From Bacteroidota bacterium (GTDB taxonomy: Bacteria; Bacteroidota; Bacteroidia; Chitinophagales; Chitinophagaceae): a stretch of DNA of 51,827 bases. The position numbers and the translations under genes are program-made. Shown here in pieces: positions 1-51,827 of the stretch (the stretch's first letter is position 1; every line of letters begins with the position of its first letter). The stretch covers positions 1-51,827 of the forward strand of contig JANXUL010000103.1 of NCBI GenBank assembly GCA_025356235.1, in the 5' to 3' direction. Below the pieces are notes generated by a model. The model did no database searches and was not told the origin of the DNA. It was given only the letters and a program-made list of their open reading frames with translations.

Positions 1-373
1 CAAAATAATTATTATAAGTGGTACTGGTAATGGGAGTAGGACAAAAAATACCGTTAAAAGAAACGGCAGAATAGGCAATCAGGTTACAATTGTTTTTTAC
101 AGCAATCGGCGCCGTTGTGGCCCCTACCGGAACCGTAACGGTTAATGTTCCAAAGGAAGCTGTTAATACTGTAGCCTGGGTTGCACCAAAAAATACCTGG
201 TTATTGGCAGGTATTGAACTAAAGTTTGCACCAGAAATGGTTACAGTACTTCCAATATAACCAGTATTAGGGGCAAAGGAACTAATAATTGGTGCGTTGC
301 ATGTTTGAGCCTGAATGGCCGAACCTGCAAAAAAGCACACCACTATAGATAAAGTGTATAAAATATTTTTCAT
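1..373 (-). CDS. IPT/TIG-domain secreted protein (N-terminal part, cut by window edge)
   Basis: The minus-strand frame opens at ATG 373 and is still open at position 1, so only about 124 residues are visible. It starts with a signal peptide (Met-Lys-Asn, a hydrophobic stretch, then AIQAQ). An immunoglobulin-like IPT/TIG fold follows at about residues 27-90: PIISSFAPNTGYIGSTVTI, then GANF, QVFFG and a TVTVPVGATT strand pattern. Such repeats occur in large secreted or surface proteins of Bacteroidota; the role of this one cannot be read from the fragment. Its start lies 9 bases after the stop of the small secreted protein at 383-793, so the two are probably cotranscribed. Confidence 0.8.
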   Translation of the reverse strand, partial: MKNILYTLSIVVCFFAGSAIQAQTCNAPIISSFAPNTGYIGSTVTISGANFSSIPANNQVFFGATQATVLTASFGTLTVTVPVGATTAPIAVKNNCNLIAYSAVSFNGIFCPTPITSTTYNNYF

Positions 374-382
374 ATTCTTTTA

Positions 383-793
383 TTAAGGTTTGAATGTAAT
401 TTTTACCGTGATTTTAGTTGGATCATACGCAGAGGGTAAATCCAACTTTAAACTATCTAATGAGCTATCACTATTACATTCTGCTTTATTCATGGATGCT
501 TTCTTAGCGGCAAAGCTGATATCCTTTGTAAATTTCTGGCCATCACTTGTATTCGTTATTTCCACTTCAAAATTCGCAGTTTGGTCAGCCGGGTTTTCGT
601 TAAATATGAACAGGTGTACCTGGTTCACATTGGTACATTTAATAATCCTGTACGATACATCCAAAAAAGTTTTGCTTTCACCTACTAAAGCCCATTCCTT
701 ATAAATGACAGTAGTATCGGCACTTTGTGCTTTTGAAAGGCTTGGTAAAGCCAGCATTAATACAATAAATGAATAGAAGAATTTACGTTTCAT
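383..793 (-). CDS. small secreted protein of unknown function
   Basis: This encodes 136 residues from the ATG at 793. The frame extends eight codons further upstream, but starting here gives a proper signal peptide (MKRKFFYSF, hydrophobic core, PSLSKAQ). The mature part is about 112 residues, beta-strand-like, with two cysteines and a charged C-terminus ending in VKITFKP. I recognise no family. It may be a beta-sandwich protein that accompanies the TIG-domain protein encoded 9 bases downstream. An 8-bp inverted repeat lies in its upstream region at 837-857. Confidence 0.65.
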   Translation of the reverse strand: MKRKFFYSFIVLMLALPSLSKAQSADTTVIYKEWALVGESKTFLDVSYRIIKCTNVNQVHLFIFNENPADQTANFEVEITNTSDGQKFTKDISFAAKKASMNKAECNSDSSLDSLKLDLPSAYDPTKITVKITFKP

Positions 794-1343
794 ATGTGCT
801 ATTTTAATTTTGGTCAATTGGTAATATTATTTTGTATAACAGAGGTTTGCTCTGTTAAATAGTAGTTCATTAAATAAGTTTGAGGACGCTTTTGTGTGAA
901 ATAGGTAGGGATGCCTGTATTGAAGGAACAGGAAAAAGCATATGTGCTACTAGGCAAATCAATATGATTCAATCTCATATGCATTTAGTTTTGGTAAACT
1001 GTGTTTCAAATTGTAGTTTTTAGCACAAAAAAATGTAACTAAATGTCTACAAGAAAATAAATGTAACTACTAAACGCATTTCTTAAAAGCATTTTTGTTA
1101 CTAAATTAAATTAGTAGACGAAATGAGTTAGAAAGTAGATTAAGTTGAAATAATAGTAGACGTAAAAAAATAAAACACCGCCCTGTCTTATGAAAATGAC
1201 CTTTTTCACGTGATTGGGTAACTGTTTATACATGGGCCGGGAAATAAAATTAGTTGACCCTACCTGGTAAGAACCTTTACCTTAATAGCTGTGATTTTAT
1301 TTTTTCGGGACAATACTAACGGGTTGAGGTTAAATTAATGCGG
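794..1343. other. 550-base AT-rich non-coding region
   Basis: I see no convincing gene here. The stretch holds an 8-bp inverted repeat at 837-857 (TAACAGAG, five-base loop, CTCTGTTA). An 11-mer, CATATGTGCTA, occurs at 939-949 and again at 791-801 over the start codon of the small secreted gene. Between about 1020 and 1165 there are iterated short words (AAATGTAACTA twice, TAGTAGACG twice, and an inverted GTTACTAAAT). It separates the secreted-protein pair from the glycosidase gene. No good TAnnTTTG promoter was found facing the 793 start. Confidence 0.5.
837..857. repeat. 8-bp inverted repeat upstream of the small secreted gene
   Basis: TAACAGAG and CTCTGTTA are separated by GTTTG. It lies 44 bases before the ATG at 793. 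It could be an mRNA hairpin or an operator; nothing in the sequence decides between them. Confidence 0.4.
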
Positions 1344-3065
1344 CTACTCCACCTTTAAAATCATCGTTCTTTTACCAATACCCTTCTCATTAAATGCCTC
1401 TACCTGAAAATAATACGGCTGGTCTTTTTCCATGGCGGAAAAATAATATTCATTCACGCCATATACCATAATACTGGTATATAGTTTATCGGGTGATGTG
1501 CCGGTATAGATTGTGTAACCTGTTGCATTATTATTCACCTGCCATTTAAGCCAGGCATTGCGGCGTTCACTGTCGCCGCGCAAGGCAATAAAATTTTTAA
1601 CTGTATCAGGCAGGCTGCCCTGGCCTTTCCCAAACACCCGTAAACCACTTACAGCAAACTTGCCGGTGGGCATATGTATATTTTCCATTTTTAGATATCG
1701 GGCTGTGGCTGGGATAGCTAATTCTACATATTCATGCGGGATATCGGTTTTATTTTGGCTTTTATCTATCAATAGTTTCCACTGCTTACTATCATCCGAC
1801 ATATATATATTGTATTGATGATAGATGCCTTGTACCTTACCCATCAATTCTGCATCCTGATCGGCATAATTAATTTGTATGGCGTTGATGGTTGAGATAG
1901 AGCCGAGGTCAGTCTGTATCCATTCCCCTTTATTACCGGTGGCTGCACTCCAATAGGTTTTTATGTTTTCATCCACCGCCTGGTTGGCTGCAAAACCACC
2001 CAGGGTGGATGATACCTGTACCGGCTTATTGTAGTTGAGTAACATCCATCCCGTAAACTGGCTTTGTGTATGATTGGCTTTTGCATTAGGCAGGTAATGC
2101 GGATAATCGCCATAAGCTGTATTGGTACTGAGTATACCCTCTTTATCAAATTGTGCTGGCCAGATGCCGATACGCCTCTCGAAATTATTTTTTAAAGCGA
2201 TCACTATGGTTGATACATGCCACCATTGATTAAATACATCCTGGTAAGTAGCCCCATGGCCCGCACCCTTTGCAAAACCGCCCGCTTTTAATGAAAATGG
2301 ATTGTGCTGCTGATAGGTGAATGGACCCATGGGTTTATCAGCAATATATACACCATCACCATAACCGCTAAACTCTGTTCCCGGTGCACCATATTGCAAA
2401 TAATATTTTCCATGATATTTATTAACCCAGGACCCCTCGATAAAAGGTTTGAGAAAAGTATTGTCATTATGTTCACCAAAACGTTCCCAGCCATGCACTT
2501 CATCATGCAAACGGATGGTTTCTTTTTTTTCACCGATAGGTTGCAATGTTTTTCGGTCAACTTCCTGCACATATAAAGGATAAAAATTACTTGAGCCCGA
2601 ATAGAGGTAGATCCGTTTATCGTCATCCACAAAAAAGCCCGGGTCCCAGGCGCCTGCCGGGAATGAGTCAACCGCTTCTTTCCATTCATCTTTTTGTGGG
2701 TTAGTACTCATCCATAAGGGGAAATTTTTTGTGTAGGTAGATCCGATCACCAATAAAGTATCGCCCAATACCATGGTAGCCGGCGCACACAACTCATCAT
2801 ATACATTATGCCAGGGTTTTAAAAACTTACGTGATACAAAATTCCAATGCAACATATCGGCACTCCACCAGTAGCCCCATTGGTTGGTAGAGAATAAATA
2901 ATAGTTTTCTTTAAAGACAGTAATTACAGGATCAGCTGTAGCACGGTGTTTGCCCTGCTCAGAAAAATTGGGGATGGGACAATAGCCATAGTCGAGGTTG
3001 ATAGGGTTACAATAAGTTTTTTGTTGTGCATGGGTGCCTGTACTGACAAACAAAAAAAATATCAT
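1344..3065 (-). CDS. exported GH43-type glycosidase with F5/8C and fibronectin III domains
   Basis: 573 residues from ATG 3065. Residues about 18-320 resemble a family 43 five-bladed propeller. Likely catalytic acids are D45 in ATADPVI, D141 in GAWDPGFF and E210 in FIEGSW. A discoidin (F5/8 type C) module follows at about 345-480 (SSTLGGFAANQAVDENIKT, WSAATG, EWIQTDLG), then a fibronectin type III domain at about 490-573. The mature protein begins after THAQ, so it is exported and probably cleaves a plant or microbial polysaccharide; the substrate cannot be told. The called N-terminus is odd: the signal peptide has no basic residue, while the frame stays open upstream and would add a lysine but no usual start codon. 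The acylase gene lies 95 bases upstream on the same strand. Confidence 0.8.
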   Translation of the reverse strand: MIFFLFVSTGTHAQQKTYCNPINLDYGYCPIPNFSEQGKHRATADPVITVFKENYYLFSTNQWGYWWSADMLHWNFVSRKFLKPWHNVYDELCAPATMVLGDTLLVIGSTYTKNFPLWMSTNPQKDEWKEAVDSFPAGAWDPGFFVDDDKRIYLYSGSSNFYPLYVQEVDRKTLQPIGEKKETIRLHDEVHGWERFGEHNDNTFLKPFIEGSWVNKYHGKYYLQYGAPGTEFSGYGDGVYIADKPMGPFTYQQHNPFSLKAGGFAKGAGHGATYQDVFNQWWHVSTIVIALKNNFERRIGIWPAQFDKEGILSTNTAYGDYPHYLPNAKANHTQSQFTGWMLLNYNKPVQVSSTLGGFAANQAVDENIKTYWSAATGNKGEWIQTDLGSISTINAIQINYADQDAELMGKVQGIYHQYNIYMSDDSKQWKLLIDKSQNKTDIPHEYVELAIPATARYLKMENIHMPTGKFAVSGLRVFGKGQGSLPDTVKNFIALRGDSERRNAWLKWQVNNNATGYTIYTGTSPDKLYTSIMVYGVNEYYFSAMEKDQPYYFQVEAFNEKGIGKRTMILKVE

Positions 3066-3160
3066 TAATAAAACAATCTTGCCGCAGCTGGTAAATGCAT
3101 AACATGTATTAAAAAGTTATTTGAAATATTACCAGCTTTTCAATCAATTCCAATATGGAA

Positions 3161-5590
3161 TTATTTCCCTGTTGGCTGCATCAATATCCGTTCTGTTGTA
3201 ACCTTATATATTTTTTCTTTTGAATAATATGCCGGAAAATACTGATCGTTAGCCCATAAAGTAAACAGGTTTTTATAATAGGGGCTTGCGGGGTCGCCGG
3301 ATTGGCCGGGGGTGTTGATCATAACCGCTTTATCCCAGTCACCTGTATCCACTATCAGGCGGAAACTGGCCCCGCTAAGCTGGTTATCCGCACCGCCGGT
3401 TGAGCCTGGTGTATGGCTGTTACCGCCGCGGGGTAAAGGTCCGATATTTAATTTCTGTTTCCACGGTGCCGTAACAATAGCATTGAGTGAATGAACGAGG
3501 GTAACATGTTTGTATTTTTCCTGCCCGTATTTCCATTGATCCGGTGAGGAACCCAATTTATTTTTGAGTTCATTCACAGCCATATCAAATGTTTCTTTCA
3601 AAAAAGCATCCCTGCCAGCTACCGGGTTGCTACCAAATTTTGCATCGGGCTGTTCTAACCAGCCTATGAGTTTTGTTAATTGTAATACAAGCAACCCTTT
3701 TAATGCGTCGGGCATGAATCGTTTATTTGCCTGCAACATCAATTGGCGTTCCCACATAGCATAAATACCGGCCTGAATACTTTCTTTATCCAACACAAAA
3801 TTCCAGTCAAGTAATTTTGCTTTCGCATCATGTGCTAATCCATTATTGAAAGGAATCTGTTGCAACATCGGCACCAAAGTTCTTGCAGGGATGGATAAAT
3901 AATCTGTTTGCAAAGCTTCCATTTTCTCAATGGTCATTTTGGTATCCTTCGTCAAAACTTCATTAACCCTGTTGCCGCGAAACGGGTCGGCCCAGGTATA
4001 ACCAACTGCATCCCAATGGGTGTACTCATCCGGTGTAACATGTTGATTGGCGGTAGCAAAAAAACCTTTGGATGGATTGAATGAATGTGGCCTTTCTTTT
4101 ATAGGCAGGTATCCCGCCCATTCAAACCTGCCATCCCCCGGCATGGGAACGAGGCCACTGAAATTTTTACGGATGGGTATGATGCCTACTGACTGCCATC
4201 CGATATTACCTTTTTTATCTGCCCATATCATATTCTCTCCGGGTATATGACTGTAGCTGCATGCATCCCTGAATGCATCCCATGTTTTTGCCTGATCAAT
4301 CCGCAGGGAAGCCAGGTAAGGCGCACCGCCCGGTTCAAGCCAGGCACACCTTACTGCATACGCTTTGTGATTAACAGAATCAATATAGGTAACCGGCCCA
4401 TGCAGGGTATAACGTAAAGTTACATTTTGCGTACCGGCATTTTTTATACGAATGGTTTCCTGTACTTCTTTCATGGTTACCCATTTTCCTTTGTAACGAT
4501 ATTGGGTAAGGTTCGCCGGGTTTAAGTCATATACATACAGGTCTTCCCCATCTGTTTCGTAAATAGTCAATCCCCATGCACCTTCTTCATTATGCCCGAT
4601 AGATACGCCGGGTATTTCGGGTTCACCGCCACCGATCACATTCCATCCGGGTGCCACCAGGTGCACCATATACCGGAGAGACGGAACGGCGATCTTTCTA
4701 TGCGGATCATTGGCCAGCATGGCATGCCCGCTGGCAGTTCTGCTTCCACTAACGATCCAGTTATTGCTCCCATCAATCCCATGTTCGAAAGGGGGGCTGT
4801 ATAAATGGGGCATTTGTTGGTTTAAGTTGTTCATCACCGCATCGGGGTCTTCTTCGGCTTTGTTTATATCGCCTTTATCAAATACAATATCTTTCCGGTA
4901 AGCATTGTATAGTTCAAGAATATCCGAAAACAAAAGGTCTCCCCGTACCTGGCTATCTAATTTCAAAAGAGGGGTTTTAGGGTGAAACCACATTAGCTCT
5001 TTTACTTTTGCATCACCCGCTTTGGCTACAGCTCTGCCTATATTGAGTTCTTCAGTGATATTACCCAGGAGGCCCTGGTGACGTGAGATAACCACTTCCG
5101 GCGTCCATTTACCAGGTTGTATTTGTAATAATCTGAACTCAGCGGGTAATTTTTCAGGGTGCATCATCACTTCATTTATGTATGCATTCACACCATCTGT
5201 GTAGGCATGGATAATAGCTTCTCCCTGCGGATGATAGTGGTTCATTTCTTTTTTTATATCGCCCCTGAACTTAAAAAGGCGTGCACCCATATCCCTTTTC
5301 AATTCCCGCGGCCCCAAAATTTCAGCAACAGTTCCCGTTGCCTGCCTTCGCCATATTTCAAACTGAAATAGGCGGTCCTTTGCAGCGCAATATCCCTGCA
5401 CAAAAAAAAGATCATGTTGATTATCAGCGTATATATGATTTACGCCCCATTGGTCGCGCAACACTTCAACCTGTGCCGACAATCCTTTAAGATGGAGTGT
5501 ACTTTTACTTTGTGCAGTTGAGGGCTTGTAGCAAGACATCGTTAAACAAAACAACAGACCTGCTGTAAACATTTTATTTGAATAATACAT
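3161..5590 (-). CDS. penicillin acylase family (S45) N-terminal nucleophile hydrolase
   Basis: 809 residues, normal length for a penicillin acylase precursor (alpha chain, spacer, beta chain). The N-terminus is a signal or lipoprotein sequence (GLLFCLTMSC, Cys20). The alpha part has VLRDQWGVNHIYADNQHDLFFVQGYCAAKDRLFQ, split here only by numbering at residues 43-76. The cleavage site and nucleophile are at GIDGSNNWIVSG, Ser275, and GGNSHTPGSTGG lies in the beta chain. The family hydrolyses amide bonds of N-acyl compounds such as acyl-homoserine lactones, penicillins or N-acyl amino acids; the substrate here is not predictable. The gene probably starts a transcript running into the glycosidase and is divergent from the oxidoreductase gene, whose start is 97 bases away. 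Confidence 0.88.
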   Translation of the reverse strand: MYYSNKMFTAGLLFCLTMSCYKPSTAQSKSTLHLKGLSAQVEVLRDQWGVNHIYADNQHDLFFVQGYCAAKDRLFQFEIWRRQATGTVAEILGPRELKRDMGARLFKFRGDIKKEMNHYHPQGEAIIHAYTDGVNAYINEVMMHPEKLPAEFRLLQIQPGKWTPEVVISRHQGLLGNITEELNIGRAVAKAGDAKVKELMWFHPKTPLLKLDSQVRGDLLFSDILELYNAYRKDIVFDKGDINKAEEDPDAVMNNLNQQMPHLYSPPFEHGIDGSNNWIVSGSRTASGHAMLANDPHRKIAVPSLRYMVHLVAPGWNVIGGGEPEIPGVSIGHNEEGAWGLTIYETDGEDLYVYDLNPANLTQYRYKGKWVTMKEVQETIRIKNAGTQNVTLRYTLHGPVTYIDSVNHKAYAVRCAWLEPGGAPYLASLRIDQAKTWDAFRDACSYSHIPGENMIWADKKGNIGWQSVGIIPIRKNFSGLVPMPGDGRFEWAGYLPIKERPHSFNPSKGFFATANQHVTPDEYTHWDAVGYTWADPFRGNRVNEVLTKDTKMTIEKMEALQTDYLSIPARTLVPMLQQIPFNNGLAHDAKAKLLDWNFVLDKESIQAGIYAMWERQLMLQANKRFMPDALKGLLVLQLTKLIGWLEQPDAKFGSNPVAGRDAFLKETFDMAVNELKNKLGSSPDQWKYGQEKYKHVTLVHSLNAIVTAPWKQKLNIGPLPRGGNSHTPGSTGGADNQLSGASFRLIVDTGDWDKAVMINTPGQSGDPASPYYKNLFTLWANDQYFPAYYSKEKIYKVTTERILMQPTGK

Positions 5591-5687
5591 ATAGAAAGTG
5601 GTTAAATCGTTTTTGGAAGTTAGTAATAATCTGATGAATTTTTTATTCCGGCAGAAAGCAGTAAATTTCTATTTCATTATATGCCAT

Positions 5688-6998
5688 ATGGAAAAAAAGG
5701 ATATTGTAGTTTCAAAACAGTCTGGCCGGAGATCATTTGTAAAGAATGGTTTACAGGCAGCAGTCGCTTTTACCATCATTCCCCGTTTCGTATTAGGGGG
5801 GAAAGGTTACCTCGCACCGAGTGACCGTATTAACCTCGGTTTTATTGGTACCGGTAAACAGGCCAAGAGCCTTGTCAATTCTTTTAAGAACATTGCACAA
5901 ACAGTTGCTGGCGCGGATGTTGACACTAAAAAGCTGGCTGCTTTTCAGCAACTAACTGAAAAGTATCAGGCAGCTTCTTCACAAAAAGAAACTTATAAAG
6001 GCTTTACCAGCTATGCTGATTTCAGACAGTTACTTGAAAGGAAAGATATTGATGCGGTTGTGATTGCCACACCCGATCATTGGCATGCCGTTCAGGCAGT
6101 AATGGCCGCTAATGCAGGCAAACATGTGTATTGCGAAAAGCCGATGGCACATACGGTTGCAGAAGGCCGCGCCATGGTAAATGCCATGCACCGTAACAAA
6201 GTGGTTATGCAAACGGGCAGTATGCAGCGTTCATGGGAAAATTTTCGCCATGCTTGTGAACTTGTGCGCAACGGATATATTGGAAACGTAAAAGAAGTAC
6301 TGGTAACCGTGGGCGACCCTGGTATTGCCTGCGATCTTCCGGCGATGGATGTTCCATCTTATCTTAATTGGAACAGATGGGTTGGCCCGGCAGTATTCAA
6401 ACCTTTTAACCCTGAACTCGCCCCCCCAATAGAACAGGATATCTATCCGCATTGGCGTAATTACAAGGAATATGGTGGTGGCATTTTAAGTGATTGGGGT
6501 GCGCACATGTTTGATATTGCCCAATGGGGACTTGGCATGGACAAGAGCGGCCCGGTAAAATTCATCCCGCCTGCAGGCAATGCTACCAAGGGTTTGACCA
6601 TGATCTATGAAAACGGTGTAGTAATGAAACATGTTGATTTTGGAAGGGGATTCGCCGTTCGGTTTATTGGCGACAAAGGCCTGCTCGATATCAGCCGCGA
6701 TTTTATAGACAGCAGTCCAGGCAATATTGCCTTAGCTACTTTAGGTAGTAATGATAAACGCTTATATTATAGTAATGATCATTATAAAGACTGGCTGGAT
6801 TGTATTAAAACAGGCAAGCAACCTATTTGTGATGTAGAAACAGGGCACCGCACAAGCAGTGTATGTTGCCTGGCCAATATTGCCTATTGGTTAAGACGGC
6901 CTTTGGACTGGGATCCGCAAAAAGAACAATTTAAGAATGATGCCGAAGCGAATCACCTAGTAAAAGCAAATATAAGGGCACCCTGGAAATTAGCATAG
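5688..6998 (+). CDS. Tat-exported Gfo/Idh/MocA family oxidoreductase
   Basis: 436 residues from ATG 5688; the frame extends 30 codons further upstream, but that part lacks protein character. Residues 13-18 give a twin-arginine signal (GRRSFVKN) followed by a hydrophobic stretch, so the folded, cofactor-loaded enzyme is exported. The Rossmann nucleotide motif is at 49-56 (NLGFIGTG) and the family motif EKP at 150-152. A C-terminal GFO_IDH_MocA alpha/beta domain contains GGGILSDWGAHMFDIAQWG. Members oxidise or reduce sugars and inositols using NAD(P). Secreted homologues are numerous in Bacteroidota, usually beside carbohydrate genes, which fits the glycosidase nearby. The substrate is unknown. 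Confidence 0.88.
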   Translation: MEKKDIVVSKQSGRRSFVKNGLQAAVAFTIIPRFVLGGKGYLAPSDRINLGFIGTGKQAKSLVNSFKNIAQTVAGADVDTKKLAAFQQLTEKYQAASSQKETYKGFTSYADFRQLLERKDIDAVVIATPDHWHAVQAVMAANAGKHVYCEKPMAHTVAEGRAMVNAMHRNKVVMQTGSMQRSWENFRHACELVRNGYIGNVKEVLVTVGDPGIACDLPAMDVPSYLNWNRWVGPAVFKPFNPELAPPIEQDIYPHWRNYKEYGGGILSDWGAHMFDIAQWGLGMDKSGPVKFIPPAGNATKGLTMIYENGVVMKHVDFGRGFAVRFIGDKGLLDISRDFIDSSPGNIALATLGSNDKRLYYSNDHYKDWLDCIKTGKQPICDVETGHRTSSVCCLANIAYWLRRPLDWDPQKEQFKNDAEANHLVKANIRAPWKLA

Positions 6999-7084
6999 CT
7001 AAAAGGAATACGAACGGTAAATAATGTTTTCGTACTGTGTAAAGATCAGTATGTAAAAAATAATTTAGTTCACTACCGGCAAAA

Positions 7085-8383
7085 TTATTGTTCCATTAAC
7101 CATGCTTTCAGTTCATCAAAGGATGCATCCAGTTGAATGCTATGTTTTTCTTTAGCAAACAGGTATTTTGTTTCTTCGGGGATATCAATTCTTTTTCCTG
7201 TTACCGCTTCAACTGTTTCGGGGAATTTTACCGGGTGTGCCGTTTCGAGGAAAATACCTTTTTGCTGTTGCTGTTGGGCCAGGTATGCCGCTAAAGCATG
7301 ATAAGCCACGGCACCATGCGGGTCTAAGGTATACTGGTACGCTGTATATACTTCACTGATTGTTTTCCGTGTTGCATTATCACTAACTGTATAGCCTGAA
7401 ACCTGGCTTGTGATATTGGCGAAATCATGGTGAAACAATTCCATTATACGTATAAAATTACTTGGGTTACCTACATCCATGGCATTAGAAATCGTAGCCT
7501 CAGCAATGACAGGCTCATATATTCCCGACCTTAAATACTGTGGCACAGCATCATTCACATTACAGGCTGCAATAAAATGCTGCACAGGTAAACCACTTGC
7601 ATGCGCCAATAACCCTGCGCAGATATTTCCAAAATTACCACTGGGTACGGCTATTATCGGTGGTTGGCCTTTTTCTTGCCATTGCTGATAGGCGAAGAAA
7701 TAATACAATTGCTGCGGTAACCACCGGGCAACATTAATGGAATTAGCAGAAGTAAGGGTTAATTTCTTACTCAGATCAGCATCCATGAATGCATCTTTTA
7801 CCATTGCCTGGCAATCGTCGAAACTGCCGTTAATTTCCAAGGCAGTAATATTTTGTCCGCAAGTGGTTAATTGCAGTTCCTGCACCGGGCTTACTTTACC
7901 TGATGGATATAAGATCACAACCTCTACTCCTTCCACACCCAAAAATCCGTTGGCTACTGCACCACCTGTATCGCCGGAAGTGGCCACCAATACTGTTATC
8001 TTTTCATCCTGCTCTTGTGAGAAATGGCCCAGGCAACGGCTCATGAACCTCGCACCTACATCTTTAAAAGCAAGTGTGGGGCCATGAAAAAGTTCCAGTG
8101 AAAACATATTTTTATTTACCTGCACCAGGGGAAACGGGAAGTTCACCGTTTCTGAAACGATACGGTACAAGGTCTTTTTATCAATCGTATCACCTACATA
8201 AGGATGCATGATGGTAAATGCCAGTTCTTCTTTCGAATATTTTTCCATGTCAGCAATTACTGACGGATCAATAACCGGAAAGGTCTCAGGAAAATACAAT
8301 CCTTTATCTGGTGCCTGCCCTTTAATAGTGGCTTCACGAAAATTTACGTTGGAGGCAGATTTATTGAGACTATAATAATTCAT
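7085..8383 (-). CDS. thrC: threonine synthase
   Basis: 432 residues. It converts O-phosphohomoserine to threonine with pyridoxal phosphate, the last step of threonine synthesis. The PLP lysine is K107 in FHGPTLAFKDVGARF; the phosphate-binding SGDTGGAVANGF and the SGNFGNICAGLLA loop are both present. The length is typical of the bacterial short form. It is the last gene of thrA-thrB-thrC; the 42-base spacer from thrB contains GTGAATGGTGAAT-like repeat remnants. It converges with the oxidoreductase gene at 6998. Only a weak hairpin (TACGAA/TTCGTA, about 7011-7037) lies between them. Confidence 0.95.
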   Translation of the reverse strand: MNYYSLNKSASNVNFREATIKGQAPDKGLYFPETFPVIDPSVIADMEKYSKEELAFTIMHPYVGDTIDKKTLYRIVSETVNFPFPLVQVNKNMFSLELFHGPTLAFKDVGARFMSRCLGHFSQEQDEKITVLVATSGDTGGAVANGFLGVEGVEVVILYPSGKVSPVQELQLTTCGQNITALEINGSFDDCQAMVKDAFMDADLSKKLTLTSANSINVARWLPQQLYYFFAYQQWQEKGQPPIIAVPSGNFGNICAGLLAHASGLPVQHFIAACNVNDAVPQYLRSGIYEPVIAEATISNAMDVGNPSNFIRIMELFHHDFANITSQVSGYTVSDNATRKTISEVYTAYQYTLDPHGAVAYHALAAYLAQQQQQKGIFLETAHPVKFPETVEAVTGKRIDIPEETKYLFAKEKHSIQLDASFDELKAWLMEQ

Positions 8384-8425
8384 GTGAATGGTGAATAGGC
8401 GGTTGTGAATGATTTTCCTGTATCC

Positions 8426-9358
8426 TTATTTTATAAATTTTACACCTGTCTGATTAATAGTTGTTACATAAGTGTGGTGTTCTAACCCCAGCTGTTCATA
8501 TATATGATGCATCTCTTTTTCTACCAGCTTTGCAGTTGATTCATCTTTACTCAGCATAAAAATAGAAGGCCCCGATCCGGAGATTCCCCCGCCCAATGCA
8601 CCTGCTTCTTTACTTTGTTGTTTTATCATGTCGAACCCGGGAATCAAAATGCTTCTTACAGGTTCTATTAATACATCTTCCAATGAACGGCCGATCAGTT
8701 CGTAATCGCTTTTTAATAGCCCCGCTACCAGCCCGCCAATATTACCCCATTGCCGGATGGCATCTTTTAATAAAACCTGCTGTTTTAAAATACCTCTTGC
8801 GTCAGCAGTACGTACTTCAATTTGCGGGTGTACGATGGTTACATACAAAGGCGGTGCAGTAAGTTCTATAATATCTAAAGGGAAAATAGACCGTATTAAA
8901 GTAACTCCTCCATAAATACAGGGTGCGATATTATCAGCATGTTTTACACCTGAAGCTACTTTCTCGCCATTCATGGCAAAGCGAACCAGGTCTTCTTTGG
9001 TAAAGCGGTCATTCAATAAACGATTAGCCGCTACAACAGCACCTGCAGCACTCGCAGCACTGGAGCCCACGCCGCTGCCGGGTTTAATGTGTTTGCAAAT
9101 CCGCAACTCAAAACCAATCGGCTCATTTAATTCCTCCAGCATAGCCAGCAATGCGGCACCTGCCACATTCAATTCGGGTTCGGTGGGTAAGTTGTATTCG
9201 TCTTCATTAATAATAATAATCCCTGCCTCATCTGTAAAACGGATATGCATTTCATCATACGGATCGTTAACTGCAAAACCAAGTACATCAAAACCGCAGA
9301 CCATGTTTGCAACGGTGGCGGGGGAACGTACAGATACAGAACCACCACTACCCATCAT
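8426..9358 (-). CDS. thrB: homoserine kinase
   Basis: 310 residues from the ATG at 9358; a second ATG follows at 9355. The GHMP-kinase ATP-binding motif PGSGVGSSAASA is at about residues 93-104, the N-terminal strand SPATVANMVCGFDVLGF is typical of ThrB, and GALGGGISGSGPSIF is the C-terminal GHMP motif. The frame also contains an ATG at 9415, but the extra 19 residues would be encoded by the right end of a spacer repeat (9363-9384) that recurs at other spacers, so I treat them as untranslated. That repeat leaves GGAG about 13 bases before the chosen start. The enzyme phosphorylates homoserine for ThrC. Confidence 0.9.
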   Translation of the reverse strand: MMGSGGSVSVRSPATVANMVCGFDVLGFAVNDPYDEMHIRFTDEAGIIIINEDEYNLPTEPELNVAGAALLAMLEELNEPIGFELRICKHIKPGSGVGSSAASAAGAVVAANRLLNDRFTKEDLVRFAMNGEKVASGVKHADNIAPCIYGGVTLIRSIFPLDIIELTAPPLYVTIVHPQIEVRTADARGILKQQVLLKDAIRQWGNIGGLVAGLLKSDYELIGRSLEDVLIEPVRSILIPGFDMIKQQSKEAGALGGGISGSGPSIFMLSKDESTAKLVEKEMHHIYEQLGLEHHTYVTTINQTGVKFIK

Positions 9359-9362
9359 ACTG

Positions 9363-9473
9363 CCCTGCTCCGTGAAGGGAGAGTAAAATAAATTATTTTG
9401 GAAGTGTAGTTTCATAAATGTTGATACGATTTTTTTAGTAAATCTTTTCGCCCCCGCAGGGGTAGTGGGGTTT
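9363..9473 (-). repeat. composite spacer element A1 (thrA/thrB)
   Basis: In mRNA sense, ACCCCACTACCCCTGCGGGG starts 2 bases after the thrA stop. The other end, CTCCCTTCACGGAGCAGGGC, finishes 4 bases before the thrB start. The two ends are imperfect inverted copies of the ends seen at 14590-14696, 15290-15394 and 21303-21431. The right inner part holds TTCCAAAATAA, as in the ilvN/ilvC copy. The element fills the whole spacer. Confidence 0.65.
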
Positions 9474-11915
9474 CTATCTCGCCACCCTTATAATATCTGC
9501 AAACACTCCTGATGCCGTAACATCGGCACCTGCTCCTGCGCCTTTAATTACTAAAGGTTGTTCAGGATAACGGTCTGTATAAAATAATACCAGGTTATCC
9601 TTTCCGTACAAATGATAAAAATCAGAATTAGCGGGAATATGCCGTAAGCCTACAGCTGCTTTTCCATTTTCATAGCTTGCTACAAATTTCAATTTACAGT
9701 TGTCAGCAGCTGCTGCTTCATAAATAGTTTTGAAATGTGTTTCCTGTTTTGACATCTCTGTATAAAAATCTTCTACACTGCCTTCGAAGCAGGAGGCAGG
9801 TAAAAAGTATTGATTAGAGATGTCATCCATTTCTACATGCTGGCCGGCTTCACGTGCCAATATCATAATCTTTCGCATTACATCTGTTCCGCCAAGGTCT
9901 AAACGGGGATCTGGTTCGGTATATCCTTCATCCTGCGCCTGCCTGACTATTTGTGCAAACGGTTTTGTACCATTATAATTATTGAAAACAAAATTCAAAG
10001 TACCGGATAATACCGCCTGTATCCTGTTTACTTTATCGCCACTGCGCAACAAATCATTCAATGTACCAATAACAGGTAAGCCAGCACCAACATTTGTTTC
10101 AAAAAGAAACATCGCGTTATACTCTCTTGATAAAGCTTTTAAATGCTGATAGGATGTATAGGCAGAAGAACAGGCAATTTTATTACATGCCACTACAGAC
10201 ACACTTTTTTCTAATAAAGAGCCATATACGCCCGCTACTTCTGAATTAGCCGTAACATCTACAAAAACACTGTTGCGCAGATTTTTTTCGATAATCAATT
10301 TTACAAAGTCGTGAATGGTACCTGCCGGCGCCTGCTGTAATTGTTCTTTCCAGTTATCCAAGTTTATACCATCTTCATTTACATATATTTTTTTACTGTT
10401 AGCCAGGCCAATCACTTGAATTTGCAAGCGAAGATCATCCTGTAGGTATTGGCATTGCTTTTTTATCTGTCCTAATAACTTACCACCTACATTTCCTGTT
10501 CCGGCAATAAATACATTTAGCTGTTTATAAGTAGTTTCGAAAAATTCTTCATGCAAAACATTAATCGCTTTTTTCACGTCTACAGCTGACAATACGGCCG
10601 AGATATTTTTTTCGGAAGAGCCTTGTGCGATAGCCCTAACATTTATACCGTTTCTTCCCAGGGCGCCAAACATTTTACCGCTAACACCAGGATGACTTTT
10701 CATTTGCTCACCCACCAGTGCAACAATGGATAGGCCAGATTCTACTTTTAGCGGTTCGACTTTACCACTTTGTATCTCATAGCTAAAGCCATGATCAATT
10801 GAGCGGCGTGCTTTCTCAGTATCGGCTTCATTGATGCCAACACAAATAGAATGTTCTGATGAGCTTTGTGTGATTAGTATTACGTTCACACTTTCATTGG
10901 CCAGTGCTTCGAACAGGCGCTTGGAAAAACCGGGTATACCTATCATGCCACTACCTTCGAGACTTAGCAGGCTGATCTTATTAATACTCGAAATACCCCG
11001 TATAAAACTATCAGTAACTGCAGATTCGTTCTCAATCAAAGTGCCATATTCATCCGGCGCGAATGTATTCTTTATCCATACAGGGATATTTCTGCTCATT
11101 ACCGGTTGTATAGTTGGCGGATAAATGATCTTGGCACCAAAATGCGATAACTCCATCGCCTCCTGATATGAGATGCGTTGAATTGGCTTTGCATTTTGTA
11201 CCAGCCGTGGATCAGCAGTCATCATGCCACTCACATCGGTCCATATTTCTAAAACAGTGGCTTGTGTAGCAGCTGCAAAAATAGCCGCGGTGTAATCAGA
11301 ACCACCTCGTCCTAATGTAGTGGTGTTATTATTTCCATCGCTTGAAATAAAACCCGGCACCACATATAATTGATGGGGGTTTTGTGTATAGTAATTTTGT
11401 ATCTTTTTTTCTGTAACAGTAAAATCAACTGCCGCATTACCGTGATGTGTATTGGTAGTAATGAATTTTCTGGCATCTACCCAAACCTGGTCAATCTGCA
11501 GTGATTGCAAGGTTGCCGAGATAATTAATGAGGATAGCAGTTCTCCATGACTCACTATACGATCTTTGGTTCGTGGGGATAATTCGCCCAATAAAAAAAC
11601 GCCATCACAAATTCCATCCAGTTCATTAAACTGCTGTTTTACCAGGCTCAGTGTGGCACTTTGTTGTTGAATAGGTAACAGTTCGCGAACAGCATCCAGG
11701 TGCCTGTTCTCCATTTGTTTAAGCAGTTCTTTATACGTTTCATTGGCTGTTGCCGCAAAATTTCCAGTTTCCAGTAAACTATCTGTTATGCCGCCCATAG
11801 CTGAAACTACCAGTACCGTTGGTTCTTTCAGAATAGCTTTCTGTACAATGGCTACTACTTTTTGTATGTTGGCAGCGTTGGCTACCGAACTACCGCCGAA
11901 TTTTAATACCTGCAT
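9474..11915 (-). CDS. thrA: bifunctional aspartate kinase / homoserine dehydrogenase I
   Basis: 813 residues from ATG 11915; a GTG four codons upstream (11927) is less likely because aspartokinases begin MxVLKFGGSSV. The kinase domain has KFGGSSVANA at the N-terminus and TTTLGRGGSDYTAA. Paired ACT domains follow at about 310-460, then the NAD-binding motif VFIAGTGNVGGKLLGQI and the homoserine dehydrogenase domain with GTLNFVFNN and GYTEPDPRLDLGGTDV. It catalyses the first and third steps from aspartate to homoserine and is normally feedback-inhibited by threonine through the ACT region. A Thr/Ile-rich leader peptide precedes it (12030-12116), which suggests attenuation-type control as well. 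Confidence 0.96.
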   Translation of the reverse strand: MQVLKFGGSSVANAANIQKVVAIVQKAILKEPTVLVVSAMGGITDSLLETGNFAATANETYKELLKQMENRHLDAVRELLPIQQQSATLSLVKQQFNELDGICDGVFLLGELSPRTKDRIVSHGELLSSLIISATLQSLQIDQVWVDARKFITTNTHHGNAAVDFTVTEKKIQNYYTQNPHQLYVVPGFISSDGNNNTTTLGRGGSDYTAAIFAAATQATVLEIWTDVSGMMTADPRLVQNAKPIQRISYQEAMELSHFGAKIIYPPTIQPVMSRNIPVWIKNTFAPDEYGTLIENESAVTDSFIRGISSINKISLLSLEGSGMIGIPGFSKRLFEALANESVNVILITQSSSEHSICVGINEADTEKARRSIDHGFSYEIQSGKVEPLKVESGLSIVALVGEQMKSHPGVSGKMFGALGRNGINVRAIAQGSSEKNISAVLSAVDVKKAINVLHEEFFETTYKQLNVFIAGTGNVGGKLLGQIKKQCQYLQDDLRLQIQVIGLANSKKIYVNEDGINLDNWKEQLQQAPAGTIHDFVKLIIEKNLRNSVFVDVTANSEVAGVYGSLLEKSVSVVACNKIACSSAYTSYQHLKALSREYNAMFLFETNVGAGLPVIGTLNDLLRSGDKVNRIQAVLSGTLNFVFNNYNGTKPFAQIVRQAQDEGYTEPDPRLDLGGTDVMRKIMILAREAGQHVEMDDISNQYFLPASCFEGSVEDFYTEMSKQETHFKTIYEAAAADNCKLKFVASYENGKAAVGLRHIPANSDFYHLYGKDNLVLFYTDRYPEQPLVIKGAGAGADVTASGVFADIIRVAR

Positions 11916-11930
11916 AAAAATGGACACTTA

Positions 11931-11956
11931 TTCCCCATGGGGAGTTTAGAATAGGA
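11931..11956 (-). repeat. single end-copy of spacer repeat A upstream of thrA
   Basis: In mRNA sense it reads TCTAAACTCCCCATGGGGAA, close to CCCCTAACCCCTTGATGGGG of the ilvN/ilvC element. The palindromic core CCCCATGGGG is at 11933-11942, about 17 bases before the thrA ATG. It is the only clear hairpin between the thr leader peptide and thrA. Confidence 0.45.
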
Positions 11957-12029
11957 TGATACGCTAATCTCTTTTTTTGTGAGTAGCAGCTTTGATAAGC
12001 CCGGTGATAATATGATAATGTATACCCCT

Positions 12030-12116
12030 TTACAGGGTCGTTGTTGTAATAATAGCAGTAGCAAACAGGGGAACTGTTTGTAGGGTAGATATGATATGTA
12101 ACTGCTGTGTTTGCAT
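12030..12116 (-). CDS. thrL: thr operon leader peptide (28 aa, Thr/Ile-rich)
   Basis: ATG at 12116, TAA at 12030-12032. Of 28 residues 8 are Thr and 4 Ile, and the C-terminal run is FATAIITTTTL. This composition matches the logic of enterobacterial thrL, in which ribosome stalling on Thr and Ile codons controls the downstream operon. It lies 43 bases after the ilvA stop and 114 bases before the thrA ATG. A small hairpin, AACAG/CTGTT, falls inside codons 13-18. I see no canonical U-tract terminator between it and thrA, so the mechanism may be translational or may use the CCCCATGGGG hairpin at 11933-11942. A longer overlapping frame (11890-12159) is judged spurious. Confidence 0.75.
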   Translation of the reverse strand: MQTQQLHIISTLQTVPLFATAIITTTTL

Positions 12117-12158
12117 TACTAACTTTGAATAATTGAAGATACTGAAAATAAGGTTCCA

Positions 12159-13418
12159 TTATACCAGGTATCCGAATAAATTATCATTTGGCTTCAGTTC
12201 AGTATAGTTGATATGAAAGCGGTCCATATTCTGCACCAATGCCTCATAATCATTTCTTGATTTTAATTCAACCCCTACCAATGCTGGGCCCGTTTCTTTA
12301 TTATGTTTTTGTATGTATTCAAAACGGGTGATATCATCATCCTGACCCAATACATGGTTCACAAATTCTTTTAAAGCACCGGGGCGTTGTGCAAAACGGA
12401 TCAGGAAATAATGTTTCAGTCCTTCGTATTGAAGGGAACGTTCTTTTATCTCCTGCATACGGTCAATATCATTATTACTGCCACTTACAATGCAAACCAC
12501 ATTCTTTCCTTTGATTACATCTGCATAATCATCCAATGCTGCAATGGATAAAGCGCCCGCAGGCTCTACAACAATTGCATCTTCATTATACAGTTTTAAA
12601 ATAGTAGAGCATATTTTTCCTTCGGGTACCAGGTGCATATCATCCAGTACTTCTTTACAAATGCTGAACGTGATATCACCTACGCGTTTTACAGAAGCCC
12701 CATCAACAAAACGTTCTATGTTTTCAAGGGTTACCGGTTTACCTGCTTTCAGAGCTTCAAACATAGAAGGCGCCCCTTCCGGTTCTAAGCCAATCAGTTT
12801 TGTTTTTGGAGAGAAGGTTTTAAAATAGCTGCCTACTCCGGCACTCAATCCACCACCTCCTACCGGTATAAAAAGAAAATCAATCTCTGACAGATCTTCC
12901 AAAATCTCGATCCCTACTGTTGCCTGCCCTTCTATAATCCTGATATCATCAAAGGGGGGGATAAATGTCATCCCATTTTCTTGTGTGTATTTTTTTGCTG
13001 CAACAGCGCAATCATCATAGGTGTCACCGGTTAACTTCACTTCAATAAAATTTTCGCCAAACATTTTAGTCTGGCTAACTTTTTGATTTGGTGTAATGAT
13101 TGGCATGAACACCACACCTTTCACATTCAGTTTTTTGCAACTGTATGCAAAACCCTGCGCATGGTTACCGGCACTAGCACATACTACCCCCTTTTCTAAC
13201 TGCGACGGGGCCAGGCTGCTCATCATATTATACGCCCCACGTAATTTATAGGAGCGTACTACCTGCAGGTCCTCTCTTTTCAGGAAAACCTGGCACTGGT
13301 ATTTACGCGACAAATTATGGTTGTACGTAAGTGGTGTCCGGTTCACTACTTTTTTCAACCGTTCTTTAGCGGTTTGAAAATCGAGTGTTTGGGTTGTGAT
13401 GGTTAATTGGTCTTGCAT
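12159..13418 (-). CDS. ilvA: threonine dehydratase (threonine ammonia-lyase, biosynthetic)
   Basis: 419 residues from ATG 13418. The frame reaches TTG 13442, but those eight codons lie in a spacer repeat and the junction leaves GGAGG in front of the chosen ATG. It deaminates threonine to 2-oxobutanoate, the committed step to isoleucine. The PLP lysine is K58 in VRSYKLRGAYN; SAGNHAQGFAYSC and VGGGGLSAGVGSYF bind cofactor phosphate. The C-terminus (about 330-419) is a single ACT-like regulatory domain (HYFLIRFAQRPGALKEFVNHVLG), shorter than the double domain of the E. coli enzyme. It links the thr genes downstream to the ilv genes upstream. Confidence 0.95.
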   Translation of the reverse strand: MQDQLTITTQTLDFQTAKERLKKVVNRTPLTYNHNLSRKYQCQVFLKREDLQVVRSYKLRGAYNMMSSLAPSQLEKGVVCASAGNHAQGFAYSCKKLNVKGVVFMPIITPNQKVSQTKMFGENFIEVKLTGDTYDDCAVAAKKYTQENGMTFIPPFDDIRIIEGQATVGIEILEDLSEIDFLFIPVGGGGLSAGVGSYFKTFSPKTKLIGLEPEGAPSMFEALKAGKPVTLENIERFVDGASVKRVGDITFSICKEVLDDMHLVPEGKICSTILKLYNEDAIVVEPAGALSIAALDDYADVIKGKNVVCIVSGSNNDIDRMQEIKERSLQYEGLKHYFLIRFAQRPGALKEFVNHVLGQDDDITRFEYIQKHNKETGPALVGVELKSRNDYEALVQNMDRFHINYTELKPNDNLFGYLV

Positions 13419-13430
13419 CTTTATTTTTTT

Positions 13431-13512
13431 ACTCACCTCCAATTACGCTTCGCTGGTTGATCCCTCTCTATTTCATAGAGAGAGGCGACAAGCGAAGCAA
13501 GGTCGGGATGAG
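13431..13512 (-). repeat. spacer repeat B1, nested hairpin (ilvC/ilvA)
   Basis: It is a nested inverted repeat: outer stem GCTTCGCT (13447-13454) with AGCGAAGC (13491-13498), inner stem CTCTCTAT (13464-13471) with ATAGAGAG (13475-13482). In mRNA sense it begins CTCATCCCGACCTTGCTTCG and matches the element at 47472-47528. It fills the spacer from just after the ilvC stop to the ilvA start and ends with GGAGG. Confidence 0.7.
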
Positions 13513-13515
13513 TGA

Positions 13516-14574
13516 TTAGGCTTTTGTCACCTGGTTTTCCGGCCGTAAACTTCTTACTGTTTTACCGGCCTGCCATAGTTCACTATCATGTAATTCTTTC
13601 AACTCTGCTTCTAATTTTTCGCGATAGTCTGGCTTACTATTGCTTTCAATAGATTTAGCGGCTTCTTTACCGGCTGCCACGCTATCATACAATTCTGTAA
13701 ATACAGGTAATGTTGCATCGCGAAATTTTTTCCACCAATCTAATGCGCCACGTTGAGCAGTAGTAGAGCAGTTGGCATACATCCAGTCCATCCCATTCTC
13801 TGCAACCAGTGGCATGAGTGATTGTGTCAGTTCTTCCACGGTTTCATTGAAAGCTTCCGAAGGTGAATGCCCTTTGGCGCGCAGCACCTGAAACTGTGCC
13901 GCAAAAATTCCCTGTATGGCACCCATCAGTGTTCCGCGTTCGCCGGTAAGGTCGCTGTATACTTCTTTTTTAAAATTTGTTTCAAATAAATACCCGCTCC
14001 CAATAGCGATACCCAACGATACTACCCTTTCAAATGCACGGCCGGTAGCATCCTGGAAAATTGCATAGCTACTATTTAATCCTCGGCCCTGTAAAAACAT
14101 CCGGCGTAAAGAAGTGCCAGAACCTTTTGGCGCCACCAGGAACACATCTACATCTGCGGGAGGTATGATACCGGTTTGCTCATTATAGGTAATGCCAAAG
14201 CCATGTGAAAAGTAGAGTGCCTTACCGGGTGTTAAATGTTTTTTTACAGTGGGCCACATAGCTATCTGTGCGGCATCACTTAACAAATAGCAAATGATGG
14301 TGCCGCGTTGCAAGGCTTCCTCAATCTCAAACAAAGTTTCTCCGGGAACAAATCCGTCTCGTACTGCCTTATCCCAGCTTTTCGAGTTCTTACGCTGGCC
14401 AATGATTACATTGATACCGTTCTCTTTCTGGTTCAATGCCTGGCCCGGACCCTGCACACCGTAGCCGATTACCGCTACTACTTCATTTTTTAAAACTTCC
14501 TGTGCTTTAGCGAGCGGGAACTCATCACGGGTTACTACATTTTCTTCAACCCCACCGAATGTTAACTTTGCCAT
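13516..14574 (-). CDS. ilvC: ketol-acid reductoisomerase (NADPH)
   Basis: 352 residues, short class I type. It isomerises and reduces acetolactate or acetohydroxybutyrate in valine, leucine and isoleucine synthesis. The Rossmann motif is VAVIGYGVQGPGQAL (33-47), followed by GQRKNSKSW, which carries the basic residues expected for NADPH. Likely catalytic residues are H124 in YFSHGFG, K150 in VAPKGSG, and the magnesium ligands D208 and E212 in SDLTGERGTLMG. The C-terminal knotted domain contains CSTTAQRGALDWW. It sits between ilvN and ilvA, separated from both by repeat elements. Confidence 0.96.
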   Translation of the reverse strand: MAKLTFGGVEENVVTRDEFPLAKAQEVLKNEVVAVIGYGVQGPGQALNQKENGINVIIGQRKNSKSWDKAVRDGFVPGETLFEIEEALQRGTIICYLLSDAAQIAMWPTVKKHLTPGKALYFSHGFGITYNEQTGIIPPADVDVFLVAPKGSGTSLRRMFLQGRGLNSSYAIFQDATGRAFERVVSLGIAIGSGYLFETNFKKEVYSDLTGERGTLMGAIQGIFAAQFQVLRAKGHSPSEAFNETVEELTQSLMPLVAENGMDWMYANCSTTAQRGALDWWKKFRDATLPVFTELYDSVAAGKEAAKSIESNSKPDYREKLEAELKELHDSELWQAGKTVRSLRPENQVTKA

Positions 14575-14589
14575 TTTTGTTAGTTTGTA

Positions 14590-14696
14590 CCCCCTAACCC
14601 CTTGATGGGGAATGAAGGTTGTTTTGGAATGATAATTATCTATTTATACAAATTATTTCATTTTTTCTATTCCCCTCGCAGGCGGGGATGGGGTTA
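14590..14696 (-). repeat. composite spacer element A2 (ilvN/ilvC)
   Basis: The right end on the plus strand is CCCCCTAACCCCTTGATGGG (14590-14609), and the left end in mRNA sense is CCCCATCCCCGCCTGCGAGG, starting 3 bases after the ilvN stop. The ends face each other and are mutually complementary, so the transcript could form one long stem or two small hairpins. TTCCAAAACAAC near the right end matches element A1. Confidence 0.7.
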
Positions 14697-15284
14697 TTAC
14701 ATCGTAAACACTTCATCCTGCTTGTCTAAAAATTCATTCTCAATTAATTCTTCCCCTGGTTCTGCTTCATCAAACTCTTTCAGCTTCTCATGAAACCCTT
14801 TACTGTTTTTTATGATAGCTACCCGTGCACTCCGCACAAATTCAATAAGGCCATACGGTGCCAATACCTCTACCAGTTTATCTGTTTCTTCGCGGTGGCC
14901 ACTGGTTTCGAAAATGGTGTAGTCTTTCCGTATCACTACCGCCCTGGCGCCATGCTCGCGCAATAACCTTTCTACTTTTACTTTCTCTGCGATCTCATCA
15001 GTGGGTACTTTATACAAAGCAAGTTCCTGCCAGATGATCTCTTCATTTGTATTATAATAGGCTTTCAGTACTTCTACCTGTTTTTCAATCTGGCGTGCCA
15101 GTTTCCTTACTACTTCTTCGGTTTCTTCAATTACAATCGTAAACCGGTGAATACCTTCTGCTTCTGAAGGCGATGTATTCAGGCTTTCAATATTGATCTT
15201 TCTTCGGGAAAAGATGGTGGCAATGCGCACCAGTAAACCAATATGGTTTTCCGCATATACGGTTATGGTAAATTCTTGTTTCAT
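14697..15284 (-). CDS. ilvN: acetolactate synthase small (regulatory) subunit
   Basis: 195 residues. The N-terminal ACT domain (about 3-80) is recognisable from FTITVYAENHIGLLVRIATIFSRRKINIESL, residues 4-34, and HRFTIVIEE; the remainder is the C-terminal ALS small-subunit domain. It binds valine and confers feedback inhibition on IlvB. The C-terminus is acidic (EFDEAEPGEELIENEF). The spacer to ilvB upstream is entirely occupied by element A3, whose tail AGGAG lies about 8 bases before this ATG and probably serves as ribosome binding site. Confidence 0.93.
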   Translation of the reverse strand: MKQEFTITVYAENHIGLLVRIATIFSRRKINIESLNTSPSEAEGIHRFTIVIEETEEVVRKLARQIEKQVEVLKAYYNTNEEIIWQELALYKVPTDEIAEKVKVERLLREHGARAVVIRKDYTIFETSGHREETDKLVEVLAPYGLIEFVRSARVAIIKNSKGFHEKLKEFDEAEPGEELIENEFLDKQDEVFTM

Positions 15285-15289
15285 AGCCC

Positions 15290-15394
15290 AGCTCCTAATC
15301 TCCTTATGAGAGAATTAAATAATCGTTTTAAAAAAAATCTTTCCTGCATATTTTTTGTCTTTTCTTAACTCCCCCATCAGGGGGTTGGAGGGTA
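15290..15394 (-). repeat. composite spacer element A3 (ilvB/ilvN)
   Basis: In mRNA sense CCCTCCAACCCCCTGATGGG starts 2 bases after the ilvB stop. The other end, CTCTCATAAGGAGATTAGGA, stops a few bases before the ilvN ATG and contributes AGGAG. The right end is the most degenerate copy in the window, but its position and orientation match the other three elements. Confidence 0.6.
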
Positions 15395-17137
15395 TTACTT
15401 CAACCTTACCTCACTCACACTGCATCCCTGGGGTACCATTGGAAATACATTATTCTCTTTACCTACCATCACTTCCAATAAATAAGAACCATCATGTTGC
15501 AGCATGGTTTGCAATGCATTTTTCAGGGTTTCCCTTAAGGTTACTTTTTGTCCTTCAATACCATAACCTTTTGCTACCATTACATAATCGGGACTGGCAA
15601 TATCAACAAACGAATAGCGTTTATCATTAAACAACTGTTGCCATTGGCGTACCATACCAAGAAACTGGTTATTAAGAATCATGATTTTCACATTCAATCC
15701 TGTTTGCATAATGGTACCCAATTCCTGTATGGTCATTTGAATACCACCGTCACCAATAACAGCAACAACGGTTCTGTGCGGTGCGCCAAACTTGGCTCCG
15801 ATAGCAGCGGGTAGGGCAAAGCCCATGGTACCTAATCCGCCCGATGTGATATTACTTTTAGATTCATTAAATTTTGCATACCGGCAGGTTACCATCTGGT
15901 GCTGACCAACATCTGTAACAATAATGGCATCACCATTGGTCAGCTCATTCAGGTTACGGATCACTTCGCCCATGGTTAGTTGTTCTGTGGATGGGTGTAA
16001 CTCTTCAAATATTACTTCCTTATTTTCTTCCTGGTCGCAGGCCCTGAATTTTTCTACCCATTGCGGATAAACTTTTGTCTCAATTAATTTTGTTAAAAGG
16101 GGTAACGTCTCTTTACAATCACCCCATACACCTACGGTTGCTTTTACATTCTTATCTATTTCTGATGGATCAATATCCAGGTGTATTATTTTCGCCTGCC
16201 GGGCGTATTTATCCAGGCGGCCGGTTACCCGGTCATCAAAACGCATACCTACTGCGATCAGTACATCACATTCATTGGTCATTACATTCGGGCCATAATT
16301 ACCATGCATCCCTAACATGCCTACATTCAATGGATGGTCGGTTGGCAAGGCACTTAAACCAAGTATCGTCCATGCAGATGGAATACCCGCTTTCTCAATA
16401 AATGTTTTGAACTCTTTTTCTGCTTTCCCCAATATCACACCCTGCCCAAAAATCATAAATGGTTTTTCTGCTGCATTGATGAGTTTTGCCGCTTCGGCTA
16501 TGTACTCTTTTCTAACGATCGGCTTCGGGCGGTAACTGCGAACATGATTGCATTTGGTGTAACCTTTATAATCGAATTTCTGTATCTGTGCATTCTTGGT
16601 AATATCAATCAATACCGGTCCGGGCCTTCCGCTTCTGGCTAAATAAAATGCTTTGGCCAATACGGCAGGTATTTCTGTTGCATCGGTTACCTGGTAATTC
16701 CATTTGGTAACCGGTGTGGTAATATTAATCACATCTGTTTCCTGAAAAGCGTCGGTACCTAATAAGTGTGCAAATACCTGGCCTGTTATGGCCACCAAAG
16801 GTGTACTGTCTATCATGGCATCTGCGAGGCCGGTTACCAGATTGGTAGCACCGGGGCCACTGGTAGCAAATACCACGCCCACCCTGCCCGATGACCGTGC
16901 ATAGCCTTGTGCAGCATGGATGCCACCCTGCTCATGCCTGACTAAAATATGTTTTAGTTTATCGTTATAATCATACAATGCATCGTAAATAGGCATGATG
17001 GCACCTCCGGGATATCCGAAAATGGTATCAACTCCCTCGGCAATACATCCTTCAAGAACTGCCTGTGAACCCGAAAGAGAAATAGTGTCTTTCGTAGTAT
17101 CATCAGTTGTTTCTTTTTTCAAACTAAGCGTTTCCAT
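15395..17137 (-). CDS. ilvB: acetolactate synthase large (catalytic) subunit
   Basis: 580 residues. It is a thiamine-diphosphate enzyme that makes acetolactate from two pyruvates, or acetohydroxybutyrate from pyruvate and 2-oxobutanoate. The activating glutamate is E69 in VRHEQGGIHAAQGYARSSG, the FAD-containing middle domain spans about 200-360, and the ThDP/Mg motif runs from GDGG (462-465) to NN (489-490). GYPGGAIMPIYDAL at the N-terminus is typical. It works with IlvN, encoded next. Confidence 0.96.
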   Translation of the reverse strand: METLSLKKETTDDTTKDTISLSGSQAVLEGCIAEGVDTIFGYPGGAIMPIYDALYDYNDKLKHILVRHEQGGIHAAQGYARSSGRVGVVFATSGPGATNLVTGLADAMIDSTPLVAITGQVFAHLLGTDAFQETDVINITTPVTKWNYQVTDATEIPAVLAKAFYLARSGRPGPVLIDITKNAQIQKFDYKGYTKCNHVRSYRPKPIVRKEYIAEAAKLINAAEKPFMIFGQGVILGKAEKEFKTFIEKAGIPSAWTILGLSALPTDHPLNVGMLGMHGNYGPNVMTNECDVLIAVGMRFDDRVTGRLDKYARQAKIIHLDIDPSEIDKNVKATVGVWGDCKETLPLLTKLIETKVYPQWVEKFRACDQEENKEVIFEELHPSTEQLTMGEVIRNLNELTNGDAIIVTDVGQHQMVTCRYAKFNESKSNITSGGLGTMGFALPAAIGAKFGAPHRTVVAVIGDGGIQMTIQELGTIMQTGLNVKIMILNNQFLGMVRQWQQLFNDKRYSFVDIASPDYVMVAKGYGIEGQKVTLRETLKNALQTMLQHDGSYLLEVMVGKENNVFPMVPQGCSVSEVRLK

Positions 17138-17174
17138 CTTCTACAATTTTTAATTACCGATTATGAATTACTAA

Positions 17175-18863
17175 TTATGAAGCCTCATCCGTAACACATC
17201 CTTCCGAAGCATCTTTCACATGCTGTGCATATTTAAACAATATTCCTTTCGTTGCCTTCAATGCAGGTTGTTTCCATGTTAACCTGCGTTGTGCAATTTC
17301 TTCTGCGGATACTTTTAATGTCATTTTTTTTGTAGCCACATTTAATTCTATCCTATCATCATCTTTCACCAATGCGATCAATCCACCCTGGTAAGCTTCG
17401 GGTGTAATATGTCCTACTACAAAACCATGTGTGCCGCCACTAAACCTCCCATCTGTAATGAGTGCAACGCTCTTGCCCAATCCTGCACCAATGATGGCCG
17501 ATGTGGGTTTCAACATTTCAGGCATACCCGGTGCACCCTTAGGACCTACCTGCCTGATCACCACCACATCTCCTTTTTTTATTTTTCCTGAATTAATTCC
17601 TGCAATCAGTTCCTGTTCTCCGTCAAATACCCTTGCCGGGCCCTCAAACAATTCTCCTTCTTTTCCACTGATCTTGGCTACACTTCCTCCTTCCGCTAAA
17701 TTGCCATACAGTATTTGTAAATGACCTGTTGCCTTTATTGCGTCCTCAACAGGCAGAATTATTTTTTGCTGTTCAAAATCCAGGTCAGGCGCCAGCGCTA
17801 CGTTTTCTGCAATCGTTTTACCGGTTACTGTTAAGCAGTCGCCATGCAACATCCCCTTCTTCAATAAATATTTCATCACAGCTGGAACGCCGCCATACTG
17901 GTGCAGATCTTGCATTAAATATTTACCACTCGGTTTAAAATCCGCCAATACCGGAGTTTTATCACTAATGATTTGAAAATCATCCTGCGTTAATTCAACA
18001 TCTACACTTTTTGCCATAGCTATCAAATGCAATACTGCATTGGTGCTACCACCCATTACCATCACAAGGGTAATCGCATTTTCAAAAGCCTTTCTCGTCA
18101 TGATATCTTTTGGCTTGATGTCTTTTTCCATCAATATCCTGATCGCTTTTCCTGCGTCTAAACATTCTTTCTGTTTCTCTTCACTCATTGCAGGGTTGGA
18201 AGAAGAATAGGGCAGACTCATACCCAAAGCTTCAATAGCAGACGCCATAGTGTTAGCTGTGTACATACCGCCACAGGCACCCGCACCCGGACAAGCATGC
18301 TGGATGATCCCTTTAAAATCAGCGTCACTTAACTGCCCTGCCAGTTTCTGTCCCAATGCCTCAAACGCAGAAACGATATTCAAATCCTGCCCTTTATAAT
18401 GCCCCGGTGCAATGGTTCCGCCGTACACCATAATGGACGGTCGGTTTAAACGCCCCATGGCCATAATAGATCCGGGCATATTTTTATCACAACCGGGTAA
18501 CGCGATCAAAGAATCATAATATTGTGCGCCACATACTGCTTCTATAGAATCTGCAATCAGGTCCCTGCTCACTAATGAATAACGCATACCGTCTGTACCA
18601 TTACTCATTCCGTCACTTACCCCGATCGTATTAAAGATCAGTCCCACCATATCATTTTCCCATACACCCTGTTTTACTAATTTAGCCAGGTCGTTTAAAT
18701 GCATGTTACAGGTATTGCCATCGTAGCCCATACTTACCACACCTACCTGTGCTTTTTTCAAATCATCATCTGTTAACCCTATGCCATACAGCATAGCCTG
18801 TGCAGCAGGTTGTGTGATATCCTGCGTTAGTGTTTTACTGTACTTATTAATTTCGTTTAGCAT
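17175..18863 (-). CDS. ilvD: dihydroxy-acid dehydratase
   Basis: 562 residues from ATG 18863 (RBS-like AAAGAAAAGA). The frame can be extended 17 codons to a GTG at 18914, but IlvD proteins normally begin shortly before [10 protein letters not shown]. It removes water from dihydroxy acids to give the 2-oxo acid precursors of valine and isoleucine. Iron-sulfur cysteines are probably C52 (GNTCNMH), C125 ([10 protein letters not shown]) and C197 ([12 protein letters not shown]). The stop codon falls within CATAATTAGTAATTCATAAT, a simple repeat that fills the 37-base spacer to ilvB. Confidence 0.95.
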
Positions 18864-18934
18864 TCTTTTCTTTTTATCCGGCTGTATATCTTTTATCAAC
18901 TTTGGTTGTGTCACTCACTTGTACGGCAGTAATG

Positions 18935-19846
18935 TTACTCTACACCAGAAATTTCATTTACCAGTTCCTGCTTATTCTCTACAATCAGTTTTTTATAAGT
19001 ATCCTGTATTAATTTACTCACTGTATTTTCCCACGCCATGGTAAATGGTTTATCATCGAGTGATGCCAGGCCAATCACTTCTGCTGCGGTGCCGCAGAAA
19101 AAAGCGGCATCAGCTCCATACATTTCTTCTTTTGAGAATATTTTTTCTCTCACCGGTATATTCAGTTCATTGCAAAGCTCCAATACCGTAGCCCTGGTAA
19201 TACCCGGTAAAATATTTCCGGTTGTGGGTGTAAATAAAGTTCCTTCTTTTTCAAAGAATACGTTAGCGCCGGGCGCTTCTGCCACTTTATCATTCATATC
19301 AAGCAGCAAAGCTTCGTCATATCCCAGGCTCTTGGCTTCCTGACTGGCCAGGATTGAGTTCACATAATGACCCGCTGCTTTGGCATGTATCTTAAAGCCT
19401 TTGGGGTTTGGCCGTTGAAAAGAAGATGTCATAATCCTTAACAATGCATCGCCTAAAAATGGGGCCATTTCCCAGGCCTCAATCACAATAAATGATTGGG
19501 AATTCAAACCAAAACTCATATTCGCCGGAGCGTATACAACGGGGCGGATATAGGCATCCTGAAAATGATTTCGTTTTAATACTTCATAAGTTGCCGCTAT
19601 CAACTCATCTGTTGCGTAAGCATAGGGAAGGTTCAATGCCTGCGCAGATGCTTTCAATCTTTCAAAATGCGCTTCCGCTTTAAAGATCTTGGTTTCTCCC
19701 TGAACTGTTTTATAGGAACGGATACCTTCAAAAACAGAATAGCCATAATGAAATGATTGGCTATACATATCCATTTTCGCCTCCGATGCTTTTACAAAAG
19801 TACCATTGAGGTAGAGTATTGTTTTTTCGTTATAATAATTTGCCAT
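18935..19846 (-). CDS. ilvE: branched-chain amino-acid aminotransferase (class IV)
   Basis: 303 residues. It transaminates the 2-oxo acids to isoleucine, valine and leucine. The PLP lysine is K156 in IHAKAAGHYVNSILASQEAK. EALLLDMNDKVAEAPGANVFF is the class IV signature region and TGNILPGITRATVLEL follows. It is the first structural gene after the Ile/Val leader and its terminator, so its transcription should depend on terminator read-through. Confidence 0.95.
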   Translation of the reverse strand: MANYYNEKTILYLNGTFVKASEAKMDMYSQSFHYGYSVFEGIRSYKTVQGETKIFKAEAHFERLKASAQALNLPYAYATDELIAATYEVLKRNHFQDAYIRPVVYAPANMSFGLNSQSFIVIEAWEMAPFLGDALLRIMTSSFQRPNPKGFKIHAKAAGHYVNSILASQEAKSLGYDEALLLDMNDKVAEAPGANVFFEKEGTLFTPTTGNILPGITRATVLELCNELNIPVREKIFSKEEMYGADAAFFCGTAAEVIGLASLDDKPFTMAWENTVSKLIQDTYKKLIVENKQELVNEISGVE

Positions 19847-19876
19847 ACGATTTGTTTTATGCTTTGTTTTGACGGT

Positions 19877-19915
19877 TATAAAAAATAAAGCCCCGCCTTT
19901 TTGGAGGCGGGGCTT
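19877..19915 (-). terminator. intrinsic terminator / attenuator before ilvE
   Basis: On the transcribed strand AAGCCCCGCCT and AGGCGGGGCTT pair with a short loop (11-bp GC-rich stem) and are followed by TTATTTTTTATAA. It lies 31 bases after the leader-peptide stop and 30 bases before the ilvE ATG. A TGGAGG in the last codons of the leader (19951-19956) is complementary to CCTCCA at the edge of the terminator's 5' arm and could act in an alternative antiterminator fold. Confidence 0.85.
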
Positions 19916-19946
19916 ATATGCTTAGTATTTTTTACCAGATACAGAC

Positions 19947-20039
19947 TCATCCTCCATGCAGTGCAGGAATAATAATGACGATCACAATAGTAATTATCGC
20001 GATAAATGAGTTCACATTATTTGATCTGCTATTCAACAT
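19947..20039 (-). CDS. ilvL: ilv operon leader peptide (30 aa, Ile/Val-rich)
   Basis: ATG at 20039, TGA at 19947-19949. Residues 13-24 read IAIITIVIVIII: 8 Ile and 2 Val in 12 codons, followed by PALHGG. It sits about 17 bases downstream of a TTTG-N19-TATTTTCG promoter and 31 bases upstream of a strong terminator in front of ilvE. This is the classical layout of ribosome-mediated attenuation. When charged Ile or Val tRNA is scarce, stalling would expose the TGGAGG segment and prevent terminator formation; when supply is good the ribosome reaches the stop and the terminator forms. Too short for standard gene calling. The peptide itself is probably only a sensor. Confidence 0.85.
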   Translation of the reverse strand: MLNSRSNNVNSFIAIITIVIVIIIPALHGG

Positions 20040-20055
20040 GGATGATTTGTTAGAA

Positions 20056-20086
20056 CGAAAATACCCCCACCATCTCAAAAAACAAA
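20056..20086 (-). promoter_or_regulatory. promoter of the ilv leader/operon
   Basis: On the minus strand TTTG (20083-20086) is separated by exactly 19 bases from TATTTTCG (20056-20063). This matches the Bacteroidota -33/-7 consensus TTTG-N19-TAnnTTTG with one mismatch. The expected start site leaves only about 10 nucleotides before the leader ATG at 20039. Confidence 0.65.
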
Positions 20087-20147
20087 GAACTGTTACAACT
20101 ATTTTATTAAAACATGCATTTTATTTACAAACGTGCGTTAGTACCTA

Positions 20148-20180
20148 TAGTTTTAGAAAGTTGTAAACTTTCTAAAACTA
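20148..20180 (-). terminator. 15-bp hairpin overlapping the leuB stop codon
   Basis: TAGTTTTAGAAAGTT and AACTTTCTAAAACTA form a perfect 15-bp stem with a 3-base loop. The leuB TAG is the first part of the stem. No clear U-tract follows, so it may be a terminator of the leu operon or a 3'-end-stabilising hairpin. It separates the leu genes from the ilv promoter. Confidence 0.6.
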
Positions 20181-21293
20181 AATAATCGTTGAGCGGTTTA
20201 AACTGGCATTGCTGCCGCTGTTATCGGTGTCTGCATTCCTTTCTATATGATCTGTTAACAGGTCCCCAATCGCAGTGGTAGAATAATTATTGATCGGATC
20301 AATATCTTTTGAAACGAACCCGTTGGCCAATGTCCAGCCCACCGCTTCCCGCACGGCAAAAGCTTCTTCGCGCATTTGAAAATAATCGAGCAACATAGCT
20401 GCAGATAAAACAGACCCCAGCGGATTGGCAATATCTTTTCCTGCCGCCTGCGGATACGATCCATGAATGGGTTCGAACAAAGCAGTGGTATTACCCACGG
20501 AAGCGGAGGGCAATAAGCCCAGCGAGCCACTAAGCACACTGGCTTCATCACTAATAATATCACCGAACATATTTTCAGTTAACACAATATCAAACTGTGC
20601 GGGGTTAAGGATAATCTGCATGGCTGCATTATCTACAAACATATAATCTACTTTCACATCCGTGTATTGCGTGGCAATTTCCTGCACTACTTTACGCCAG
20701 AGGCGCGATGTTTCCAGTACATTGGCCTTATCTACCAATGTGAGTTTCTTTTTCCTTTTTTGTGCATATTGAAATGCCAGGTGCGATACCCGTTCAATTT
20801 CATATTTACTGTAAACGCACAGGTCAGATGCATAGGATTGATCCTCACTCAACTCTTTTTTACCAAAATAAATACCCCCTGTCAACTCACGAAAAATAAT
20901 AAAGTCAACCCCTTTTAATTGTTTACTCTTTAAGGGGGATAAATGATGTAATGAATGATACGTACTGATGGGGCGTATATTGGCAAACAATTGCAGCTCT
21001 TTCCGCAACTTTAATAAACCTTGTTCCGGCCTTACTTTAGCCGTTGGATCATTATCATATTTCGGGTGGCCAATAGCACCAAATAAGATTGCATCACTTT
21101 TTAAACAGGTTTCAATCGTTTCATCCGGTAATGGGTTGCCTGTTTTATCTATCGCATCAGCACCCATGATCCCATAACTGTAATGAAATACGTGGCCAAA
21201 CCTTTGTGCTATGGCGTTCAGCACTTTAATCGATTGCTGTGTTACTTCCGGGCCAATGCCATCTCCTAATATTATTGCGATTTGTTTTTCCAT
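20178..21293 (-). CDS. leuB: 3-isopropylmalate dehydrogenase
   Basis: 371 residues. It oxidises and decarboxylates 3-isopropylmalate with NAD in leucine synthesis. Features include ILGDGIGPEV at the N-terminus, FRELTGGIYFGKK, the substrate/metal region VDYMFVDNAAMQI, and TENMFGDIISDEASVLSGSLGLLPSAS with the conserved aspartates. The last 20 residues (about ERNADTDNSGSNASLNRS) are a polar tail beyond the usual fold. It is the last gene of leuA-leuC-leuD-leuB. Confidence 0.95.
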   Translation of the reverse strand: MEKQIAIILGDGIGPEVTQQSIKVLNAIAQRFGHVFHYSYGIMGADAIDKTGNPLPDETIETCLKSDAILFGAIGHPKYDNDPTAKVRPEQGLLKLRKELQLFANIRPISTYHSLHHLSPLKSKQLKGVDFIIFRELTGGIYFGKKELSEDQSYASDLCVYSKYEIERVSHLAFQYAQKRKKKLTLVDKANVLETSRLWRKVVQEIATQYTDVKVDYMFVDNAAMQIILNPAQFDIVLTENMFGDIISDEASVLSGSLGLLPSASVGNTTALFEPIHGSYPQAAGKDIANPLGSVLSAAMLLDYFQMREEAFAVREAVGWTLANGFVSKDIDPINNYSTTAIGDLLTDHIERNADTDNSGSNASLNRSTII

Positions 21294-21302
21294 AGTACCT
21301 CA

Positions 21303-21431
21303 CCCCTATCCCTCAGAAGGGGAATTATGTTTTAATTTTGAATCGTTTCTTTTTTATTAAATATCAAAATGATCATAGCCCAAATAATATTAATCGCCCT
21401 CCTTCCAATTTCCCCTTCAGGGTGTTAGGGG
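21303..21431 (-). repeat. composite spacer element A4 (leuD/leuB)
   Basis: In mRNA sense it starts CCCCTAACACCCTGAAGGGG at 21431, so the TAA stop of leuD is part of the element. It ends TTCCCCTTCTGAGGGATAGG, with GGTGAGG just before the leuB ATG. TTCAAAATTAA near the right end corresponds to TTCCAAAATAA of A1. The ends are inverted relative to each other, as in A1-A3. Confidence 0.7.
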
Positions 21432-22006
21432 ATACGCTCGAATGCTTCTATCGCCTGCCTATTGTTTATGAGATAATCAATATCATCATAACCATTAAGC
21501 AAACATGTTTTTTTATATACATTAATATCAAATATTTCCTGGGCGCCTGTTGCATCAATTGTGATCGTTTGTTTATCAATATCAATGCTGATGGTTGCTT
21601 CATTGCCCAGGGCAAATAATTTCACTAAAAAATCGTCGCTTACTTTTACTGGAAGTACCCCATTATTCAAGGCATTGTTTTTAAATATGTCGGCAAAAAA
21701 ACTAGATACCACAGCTTTAAAACCATAATCCTGTAATGCCCACGCAGCATGTTCCCTGGAAGAACCGCAGCCGAAATTTTTACCCGCAATCAATACCTCA
21801 CCACTATAATCCGACTTGTTCAGCACAAAATCTTTTTTCGGTTTTGTATCATCATTATTCTCATAACGCCAGTCGCGAAAAAGGTTTTTCCCAAATCCAT
21901 CCCTCGTTGTTGCCTTTAAAAAACGTGCAGGGATGATCTGGTCCGTATCCACATTCTCCATAGGTAATGGTACGAAGCGGCTGTTTATTTTTTTTAATGG
22001 TGTCAT
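21425..22006 (-). CDS. leuD: 3-isopropylmalate dehydratase small subunit
   Basis: 193 residues, normal length. It forms the isopropylmalate isomerase with LeuC. The swivelling-domain motif is [20 protein letters not shown], and [12 protein letters not shown] lies near the N-terminus. The final codons and stop (ATC CCC TAA) overlap the end of the following repeat element, so the C-terminal IP and the termination codon appear to come from the repeat. Start ATG 22006; 48 bases separate it from leuC. Confidence 0.95.
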
Positions 22007-22054
22007 TTTATATGCTTAATGGTGAACGCCGCATGCCTAACGCGTTTTTGCGTA

Positions 22055-23455
22055 CTAAATCAATTCTCTTATATCTGTTACAACACCCGTTATTGCCGCA
22101 GCGGCCGCAGTTAACGGGCTGGCCAGTAAAGTTCTCGCACCTGCACCTTGCCTGCCTTCGAAATTCCGGTTACTGGTACTAATACAATATTCTCCTGCAG
22201 GAATTTTATCTTCATTCATTCCCAAGCAGGCACTGCAACCCGCCTGACGTATTTCAAAACCGGCTTCTATAAATATTTTATCCAATCCTTCTGCATGCAC
22301 CTGCTTCGCTACCTGCTGCGATCCCGGTACGATCATCACCTGTACGTTTTTATTTTTCTGCCTGCCTTTTACCAAAGCAGCAACCAACCGCAGATCTTCA
22401 ATTCGCGAGTTGGTGCAACTGCCAATAAATACATGCTGTACAGGCATCCCCAACAATGGTTTACCCGATTCTAAGCCCATATATTGTAAGGCTTTGATGA
22501 TATTTTTTCTTTCGCCTTCATCAGGTATCGTATCGGTTACCGGTATCAATCCATTAATGGCAATGCCTAATCCTGGATTGGTACCGTAGGTAATCATGGG
22601 TTCTATTTCTGAAGCATTGATATTTATTTCAATATCGAATACTGAATCCACATCACTGTATAATTGCTTCCACTCATTCAGTTTCTGCTCCCACTGTTTT
22701 TCACCTGGTGCAAACTGGCGGCCTTTGATATAAGCAAACGTTGTATCATCCGGTGCAATCATCCCGCCCCTGGCACCCATTTCAATACTCATATTGCAAA
22801 TCGTCATCCGCGCTTCCATTGAAAGAGAGCGAATGGCTGCACCTGCATATTCTACAAAATACCCGGTGGCACCACTCGAGGTTATTTTTGAAATGATGTA
22901 AAGAATAATATCTTTTGAAACCACACTGTTAGGTAATTCACCTTCTATATTTATGCGCATCAATTTGGGTTTGGTTTGCAGCACACATTGTGATGCAAAT
23001 ACCATTTCCACTTCGCTGGTACCAATACCAAATGCGATGGCACCAAAAGCACCGTGCGTAGAGGTATGGCTATCGCCGCATACAATGGTCATACCCGGTT
23101 GTGTAATACCCAACTCAGGCCCTATCACATGCACAATTCCCTGGAATGGATGACCTAATCCGTATAATTCAATATTATGTTTTTTACAGTTTTCAATAAG
23201 TTGTTCAACCTGCAAGCGCGACAATTCATCTTTAATAGGTAAATGCTGGTTCAGTGTTGGCACATTGTGGTCTGCTGTTGCCACTACCTGCTGTGGACGA
23301 AATACTTTCAGGCCCCTTTTTTCAATGCCATTAAAGGCCTGCGGACTGGTTACTTCGTGTATGAAGTGCTTATCTATGTACAATACAGAAGGGCCCTCTT
23401 CAATTTTTTGTACTACGTGTTTGTCCCAGATTTTATCGAATAATGTCTTTGCCAT
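22055..23455 (-). CDS. leuC: 3-isopropylmalate dehydratase large subunit
   Basis: 466 residues. It is an aconitase-family [4Fe-4S] enzyme. The cluster ligands are C347 in [13 protein letters not shown] and C407/C410 in [32 protein letters not shown] is the N-terminal signature region (residues 123-145). It isomerises 2- to 3-isopropylmalate with LeuD. It follows leuA after a 70-base spacer that holds a perfect 10-bp hairpin. Confidence 0.95.
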
Positions 23456-23469
23456 ACTGATTTAATTAA

Positions 23470-23493
23470 AGCGTGGTGTAGAAACACCACGCT
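23470..23493. repeat. perfect 10-bp hairpin in the leuA/leuC spacer
   Basis: AGCGTGGTGT (23470-23479) and ACACCACGCT (23484-23493) flank a 4-base loop. On the mRNA strand it is followed by TTAATTAAAT, not a true U-tract, so it is more likely a REP-like palindrome or RNA-stability hairpin than a terminator. Confidence 0.55.
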
Positions 23494-23525
23494 ACTCAAA
23501 CTAAAACTATACTGATGAGAAAATC

Positions 23526-24692
23526 CTAAACGGTGGCCGGCTCCGGTTTATACTCCTTTGCCAGCTGGTGCAGATCAATTTCCTCTACTTCTTTTTTTCT
23601 GTCTGCCACCTGTAAAAATGCTTCATATAGAACATCTATATCATTCCGGTTGAATTCATAGCCGATTTTTTGAAAACGGTATGCAAGGGCACTGCGGCCA
23701 CTACGTGCCGTGAGTACGATCTTGCTCCCATCTGCCCCTACTTCTTCGGGATTAATGATTTCGTAGGTTAAAGAATTTTTTAAAAATCCATCCTGGTGTA
23801 TACCGGATGAATGTGAAAATGCATTAGCCCCCACAATTGCTTTATTGGGTTGCACAGGTACCCGCATGGTATCTGCCACTTCGCGACTTAACGGGTTAAG
23901 CATTTTGGTTTGGATATTGGTATGTAAACCCAGTTGTTTGTGTTGTTTAATTACCATGACTACTTCTTCCAGTGATGTATTACCGGCCCTTTCCCCCAAT
24001 CCGTTAATGGTACACTCAATTTGCCTGGCACCACAAATCACACCTGCAATAGAATTGGCTGTGGCAAGACCCAGGTCGTTATGGCAATGACAAGAGATGA
24101 CAGCTTTGTCAATATTGGACACATTATTTACCAGGTACGCTATCTTTTCTCCATATTGGTGGGGTAAACAATAACCGGTTGTATCGGGTATGTTTACAAC
24201 GGTAGCACCGGCTTTGATCACAGCTTCTATTACGCGGGCCAGGTATCCATTTTCTGTACGGCCTGCGTCTTCGGCATAAAATTCTACATCATCTGTAAAA
24301 TTCCTGGCCCATTTTACGGCCTGCACGGCACGTTGCAATATTTCTTCCTGTGTTGTATTGAACTTGGCTTTGATATGAAAATCGGATGTGCCGATGCCTG
24401 TATGGATACGGGGGCGTTTGGCATATTTCAATGCCTGCGCGGCTACTTCTATATCTTTTTGCACGGCACGGCTAAGGCCACATACCGTTGCATTTTTTAT
24501 GATCTTGGATATTTGTGTAACTGATTCAAAATCGCCGGGACTTGAAATAGGAAAGCCTGCTTCAATTACATCAACACCCAAAGCTTCCAGTTTCAGTGCC
24601 AGTGCCAGCTTCTCTTTGGTATTGAGTTTACAGCCCGGTACTTGTTCACCATCACGCAGCGTTGTATCGAATATGAAGACTTGCTGATCCAT
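23526..24692 (-). CDS. leuA: 2-isopropylmalate synthase, short form without regulatory domain
   Basis: 388 residues against about 510 for the full-length enzyme. The TIM barrel is complete: [12 protein letters not shown] (9-20), metal ligands H202 and H204 in [15 protein letters not shown], and [17 protein letters not shown]. The protein ends after the helical linker region ([20 protein letters not shown]), so the C-terminal LeuA dimerisation/leucine-binding domain is absent. It condenses 2-oxoisovalerate with acetyl-CoA, the first committed step to leucine. A related acyl-CoA condensing role (homocitrate or citramalate synthase) is possible from the barrel alone, but the leuCDB context favours LeuA. 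A long hairpin lies 34 bases upstream. Confidence 0.92.
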
Positions 24693-24722
24693 TAATATTT
24701 ATTTTATCCTATAGGTAAGATG

Positions 24723-24782
24723 AAAAGACAGGCTATTTAATTTTGTTATCGGTTGCCTTTAATAACAAACAGATAGCCTGTC
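24723..24782 (-). promoter_or_regulatory. long leader hairpin upstream of leuA
   Basis: On the minus strand GACAGGCTAT (24773-24782) pairs with ATAGCCTGTC (24727-24736). An inner stem TTTGTTAT/ATAACAAA is nested, and TTTTC follows at once. The arrangement resembles a terminator or attenuator in the leuA 5' region. A TATATTCG at 24788-24795, six bases before the hairpin, could be the -7 box; the nearest TTTG is 25 bases further up, longer than usual. A 12-codon frame (ATG 24784, MTGYLFVIKGNR) lies inside but is not leucine-rich. Confidence 0.55.
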
Positions 24783-24908
24783 ATTTCCGAATATAGTTTA
24801 CTATGTACAGGATAAGAGATCAAAATTGGGGGTATTTTACACTCCATAAAGGATGTAATTTCGCCCAAAAGCCTTGCCTGTATTGGATTTTAGTATAAAT
24901 AAATTACG

Positions 24909-26465
24909 ATGCCCAACCGTTCAACAGATGCCTTATTTCAATTGATCCAATCGCTCGAAAGGTCAGAAAAACGGAATTTTAAGCTGTTTATGACACGAAA
25001 TTCTGCTTCCAGCGACCTGAAAGTGATACAGTTATTTGATGCCCTGGAGAAAATGAAGCTGTATGATGAGGAGCATTTACTGTTAAAGAATCCTGCTATC
25101 CAAAAACAACAGCTTTCCAACCTGAAAGCACATTTATACCGCGAAATACTCACCAGCCTCCGCTTGCTGAACCAGGAAGAAAATATTGACCTTCAGTTGC
25201 ACGAACAATTAGACTTTGCACGCCTGCTATATAATAAAGGACTATACCTGCAAAGCCTGAAGATATTAGACAAGGTAAAGGATCTGGCAAGAGCCAATAA
25301 TCAATTAACCTACCTTTTACAGGTGCTGTTCATGGAGAAAAAGATAGAGTCACTGCATATTACCCGGAGTATGCAGGACAGGGCCGACAGGTTAAGTGCC
25401 GAGGTAGAAGAAGTGAACTGCCGCCTGAGATTGATCAGCGGCCTATCAAATCTATCTTTACAATTATATAGTTGGTACATTAAAAACGGGCATGCCCGAA
25501 ATGAAGCAGATACAGCAGCGGTAGACATATTTCTTAACCATGAAATTATTCAGCAGTCGCAGGATTGTAAAGGTTTTTATGAAAAGTTATACCTGTACCA
25601 ATGCCATTGCTGGCATGCATTCATCACACAAAATTTTCTTTTATATTATCGCTATTGCCAAAAATGGGTTGACTTGTTTGATACTGAGCCTAACATGGTT
25701 GAGATTGAAACAGCTCACTATATTAAGGGATTGCACAATTTAATGGGTGCCCATTTTGATCTTCGCAATTATCATAAATTTAATGATACGATTGGCCTTT
25801 TTGAAGCCTTCATCCAAACACCTGTTATTCAACATAACCAGAATAACCTGATACAGACTTTTGTTTATTTGAATATCGCCCGCCTAAATAAACATTTCAT
25901 GGAAGGCACATTCACCAAAGGTTTGGAGCTGGTACCGTATATTGAAGAGAAGCTGGAAGAGTATGAGTTATATCTTGACAGGCACCGTGTTCTGGTTTTT
26001 TATTATAAGATCGCTTCCCTGTATTTTGGCAGTGGTAATTTTGATAAGAGTATTGATTACCTGAATAAGATCATCAACTTGAAAGTAGACCTGAGAACCG
26101 ATCTCCAGTGTTATGCCCGGTTATTGCATTTGATCGCACATTATGAATTAGGCAATTTCGATCTGCTCGAATACTTGTTGAAATCGGTTTACCGTTTTAT
26201 GTATAAAATGCAAAACCTGAGTACTGTAGAAGAAGAAGTATTCAGGTTTTTACGGATCTCATTCCGTTTATCGCCAAGAGAGTTAAGGCCACAATTTCAA
26301 ATGTTACGTGCCGCCTTGCAGCCACTGGAAAAGAGCCGTTTGGAAAGCCGGGCATTTATGTACCTGGATATTATATCCTGGCTCGAAAGCAAAATCAATA
26401 ACCAACCGGTACAAAATATTATCAGGCAGAAATACAATGATGCCAAAAGAAAGAACGAGGCCTGA
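24909..26465 (+). CDS. large alpha-helical repeat protein of unknown function
   Basis: 518 residues, no signal peptide, no membrane segment. The whole chain is predicted helical and looks like irregular TPR-type repeats (for example LARLLYNKGLYLQSLKILDKV-like and IASLYFGSGNFDKSIDYLNKI pairs). The N-terminus (TDALFQLIQSLERSEKRNFKLFM) begins with a helix-rich segment conserved, from memory, in proteins annotated hypothetical in Bacteroidota. It is divergent from leuA across 216 bases. It may be a cytoplasmic scaffold; I cannot assign a function. Confidence 0.75.
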   Translation: MPNRSTDALFQLIQSLERSEKRNFKLFMTRNSASSDLKVIQLFDALEKMKLYDEEHLLLKNPAIQKQQLSNLKAHLYREILTSLRLLNQEENIDLQLHEQLDFARLLYNKGLYLQSLKILDKVKDLARANNQLTYLLQVLFMEKKIESLHITRSMQDRADRLSAEVEEVNCRLRLISGLSNLSLQLYSWYIKNGHARNEADTAAVDIFLNHEIIQQSQDCKGFYEKLYLYQCHCWHAFITQNFLLYYRYCQKWVDLFDTEPNMVEIETAHYIKGLHNLMGAHFDLRNYHKFNDTIGLFEAFIQTPVIQHNQNNLIQTFVYLNIARLNKHFMEGTFTKGLELVPYIEEKLEEYELYLDRHRVLVFYYKIASLYFGSGNFDKSIDYLNKIINLKVDLRTDLQCYARLLHLIAHYELGNFDLLEYLLKSVYRFMYKMQNLSTVEEEVFRFLRISFRLSPRELRPQFQMLRAALQPLEKSRLESRAFMYLDIISWLESKINNQPVQNIIRQKYNDAKRKNEA

Positions 26466-26516
26466 TAATATTTTACGGCATATATTATTTGTATATTCCA
26501 TTATCAATCTTACGCT

Positions 26517-28106
26517 ATGAGAAAATTAATGACCAGCTTATTGTCAACGATTCTGTGTGCCGGTATATATTGTGTATCACAGGCGCAAATCGCCAAAGCA
26601 CCCGAACGTAAAGAGGGAATGGGTCCATACACCCAACTGATTATCCGTGGCGTTACCCTTGTTAACGGAACCGGTGCACCGCCTATGGGACCGGTGGATA
26701 TTGTAATTGAACAGAACAGGATCGTACAGATCAGCTCATTAGGCAGTCCGGGTGCAACCATAGATCCCACCAAGAGGCCACAACTCAAAACAGGGGGTAA
26801 AGAACTTAATTGCGAGGGTATGTTTGCACTACCAGGCCTTATTGATGTGCATGCGCATATTGGCGGCACAGCACAAGGCACGCCGGCAGAATATGTTTTT
26901 AAATTATGGATGGCGCATGGCATTACCACCATACGCGACCCATCTGCCGGAAATGGATTGGATTGGGTATTGGATGAAAAGAAAAAAAGTACCGAAAATC
27001 TGATAACTGCCCCAAGAATATTCGCTTACACGGCATTTGGGCAGGGCAGTAAAACACCTATCGTAACCGCAGACCAGGCGCGGGCTTGGGTACAGGAAAA
27101 TGCAAAAAAAGGTGCGGATGGTATTAAATTCTTTGGCGCATCGCCCGAAGTGATGGACGCAGCCATTCGTGAAAACAAAAAACTGGGCTTACGTTCCTGC
27201 TGCCACCATGCGCAAACAGATGTAGCCAGGTGGAATGTACTTAAATCAGCACAGGCCGGCATGACCAGTATGGAGCATTGGTATGGATTACCTGAAGCCC
27301 TGTTTACAGATAAGACCATACAGGATTTTCCATTGGATTACAATTATAATGATGAGCAAAACCGTTTTGAAGAAGCCGGTAAATTATGGAAACAGGCTGC
27401 GGCACCTTATAGTGAGCACTGGAATAAAGTAATGAACCAATTGATCGAACTCGATTTTACCATTGATCCTACTTTCAATATTTATGATGCCAACCGCGAC
27501 CTGCAAAGGGCAAGGCGCGCCGAATGGCATGAGCAATATACATTGCCCTCACTCTGGCAATTTTATGAACCCAGCCTGCAGTCGCATGGCTCCTACTGGC
27601 ATAGTTGGGGTACGGAGCAGGAAGTTGAGTGGAAAAACAATTATCGTTTATGGATGACATTCATCAATGAATATAAAAACCGCGGTGGCCGCGTTACTGC
27701 CGGATCAGATGACGGGTTTATCTATCAAACCTACGGATTCGGCTATATACGGGAATTGGAACTCCTGCGCGAAGCAGGATTTCATCCATTAGAAGTGATC
27801 CGCTCCGCTACTTTATACGGCGCGCAGGCATTGGGCATGGATAAAGAAATTGGCAGCGTGGAAATAGGCAAACTGGCAGACATCGTAATCGTTAACGCGA
27901 ACCCTTTAAAAAATTTACAGGTATTGTATGGAACAGGTGCCATTGAATTAAATAAAGATAACAAAGCAGTGAGAACCGGTGGTGTTTTATACACCATCAA
28001 AGACGGTATTATCTACGACGCTAAAAAATTATTACTGGATGTGAAGCAAATGGTTGATGAAGAAAAAAGAAAAACCGGCTGGCAATTAAAACAACCGGGT
28101 ATGTAG
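26517..28106 (+). CDS. exported amidohydrolase family protein
   Basis: 529 residues with signal peptide (MRKLMTSLLSTIL, CVSQAQ). The metal-dependent amidohydrolase fold is shown by the N-terminal beta-sandwich strand IIRGVTLVNGTGAPP, H112 and H114 in GLIDVHAHIGG, later histidines in SCCHHAQTD and SMEHWYGLP, and the catalytic aspartate in VTAGSDDGF. The C-terminal strand GKLADIVIVNANPL closes the sandwich. Imidazolonepropionase/prolidase-like members hydrolyse cyclic amides or dipeptides; the substrate is unknown. Its stop is only 2 bases from the convergent kinase stop at 28109. Confidence 0.88.
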   Translation: MRKLMTSLLSTILCAGIYCVSQAQIAKAPERKEGMGPYTQLIIRGVTLVNGTGAPPMGPVDIVIEQNRIVQISSLGSPGATIDPTKRPQLKTGGKELNCEGMFALPGLIDVHAHIGGTAQGTPAEYVFKLWMAHGITTIRDPSAGNGLDWVLDEKKKSTENLITAPRIFAYTAFGQGSKTPIVTADQARAWVQENAKKGADGIKFFGASPEVMDAAIRENKKLGLRSCCHHAQTDVARWNVLKSAQAGMTSMEHWYGLPEALFTDKTIQDFPLDYNYNDEQNRFEEAGKLWKQAAAPYSEHWNKVMNQLIELDFTIDPTFNIYDANRDLQRARRAEWHEQYTLPSLWQFYEPSLQSHGSYWHSWGTEQEVEWKNNYRLWMTFINEYKNRGGRVTAGSDDGFIYQTYGFGYIRELELLREAGFHPLEVIRSATLYGAQALGMDKEIGSVEIGKLADIVIVNANPLKNLQVLYGTGAIELNKDNKAVRTGGVLYTIKDGIIYDAKKLLLDVKQMVDEEKRKTGWQLKQPGM

Positions 28107-28108
28107 CC

Positions 28109-29563
28109 TTACAACAAAATATTATCCTTCAACGGAAAGGTAATACTCGTACGGCAGCCATTGCCGGGTGATGACTGTATATCAACAACCCCATTATACA
28201 AATCGGACCGGCTGATGATATTGTAAATGCCTATCCCCTTTCTTTGCTGGTATACATCGAAGCCAATACCATTATCTGCGATGTTCAGGTAAATATGGTG
28301 TTGATCCCTGATCAGTTCAATATTTACGGTTGTTGCTTTTGCATGTTTGATGATATTATTCATCATTTCCTGCATGATACGGAAGATGCTTAACTTAAAA
28401 TCATATTTAATATCATCTTCAAAAAAAGTATCGGCAGTCAGTTCAATCTGAAATGTATTAACAGCAGACACATCATCCAGTAATCCTTCAATAGCCTTGC
28501 TCAAACCAAAATGTTTGATCAATGGGGTTACCAGTGTTTGTGACAGTTTCCTTATTTCTTCAATCGCATTCAGGATAAATCCGGAAGATTGTTTCAATAA
28601 TTCTGAATCATTCGGAAATTTCTGTTGAGCCGAAGCGATATACATCATGGCTACTGTTAGTTGCTGGTTTACATTATCGTGTAATTCGGTACTGATTTCA
28701 TACCGTTCTTTTTCCTGTACCTGTATGGTTGCTTCCGTAATTTCTTTCTGTTTTAATAAACGTTCCTCTTCCAGCTTTTCTTCCAGTCTTACTTTTTCGG
28801 TGATATTTTCATGAATAGCTAATATTGCCGGAAGACCTTTATAATCGATTCTTTGAGAAAAGATATCCTGTACCATCAATGTTCCATCTTTTTTTATATG
28901 TTCCCCGACGCCCGTATTTTGCAGGATCCCAGCCTCTATAAATTCTTCCGCAAAGGCCTTAAATCTGGGGTTGTCGGTTTCCGGCCGTAGGGAAAGTATT
29001 TTCATTTTTAATAATTCTTCGCGCGTGTATCCATATTCATATTGGGCCGCATCATTAACTTCGAGAATCTGGAGTGTATGTAAATCCCAGATAAAAATGG
29101 GCATGGGGTTATTAAAAAAAAGGTTTCGGTAGCTCTCGTTGCTTTCGATTAAGCTTAGTCGTATCCTGTTACGTTCAATACTATACTGGATGGATTTTGC
29201 CAATAATCTTTCGTCAAATTCACCTTTAATTAAATAGTCCTGTGCACCATTTGCCATAGTGTCAAGTGCCAGTTCCATATCGGCCAGGCCTGTAAGAACG
29301 ATAATGGGCGTGCTGCTGGCGTACTGCTGTACGTAGGAAAATGAATTAAAACCCGAACTATCCGGTAACGAGAGGTCTAGCAGTACTAAATTAAGCACCT
29401 CTTCATTTAATATTTTAATCGCCGCTTCAGCACTTGTTGCAGTGAATATCCGGTCGAACGGCAATCGGGTTAAACGTAATGTTTCTTCCAGTAAAAAAAG
29501 ATCTCCAGGATTATCCTCAACAATCAATATTGAAAGTGACGTATTATTTTCTGTTATGGCCAT
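28109..29563 (-). CDS. response regulator-PAS-histidine kinase (HisKA_3 type)
   Basis: 484 residues, cytoplasmic, no membrane segment. The receiver domain is at 10-125 with phosphoacceptor D63 (VLLDLSLPDSSG) and K113. A PAS domain follows at about 140-255, then a coiled coil 255-285. The HisKA_3 phosphoacceptor is H295 in STELHDNVNQQL, and the HATPase domain has NNIIKHAKA, NIADNGIGFD and GIGIYNIISR. HisKA_3 kinases usually signal to NarL/LuxR-type regulators; none is encoded here. The N-terminal receiver suggests it is itself phosphorylated, possibly by the kinase encoded 54 bases upstream on the same strand. Confidence 0.9.
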   Translation of the reverse strand: MAITENNTSLSILIVEDNPGDLFLLEETLRLTRLPFDRIFTATSAEAAIKILNEEVLNLVLLDLSLPDSSGFNSFSYVQQYASSTPIIVLTGLADMELALDTMANGAQDYLIKGEFDERLLAKSIQYSIERNRIRLSLIESNESYRNLFFNNPMPIFIWDLHTLQILEVNDAAQYEYGYTREELLKMKILSLRPETDNPRFKAFAEEFIEAGILQNTGVGEHIKKDGTLMVQDIFSQRIDYKGLPAILAIHENITEKVRLEEKLEEERLLKQKEITEATIQVQEKERYEISTELHDNVNQQLTVAMMYIASAQQKFPNDSELLKQSSGFILNAIEEIRKLSQTLVTPLIKHFGLSKAIEGLLDDVSAVNTFQIELTADTFFEDDIKYDFKLSIFRIMQEMMNNIIKHAKATTVNIELIRDQHHIYLNIADNGIGFDVYQQRKGIGIYNIISRSDLYNGVVDIQSSPGNGCRTSITFPLKDNILL

Positions 29564-29617
29564 TTATTCTCAATTGTTCTTCTTCTCTGAAGTATGTAAA
29601 AAATATATTATTAGTTA

Positions 29618-32008
29618 TTAATTAAACCTGTGCTCATCCATTAATTTACTGATCGTAAAATAGAAACAGCTTCCTTTTCCGGGCTCAGATTCAACCCATA
29701 TTTTTCCATTATGCCGCTCAATGATTTTTTTACAGATAGCCAGGCCAATACCGGTACCACTGTATTCATTCTTATGATGAAGCCGCTGAAAAAGAACAAA
29801 TATTTTCTCAAAGAAAAGCGGTTTGATACCGATTCCGTTATCCCTGACAGTGAATAAATAGTACCCTTCTTCTTCTTTTCCTCCCACGTGAATATGGGGC
29901 GAATTGCCGCTATGATACTTTAATGCGTTGCCAATAAGATTTTGAAATAACTGGAACAATTGTGTCTTATTTGCTTTTACATCCGGTAGTTTATCAATGG
30001 TTACTGTTGCCTGCATTTCATCCAGGCGCGTCAAAAATACATTTACTACTTCATTTAGCAGGCCATTTGTATCAATCGTTTCAAAGTTTTCTTTATTAGA
30101 GCCTACCCTTGAATATTCCAGCAGGTCCATGATCAGTTTTTTCATCCTGTCGGCACCATCTACTGCAAAATGAATATACTGTTCTGCTGTTTCATCAATC
30201 TGGTCTTCATATTTTTTCTTAAATAATTGCAGAAAACTGGTAATCATTCGAAGTGGTTCCTGCATATCGTGTGAGGCTATATAGGCAAACCGCTCCAGTT
30301 CAACATTGGAGGCCGTTAATTCATCTGCCCTTTGTTTTAACCGGTTATTCAGTTCGAGTAATAATGCTTCATTTTCTTTCCGTTCTGTAATATCACGTGT
30401 TGCTCCGATCACCCGGGTGGCTTTTCCTGTTTTATCCCGTATAATAAACCCTTTGTCATACACGTATGCATACTGGCCATTTTTTTTCAGGAAACGGTAT
30501 TCATCCTCCCAATACAATTCTGAAGGGTCATTTATTATTCGTGTTTGTTTTTCTTCCACTCCATGCAGGTCTTCGGGGTGTATGCGTTTGTACCAGAAAT
30601 TTTTTTCCTGCAACGGCTCCTCCATTTCATATCCAAATAATGTTTTCAAGCCCCTTCCTGTCCGTATCACTTCATCCGCTTCTATATGCCAATCCCATAT
30701 TGCGTCATTAGTAGCCTGGGCAACCATATCATAATTTTGGATGCTCGATTTTACGGCTTCTACCGATAGTTTATTTTCAAGAATGATTGTTAAAAGATTC
30801 TTGGCCCTTTCCAATGTGTTTTCTTCTTCCTGTGTTGGTTCTTTTATTTTTTTATAATAAATAGCAAAAGTTGCCATCACCTGGTTATGAGAATTCATTA
30901 TAGGAAAAGACCAACAGGATTTTAATCCTTCTGATAAGGCAAGGTGTTTATACAATGCCCAGCGGGGATCATTTTCAATATCAACAACCACTACTTTTTC
31001 TTTTAGAAAAGCGGCTGTGCCACATGAGCCGGTATTGTTTGAAATCTGTATACCTTCAATAGCTTCACAGTATGTTTCGGGCAGGTTGGGTGAAGCCCAG
31101 TTATATAACCGGTCGCCCTGCAAACGCAATACAGAACAGATCATTCCTTCATGGATCCCTTCTATTTGCCTTAGGTAAAAATTCAGTATTTGCTGGATCT
31201 GGCTATCGGGCCCGGCATTCATTTCCAATACTTCTCTTTCAAGCCTTTCCAGTGTTCGTAAATTCTTAACCTCAGTAACATCTTTAAAGTAAACAGATAA
31301 ATTATTGTCTGATGGATACACACTCACATCGGCCCAAATTTTATAAACGGGAAAATATTCTTCAAAACGAATAGATTTTTTATGCTCGAAAAGTATCGTA
31401 TAATTTACATGTTCCTTAAGCCTTGTAAAGTCGGGGAACTCTTCCCACAGGTCTTTTCCAACCAATGCATGTTTATTTTTTCGTAGTACTATTTCAGCAG
31501 TTTTATTCCAGAATAGAATTTTCCAATTCCGGTCAACAATAAAAAAACCATCTGTAATACTATCCAGTACATTTTCTAATAATGCCCTGCTTTCATTTTC
31601 CTTGTAATGGGATTTCTGGGTTTCTTCCAGTAATTGTATGAGTTTATATTCCTGGGTTTTCTGGTCTGAAATATCCGTTGCAACAATACTGGCAATTTCT
31701 TCGCCATCTGCATTTTTTAATCTAACGGAAGAGTATGCAACCGGAAAATGTTCGCCATTTTTCCTTATGCCAGTGAGCACACCCTTTATCGTTCCTTCCC
31801 TTTGCTTTACATTCAACATCTGTGCAAAAAGGTTGTCTGATGTATCCAGCAGGTTTGCGCCACCCAGCTTTTTTAACTCGTTTTCCGAATACCCAAACAT
31901 GTCGCAGGCAGCTTTGTTGGCTTCGAGGATTGTGCCATCTATTTTTGCAAAGAAAAAGGCGCTTTGTGAGGTGTCGAAAAGAGATTGATAGATTGATGTG
32001 CTTCCCAT
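29618..32008 (-). CDS. multi-PAS/GAF sensor histidine kinase
   Basis: 796 residues from ATG 32008; the frame begins 26 codons earlier at TTG, which I reject. Domains in order are PAS (about 5-116), PAS (139-249), GAF (264-409), PAS with PAC (424-540), and HisKA with phosphoacceptor near H580 in IASHDMQEPLR. The HATPase follows with NLIGNALKYH, VRDNGIGIKP and GTGIGLAICKKIIERH. There are no transmembrane helices, so it senses an intracellular signal such as redox, oxygen or a small ligand; no haem or flavin residue pattern is obvious. It is probably cotranscribed with the downstream receiver-kinase. Confidence 0.9.
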   Translation of the reverse strand: MGSTSIYQSLFDTSQSAFFFAKIDGTILEANKAACDMFGYSENELKKLGGANLLDTSDNLFAQMLNVKQREGTIKGVLTGIRKNGEHFPVAYSSVRLKNADGEEIASIVATDISDQKTQEYKLIQLLEETQKSHYKENESRALLENVLDSITDGFFIVDRNWKILFWNKTAEIVLRKNKHALVGKDLWEEFPDFTRLKEHVNYTILFEHKKSIRFEEYFPVYKIWADVSVYPSDNNLSVYFKDVTEVKNLRTLERLEREVLEMNAGPDSQIQQILNFYLRQIEGIHEGMICSVLRLQGDRLYNWASPNLPETYCEAIEGIQISNNTGSCGTAAFLKEKVVVVDIENDPRWALYKHLALSEGLKSCWSFPIMNSHNQVMATFAIYYKKIKEPTQEEENTLERAKNLLTIILENKLSVEAVKSSIQNYDMVAQATNDAIWDWHIEADEVIRTGRGLKTLFGYEMEEPLQEKNFWYKRIHPEDLHGVEEKQTRIINDPSELYWEDEYRFLKKNGQYAYVYDKGFIIRDKTGKATRVIGATRDITERKENEALLLELNNRLKQRADELTASNVELERFAYIASHDMQEPLRMITSFLQLFKKKYEDQIDETAEQYIHFAVDGADRMKKLIMDLLEYSRVGSNKENFETIDTNGLLNEVVNVFLTRLDEMQATVTIDKLPDVKANKTQLFQLFQNLIGNALKYHSGNSPHIHVGGKEEEGYYLFTVRDNGIGIKPLFFEKIFVLFQRLHHKNEYSGTGIGLAICKKIIERHNGKIWVESEPGKGSCFYFTISKLMDEHRFN

Positions 32009-32169
32009 AGTGCCCGGAATGGATATTTGATTCAACAATATAGTGCGTGAACCCTGATAATCCAACGTTTTTACGCACACAAACAACTATTCACCAAAAC
32101 CTAATTTCGGTAAGATTTGGATAATCTCCAAGATTTGTTTCTGCAAAGGTGTTTCTGAAAGCACCCGTA

Positions 32170-32208
32170 AGTAAAAGAAAAAGGTTGTGAGCTTATCTCA
32201 CAACCTTT
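32170..32208 (-). terminator. intrinsic terminator after the M20 amidohydrolase gene
   Basis: AAAGGTTGTGAG (32180-32191) and CTCACAACCTTT (32197-32208) form a perfect 12-bp stem with a 5-base loop. On the minus strand it is followed by TTCTTTTAC. It lies 38 bases after the stop at 32246. Confidence 0.85.
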
Positions 32209-32245
32209 ATGATTACTCATCGCGAAAATGAGTGATGCGGGATAT

Positions 32246-33889
32246 TTATTTCTTTTCTACTGTTGGATAAGTAATACCCAATTGTTCCAGATAGGTTGCG
32301 TATTTTGAAGGATCGTAATAATATTTTTTCATCTGGTCGCGATATCTATCCATTATTTCTTTATTCAGGTAAACAGCCGGCGGATCCGTGGCTTTGATGA
32401 AGGGTTTATATTTAACTTCTTTGGTTTGTACATTGGTAAAATAATCTTTCGCATCAACCAGTATTTGGGGATTGGTAAACAGGTCGATCAAAGTGAGTGC
32501 CGTTGCTTTGGCTCCGGCCACAGAACCTTTGTGTGCAATAGGCGTAGCCATGGCAATGGCATCTGCCCAATGATGGCCCTTGGTTCCGGGAATATTGGCA
32601 GGATACCTGAGTACGATTGTGGGTAAATTCCAGGAGATGTCAGCAATATCATCCGAGCCTCCGCCCCAGGAAAATGGGACAGATCCTTTTAAGGTATCCA
32701 CTGTATTTCGCAAACCGTTTATTTCTCTGCCCAGGTTATCTTTCTTAGGTGCTTCTACTAATTTTTGCACAGCTAAGGCCATTTGTTTATCTGCTTCGGT
32801 CCATTGCGGAAAGCCAACCATTTTAATATTGTTATTCATGGCTGCGCCCAGTGCTTTATTAAAATGCCCGGGCCAGGCAGTTCCCAGTATCTGGTAATTC
32901 ATTTTTGTATCTGTCATCATCGCCGCACCCTGTGCTATTTTAATACCCGCATCGTACATGCTTTGAATATCTTCATACGTTCTCTCCCTGAAATAATACC
33001 AAACACTTGCTTTGGAAGGCACCACATTTGGCTGGTCGCCGCCATCAGTAATTACATAATGTGAGCGTTGTGTTGGCTTTAGGTGTTCGCGTTTAAAGTT
33101 CCAGCCTACATCCATGAGTTCAACGGCATCCAATGCGCTTTTGCCTCTCCAGGGTGCACCGGCCGCGTGTGCCGCATCTCCATCAAAAGAAAATTTAACG
33201 GATACCAGCCCGTTCATTCCGGGGTCGCCATAATCGCAACCAAAATCACTGCTTACATGGGTAAAAATACAGGCATCAATTTTTTTAAAATAGCCATCCC
33301 GGATATACCATGCCTTACTACCCACCAGTTCTTCCGCTACGCCCGGCCAGATAACCAGTGTACCGGAAATATTATTTTTCTGCATGATTTCTTTCGCAGC
33401 CAATGCTGCGAAAATAATAACCGCCTGACCTGAATTATGTCCTTCCCCATGCCCCGGTGCGCCTTCCACAATCGGATCTTTATAAGCTACCCCCGGTTTT
33501 TGCGAGGCTTTGGGTATGCAATCAATATCGCTGCCCAAAGCAATTACGGGGCTGCCATTTCCCCATTTGGCCATCCATGCCGTTGGTATACCGGAAATGC
33601 CACGTTCAATGGAAAAGCCGTTTTTTTCGAGTATGCCGGTTATGTATTTTGATGTTTCTATTTCCTGAAAACCCAATTCGCCGAAACTGAAAACCATATC
33701 AACCATTTCCTGTACGGCTTTTTCTTTTGTGCCAACAGATGCTAATGCCTGTTTCTTCAGGTTTTCTACCAATGCAGCATCATATTTTTTAACTGTTTGT
33801 GCACCGGTATAAGTTAAACTCAGTAAAAAAAGAAGTACGCCAAAAGTTAGGGTGACAATTTTTGGGGACAGCAGGAAAGTCTTGTACAT
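32246..33889 (-). CDS. exported M20 family amidohydrolase (AbgB-like)
   Basis: 547 residues with an N-terminal signal (IVTLTFGVLLFLLSLTYTGAQ). It is a peptidase M20D/amidohydrolase fold: VIALGSDIDCIP, EGAPGHGEGHNSGQAVII and GVAEELVGSKAW hold the metal-binding residues. A lid domain contains VSVKFSFDGDAAHAAGAPWRGKSALDAVELM. It resembles subunit B of p-aminobenzoyl-glutamate hydrolase but is exported, so the likely role is hydrolysis of N-acylated amino acids or small peptides in the periplasm. Monocistronic: its own terminator lies downstream, and the upstream acyl-CoA synthetase gene has a terminator as well. Confidence 0.88.
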   Translation of the reverse strand: MYKTFLLSPKIVTLTFGVLLFLLSLTYTGAQTVKKYDAALVENLKKQALASVGTKEKAVQEMVDMVFSFGELGFQEIETSKYITGILEKNGFSIERGISGIPTAWMAKWGNGSPVIALGSDIDCIPKASQKPGVAYKDPIVEGAPGHGEGHNSGQAVIIFAALAAKEIMQKNNISGTLVIWPGVAEELVGSKAWYIRDGYFKKIDACIFTHVSSDFGCDYGDPGMNGLVSVKFSFDGDAAHAAGAPWRGKSALDAVELMDVGWNFKREHLKPTQRSHYVITDGGDQPNVVPSKASVWYYFRERTYEDIQSMYDAGIKIAQGAAMMTDTKMNYQILGTAWPGHFNKALGAAMNNNIKMVGFPQWTEADKQMALAVQKLVEAPKKDNLGREINGLRNTVDTLKGSVPFSWGGGSDDIADISWNLPTIVLRYPANIPGTKGHHWADAIAMATPIAHKGSVAGAKATALTLIDLFTNPQILVDAKDYFTNVQTKEVKYKPFIKATDPPAVYLNKEIMDRYRDQMKKYYYDPSKYATYLEQLGITYPTVEKK

Positions 33890-33971
33890 AAGGCAGTTTT
33901 AAAATGAAAAAAGTGGTTGTTTGAAATATGGGGCAAGGCAAGACCAGCACAATATAAAAATAAACCCCTAA

Positions 33972-33995
33972 AAAAGCCGCTCACAAGCGGCTTTT
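33972..33995 (-). terminator. intrinsic terminator after the acyl-CoA synthetase gene
   Basis: AAAAGCCGCT and AGCGGCTTTT form a 10-bp stem with a 4-base loop, and T-rich sequence follows on the minus strand. It begins 1 base after the stop codon at 33997. Confidence 0.85.
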
Positions 33996-33996
33996 A

Positions 33997-35781
33997 TCAG
34001 GCATAAATCCGATCAAATGCATCTTTAAATTTCTCCATCACCACTTTTCTTTTCAGGCTCATTTTTGGAGTCATTTCACCGGTTTCGATTGTCCACTCAC
34101 GCGGGAGCAGTTCGAATTTTTTTATTTGCTCAACATGGTTAAAGAATTTGTTATAGTCTTCAACCAGTGTTTTATACAATTCCAGTATTTGAGGGTTATG
34201 AATCACTTCTTCATTGCTGGTAAATACCATATCCTTATCTTTCATCCATTCTTTTACTGCGGAAAAGGAAGGTACGATCAATGCGCCAACAAATTTTTTC
34301 TCTGACCCAACCACCATTACCTGTTCGATAAAAGGACTTTCTTTTAATTTGTTTTCGATGGGCTGCGGAGCCACATATTTACCGCCGCTGGTTTTAAACA
34401 ATTCTTTTTTCCTGTCGGTGATCTTTAAAAACTTACCGTCTTCCCATACACCTATGTCACCGGTATGCAACCAACCATCAATTAAGGTTTCGGCAGTGAG
34501 GTCGGGACGTTTGTAATAGCCTTCCATTACACAGGGGCCGCTTACGCATATTTCGCCGTCATCGGCCAGTTTTACATTGATGCCGTTGATTACCGGGCCA
34601 ACGGTTCCGAATTTTGTGCCCCCTTTTTCCTGACGGTTAACAGATATTACCGGGCTGTTTTCCGTTGGACCATAGCCTTCAAACACAGGTACTTTAGCTG
34701 CATTAAAAATACGGAGCAGTTTTACCTGGCAGGCTGCACCACCTGTTATTACAAAGGAAACATTACCCCCCAATGCTTCGCGCCACTTAGTGAAAATGAG
34801 TTTGTTGGCAATGGCCAGTTGCATATTATACCAGGCACCGCCACTAATCCGGTTATCATATTTTTCTGCAATGTCAACCGCCCAATAAAAGAGTTTTCGT
34901 TTGGCACCTGTAAGCTCATTGCCTTTAGCCATAATCCTTTCAAACACTTTTTCCAATAAACGCGGAACGGTGGTAAAGCCATTTGGTTTTACTTCACGCA
35001 AATTATCACCGATGGTTTCCAGGCTTTCTGCATAATAAATACTGATGCCGCTATAGAGATAGATATAAGTACAGGTTTTTTCGAAAATATGATTAAGCGG
35101 TAAAAAACTTAATACCCTGGTATCCGGCGCATCATTGAAGGGAAAACTTTCTTTGGAAAACTGTACGTTACTGTAAATATTTTTATGACTTAGCATTACC
35201 CCCTTTGGTGTTCCCGTAGTGCCTGATGTATAAATGATGGTTGCCAGGTGCGAAGCAGGGATAGACGATTTAATAACCGCAACCTGTTGCAATGATGTTT
35301 CATCTGCCATTGCCGTTATTTCGCTCCAGTGCGAGGCAGCATATATTTTATCGAATGTATAAATACCTTTTATGGACGGGACTTTTTCAGCTACACTTTT
35401 TATTTTTTGCAGTAACTCTTCATTGCTTACAAAAATATATTTCACCGCCGCATCATTCAGGATAAATTCCAGTTCTAATGGGTTGGTAGTTGGATAAACA
35501 GGCACCAGTATGGCACCCAGCTGCTGCACTGCCAGGTCTGTAAATATCCATTCGGGACGGTTATTGCTGATGATGGCAATTTTATCGCTGCCTTCGGCCG
35601 ACATATCATTGCCACTTACCCCTAATTGTAAAAGCCCCGCACTGAGCCGGTTAACTGTTTCTGCCACCTGTTGTGTACTATAACTTACCCATTCACCTTT
35701 TTCTTTGGCAGCCAACATATCCTGTTTTGGAAAATGTTGTAACTGATGGTCTAGGCAATCGAAGAGTCTTTTGATAGTCAT
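33997..35781 (-). CDS. long-chain fatty-acid--CoA ligase
   Basis: 594 residues. ANL-superfamily motifs: the AMP-binding P-loop TIIYTSGTTGTPKG (181-194), GYGPTENSPVISVN, the A8 motif WLHTGDIGVWEDGKFLKITDRKKELFKTSGGKYV and the C-terminal lysine region near MTPKMSLKRK. This bacterial FadD/FAA1-type enzyme activates fatty acids to acyl-CoA for degradation or lipid synthesis, at the inner face of the membrane. The region between it and the upstream 2TM gene is filled with GTGAGT-type repeats. Confidence 0.92.
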   Translation of the reverse strand: MTIKRLFDCLDHQLQHFPKQDMLAAKEKGEWVSYSTQQVAETVNRLSAGLLQLGVSGNDMSAEGSDKIAIISNNRPEWIFTDLAVQQLGAILVPVYPTTNPLELEFILNDAAVKYIFVSNEELLQKIKSVAEKVPSIKGIYTFDKIYAASHWSEITAMADETSLQQVAVIKSSIPASHLATIIYTSGTTGTPKGVMLSHKNIYSNVQFSKESFPFNDAPDTRVLSFLPLNHIFEKTCTYIYLYSGISIYYAESLETIGDNLREVKPNGFTTVPRLLEKVFERIMAKGNELTGAKRKLFYWAVDIAEKYDNRISGGAWYNMQLAIANKLIFTKWREALGGNVSFVITGGAACQVKLLRIFNAAKVPVFEGYGPTENSPVISVNRQEKGGTKFGTVGPVINGINVKLADDGEICVSGPCVMEGYYKRPDLTAETLIDGWLHTGDIGVWEDGKFLKITDRKKELFKTSGGKYVAPQPIENKLKESPFIEQVMVVGSEKKFVGALIVPSFSAVKEWMKDKDMVFTSNEEVIHNPQILELYKTLVEDYNKFFNHVEQIKKFELLPREWTIETGEMTPKMSLKRKVVMEKFKDAFDRIYA

Positions 35782-35784
35782 TGT

Positions 35785-35883
35785 AATCGTGAGTTGTGAA
35801 TGGTGAGTGGTAAATAGTGAGTGGTAAATAGTGAGTATGTAATTAAAGTAAGTACTAACAATTCACGACTCACAGCTCACGCT
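35785..35883. repeat. GTGAGT-type spacer repeat C1
   Basis: The spacer holds the tandem unit GTGAGTGGTAAATA twice, followed by another GTGAGT. Complementary words (ATTCACGACTCACAGCTCAC) lie at its far end, so the whole is an imperfect inverted repeat. The same words recur at 47551-47580 and 51641-51706. Confidence 0.6.
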
Positions 35884-35887
35884 TTGT

Positions 35888-36169
35888 CTATTCCTCTTCT
35901 TCTTTTTTTAATTTTTTATACTCTTCTATTGCCATATCATTTTTATCTCCGTGGTACGCTTCAAAATACTGGAAGCCGAGACCCATGCCCCAGCCTAACA
36001 TGGCCCATATTGGCCAGGGATAATGATGAAAGCCGATATCCCGCCCACCGGTAAACCACCAAATACCCCAAAAAAAGGCATTTAAGATTAAATAACTGAA
36101 AAGGTTTTTTTTGAAATTGGCTCTTTTCCGCGCAATGCGCCAAAGCCGGTCATCGTTAGTTTGTTCCAT
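35888..36169 (-). CDS. 2TM domain-containing membrane protein
   Basis: 93 residues. Two hydrophobic segments (about 24-42, LFSYLILNAFFWGIWWFTG, and 51-69, PWPIWAMLGWGMGLGFQYF) are flanked by an RIARKRANFKKNL basic start and a charged EYKKLKKEEEE tail. This is the pattern of the small 2TM family common in Bacteroidota, found alone or fused to LytTR regulators or kinases. Its function is unknown. A terminator at 36211-36241 lies upstream and isolates it from the TPR gene. Confidence 0.8.
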   Translation of the reverse strand: MEQTNDDRLWRIARKRANFKKNLFSYLILNAFFWGIWWFTGGRDIGFHHYPWPIWAMLGWGMGLGFQYFEAYHGDKNDMAIEEYKKLKKEEEE

Positions 36170-36210
36170 ACAAAGAGTTTAGGAGTTTCAAATTAGGCAA
36201 ATAAGCACAT

Positions 36211-36241
36211 ATAAAAAAGCCGATAGTATTCCCATCGGCCC
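36211..36241 (-). terminator. intrinsic terminator after the TPR gene
   Basis: On the minus strand GCCGAT, a 9-base loop and ATCGGC are followed by TTTTTTAT. It lies 23 bases after the stop at 36264. Confidence 0.75.
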
Positions 36242-36263
36242 TACAGGTTGGTTTCGAAGTTTT

Positions 36264-37283
36264 TTAACGGGAAAAATAATATTGCCCGGCAGGTATTTTA
36301 AATACGCGGGACTGTTGGAAAGCCTTATACCCTGCGGATTCTTTGGTATGTGTATTTTGCCATACCTGGTAGGCATCCGCATTTAATGCTGTGCTGAACA
36401 ACCAATAATTATACGCTTCAAAAAGACCGTTATTCAATAAATATTGCTGGTGATCAAACAACCGGAAAGGGTATAATTGCTGCTTACCCTGTAACCATTC
36501 TACAATAAAAAGGGTACGGATAGCAGTAATGCTTTCTACAGTTATCGCCCCTTTCATACCGGCGGCTGTTTTGGCAAACAATCCAAGTACGGCTTTTTCA
36601 AAAGCAGTCGTTGTTTTTGCCTTCAGCAACTGATCTGCAACAGCCGGGGCCAACAAATTCTTATACGCCTCAAATAACCTGGTTTTAATTTCTTCGGTTC
36701 GGGTTGAATAACTTTCTATGTTCAGAAAAAGTTCACCATATAACAAGGCCCGTATCCAGTTTTTCGAGCGCATATAATACATGGTGGCATTATAATAATT
36801 ACTGCTGTAATTGGGATCTGATTCAATACCTTTTTCCCACTGCACAATTGCGTCATCCATATTATTCTCTATGGCCAGCAGTTCGGCATATTCATTATAA
36901 ATAACGCCACTGTTCGGAAATTTATTCAAAGCTGTTTTGTATAGTTTAGCACAATCCTTGTAAGCAGCAACGGCTTTATAAGAAAGTCCCAGTATCTGGA
37001 AAGACTGTTGATCGGCAGCAGGGGTTTCTATCAGTTCCTTCCCTATCTCAATCGCTTTAGCAAAATCTCTTTTTAGGTAGTTGACAAAAGAAAGGTCTTT
37101 CATGACCTCTATATTCTTTGGCTCCTGTTGTTTGGCACGGGCCAACGTAAGGATTGCATTGTCAAAATCGCCTTGCTGCATGAGGGTTTTAGCAGTTTCC
37201 TGCAATTGTGCGGCAGTTTGCTGTTGCGCAAAAACAGTGTTCGATCCGCATATAAAAAGATAAAAAATGAGTAGGTATTTCAT
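36264..37283 (-). CDS. secreted TPR-repeat protein
   Basis: 339 residues from ATG 37283 (the frame extends six codons to TTG). Signal peptide KYLLIFYLFICGSNTVFAQ. Helical tetratricopeptide-type repeats occupy about 25-190: TLMQQGDFDNAILTLARAKQ, DLSFVNYLKRDFAKAIEIGK, ILGLSYKAVAAYKDCAKLYK, NEYAELLAIENNMDDAIVQW. The C-terminal half has no family I can name. It is likely a periplasmic protein-interaction scaffold. The stop is followed by a terminator. Confidence 0.78.
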   Translation of the reverse strand: MKYLLIFYLFICGSNTVFAQQQTAAQLQETAKTLMQQGDFDNAILTLARAKQQEPKNIEVMKDLSFVNYLKRDFAKAIEIGKELIETPAADQQSFQILGLSYKAVAAYKDCAKLYKTALNKFPNSGVIYNEYAELLAIENNMDDAIVQWEKGIESDPNYSSNYYNATMYYMRSKNWIRALLYGELFLNIESYSTRTEEIKTRLFEAYKNLLAPAVADQLLKAKTTTAFEKAVLGLFAKTAAGMKGAITVESITAIRTLFIVEWLQGKQQLYPFRLFDHQQYLLNNGLFEAYNYWLFSTALNADAYQVWQNTHTKESAGYKAFQQSRVFKIPAGQYYFSR

Positions 37284-37324
37284 AAGATAATTTTTAACCA
37301 ATCAGCCTATATGGCGAATGGGCA

Positions 37325-38560
37325 CTATTCATATATAAGGTGTGTAAGCAATCCATCTCTTAATTTCGGCTCAAACCAGGTGCTTTTAGGGGGCATTACA
37401 TTTCCGCTGTCTGCTATATCAAATAACTGCCCTATGGTTACGGGATAGATACTGAATGCCGCTGCCATCTCGCCACTATCCACCCTTCTTTCCAATTCGC
37501 CAAGGCCCCGGATACCACCTACAAAATCAATTCGTTTATCGGTTCGCTGGTCTTTTATACCCAGTAATTTATCTAACACATTATTTTGTAAGATCGTAAC
37601 ATCCAATATACCGATTGGGTCGGTAGTAAAAGTTCCTTCTTTCGCGGTAAGCTTATACCAGTTCTGATCCATATACAGTCCAAATGTATGCGGCGATTCC
37701 GGCCGATAGGCTTCTTTACTGATCAGTTCCACCTTAAATTGCCTGCCCAGTTCTTTTACAAGGCTTTTAGGTGTCAGCCCATTCAGGTCCTTTACCAAAC
37801 GGTTGTAATCCATTATATGCAACTGGTTGGAGGGGAAAAGTGTGGTTAAAAAATAATCCGCTCCTTCAATAGCAGAAGTACCCAATGCTTTTCGCACTTT
37901 GGCCGCAGAAGCTGCCCTGTGGTGGCCATCTGCGATATAAGTGAAAGGGATTTCTGTGGCAAATAAACCGGTAATCTGGTCCGAAACGGTATTGTCATTT
38001 ACGATCCAGATAGTATGTTGTATGCCATCATCTGCTGTAAAATCATACACGGCAGATTTGTTTTTTTTCCATTGATTGATCAGCTCATCAACCGATGGGT
38101 TATCGCGGTAGGCAAGAAAAACATTACCGGTTTGTGCCCCTGCTATCTTTATGTGGTTGATCCTGTCCTGCTCTTTTTCCGGGCGGGTAAATTCATGTTT
38201 CTTAATGATACCATTTTCATAATCATCCACACTGCTAACACATACCAACCCTGTTTGGCTGCGGCCATTCATGATCAGTTGGTAGATATAGTAACATTCT
38301 TTTGATTCGCGGAATAAAATATCGCGCTGAATAAAAGCTGCCAGATTTTCTTTTGCCTGTTCATATACCGCAGCATCATGTACATCAATGGTATCGGGAA
38401 GGTCTATTTCACTTTTGGTAATATGCAGGAAGGAGCTATGGTTTCCCTGGGCTTCTTTTTTTGCTTCTGCACTGTTTAATACATCGTAGGGAAGGCTGGC
38501 TACCTGCTTTGCCAGCTGTGGTTGTGGACGGAGTGCCTTGAACGGTTTTATGATTGCCAT
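37325..38560 (-). CDS. DUF1015 family protein
   Basis: 411 residues, cytoplasmic. The start AIIKPFKALRPQPQLAKQVASLPYDV (residues 2-27) and the internal YIADGHHRAASAAKVRKAL are hallmarks of DUF1015, and GIRGLGELERRVDSGEMAAAFSIYPVTI is also conserved. The HHR motif suggests a nucleotide or phosphate-binding enzyme. The family is often linked on genomes with serine biosynthesis; serC lies 8 kb upstream here. Function uncharacterised. It follows the inositol-lipid operon with an 80-base gap and may be read from it. Confidence 0.85.
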   Translation of the reverse strand: MAIIKPFKALRPQPQLAKQVASLPYDVLNSAEAKKEAQGNHSSFLHITKSEIDLPDTIDVHDAAVYEQAKENLAAFIQRDILFRESKECYYIYQLIMNGRSQTGLVCVSSVDDYENGIIKKHEFTRPEKEQDRINHIKIAGAQTGNVFLAYRDNPSVDELINQWKKNKSAVYDFTADDGIQHTIWIVNDNTVSDQITGLFATEIPFTYIADGHHRAASAAKVRKALGTSAIEGADYFLTTLFPSNQLHIMDYNRLVKDLNGLTPKSLVKELGRQFKVELISKEAYRPESPHTFGLYMDQNWYKLTAKEGTFTTDPIGILDVTILQNNVLDKLLGIKDQRTDKRIDFVGGIRGLGELERRVDSGEMAAAFSIYPVTIGQLFDIADSGNVMPPKSTWFEPKLRDGLLTHLIYE

Positions 38561-38640
38561 TGGACAAATATCTGTAAATAATTATAAACGAAAAGTTATG
38601 AATGTGAGTAGTCCGTTTACCATCGGCTATCAACTATCCA

Positions 38641-39585
38641 CTATTCAATCACCCTGACAAATGTTTGTAAAAATTTTTTAACAGGCCGATTTCTTTTTAT
38701 TGCCCATTCAAATAAACCAATACCTGCAATGGCGCAACTAATTCCGGCTAATACGTCTAACACATAATGATGACTGGTGTATACGGCTGAAAACCAAATG
38801 CCAGCCATAATAACCATAAATACGGCATTGATCCATCCCAATTTATTTTTTATGCCATAATACAAAACAATCACCGGATAGGATGCATGCAGTGAAGGCA
38901 TGGCTGCAAAAACATTAGAGCTTTTACTGTATAAGGATTTAAAAATACCTGTATCGAAAAAATGGTCAAATCTTTCCAGTCCTGCTGTATTACCGAGTGT
39001 ACCGGCAAGAAACGAAAATCCATGTTGCTGCATATACCAGGGAGGTGCCGCCGGATAGAGATAATATAATGCAAACCCGATCAGGTTAACCAATAAGAAT
39101 GTAAGCGAAAAATGCAGGAATGCTATTTTGTTGGTAAAGAATAAATAACTTGCAAATACAAGCGGCACCGGTACCCAACAGAGATAGAAAAAACCGGTTA
39201 CTACATCGAGAAAAGTATTGCTGTGCTGCAACCAAAACTCATTCGGGGTAAGAAGTATGTTGTTTACATGGATACCGAATACTCTTTTTTCTGCACGGTA
39301 AAGGCCTTCAATATGAACCGAATGGTAGAGATAATTCGGAAACGCCTTCATATAATCAAAAATAATCCAGAAAATAAAAAAGATAGAAAACCCGGTAATG
39401 AATTTACGCGTTACCACTGATGAAAAATAAAACCCATTAAACAGTAATACCAGGTAAACCTGCTCTGTTTTGAAACCGATCAGCAGGTAAGAGAGTAATA
39501 AATAGCCGGCTGTAACCACAGCCATCCCTAACAATTGTTTGGGTGCGAAAAGGGAATGGTTTGCAGGTGAGGCATTCATATCCAT
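38641..39585 (-). CDS. AUR1-like PAP2 membrane enzyme (candidate inositol phosphorylceramide synthase)
   Basis: 314 residues with about six to seven membrane helices. The PAP2/AUR1 catalytic motifs are MPSLHASYPVIVLYY and YTSHHYVLDVLAG, each with a catalytic histidine, and YPAAPPWYM precedes them as in fungal AUR1-type proteins. In this context (PI-phosphate synthase, PgpA-like phosphatase, inositol-phosphate synthase) the likely reaction is transfer of phosphoinositol from phosphatidylinositol to a ceramide-like lipid. A general lipid phosphatase is the alternative. Its ATG lies 1 base from the preceding stop, so translation is coupled. The stop codon falls in a GTGATTGAATAGTGGATAG repeat-like sequence. 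Confidence 0.78.
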   Translation of the reverse strand: MDMNASPANHSLFAPKQLLGMAVVTAGYLLLSYLLIGFKTEQVYLVLLFNGFYFSSVVTRKFITGFSIFFIFWIIFDYMKAFPNYLYHSVHIEGLYRAEKRVFGIHVNNILLTPNEFWLQHSNTFLDVVTGFFYLCWVPVPLVFASYLFFTNKIAFLHFSLTFLLVNLIGFALYYLYPAAPPWYMQQHGFSFLAGTLGNTAGLERFDHFFDTGIFKSLYSKSSNVFAAMPSLHASYPVIVLYYGIKNKLGWINAVFMVIMAGIWFSAVYTSHHYVLDVLAGISCAIAGIGLFEWAIKRNRPVKKFLQTFVRVIE

Positions 39586-39586
39586 A

Positions 39587-40915
39587 TCAGGGTTTGAACC
39601 TTTCTACGATTTCTTTACCGGTGGCAGGATCGGTTCCTTTCATTTCCATGTATACAATATTGGGCGCCCAGAATGAGCCCCCGTCTACCTTTAAAAAAAT
39701 CCTGTTTAACAAAGCCTGCTTTTGATTAATGGTTGCATACACATGGTACCTGTTATCCTTGGGTGAATGCATTAACAGGAGGTTCTGCTTTTTATACGAT
39801 ACAAAATGCATATTATACGTTCCATTAGGCTGCGGCTGTGTTTTAATACCATAGGCAAATACCCTCTGTATATAATTAAGTTCTTTGCGCACCCCACCTT
39901 CGGTAAAGCGTAGCCAGAAAACATGTATTGGAGACTCTTCATTCAATTTGCCATTGCGATCGAAGTTTAATTCGCAAACAATGGTATTGGTATTTGATGT
40001 ACGCTGCAGGTAAAACAGCTGGTTAGGGTTACCATTCGGCACCGGAAAAGTATCCTGTGGGTCCACAACAGATACAGTTAAAACGGACGCAGATTTTTGC
40101 ACAGCCTTAGGAGCCTGTATTTTATTGGTAAAAGCCACCCCGGTTAATACGATTACACCCATACCCATTAGTATTTTATGGGTGCCGGAAGCGGAAGATG
40201 TTTTTATTTCGTCCCGCTTATCCAATGTTTTTTTTGCGCCCAATAATCGTTTGATAGCGGTAATATTGGTAAGCACAGCCATAAAAGCAATAGGTATGGT
40301 GAAAATAGACATGGTTTCGAGTATATGAAAGGAAACACCCGGCAAATACCATTTATAATCACCCCCCATATAATGGGCAGTAACGCCGCAGATCATGGCA
40401 GTAACGCCAATGGTAACTATTCTTTCGGGCCTTTGCATTAAGCCGTCTTTACATTCAATACCCAAACCTTCTGCCCTTGCCCTTGTATAGCTTACCATCA
40501 TAGAACCGATCAGTGCGATGAAAGCAAACAGGGAACTTAAAAAATAATGGTGGCCCACCAGGTAATAACAGATGCCCAAAAACATGATCAGTTCACTATA
40601 TCTGTCCAATACAGAATCGTATAAAGCACCGAAAGAAGAACTCATATTACCCAGGCGCGCCACTTGTCCGTCGAGCATATCAAACAAGCCTGCGAAAAGA
40701 ATGAGGCAACCAGCCCATCCTACATAAGAGAGGTCGCCCCGGTTACCTTCTTCTGCGCCAACCACAAAAATAACAGCTACACCTATATTTAGAATAAAAC
40801 CGATGGTAGTAACCACATTAGGGGTGAGCCCAAGTTTAATGAGTACTTTAACAAAAGGGTCTATTACAGTATAGATACCTTTTTGCAATTTTATTCTGAG
40901 CGGGGTTCTTTCCAT
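39587..40915 (-). CDS. CDP-alcohol phosphatidyltransferase (PI-phosphate synthase) fused to DUF4833
   Basis: 442 residues from ATG 40915; the frame runs eight codons further to TTG. The N-terminal 230 residues are a polytopic membrane transferase with the full signature D-x2-DG-x2-AR-x8-G-x3-D-x3-D at LFDMLDGQVARL to ALYDSVLDR. A further membrane segment at about 240-260 (HKILMGMGVIVLTGVAF) leads to a C-terminal soluble domain of about 175 residues that resembles DUF4833 (VFWLRFTEGGVRKELNYIQR, KDNRYHVYATINQKQALLNRIFLKVDGG). It probably condenses CDP-diacylglycerol with inositol phosphate to phosphatidylinositol phosphate. The appended domain has no known role and probably faces the periplasm. 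Confidence 0.8.
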   Translation of the reverse strand: MERTPLRIKLQKGIYTVIDPFVKVLIKLGLTPNVVTTIGFILNIGVAVIFVVGAEEGNRGDLSYVGWAGCLILFAGLFDMLDGQVARLGNMSSSFGALYDSVLDRYSELIMFLGICYYLVGHHYFLSSLFAFIALIGSMMVSYTRARAEGLGIECKDGLMQRPERIVTIGVTAMICGVTAHYMGGDYKWYLPGVSFHILETMSIFTIPIAFMAVLTNITAIKRLLGAKKTLDKRDEIKTSSASGTHKILMGMGVIVLTGVAFTNKIQAPKAVQKSASVLTVSVVDPQDTFPVPNGNPNQLFYLQRTSNTNTIVCELNFDRNGKLNEESPIHVFWLRFTEGGVRKELNYIQRVFAYGIKTQPQPNGTYNMHFVSYKKQNLLLMHSPKDNRYHVYATINQKQALLNRIFLKVDGGSFWAPNIVYMEMKGTDPATGKEIVERFKP

Positions 40916-40944
40916 TAACAGCCTTCTTTTCGGTAACAAAATAA

Positions 40945-43491
40945 CTAAAAATCGAATTTAAACCTTGCCCGCACACCTAAGCTTGCCACATATGGGTTTT
41001 CAAGATAGTTAAGCCGTTTAACCAGGTCAATACGTATCAGTTTGAAAATATTGGTAATACCCACACTTCCTTCTATATACGGTTTTTTATCTAAAGAGAA
41101 GGTGGTGGGTGCTCCTTCAAAAGTGGGGTATTTAATTAATGATGGGTCTTTTACCGGATTGTTTTCATCCCTTACGCCGCCCCATAACGCTTTTAAGGAA
41201 ACTACTTCACGCAGCTTTAATTTCTTCAATAAGGGTACCCGGTTAAAGAATAAGCCGTTGAAGTGATGGTCTAAATTTATACCCGCGTAATGGTCGCTTA
41301 CAAACTCCTGGAAATTCATCAGGTTATAAGAATTTAACTGGTAAGCATAGGTCTGGTTGGCCCGGTGGATAGTCATTAAAGGGTAAGGCAATTTGCCGAA
41401 AATATACCCGCTTTCCAATACAATATCGGTATACCCTAATTGTGACAAATATGCCCGTTTTTCGAACCGGAAGTTGATATTCTGATAATTGTATTCGCTA
41501 TTCAAAAGCCCTTTCACACCTGCTATAAAACGAAGTGTAAAAATGGGATATTTATTAATGATGGGAATGCGGAATACTTTTCCCTGATAAAACTGTTCAT
41601 TAGGTGCCCAGCGCAATTCGGCTGAAAACTCACTGGTGATAAGGTTCGTAATGTTAATGTTGTTACCATTCACCAGTTTCGAATATATAATAGATCCGGC
41701 CGGTTCCTGCTTCCAGTTTTTGAAACCAAGGGTATAGGAAAGATGACTGGGTAATTCGTGCACATATTCAAGTTTTAAATTCCTGTTGTAAAGCCATTTG
41801 TCATTCTTGCCCCTTTTAAAAGACAAGAGAAAATTATCCTCCGATACAAACTGTAGTTCCTGGCCGGGTATTTTGGTATCGTATTGATAGCTGGCGCGGA
41901 TAAAGTTGAGAGGGTATGTATAAATAGATTTATTATTTAAAGAATAGGTTGAACTGAGAAAATACTTCCATCTCTCATCTTTAAAACCATAAGCACCGTA
42001 TCCTTCAAAAAAAATACGCTTGCTTAGCTTGGGCGTTGTTCTTCCCCCCAAACGTAATTTAAACCCTTCAATCGGGTTGAAACTGTAAAAGGCGGCGGCA
42101 GGACCCAGATCGAATGGCCCCAAAGAAGTATACCCTGAAAACAGGAACGTTGCAATGGCCAATGTTCTTCTAAAAGAAGGCATTTTCTCCAGGCTGTCTA
42201 TATTGGTATATACTTTTGATTCTGCTTTGGTTAACGTATCATGCCTGTTTTGTTGCCAATACGCATCAGGATGCTGGTCTACCTGCTCGGCTTTAACTAA
42301 TGCAAGGCCGGCATATAAGCTATCCGGCATTTTTTTATTGATAACAAAGTTTTTATAGGATACTGTTCGCTCACCAAAAAAACCACTACCTGCCCCTTTG
42401 GTTACACCCGCATCAGCCATGGTATTTGTTTTGCTTAGATGATAACGGCCATCTTCGCTTTTTTCAAAATCAAGATCAATATGCAGTTCACGTACAAAGT
42501 TCAGGTTGGCATTCTTACTCAGGAACATATTCATTTTCTGTACCGCATAATTTCCATCGAGGGTTATATACATATTACCCCTGAACAATAAATCATTTGT
42601 GTTACGCGGTGTGAAATACAGTTTAATTAACTTCTGCCCGCTGGCATCTGTAATCGTGTCCTTAATATAGAACATGTAAAAAGTAGGGGCAAGGTCTGCA
42701 ATCGGACTTAAAAACTGGTAAGTGAACAGCGGGATATCATTATCATAAATATCAATATCCATGTACAACCGGTTAAGGTAACTGCTCACCCCGGGTACAT
42801 CAACGTATTCACCAAAGTTCACTCTTTTTTCGCCCACCACAATCGTCTTCGTTTTTTCCGGGCTCTTACGGAAATATTTTTTCGAGAGGGTTTCTTCCAG
42901 GTAAACAGGCAGTAATGATTTACCCTCCAGCTTGATTGTATCCTTGTTCTCGAACATGAACTGGTACTTTTTAAGCAACTTGGAGTTGGTAAGTTTGTTA
43001 GAAACATTACTTAACGAAAGTTCTAATTTTTCATATTGATCATACTGCACATAATCGTAATGCTCTGTTCTGTTGATGGATTTGTTTTCTATAACACGCT
43101 TGATCAGTTCAACAGCGGGGTTTCCCTTATTGCGGTAGGGTGCCCTTTTATTAGTGGTTACAGTTACATTGTTAACCGCTTTGGGGTCTGTTTCAAGCTC
43201 AAAATTCAGGGTTTGCGCAGTGCCGGGTACGATATTCTTGAGAATTGTTTTATACCCAACATAGGTAACCTGTACGATGGCAATATTTCCGGATGACCGT
43301 AGTGTAAATCTTCCCAGGCTATCGGTAACCGTTCCCCGGCCACCCTTTAAAACAACACTTACATATTGCAGTGGTTGTTTATTGATTATATCCGTAACCA
43401 CACCCTGTATCACAGTTTGTGTGAAGCCCTGTACCAACCCCGCTAATAGTAATAAACCAACCAGGGCTCCTTTTATCTTTTTACTTTTCAT
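40945..43491 (-). CDS. DUF5686 outer-membrane protein with carboxypeptidase-like regulatory domain
   Basis: 848 residues. Signal peptide (GALVGLLLLAGLVQGFTQ), then a CarboxypepD_reg-like beta-sandwich (about 27-110: IQGVVTDIINKQPLQYVSV, DSLGRFTL, YVGYKTI) followed by DUF5686. The C-terminus ends in alternating strands and a terminal phenylalanine (LGVRARFKFDF), typical of an outer-membrane beta-barrel. Similar to the TonB-receptor plug-less barrel proteins of Bacteroidota. Its place between gtrA and the PI-phosphate synthase (gaps of 6 and 29 bases) implies a role in the same lipid pathway, for example placing or using the product at the outer membrane; this is inference. Confidence 0.85.
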   Translation of the reverse strand: MKSKKIKGALVGLLLLAGLVQGFTQTVIQGVVTDIINKQPLQYVSVVLKGGRGTVTDSLGRFTLRSSGNIAIVQVTYVGYKTILKNIVPGTAQTLNFELETDPKAVNNVTVTTNKRAPYRNKGNPAVELIKRVIENKSINRTEHYDYVQYDQYEKLELSLSNVSNKLTNSKLLKKYQFMFENKDTIKLEGKSLLPVYLEETLSKKYFRKSPEKTKTIVVGEKRVNFGEYVDVPGVSSYLNRLYMDIDIYDNDIPLFTYQFLSPIADLAPTFYMFYIKDTITDASGQKLIKLYFTPRNTNDLLFRGNMYITLDGNYAVQKMNMFLSKNANLNFVRELHIDLDFEKSEDGRYHLSKTNTMADAGVTKGAGSGFFGERTVSYKNFVINKKMPDSLYAGLALVKAEQVDQHPDAYWQQNRHDTLTKAESKVYTNIDSLEKMPSFRRTLAIATFLFSGYTSLGPFDLGPAAAFYSFNPIEGFKLRLGGRTTPKLSKRIFFEGYGAYGFKDERWKYFLSSTYSLNNKSIYTYPLNFIRASYQYDTKIPGQELQFVSEDNFLLSFKRGKNDKWLYNRNLKLEYVHELPSHLSYTLGFKNWKQEPAGSIIYSKLVNGNNINITNLITSEFSAELRWAPNEQFYQGKVFRIPIINKYPIFTLRFIAGVKGLLNSEYNYQNINFRFEKRAYLSQLGYTDIVLESGYIFGKLPYPLMTIHRANQTYAYQLNSYNLMNFQEFVSDHYAGINLDHHFNGLFFNRVPLLKKLKLREVVSLKALWGGVRDENNPVKDPSLIKYPTFEGAPTTFSLDKKPYIEGSVGITNIFKLIRIDLVKRLNYLENPYVASLGVRARFKFDF

Positions 43492-43497
43492 TATTCC

Positions 43498-43869
43498 TTA
43501 TTTAAAAACGAATCTTTTTTGAAGCACATAATTATACAATATGCCTACTAGAAGAGATACGGTGATTTTTGATACCAGGTAGCTGAAGCCACCATAATTT
43601 GTTAAAATAAATACCCCTGCCGAAACCAATACCAGGTTACCTACCCAAACAAGCAAGTATTTGATTGCCTGAAAATGAATTTTTTTATCTCTCGCACTGA
43701 ACACCCATCTCCTGTTCATCGTAAAATTCACAATACCTCCACTTAATGTGCCCAATACACTTGCCAGTAAGTACCAGCATTGAAACCACTCTTTCAATAT
43801 GATGGTAACAGCAAAATCAACCACGGTTGCAGTTAAGGATGCAGCCTGCGCTTTGATGAATGTGGCCAT
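43498..43869 (-). CDS. GtrA family membrane protein
   Basis: 123 residues with four membrane helices. GtrA family signatures NFTMNRRWVF and NYVLQKRFVF end the second and fourth helices. GtrA-like proteins are thought to help move undecaprenyl- or lipid-linked sugars across the inner membrane. In this operon it may assist flipping or glycosylation of the inositol lipid. It starts 3 bases after the PgpA-like stop. Confidence 0.88.
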   Translation of the reverse strand: MATFIKAQAASLTATVVDFAVTIILKEWFQCWYLLASVLGTLSGGIVNFTMNRRWVFSARDKKIHFQAIKYLLVWVGNLVLVSAGVFILTNYGGFSYLVSKITVSLLVGILYNYVLQKRFVFK

Positions 43870-43872
43870 TGG

Positions 43873-44328
43873 TTACAAAACTTTACAATATATTATTAAC
43901 TGCAACAGTATATTGGTATATATACCGGCAAGCATATCGTCCATCATTACACCCCATCCGCCGGGCAGTGATTCTGTTTTGCGGATAAGCAATGGTTTTA
44001 GTATATCAAAAAAACGGAACAGCAATAGTCCGGCAATCAAATATGTAAACGTTACCGGTACAAATAACAGGCTGATGCACATACCTGCTACTTCATCAAT
44101 CACTATACGGCTGCTGTCTTTGCCCCAATCCCGCTCAACCCCATTGGCCGACCATATTCCCATGAACAGGATTACCACGGTTATCGTAATCATCAGCTGG
44201 CTGTTAAAGTATCCATCCGGCTGCAAACAATACCAGCCTCCGCAACATACTATCGCAGCTATTGTTCCACCGCCTTTTAGATATCCGATACCCAGGCAGC
44301 CCGCAAATAATTTGTGGAACTTCATCAT
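43873..44328 (-). CDS. PgpA-like lipid phosphatase
   Basis: 151 residues. Phosphatidylglycerophosphatase A motifs: SRIVIDEVAGM, LFRFFDILKPLLI and GGWGVMMDDMLAGIYTN with the acidic metal-binding residues, and three to four membrane helices. The operon position next to inositol-phosphate synthase and PI-phosphate synthase suggests it removes the phosphate from phosphatidylinositol phosphate instead of phosphatidylglycerol phosphate. Its start overlaps the upstream stop by four bases (ATGA), which indicates coupled translation. Confidence 0.88.
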   Translation of the reverse strand: MMKFHKLFAGCLGIGYLKGGGTIAAIVCCGGWYCLQPDGYFNSQLMITITVVILFMGIWSANGVERDWGKDSSRIVIDEVAGMCISLLFVPVTFTYLIAGLLLFRFFDILKPLLIRKTESLPGGWGVMMDDMLAGIYTNILLQLIIYCKVL

Positions 44329-45650
44329 AAAGCTTCCACCAGGTCCTGGTAATAATCCAATCCCAAATGCGTAATCAGGTCTTCACCCATCATATGCCTT
44401 AATGTATTCTGCAGTTTAATCAGCTGTTTAAAGATATCATGCTCAGGCCTTAACCCCGGTGCCGTTTGCGGCGATTTGAAATAGAATGATAACCATTCCT
44501 GGATGCCGCTCATATTCGCACGCTTGGCAAGGTCCATGAACAATGCCAGGTCTAAAACAATGGGGGCTGCCAGGATCGAATCACGGCAAAGAAAATTGAT
44601 CTTGATCTGCATAGAATATCCCAACCAGCCAAAGATGTCAATATTATCCCAGCTCTCTTTATTATCGCCATGGGGCGGATAATAATTGATACGCACTTTA
44701 TGATACAGATCGCCATACAACTCAGGGTTAATATCCGGCCTGAGTATATCATCGAGTACACTCAGTTTAGAAACTTCTTTTGTTTTAAAATTATCCGGAT
44801 CGTCTAATACCAGGCCATCCCTGTTACCCAGGATATTGGTAGAGAACCATCCGCGAATACCCAGGGCACGTGCATGTAAACCCGGTGCCAGTATGGTTTT
44901 CATCAGGGTTTGGCCTGTTTTAAAATCTTTACCGCCAATAGGCGTACCTGTTTCTTTTGCCAATTGTATCAATGCAGGAATATCGCAGGTAAGGTTGGGC
45001 GCACCGTTTGCAAAAGGAACGCCCAGTTTAAGTGCGGCATATGCATAAATCATACTGGGTGCAATAGCAGGGTCGTTATTTCTCAATCCTTCTTCAAACG
45101 ATTCGATGCTTAGGTGCACTTCAGATTCTTCAATATATTTTTCAGTAGAGCCGCACCAAACAATCACCACGCGGTTACAATCATTTACATCGCGGAAGTT
45201 TTCGATATCATCCATTACTGCCAAAGCCAGATCATATTTGGTTGCTGCCTGTTTGATATGTTTGCCGTTGAGGTTCTTTACATACGATTTATCGAATACC
45301 GCTTTCATCGGAACAATCGCTTCCAGCTCGGGTTTGATGGATTCCAATAAACCTGGTTCCAATACTTTAGCGTTCACTGCAGCCTGGTACACATTATCGG
45401 AATACACATCCCATCCGCCGAAGGCGATATTGTCCAGTTCGGCCAACGGCACAAACTCTTTAATTAACGGGTAACGGTTTTCCGTTCGCTTACCCAAGCG
45501 AATACTACCCATTTGCGTTAAGGCACCTATGGGTTGTGAAATTCCTTTCTTCACCGCTATTACACCGGCTATCATAGTAGTGGCAACTGCGCCCAGACCC
45601 GGCAATAAAATACCCAGTTTTCCATCGGCTGGTTGAATGTGTTCTTTCAT
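44325..45650 (-). CDS. myo-inositol-1-phosphate synthase
   Basis: 441 residues. The NAD-binding N-terminus is GILLPGLGAVATTMIAGVIA, and the conserved catalytic regions are GGKDFKTGQTLMKT, NILGNRDGLVLDDP and SMQIKINFLCRDSILAAPIVLDLALF, whose lysines form the active site. It converts glucose 6-phosphate to inositol phosphate, the first step of inositol synthesis. It is the first enzyme of the operon, 49 bases after the tetR stop. Product use by the downstream PI-phosphate synthase fits the order. Confidence 0.93.
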   Translation of the reverse strand: MKEHIQPADGKLGILLPGLGAVATTMIAGVIAVKKGISQPIGALTQMGSIRLGKRTENRYPLIKEFVPLAELDNIAFGGWDVYSDNVYQAAVNAKVLEPGLLESIKPELEAIVPMKAVFDKSYVKNLNGKHIKQAATKYDLALAVMDDIENFRDVNDCNRVVIVWCGSTEKYIEESEVHLSIESFEEGLRNNDPAIAPSMIYAYAALKLGVPFANGAPNLTCDIPALIQLAKETGTPIGGKDFKTGQTLMKTILAPGLHARALGIRGWFSTNILGNRDGLVLDDPDNFKTKEVSKLSVLDDILRPDINPELYGDLYHKVRINYYPPHGDNKESWDNIDIFGWLGYSMQIKINFLCRDSILAAPIVLDLALFMDLAKRANMSGIQEWLSFYFKSPQTAPGLRPEHDIFKQLIKLQNTLRHMMGEDLITHLGLDYYQDLVEAL

Positions 45651-45699
45651 GTTGTTAGTATTTGCGTCTTAAATATATTTTTCGTTGTTTTCCTTTTCT

Positions 45700-46296
45700 C
45701 TAATTACTTCTCAACCCCCTGATCATAATGGCCATGATAGATGCCATTCTCGGCTCCAGTTTCGTGTATTTGCTTTCGATAAACATATCCCTTTCCAATC
45801 CCCTTAATGAGCTCACCATAACCGACGGCAGGATATCCAATTCTTTACTGATGAGTTTTGTGAACTCTCCGTTTGTTATACCGAATTTTAAAATTTCCTT
45901 TACCAGCCTGGTTTCCCGGATATCATATTCGGTATGCAGGTGTTTCATACAGCGCATGTTTTCCTGCATCTCACCTTTCACCAGTTTGTATAAGTTCGAG
46001 CGTTTTTGTACGGCTTTGATTTTGGTTAACGTAAAAGCTTTCAGTTTCTCTTCGGCACTGGTGGCTTTTTCTACTGCGGTTTTCACACAGTTAAAAACCT
46101 CTTCCATTTCTTTCAGCACCACTGCATCAAAAATTTCTTCTTTGCTGCAGTAATAATAATACAGGGTACTCTTGCCTTTGCCCATGGCTCGCGCAATATC
46201 TTCCATCGTAGTTTTTTTCAAACCAAATTGCTGGAAAAGTTTTTGCGCCTCTTTCAGAATGTCTTCTTTAACTATATCGTCTTTGGTAGCCAGCAT
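45700..46296 (-). CDS. TetR family regulator heading the inositol-lipid operon
   Basis: 198 residues from ATG 46296 (the frame runs ten codons further to TTG). The N-terminal helix-turn-helix is ILKEAQKLFQQFGLKKTTMEDIARAMGKGKSTLYYYYCSKEEIF, residues 13-56. The C-terminal ligand domain is helical. It is in the same direction as the inositol genes and only 49 bases upstream of them, so it probably regulates its own operon. A palindrome over the -7 box (46315-46331) is a plausible operator. Confidence 0.88.
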   Translation of the reverse strand: MLATKDDIVKEDILKEAQKLFQQFGLKKTTMEDIARAMGKGKSTLYYYYCSKEEIFDAVVLKEMEEVFNCVKTAVEKATSAEEKLKAFTLTKIKAVQKRSNLYKLVKGEMQENMRCMKHLHTEYDIRETRLVKEILKFGITNGEFTKLISKELDILPSVMVSSLRGLERDMFIESKYTKLEPRMASIMAIMIRGLRSN

Positions 46297-46314
46297 AATT
46301 TCGACTAAAATCGT

Positions 46315-46331
46315 ATTTTGGTCCAAAAATA
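46315..46331 (-). promoter_or_regulatory. candidate operator overlapping the -7 box of the tetR/inositol operon
   Basis: On the minus strand TATTTTTGGACCAAAAT contains a perfect TAnnTTTG (-7) box, TATTTTTG, overlapping the odd palindrome TTTTGG-A/T-CCAAAA. It is 19 bases before the tetR ATG. No TTTG is found at the usual -33 distance. Confidence 0.5.
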
Positions 46332-46367
46332 GGGGAAAGTTTTTTACCCGGGTTGCCGTTTATCAAA

Positions 46368-47438
46368 TTACCCGTTTCGAAAAGCAAAATCTTTCATGAG
46401 GTCGCAAAAAATCCGTACGCTTTCCAATGGCAATGCATTATACATACTAACCCGTACCCCGCCAATAGTACGATAGCCTTTTACACCTATCATACCTTCT
46501 TTTTTACAGAGATCGAGGAACGGCGCTTCGAGAGAGGGGTTGGTGAGAAAGAAAACAGCATTCATTTGGCTGCGGTCTTCTTTGGCAACCGTAGCTTTAA
46601 ATACCGGAAGACTGTCTAATGTATTATAAAGCAGTTCAGCTTTTTCAACACTTCTTTTTCCCATTTCTGTTAACCCGCCATTGGCCAGTATCCAGCGCAA
46701 GGTGAGCATGCTTACATATACTGCGAATACGGGGGGGGTATTCATGAGCGAACCGGCCTCAATATGTTTCTGGTAGTTCATGATGGTGGGTATCTTCCGT
46801 TGTATTTTACCCAGCACTTCTTTTTTAACCACCACCAGGTTAACGCCTGCTGCACCCATATTTTTCTGCGCACCGGCATACATCAATGAAAATTTTGTAA
46901 AATCTGTTTGCCTGCTGAAAATATCACTGCTCATATCTGCCACCAGCGGGATACCCGTTTCCGGGTATTGATGCCATTGGGTACCTTCAACTGTGTTATT
47001 GGTAGTAATATGCAGGTATTTTGCATCGGCCGGAACAGTGAATTGTTTTTGAATATAGGTATGTTGTTTATCGGATGAATTGGTTACCACCTGCACGTTT
47101 CCGAATAAGGCGGCTTCTTTAGCAGCTTTGTTTCCCCAGATGCCATTATCGCAATAAGCGGCTGTTTCTCCATCACCCAGGAGGTTCATGGGAACCTGCA
47201 TAAATTGTGTGGTAGCGCCGCCATGCAGGAACAATATTTCATAGGTATCGTTTAACTGCATCAATTGTTTTACGGATGAAATAGCTTCCTGCAATACATC
47301 CTGGAACCAGGTTGTGCGGTGCCCGATTTCTAATATAGATAAACCGGTATCATTAAAATTAAGGATGGCCCCTGAAGCTTCTTCCAAAACCGATTGTGGT
47401 AAGATGGATGGGCCGGAATTAAAATTGTAAAGTTTCAT
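46368..47438 (-). CDS. serC: phosphoserine aminotransferase
   Basis: 356 residues from ATG 47438, which gives the family start KLYNFNSGPSILP; the longer frame begins nine codons earlier. It converts 3-phosphohydroxypyruvate to phosphoserine. The PLP lysine lies in SLMYAGAQKNMGAAGVNLVVV. HRTTWFQDVL and FLHGGATTQFMQVPMNLL are typical. The C-terminus YRTIGGVRVSMYNALPLESV is complete. The tetR gene begins 71 bases downstream. Confidence 0.95.
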   Translation of the reverse strand: MKLYNFNSGPSILPQSVLEEASGAILNFNDTGLSILEIGHRTTWFQDVLQEAISSVKQLMQLNDTYEILFLHGGATTQFMQVPMNLLGDGETAAYCDNGIWGNKAAKEAALFGNVQVVTNSSDKQHTYIQKQFTVPADAKYLHITTNNTVEGTQWHQYPETGIPLVADMSSDIFSRQTDFTKFSLMYAGAQKNMGAAGVNLVVVKKEVLGKIQRKIPTIMNYQKHIEAGSLMNTPPVFAVYVSMLTLRWILANGGLTEMGKRSVEKAELLYNTLDSLPVFKATVAKEDRSQMNAVFFLTNPSLEAPFLDLCKKEGMIGVKGYRTIGGVRVSMYNALPLESVRIFCDLMKDFAFRNG

Positions 47439-47471
47439 TTGGCAAAGTAAACCGATTTGCAGCAAATTTAA

Positions 47472-47530
47472 CTCACCCCGACATTGCTTCGCTCGTCACC
47501 CCTCTCTGCTGGGCAAAGAGGGGGGGAGCT
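47472..47530 (+). repeat. spacer repeat B2 (upstream of serC)
   Basis: CTCACCCCGACATTGCTTCG, then CTCGTCACCCCTCTCTGC and AAAGAGGGGGGGAG. It matches repeat B1 (mRNA sense of 13431-13512), including the CCTCTCT...AGAGAGG-type inner stem. It lies between serC and the DUF502 gene. Confidence 0.65.
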
Positions 47531-47550
47531 TTGCTACTCCAAATATATTT

Positions 47551-47580
47551 GACGACTCACAACTGAGGATTCACGATTCA
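47551..47580 (-). repeat. GTGAGT-type spacer repeat C2 at the DUF502 stop
   Basis: On the minus strand GTGAATCGTGAATCCTCAGT is followed by TGTGAGTCGTC. The TGA stop codon of the DUF502 gene (47578-47580) is the first TGA of this repeat. Confidence 0.5.
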
Positions 47581-48225
47581 CCCCTCATGCACATCGGTAA
47601 CGCCGCCCGATACAGTGTATTTCATGGCATCAGAGGCACTGAGGTTATTCAGTAACCGTATGCGCTCCCTGGGAACGATATAAGTGATACCTGATATAGC
47701 ATAGGAATGGGGTACATACACAGTTACATGCGCAGGCATACCAAATTCATGCGCATTGGGTTGTGTGATAAAACCTATGCGCCATATATCTGCTGAATCT
47801 ACATTGACTAGTACCGGTTTATCGAATTTCTTTTTATTTCCGGCAAATGCTTCCAGGAAATCTTTAACGGAAGAATAGATGAATTTAACACCGGGTGTTT
47901 TTTCGAGGATGGTATCCAATAGAGTTACGAGGCGGCTAAAAAAGAATAAAGAAGATATCCATCCCACAAACAATACCATGGCAATTACCACAATAAAGCC
48001 CATGCCGGGTATCTTATTAAGGTTACCCTGTGCGTCTTTCGTTAAATAAGTAGGGGCGATTGCATGAATGATATTGGGTAGTATATCATCTACAAAATTA
48101 AACAGGCCAAATACAACCCAAAGTGTAATGCCGATAGGTGCCAGCACGATCAGTCCCTGGAAAAAATATTGTACTAATTTTCCCAGGTAGGCCTGGAAAC
48201 TTAGTTGGCGCTCGGCTCGGCTCAT
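47578..48225 (-). CDS. DUF502 family membrane protein
   Basis: 215 residues. Two N-terminal membrane segments (about 19-42, VQYFFQGLIVLAPIGITLWVV, and 72-95, FIVVIAMVLFVGWISSLFFF) are followed by a cytoplasmic beta-rich domain with GVKFIYSSVKDFLEAF and VTVYVPHSYAISGITYIVPRE, as in DUF502 proteins. The function is uncharacterised in bacteria. It is divergent from the efflux operon. Confidence 0.88.
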   Translation of the reverse strand: MSRAERQLSFQAYLGKLVQYFFQGLIVLAPIGITLWVVFGLFNFVDDILPNIIHAIAPTYLTKDAQGNLNKIPGMGFIVVIAMVLFVGWISSLFFFSRLVTLLDTILEKTPGVKFIYSSVKDFLEAFAGNKKKFDKPVLVNVDSADIWRIGFITQPNAHEFGMPAHVTVYVPHSYAISGITYIVPRERIRLLNNLSASDAMKYTVSGGVTDVHEG

Positions 48226-48392
48226 GTAGCGTTATTTGAGTGTAAAGTAAGTAAGAATCCTGCATTCCATTCCTGTATTTACCCAACTCATTTCCCTTAT
48301 ATGTGCTAAAACTAACAGGAGTAAGCATTATGGGACGATACGTTTATCCAAATAAATACCGTTTAACATAGAAATCATAAAAAAATTACATT

Positions 48393-48429
48393 GGAAACTT
48401 TGGTTACAAATAAAGTTTCCTTAGTTTCG
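48393..48429 (+). promoter_or_regulatory. promoter with embedded inverted repeat for the efflux operon
   Basis: TTTG (48399-48402), exactly 19 bases, then TAGTTTCG (48422-48429): a Bacteroidota-type promoter. An inverted repeat GGAAACTTT (48393-48401) / AAAGTTTCC (48412-48420) covers the -33 box and spacer. It is a strong candidate operator for the TetR encoded 19 bases downstream. Confidence 0.7.
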
Positions 48430-48447
48430 TACCCGATATTACAAAAT

Positions 48448-49062
48448 ATGGAAACACAAGAGAGGATAGTGAACAAGGCGCACGAACTGTTTATGCGGTA
48501 CGGCATACGCAGTGTAAGCATGGATGAAGTGGCCAACCACCTGGGCATGAGCAAAAAAACCATTTACCAGTTTTATGCTGATAAAGACGCATTGGTTGAT
48601 GATGTGATAGATATTGAGATCAACCTGAAACAGGGCGAATGTGCCCAGCACAGGCAAAAAAGCGAAAATGCCATCCATGAAATTTTTATGGCGGTAGACA
48701 TGTTGCTGGAAATACTCACCAAGATGAACCCTGCTGTGATATTTGATATGGAAAAATACCATCCCAGGGCATTTAAAAAACATAATGAGTTCAAGAACAA
48801 ATTTCTCTACACCATTATCAGGGAAAACCTAGACTGGGGTAAAAAAGAAGGCTTATACCGGGAAGAAGTACAGTCCGATATCATGGCAAGGTTCAGGCTC
48901 GCTTCTACCTTTTTAATATTTAACCCCGAACTTTTTCCGTTGGGGAAACACAGTCTCGCAACAGTAGTTACAGAAATGACAGATAATTTTTTATACGGCC
49001 TCGCTTCATCAAAAGGCCAGAAATTAATTCAGAAATACAAGCAACAAAGACAAAACCCATAA
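48448..49062 (+). CDS. TetR family regulator of the RND efflux operon
   Basis: 204 residues from ATG 48448; the longer frame starts at TTG inside the operator and is rejected. The HTH domain is at 3-50 (ERIVNKAHELFMRYGIRSVSMDEVANHLGMSKKTIYQFYADKDALV). The C-terminal domain is helical and would bind an inducer. The stop is 3 bases before tolC, so it is cotranscribed with the pump it presumably represses. Confidence 0.9.
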   Translation: METQERIVNKAHELFMRYGIRSVSMDEVANHLGMSKKTIYQFYADKDALVDDVIDIEINLKQGECAQHRQKSENAIHEIFMAVDMLLEILTKMNPAVIFDMEKYHPRAFKKHNEFKNKFLYTIIRENLDWGKKEGLYREEVQSDIMARFRLASTFLIFNPELFPLGKHSLATVVTEMTDNFLYGLASSKGQKLIQKYKQQRQNP

Positions 49063-49065
49063 CCT

Positions 49066-50412
49066 ATGAACAAAAGAAGATTAGAGAAAATGGTATGGCT
49101 GTTATGTTTGGTATTGATCGTTGGTTCGGTCGATGCGCAAAATACAACCAGGCATGAATTCACTATTCAGCAGGCAGTTGAGTATGCCCGCAAGAACAAT
49201 GTGCAGGTAAAAAATGCATTACTGAACATTCAGAGCCAGCAACAGACCAACCGCGAAATTACGGCCGGCGCTTTGCCTTCCATTACCGGAAGTGTTGGCG
49301 TAACGGATTATATCAAGATCCCTACTTCGCTCTTGCCGGGTGAGATATTTGGCCAGCCTGCAGGTACTTATATTCCCGTGCAGTTCGGCACCAAGTATAA
49401 CTCTACTGCCAATATCCAGTTGCAGCAGACTTTGTTTGATGGACAGGTATTTATTGGCTTAAAGGCCCGCACAACTTCCATTGAGTTTCAAACAAAAAAT
49501 ATGGAAGTAACGGAAGAAGCCATTAAAACCAATATCTATAAAATTTACTACCAGCTGGTAGTAAGTAAAACACAGATAGACCTGCTGGATGCGAATATTA
49601 CCCGTTTGCAAAAACTAAACCATGATGCCAATGAATTATTTAAAAATGGGTTTGCTGAGAAACTGGACCTGGATAAAATCTCCGTACAACTCTCGAACCT
49701 ACAAACAGAAAAAATAAAAGCACTCAACAGCATAAGCATCGGCTATCTCGGTTTAAAAACACTGATGGGCATGCCGGTAAAAGACACGTTAATACTGAGC
49801 GACAAAATCAATGAAGATCAGGTGAAGGAAGACTTTTCTAATGATACTGCTTACCTGTATGCAGACAGGAAAGATTTTCAATACCTGTCACTTGCCAAAA
49901 AACTGAACGAGTTCAACATAAAACGTTACCAGTTAAGTTATATTCCCATACTGTCGCTGAATGGTGCTTATAGTAAGAATGCCCAACGTAACACATTTGA
50001 TTTTTTTGGGAAAGGGGATTGGTTTACCACCTCTTATGTAGGATTGAACCTTTCTGTACCCATCTTTAGTGGTTTTGCCAAAAGTGCCAGGATAGCAAGG
50101 TCAAGGATTGAACTGAAAGAAACCGAGAACCAGATAGAGAACCTTAAATTATCTATTGACGGTGAAATTGAACAGTCGAAAATCAATTTCAAATCTTCGC
50201 TTGCCACAATGGATTTTCAGAAGAAAAATATGCAATTGGCCGAAACGGTATATAACCAGACAAAAAAGAAGTTTGAGGCCGGTACCGGATCAAACACAGA
50301 GATCACCGCTGCACAAACAGACCTTGTAACCGCACAAACCAATTACATCAGCGCTTTATATAGCGCCATTATCGCAAAAGTGGATTATTTAAAAGCAACC
50401 GGAAAACTTTAA
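49066..50412 (+). CDS. TolC-family outer-membrane efflux protein
   Basis: 448 residues. Signal peptide (WLLCLVLIVGSVDAQ), then two outer-membrane efflux protein repeats with long coiled-coil helices: FTIQQAVEYARKNNVQVKNALLNIQSQQQTNREI near the start (residues about 30-63), LDLDKISVQLSNLQTEKIKALNS in the middle, and KKFEAGTGSNTEITAAQTDLVTAQTNYISALY near the end. It forms the outer-membrane channel of a tripartite pump with the adaptor and RND protein encoded next. Confidence 0.93.
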   Translation: MNKRRLEKMVWLLCLVLIVGSVDAQNTTRHEFTIQQAVEYARKNNVQVKNALLNIQSQQQTNREITAGALPSITGSVGVTDYIKIPTSLLPGEIFGQPAGTYIPVQFGTKYNSTANIQLQQTLFDGQVFIGLKARTTSIEFQTKNMEVTEEAIKTNIYKIYYQLVVSKTQIDLLDANITRLQKLNHDANELFKNGFAEKLDLDKISVQLSNLQTEKIKALNSISIGYLGLKTLMGMPVKDTLILSDKINEDQVKEDFSNDTAYLYADRKDFQYLSLAKKLNEFNIKRYQLSYIPILSLNGAYSKNAQRNTFDFFGKGDWFTTSYVGLNLSVPIFSGFAKSARIARSRIELKETENQIENLKLSIDGEIEQSKINFKSSLATMDFQKKNMQLAETVYNQTKKKFEAGTGSNTEITAAQTDLVTAQTNYISALYSAIIAKVDYLKATGKL

Positions 50413-50437
50413 TTCAACCAAAACTAAAAATCAGTAT

Positions 50438-51643
50438 ATGCAAAAGATAATAACCGTACTTTTTCTCACAGCTACACTTACCATGGCATCCTGCGGCAAT
50501 AAAACCGAAGACGGCTCATTGGCAGGCAAAAAAGCCGAGATCGAAAAACTAAAAAAAGAGCAGGTAACCATTGGCGATAAAATCAAATTACTCGAAAAAG
50601 AAGTTGCTAAACTGGATACTTCTGCTGTAAAAGAAGACATCGCAAAACTGGTAGGAACTGCTGTCATTACCACACGGAACTTCTCACATTATATAGACTT
50701 ACAGGGCAGAGTAGATGCGGAAAATATTTCGTATATCTCTCCACGTTTAGGTGGTGGGCAGGTTCGTGCAATCTATGTTAAAAGGGGTGATTATGTGAAG
50801 AAGGGGCAATTGCTTTTGAGGTTAGATGATGCCATTGTTAAACAACAGGTGGCAGCAGCGAAACAAGGCACGGAAGCTTTAAAAACACAAATAACATTTG
50901 CGAAAGATGTATATAACAGGAGGAACAATTTATGGAAACAGGGAATTGGAACCGAGATAGAACTGATTACCGCAAGAACCAATGTTGAATCGCTGGAAAA
51001 ACAACTCAATGCCGCAAATGAAAATATTAAAGTCCAGCAGGAGCAGTTGAGTGGCGCGAATGTATATAGTGATGTGGATGGCATTGCAGATGAAGTGAAT
51101 GTACGTATGGGTGAGATGTTCACCGGTTTTTCCGGAACCATGCCGCAGATCAAAATCGTTAATACAAGCAATTTAAAGATCATAACTGATGTACCTGAAA
51201 ACTATAGCGGCAAAGTAAAACAGGGGTCAGCCTTACTGGTTACATTACCGGATATCAATAAGACATTCAATACTACAGTTTCTGTTTCCGGAAAAGTGAT
51301 TGATCCCAACAACCGTTCATTCCGCGCAGAAGCTAAATTGCCGCAGGATGCTTCTATCCGCCCAAACCAGATAGCACAGGTACGAATACTTGATTACAGT
51401 GCCCCTAATGCAGTCGCTATCCCTGTAAATACAGTTAGCACCGATGATAAGGGCAAGTATGTATATATAGCCGTTACTGAAGGTAGCAAGCTGATCGCTA
51501 AAAAAAGATCCATTGTAGTGGGTGAATTATACAATGACCTGATAGAAGTAAAAAGTGGATTGACCGCGGGTGATAAACTGATCATTGATGGTTACCAGAA
51601 TATTTATGACGGGCAGTTGCTGAAAACCGAGGTGAAGATGTGA
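50438..51643 (+). CDS. RND efflux periplasmic adaptor (membrane fusion protein), lipoprotein
   Basis: 401 residues. Lipoprotein signal with lipobox TMASC (Cys19). A coiled-coil start (KKAEIEKLKKEQVTIGDKIKLLEKEVAKLD) is followed by the biotinyl-lipoyl-like fold (YISPRLGGGQVRAIYVKRGDYVKKGQLLLRLDD). A hairpin with helices and a beta-barrel/membrane-proximal domain follow (NAVAIPVNTVSTDDKGKYVYI, LIEVKSGLTAGDKLIIDGYQNIYDGQLLK). It links the inner-membrane RND transporter to TolC. The TGA stop belongs to a GTGAGT-type repeat. Confidence 0.93.
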   Translation: MQKIITVLFLTATLTMASCGNKTEDGSLAGKKAEIEKLKKEQVTIGDKIKLLEKEVAKLDTSAVKEDIAKLVGTAVITTRNFSHYIDLQGRVDAENISYISPRLGGGQVRAIYVKRGDYVKKGQLLLRLDDAIVKQQVAAAKQGTEALKTQITFAKDVYNRRNNLWKQGIGTEIELITARTNVESLEKQLNAANENIKVQQEQLSGANVYSDVDGIADEVNVRMGEMFTGFSGTMPQIKIVNTSNLKIITDVPENYSGKVKQGSALLVTLPDINKTFNTTVSVSGKVIDPNNRSFRAEAKLPQDASIRPNQIAQVRILDYSAPNAVAIPVNTVSTDDKGKYVYIAVTEGSKLIAKKRSIVVGELYNDLIEVKSGLTAGDKLIIDGYQNIYDGQLLKTEVKM

Positions 51644-51706
51644 GTAGTGAATAGTGAGTCGTGAGTGTTTCCTCCTCACGACTCACCACTCACGATTGAC
51701 GATTCA
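51641..51706 (+). repeat. GTGAGT-type spacer repeat C3 with 12-bp hairpin
   Basis: GTGAGTCGTGAG (51654-51665) and CTCACGACTCAC (51675-51686) form a perfect 12-bp stem with a 9-base loop; further GTGAAT/ATTCAC words flank it. The repeat starts with the TGA that ends the adaptor gene. Confidence 0.65.
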
Positions 51707-51707
51707 C

Positions 51708-51754
51708 GTTCTGAAAGTACAAGGGTGCGACGCAACAGCAGCCGCACAAAGAAC
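51708..51754 (+). repeat. nested hairpin element D before the RND gene
   Basis: The outer arms GTTCT (51708-51712) / AGAAC (51750-51754) enclose the inner arms GTGCG (51725-51729) / CGCAC (51743-51747). It directly follows repeat C3, and together they fill almost the whole adaptor/RND spacer. It ends 28 bases before the RND ATG. Confidence 0.45.
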
Positions 51755-51782
51755 CAAAGCTGACTACTAAAAAATAATAATA

Positions 51783-51827
51783 ATGCATCCATTCATAGAA
51801 GGCATAGCCAAAAAATTTAAACAGTTT
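51783..51827 (+). CDS. RND efflux transporter, N-terminus only (cut by window edge)
   Basis: ATG at 51783 opens MHPFIEGIAKKFKQF, and the frame is open at the right edge. A basic amphipathic start of this kind precedes the first membrane helix of AcrB/HAE-type permeases, and the operon (tetR-tolC-adaptor) predicts exactly this gene. Only 15 codons are visible, so the call rests mainly on context. Confidence 0.6.
   Translation, partial: MHPFIEGIAKKFKQF

Follow-up and report, generated by a model that had tools for sequence, protein, structure and literature searches.

Three gene junctions in the window analysed here (the whole 51,827-nt contig JANXUL010000103.1, one of the 317 contigs of a 3.55-Mb Chitinophagaceae draft genome) are occupied by members of a dispersed Bacteroidota repeat, and a fourth carries a candidate copy. 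Each element consists of two inverted copies of a short unit around a free AT-rich centre. With slightly better than even confidence, we regard these elements as decayed copies of a REPIN- or MITE-like element that was mobilised as a DNA hairpin and is tolerated, or was targeted, mainly at operon and convergent junctions.

Composite elements in the spacers of the window

The end unit follows the consensus CCCC-Y-A-W-CCCC-TRAA-GGGG-N-R, a CCCC foot joined to a bulged 4-bp hairpin, and the repeats are hereafter termed the CCCC family. A covariance model (R1) derived from 66 units taken elsewhere, none of which occurs in the window, recovered five of the six ends of E2, E3 and E4 at window-wide E values of 0.00082-0.032 with filters off (Table 1). 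The start-side end of E3 gave no R1 match in this window search, and a single end of E1 was matched at chance level. E2, E3 and E4 are confirmed members of the family and E1 is a candidate. The initial annotation had placed all four spacers in one family with inverted GC-rich ends and an AT-rich centre; this architecture is seen at all four, whereas membership stands for three and is weak for E1. Scanning the window with the curated Rfam covariance models returned no match at gathering score.

Table 1. Elements of the CCCC family in the window, with flanking genes named from NCBIfam and matches to model R1.
Copy	Position	Strand	Junction	End units	R1 match
E1 (candidate)	9363..9473	-	thrA-thrB	inverted-repeat ends, weak family member	9445-9472: 8.2 bits (E 4.9)
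E2	14588..14697	-	ilvN-ilvC	start-side 14588-14616, stop-side 14666-14697	23.9 bits (E 0.00092), 17.4 bits (E 0.032)
E3	15289..15394	-	ilvB-ilvN	stop-side 15365-15394, start-side end diverged	19.0 bits (E 0.013), stop-side
E4	21300..21434	-	leuD-leuB	21406-21434, 21300-21328	24.1 bits (E 0.00082), 20.8 bits (E 0.0049)

The elements had further been described as filling their spacers exactly from stop to start codon, which holds only roughly: the TAA of leuD sits within the first E4 unit (21406-21434), a gap of 15 nt lies between the final G of E2 and the ilvC ATG, and the start of thrB is ambiguous, with ATG codons at 9358/9355 beyond E1 and another at 9415 within E1 that opens the thrB frame. 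The hairpin loop of the stop-side E2 unit measures 8 nt. The single orientation relative to transcription noted for the four spacers is of little informative value, being mostly a consequence of the element's symmetry. A fixed, end-specific orientation was rejected, stop-side and start-side units being nearly alike (C at position 5 in 18/48 and 19/48 units, respectively); the sole tabulated position tested that differed between them was position 13, with G in 1/48 against 8/48 units (uncorrected p 0.03).

Pairing within the end unit

Covariation was analysed in 103 elements (206 units) admitted at up to five mismatches per end and eight in total, and in an alignment (A1) of 66 of 112 unit sequences hand-chosen for variety (185 units found). 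Positions 5 and 21 form a covarying closing pair below the bulge, and it is at this pair that an imperfect-stem hairpin kept by pairing is observed. The 206 units carry T-A in 110, C-G in 69, A-T in 6, G-T in 3, C-A in 4 and other combinations in 14; the pair is thus Watson-Crick in 185/206 units, with three pair types, and its mutual information reaches 0.79 bits versus 0.22 for the next column pair. The corresponding A1 counts (n=66) are UA 32, CG 24, AU 2 and other 8, with no G-U. The foot, positions 1-4, is C in 200 to 205 of the 206 units, which were selected by consensus similarity. Compensatory change in the CCCC/GGGG core stem was sought and discarded: among the 206 units the core is nearly invariant, with 17 departures and no Watson-Crick replacement, and covariation therefore does not prove core pairing. 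RNA helices usually tolerate G-U-type pairs. Since G-T is scarce at 5-21, selection on folded DNA would seem to fit better than selection on RNA, as far as such small numbers can tell.

Distribution and copy number

Whole two-ended elements matching an exact pattern were found in 75 stretches, all 75 with Bacteroidota record titles, in a scan of one genome per species (84,980 species, contigs of at least 3 kb). The stem letters are fixed in this set by the pattern, and the inverted arrangement of the two units (75/75) is likewise a product of pattern construction; the 103 elements were obtained by a looser rule. Within the bacterial family, 32 of 147 genomes match at one mismatch, every listed reversed control being 0, and congeneric species differ in copy number (0 vs 15 and 0 vs 11 matches). 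Twelve genomes picked for holding whole elements contain 168, 69, 104, 246, 157, 39, 138, 283, 78, 158, 8 and 29 units, with reversed controls at 0. Single units also exist, 26 of 111 loci carrying one unit at up to three mismatches.

In the genome to which the window belongs, the 19-nt consensus end occurs six times at up to three mismatches and the reversed pattern not at all. R1 returned at least 19 matches at E≤10, a lower bound in that 150 of 1510 first-look candidates were scored, and four of the best five were themselves included in the model. Eighteen of the 19 were inspected by eye: 14 adjoin a stop or a start, three of these being window ends, and four lie within a reading frame, of which three have E >1 and may be chance matches. 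The best match is inside a valyl-tRNA-synthetase-like frame (by eye), and the neighbours recognised by eye from translations include the ribosomal protein junctions rplW-rplB and rpsN-rpsH as well as sdhA, pheA, smpB and kdp. The copies found here are mostly worn, which suggests that the family is of old date and at present inactive in this genome. The idea of a repeat family was to be given up if there were no further copies or if their placement were random; further copies were found, and their placement is non-random.

Contigs classed as viral yielded a unit in 109 stretches, with both ends (at up to three mismatches) in 28 of them. Two such contigs were inspected and by eye carry genes resembling tailed-phage genes; in one of them the element separates a stop codon from the start codon that follows. 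In five of the viral stretches (L325, L332, L336, L350, L358) two direct-oriented units stand exactly 2012 nt apart, and in L332 this pair lies among genes resembling structural genes.

Placement at gene junctions

Genes flanking the 75 loci were called with a simple longest-ORF script, which placed 48 elements in co-directional, 7 in convergent and 1 in divergent junctions and 5 in open frames, the remaining 14 being without a neighbour at a contig or locus end. In the sole divergent case (L096) a gene-calling error is likely by eye, and the upstream frame enters the element. The distance to the preceding stop was measurable at 65 loci: 35 elements begin 0-8 nt behind it, 13 begin farther off, and 17 provide the stop codon themselves. 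From the end of the element to the next ATG (47 cases), the gap is 1-5 nt in 19 cases and 7 nt in 2; it is 11-16 nt in another 14 and 18-22 nt in 3, and the other 9 ATG codons are more distant. In 7 of the 48 co-directional cases the downstream frame has a further ATG inside the element.

The initial proposal of a dispersed, mobile-looking repeat concentrated at operon-type junctions is borne out by this placement. Flank sums of at most 50 nt were observed for 37/47 elements as compared to 113/279 control co-directional spacers (40%, p 1e-7), or 6% of control spacer bases (p 2e-36), and divergent sites account for 1/56 copies as compared to 13.7% of control spacers (p 0.003) and 26.8% of their bases (p 6e-7); the controls exclude spacers holding a copy, and the tests assume independent loci, an assumption that common descent breaks for some of them. 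Copies at convergent junctions are tight too, with 1 + 3 nt (L051) and 4 + 0 nt (L111) between two stops, so that the close fit is not confined to sites next to a start codon.

Some elements may contribute to coding sequence. Three contigs from two genomes (L045, L047, L089) have the whole element within an open frame at comparable positions, apparently in frame and encoding an SPSGDGG-type peptide (by eye). The downstream ATG falls inside the element at what is apparently one junction in three genomes (L039, L042, L074; argC by eye), and the N-terminus of the downstream gene may there be element-encoded. By eye, the upstream gene in two different records (L037, L096) ends in an element-encoded tail, DPxPPTPKGELxGA.

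Filled and empty sites

Junctions of relatives were compared with those of the window. The spacer after leuD measures -8 to 48 nt in 22 of 29 relatives and is longer in 7 (the next gene not being identified in each), whereas that of the window measures 131 nt and is made up of the element. Among 29 relatives sampled at ilvN, L152 alone has a worn, element-like ilvN-ilvC spacer, and the sampled leuD and ilvN junctions of relatives are mostly without such an element (both by eye). The sister genome G087 was discarded as a filled/empty comparison: its leuD spacers measure 32 and 43 nt with a different next gene, and no element was seen in those inspected. At the junction preceding ribE, examined in 16 genomes with varying upstream genes, three loci (L295, L296, L297) have an element after a thrC-like gene; the centres of L296 and L297 are similar, which points to inheritance, and in L295 the thrC frame enters the element and terminates within it.

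Empty sites at orthologous-looking spacers, as a mobile repeat had been expected to leave, are represented by one pair from the ribE set, L301 being filled and L299 empty (45-nt spacer) at an apparently matching gene pair with a similar upstream protein tail. Furthermore, a copy interrupts a RAYT-like transposase frame in genome G147 (L245, C109), the homologue of which is intact in G151 (L254). Together with the copy-number differences between congeneric species, the L301/L299 pair and this interrupted frame speak for the mobility claimed initially.

Pairing between the two ends

The complementary ends had been suggested to fold into one long RNA stem bridging stop and start. Such a stem is the lowest-energy fold of 75/75 elements (mean -43.5 vs -18.7 kcal/mol for the halves), which is uninformative because any inverted repeat folds in this way. 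Across the two ends, position 5 is TT in 31, CT in 28, TC in 27 and CC in 11 elements (n=103), as if independent, and the letters are unlike in 55/103; in RNA roughly half of these pairs would remain as G-U and the other half become C-A, so that the independence weakens an RNA stem rather than ruling it out. Rare letters are common to both ends in 12 of 66 deviations versus 1.3 expected, which is compatible with common descent or with a stem; some letters are also shared at position 7 (T-T in 11/103). With the two ends varying independently at position 5, conservation of one long RNA stem from stop to start is not evident. These data do not support the suggested bridge as the conserved feature, the covarying pairing lying within each end and some convergent copies being equally tight between two stops. 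Most plausibly, each end is a unit recognised in its own right; a joint stem may form but is not required.

Search for a mobilising enzyme

Y1 transposases (PF01797, E≤1e-8) were detected in 82 of the 147 genomes of the bacterial family and showed no association with the element (19/32 hosts vs 63/115 others, p 0.69); none of 20 transposase neighbourhoods in host genomes contained a unit at up to three mismatches. As this cutoff misses divergent RAYT classes, wider searches were conducted on 12 named genomes at E≤0.001, where 11 were positive, and on 77 genomes with an alignment of the long-insert RAYT class (A2), where 35 were positive (16/32 hosts vs 9/33 non-hosts, p 0.08). Among 22 neighbourhoods of mostly weak transposase matches, five had a unit at up to four mismatches and none had units on both sides; one of the five copies lies in the gene, one 1 kb off and one about 3.4 kb off. 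In the high-copy genomes G150, G154 and G149 the A2 matches are weak and partial, and G138 had no match in the PF01797, named-genome or A2 searches. As the cognate mobiliser, RAYT was set aside on the grounds of genome presence and of neighbourhood, no consistent partner having emerged in these searches. Target-site duplications were not above chance at the 75 elements, where direct matches of 1 nt occur in 2, of 2 nt in 7 and of 4 nt in 1, and no parent insertion sequence stood out on inspection of those loci (25 of 111) that contain three or more units.

Terminal inverted repeats, as in MITEs, are present. The GT[AG]G foot of REP sequences is replaced by CCCC, and a cognate RAYT flanked by units was not found in the neighbourhoods searched. 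As foot motif and cognate gene were both tested with this outcome, the element is not filed under the RAYT-linked REP family; it works like a REPIN or MITE.

Other repeats at gene junctions

In relatives, other inverted repeats were often seen at these junctions, and spacers of 60-260 nt that lack the CCCC family (246 co-directional, 37 convergent, 51 divergent) were surveyed for them. An inverted-repeat score reached by at most one in 100 shuffles was obtained for 34/246 co-directional, 15/37 convergent and 2/51 divergent spacers; those at convergent sites will include terminators. Exact 4-mers recur in co-directional spacers at lag 7 (3.15-fold over shuffles, z 26) and lag 14 (2.72-fold, z 30), in convergent spacers 2.43- and 2.11-fold (z 6 and 5) and in divergent spacers 1.25- and 1.44-fold (z 2 and 3), the lag-7 value for coding stretches being 0.94. 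Single spacers exceeding all 60 shuffles at the 7-nt lag number 34/246, 3/37 and 1/51, respectively. In the genome of the window alone, lag 7 is 2.3-fold in 59 co-directional and 0.72 in 16 divergent spacers. Spacers of the CCCC family (n=62) reach 7.3-fold at lag 7, while lag 14 is not raised (1.07), in agreement with two words per arm only. By eye, the spacer preceding ribE holds a CCCC element in 4 of the 16 genomes, AT-rich iterated words in 6, a CTCTCC-family repeat in 1 and none of these in 5.

It is possible, if on the doubtful side, that the CCCC family belongs to a class of inverted operon-junction composites spread across the phylum, many built of 7-nt words, whose unrelated sequences interchange at the same junctions. 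These elements would then be seeded and exchanged through a common mechanism, such as an enzyme specific for one strand or some property of junctions that are tight and transcribed.

Further repeats were observed in passing. A second GC-rich inverted-repeat family, TCACCCCGAC..GCTTCGC..CCTCTCT / AGAGAGG..GCGAAGC..GGTGAGT, occupies window positions 13419-13515 and 47439-47577; its copies, these two and one in another contig of the same genome (L212, by eye), lie in same-direction spacers. Heptamer arrays of GTGAGTN/ACTCAC are present in or near spacers at 35782-35887, 51640-51700 and 8384-8425, the first two being inverted around a centre. A GTACAAG..GTGCGACGCAAC-type repeat stands beside branched-chain amino-acid genes at 18864-18934 and in L138, L140, L143 and L166, hence in different genera (by eye). 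In L298, a thrC-like frame terminates in a CTCTCC-family repeat (..TSPQPSTKERE*), the stop being supplied by another family.

Discussion

According to the reading that we favour, a putative mobilising enzyme would recognise the unit in a single strand of DNA folded on itself. Insertions would survive mainly inside operons or where two genes converge, since stop codons come with the units and no promoter is destroyed at such sites. The copies are probably co-transcribed, and any action in the mRNA, through a stem or through effects of RNase III or exonucleases, would be secondary; a stop-to-start RNA bridge is possible, and variation does not support it.

Three other explanations have to be weighed against decayed, hairpin-mobilised copies. 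The elements could be true REPINs moved by a REP-associated tyrosine transposase (RAYT), e.g. one of Bacteroidetes subclass 2.6 or of the long-insert class, that acts in trans or has meanwhile disappeared, which we consider somewhat unlikely. Their plan is REP-like, with a tetranucleotide foot, a bulged hairpin, inverted pairs and proximity to stops, subclass 2.6 genes are described as flanked by "atypical" structures in the excerpts of PMC6006769 consulted, and the copy inside the RAYT frame of G147, others near RAYT frames of G151 and G156 and the A2 counts of hosts and non-hosts point the same way; the CCCC foot, the transposase neighbourhoods (0/20 and 5/22 with a unit) and the weak, partial or absent A2 matches of G150, G154, G149 and G138 argue against it, as does the different-looking repeat that by eye follows the G147 RAYT. 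A cis-acting RNA device, in which the ends form a stem hiding or presenting the next start and coupling translation from the stop, would account for the long stem as lowest-energy fold, for ends that abut stop and start and for the letters shared at position 7 and among rare variants. We judge it distinctly unlikely in view of the independence of the ends at position 5, the convergent copies fitted between two stops and the sampled junctions of relatives that mostly lack such an element.

The elements might also have arisen without transposition, slippage and template switching in the spacer creating heptamer arrays and their inverted copies in place. Within the unit, CCCCTAA CCCCTRA forms a pair of heptamers, slippage of the polymerase has been put forward as an origin of heptamers (excerpts of PMC4692102), and the 7-nt lag is in excess both in element spacers and in other co-directional spacers; nevertheless, a bulged 19-nt unit recurring in 75 stretches phylum-wide, only some of them at shared junctions, and a copy that interrupts a coding frame make this origin very unlikely.

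A repeat that prefers the seam between stop and start bears on the evolution of operon spacing and on the gain of new stops, tails and leaders, and the CCCC family would represent a system of REP type that lacks the transposase known for REPs. Should the wider heptamer class prove real, one process would lie behind a noticeable share of medium-length operon spacers in this phylum (34/246 by inverted repeat and 34/246 by lag). In the portions of open-licence PMC text searched, we recognised no paper describing the CCCC family and found no description of inverted composites filling junctions as one phenomenon.

Several known systems share part of this design. REP, BIME and REPIN sequences, with RAYT (TnpA-REP), likewise combine a foot with an imperfect hairpin in extragenic inverted pairs, and may supply stop codons or lie in frames (excerpts of PMC3733652 and PMC6006769); the CCCC family differs in having a CCCC foot in place of GT[AG]G or CGTC tags and in that no consistent association with a RAYT, as neighbour or by genome, was found. 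The bacterial MITEs ERIC/IRU and YPAL/RU-2 (of enterobacteria), RUP and Correia/NEMIS are, in the texts consulted in part, also about 100-170 bp long, inverted, intergenic and sometimes coding, and YPAL is described as co-translated with upstream genes (excerpt of PMC2229807). Compared by description, they have other hosts, and the CCCC family shows no detected target-site duplication and has self-contained hairpin ends. The 80-132 bp palindromic intergenic candidate RNAs HMP2_1065, 1032, 4205 and 4078, mostly or entirely of Bacteroidetes, resemble the family by description, three of the four being predicted as terminators (excerpt of PMC8040213). Intergenic heptamers are reported, in excerpts of PMC4679880 and PMC4692102, as TAACTGA in Beggiatoaceae, Cyanobacteria and five Bacteroidetes, often near start codons and in ribosomal protein operons, as GGGNATC in Xanthomonas near the neighbouring frame on the 5' side, as GGGGA(C/T)T in Nostoc, and in Calothrix. 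As described there, these heptamers form direct arrays, whereas each arm of the CCCC family contains two copies of the word, which returns inverted at the opposite end of the spacer.
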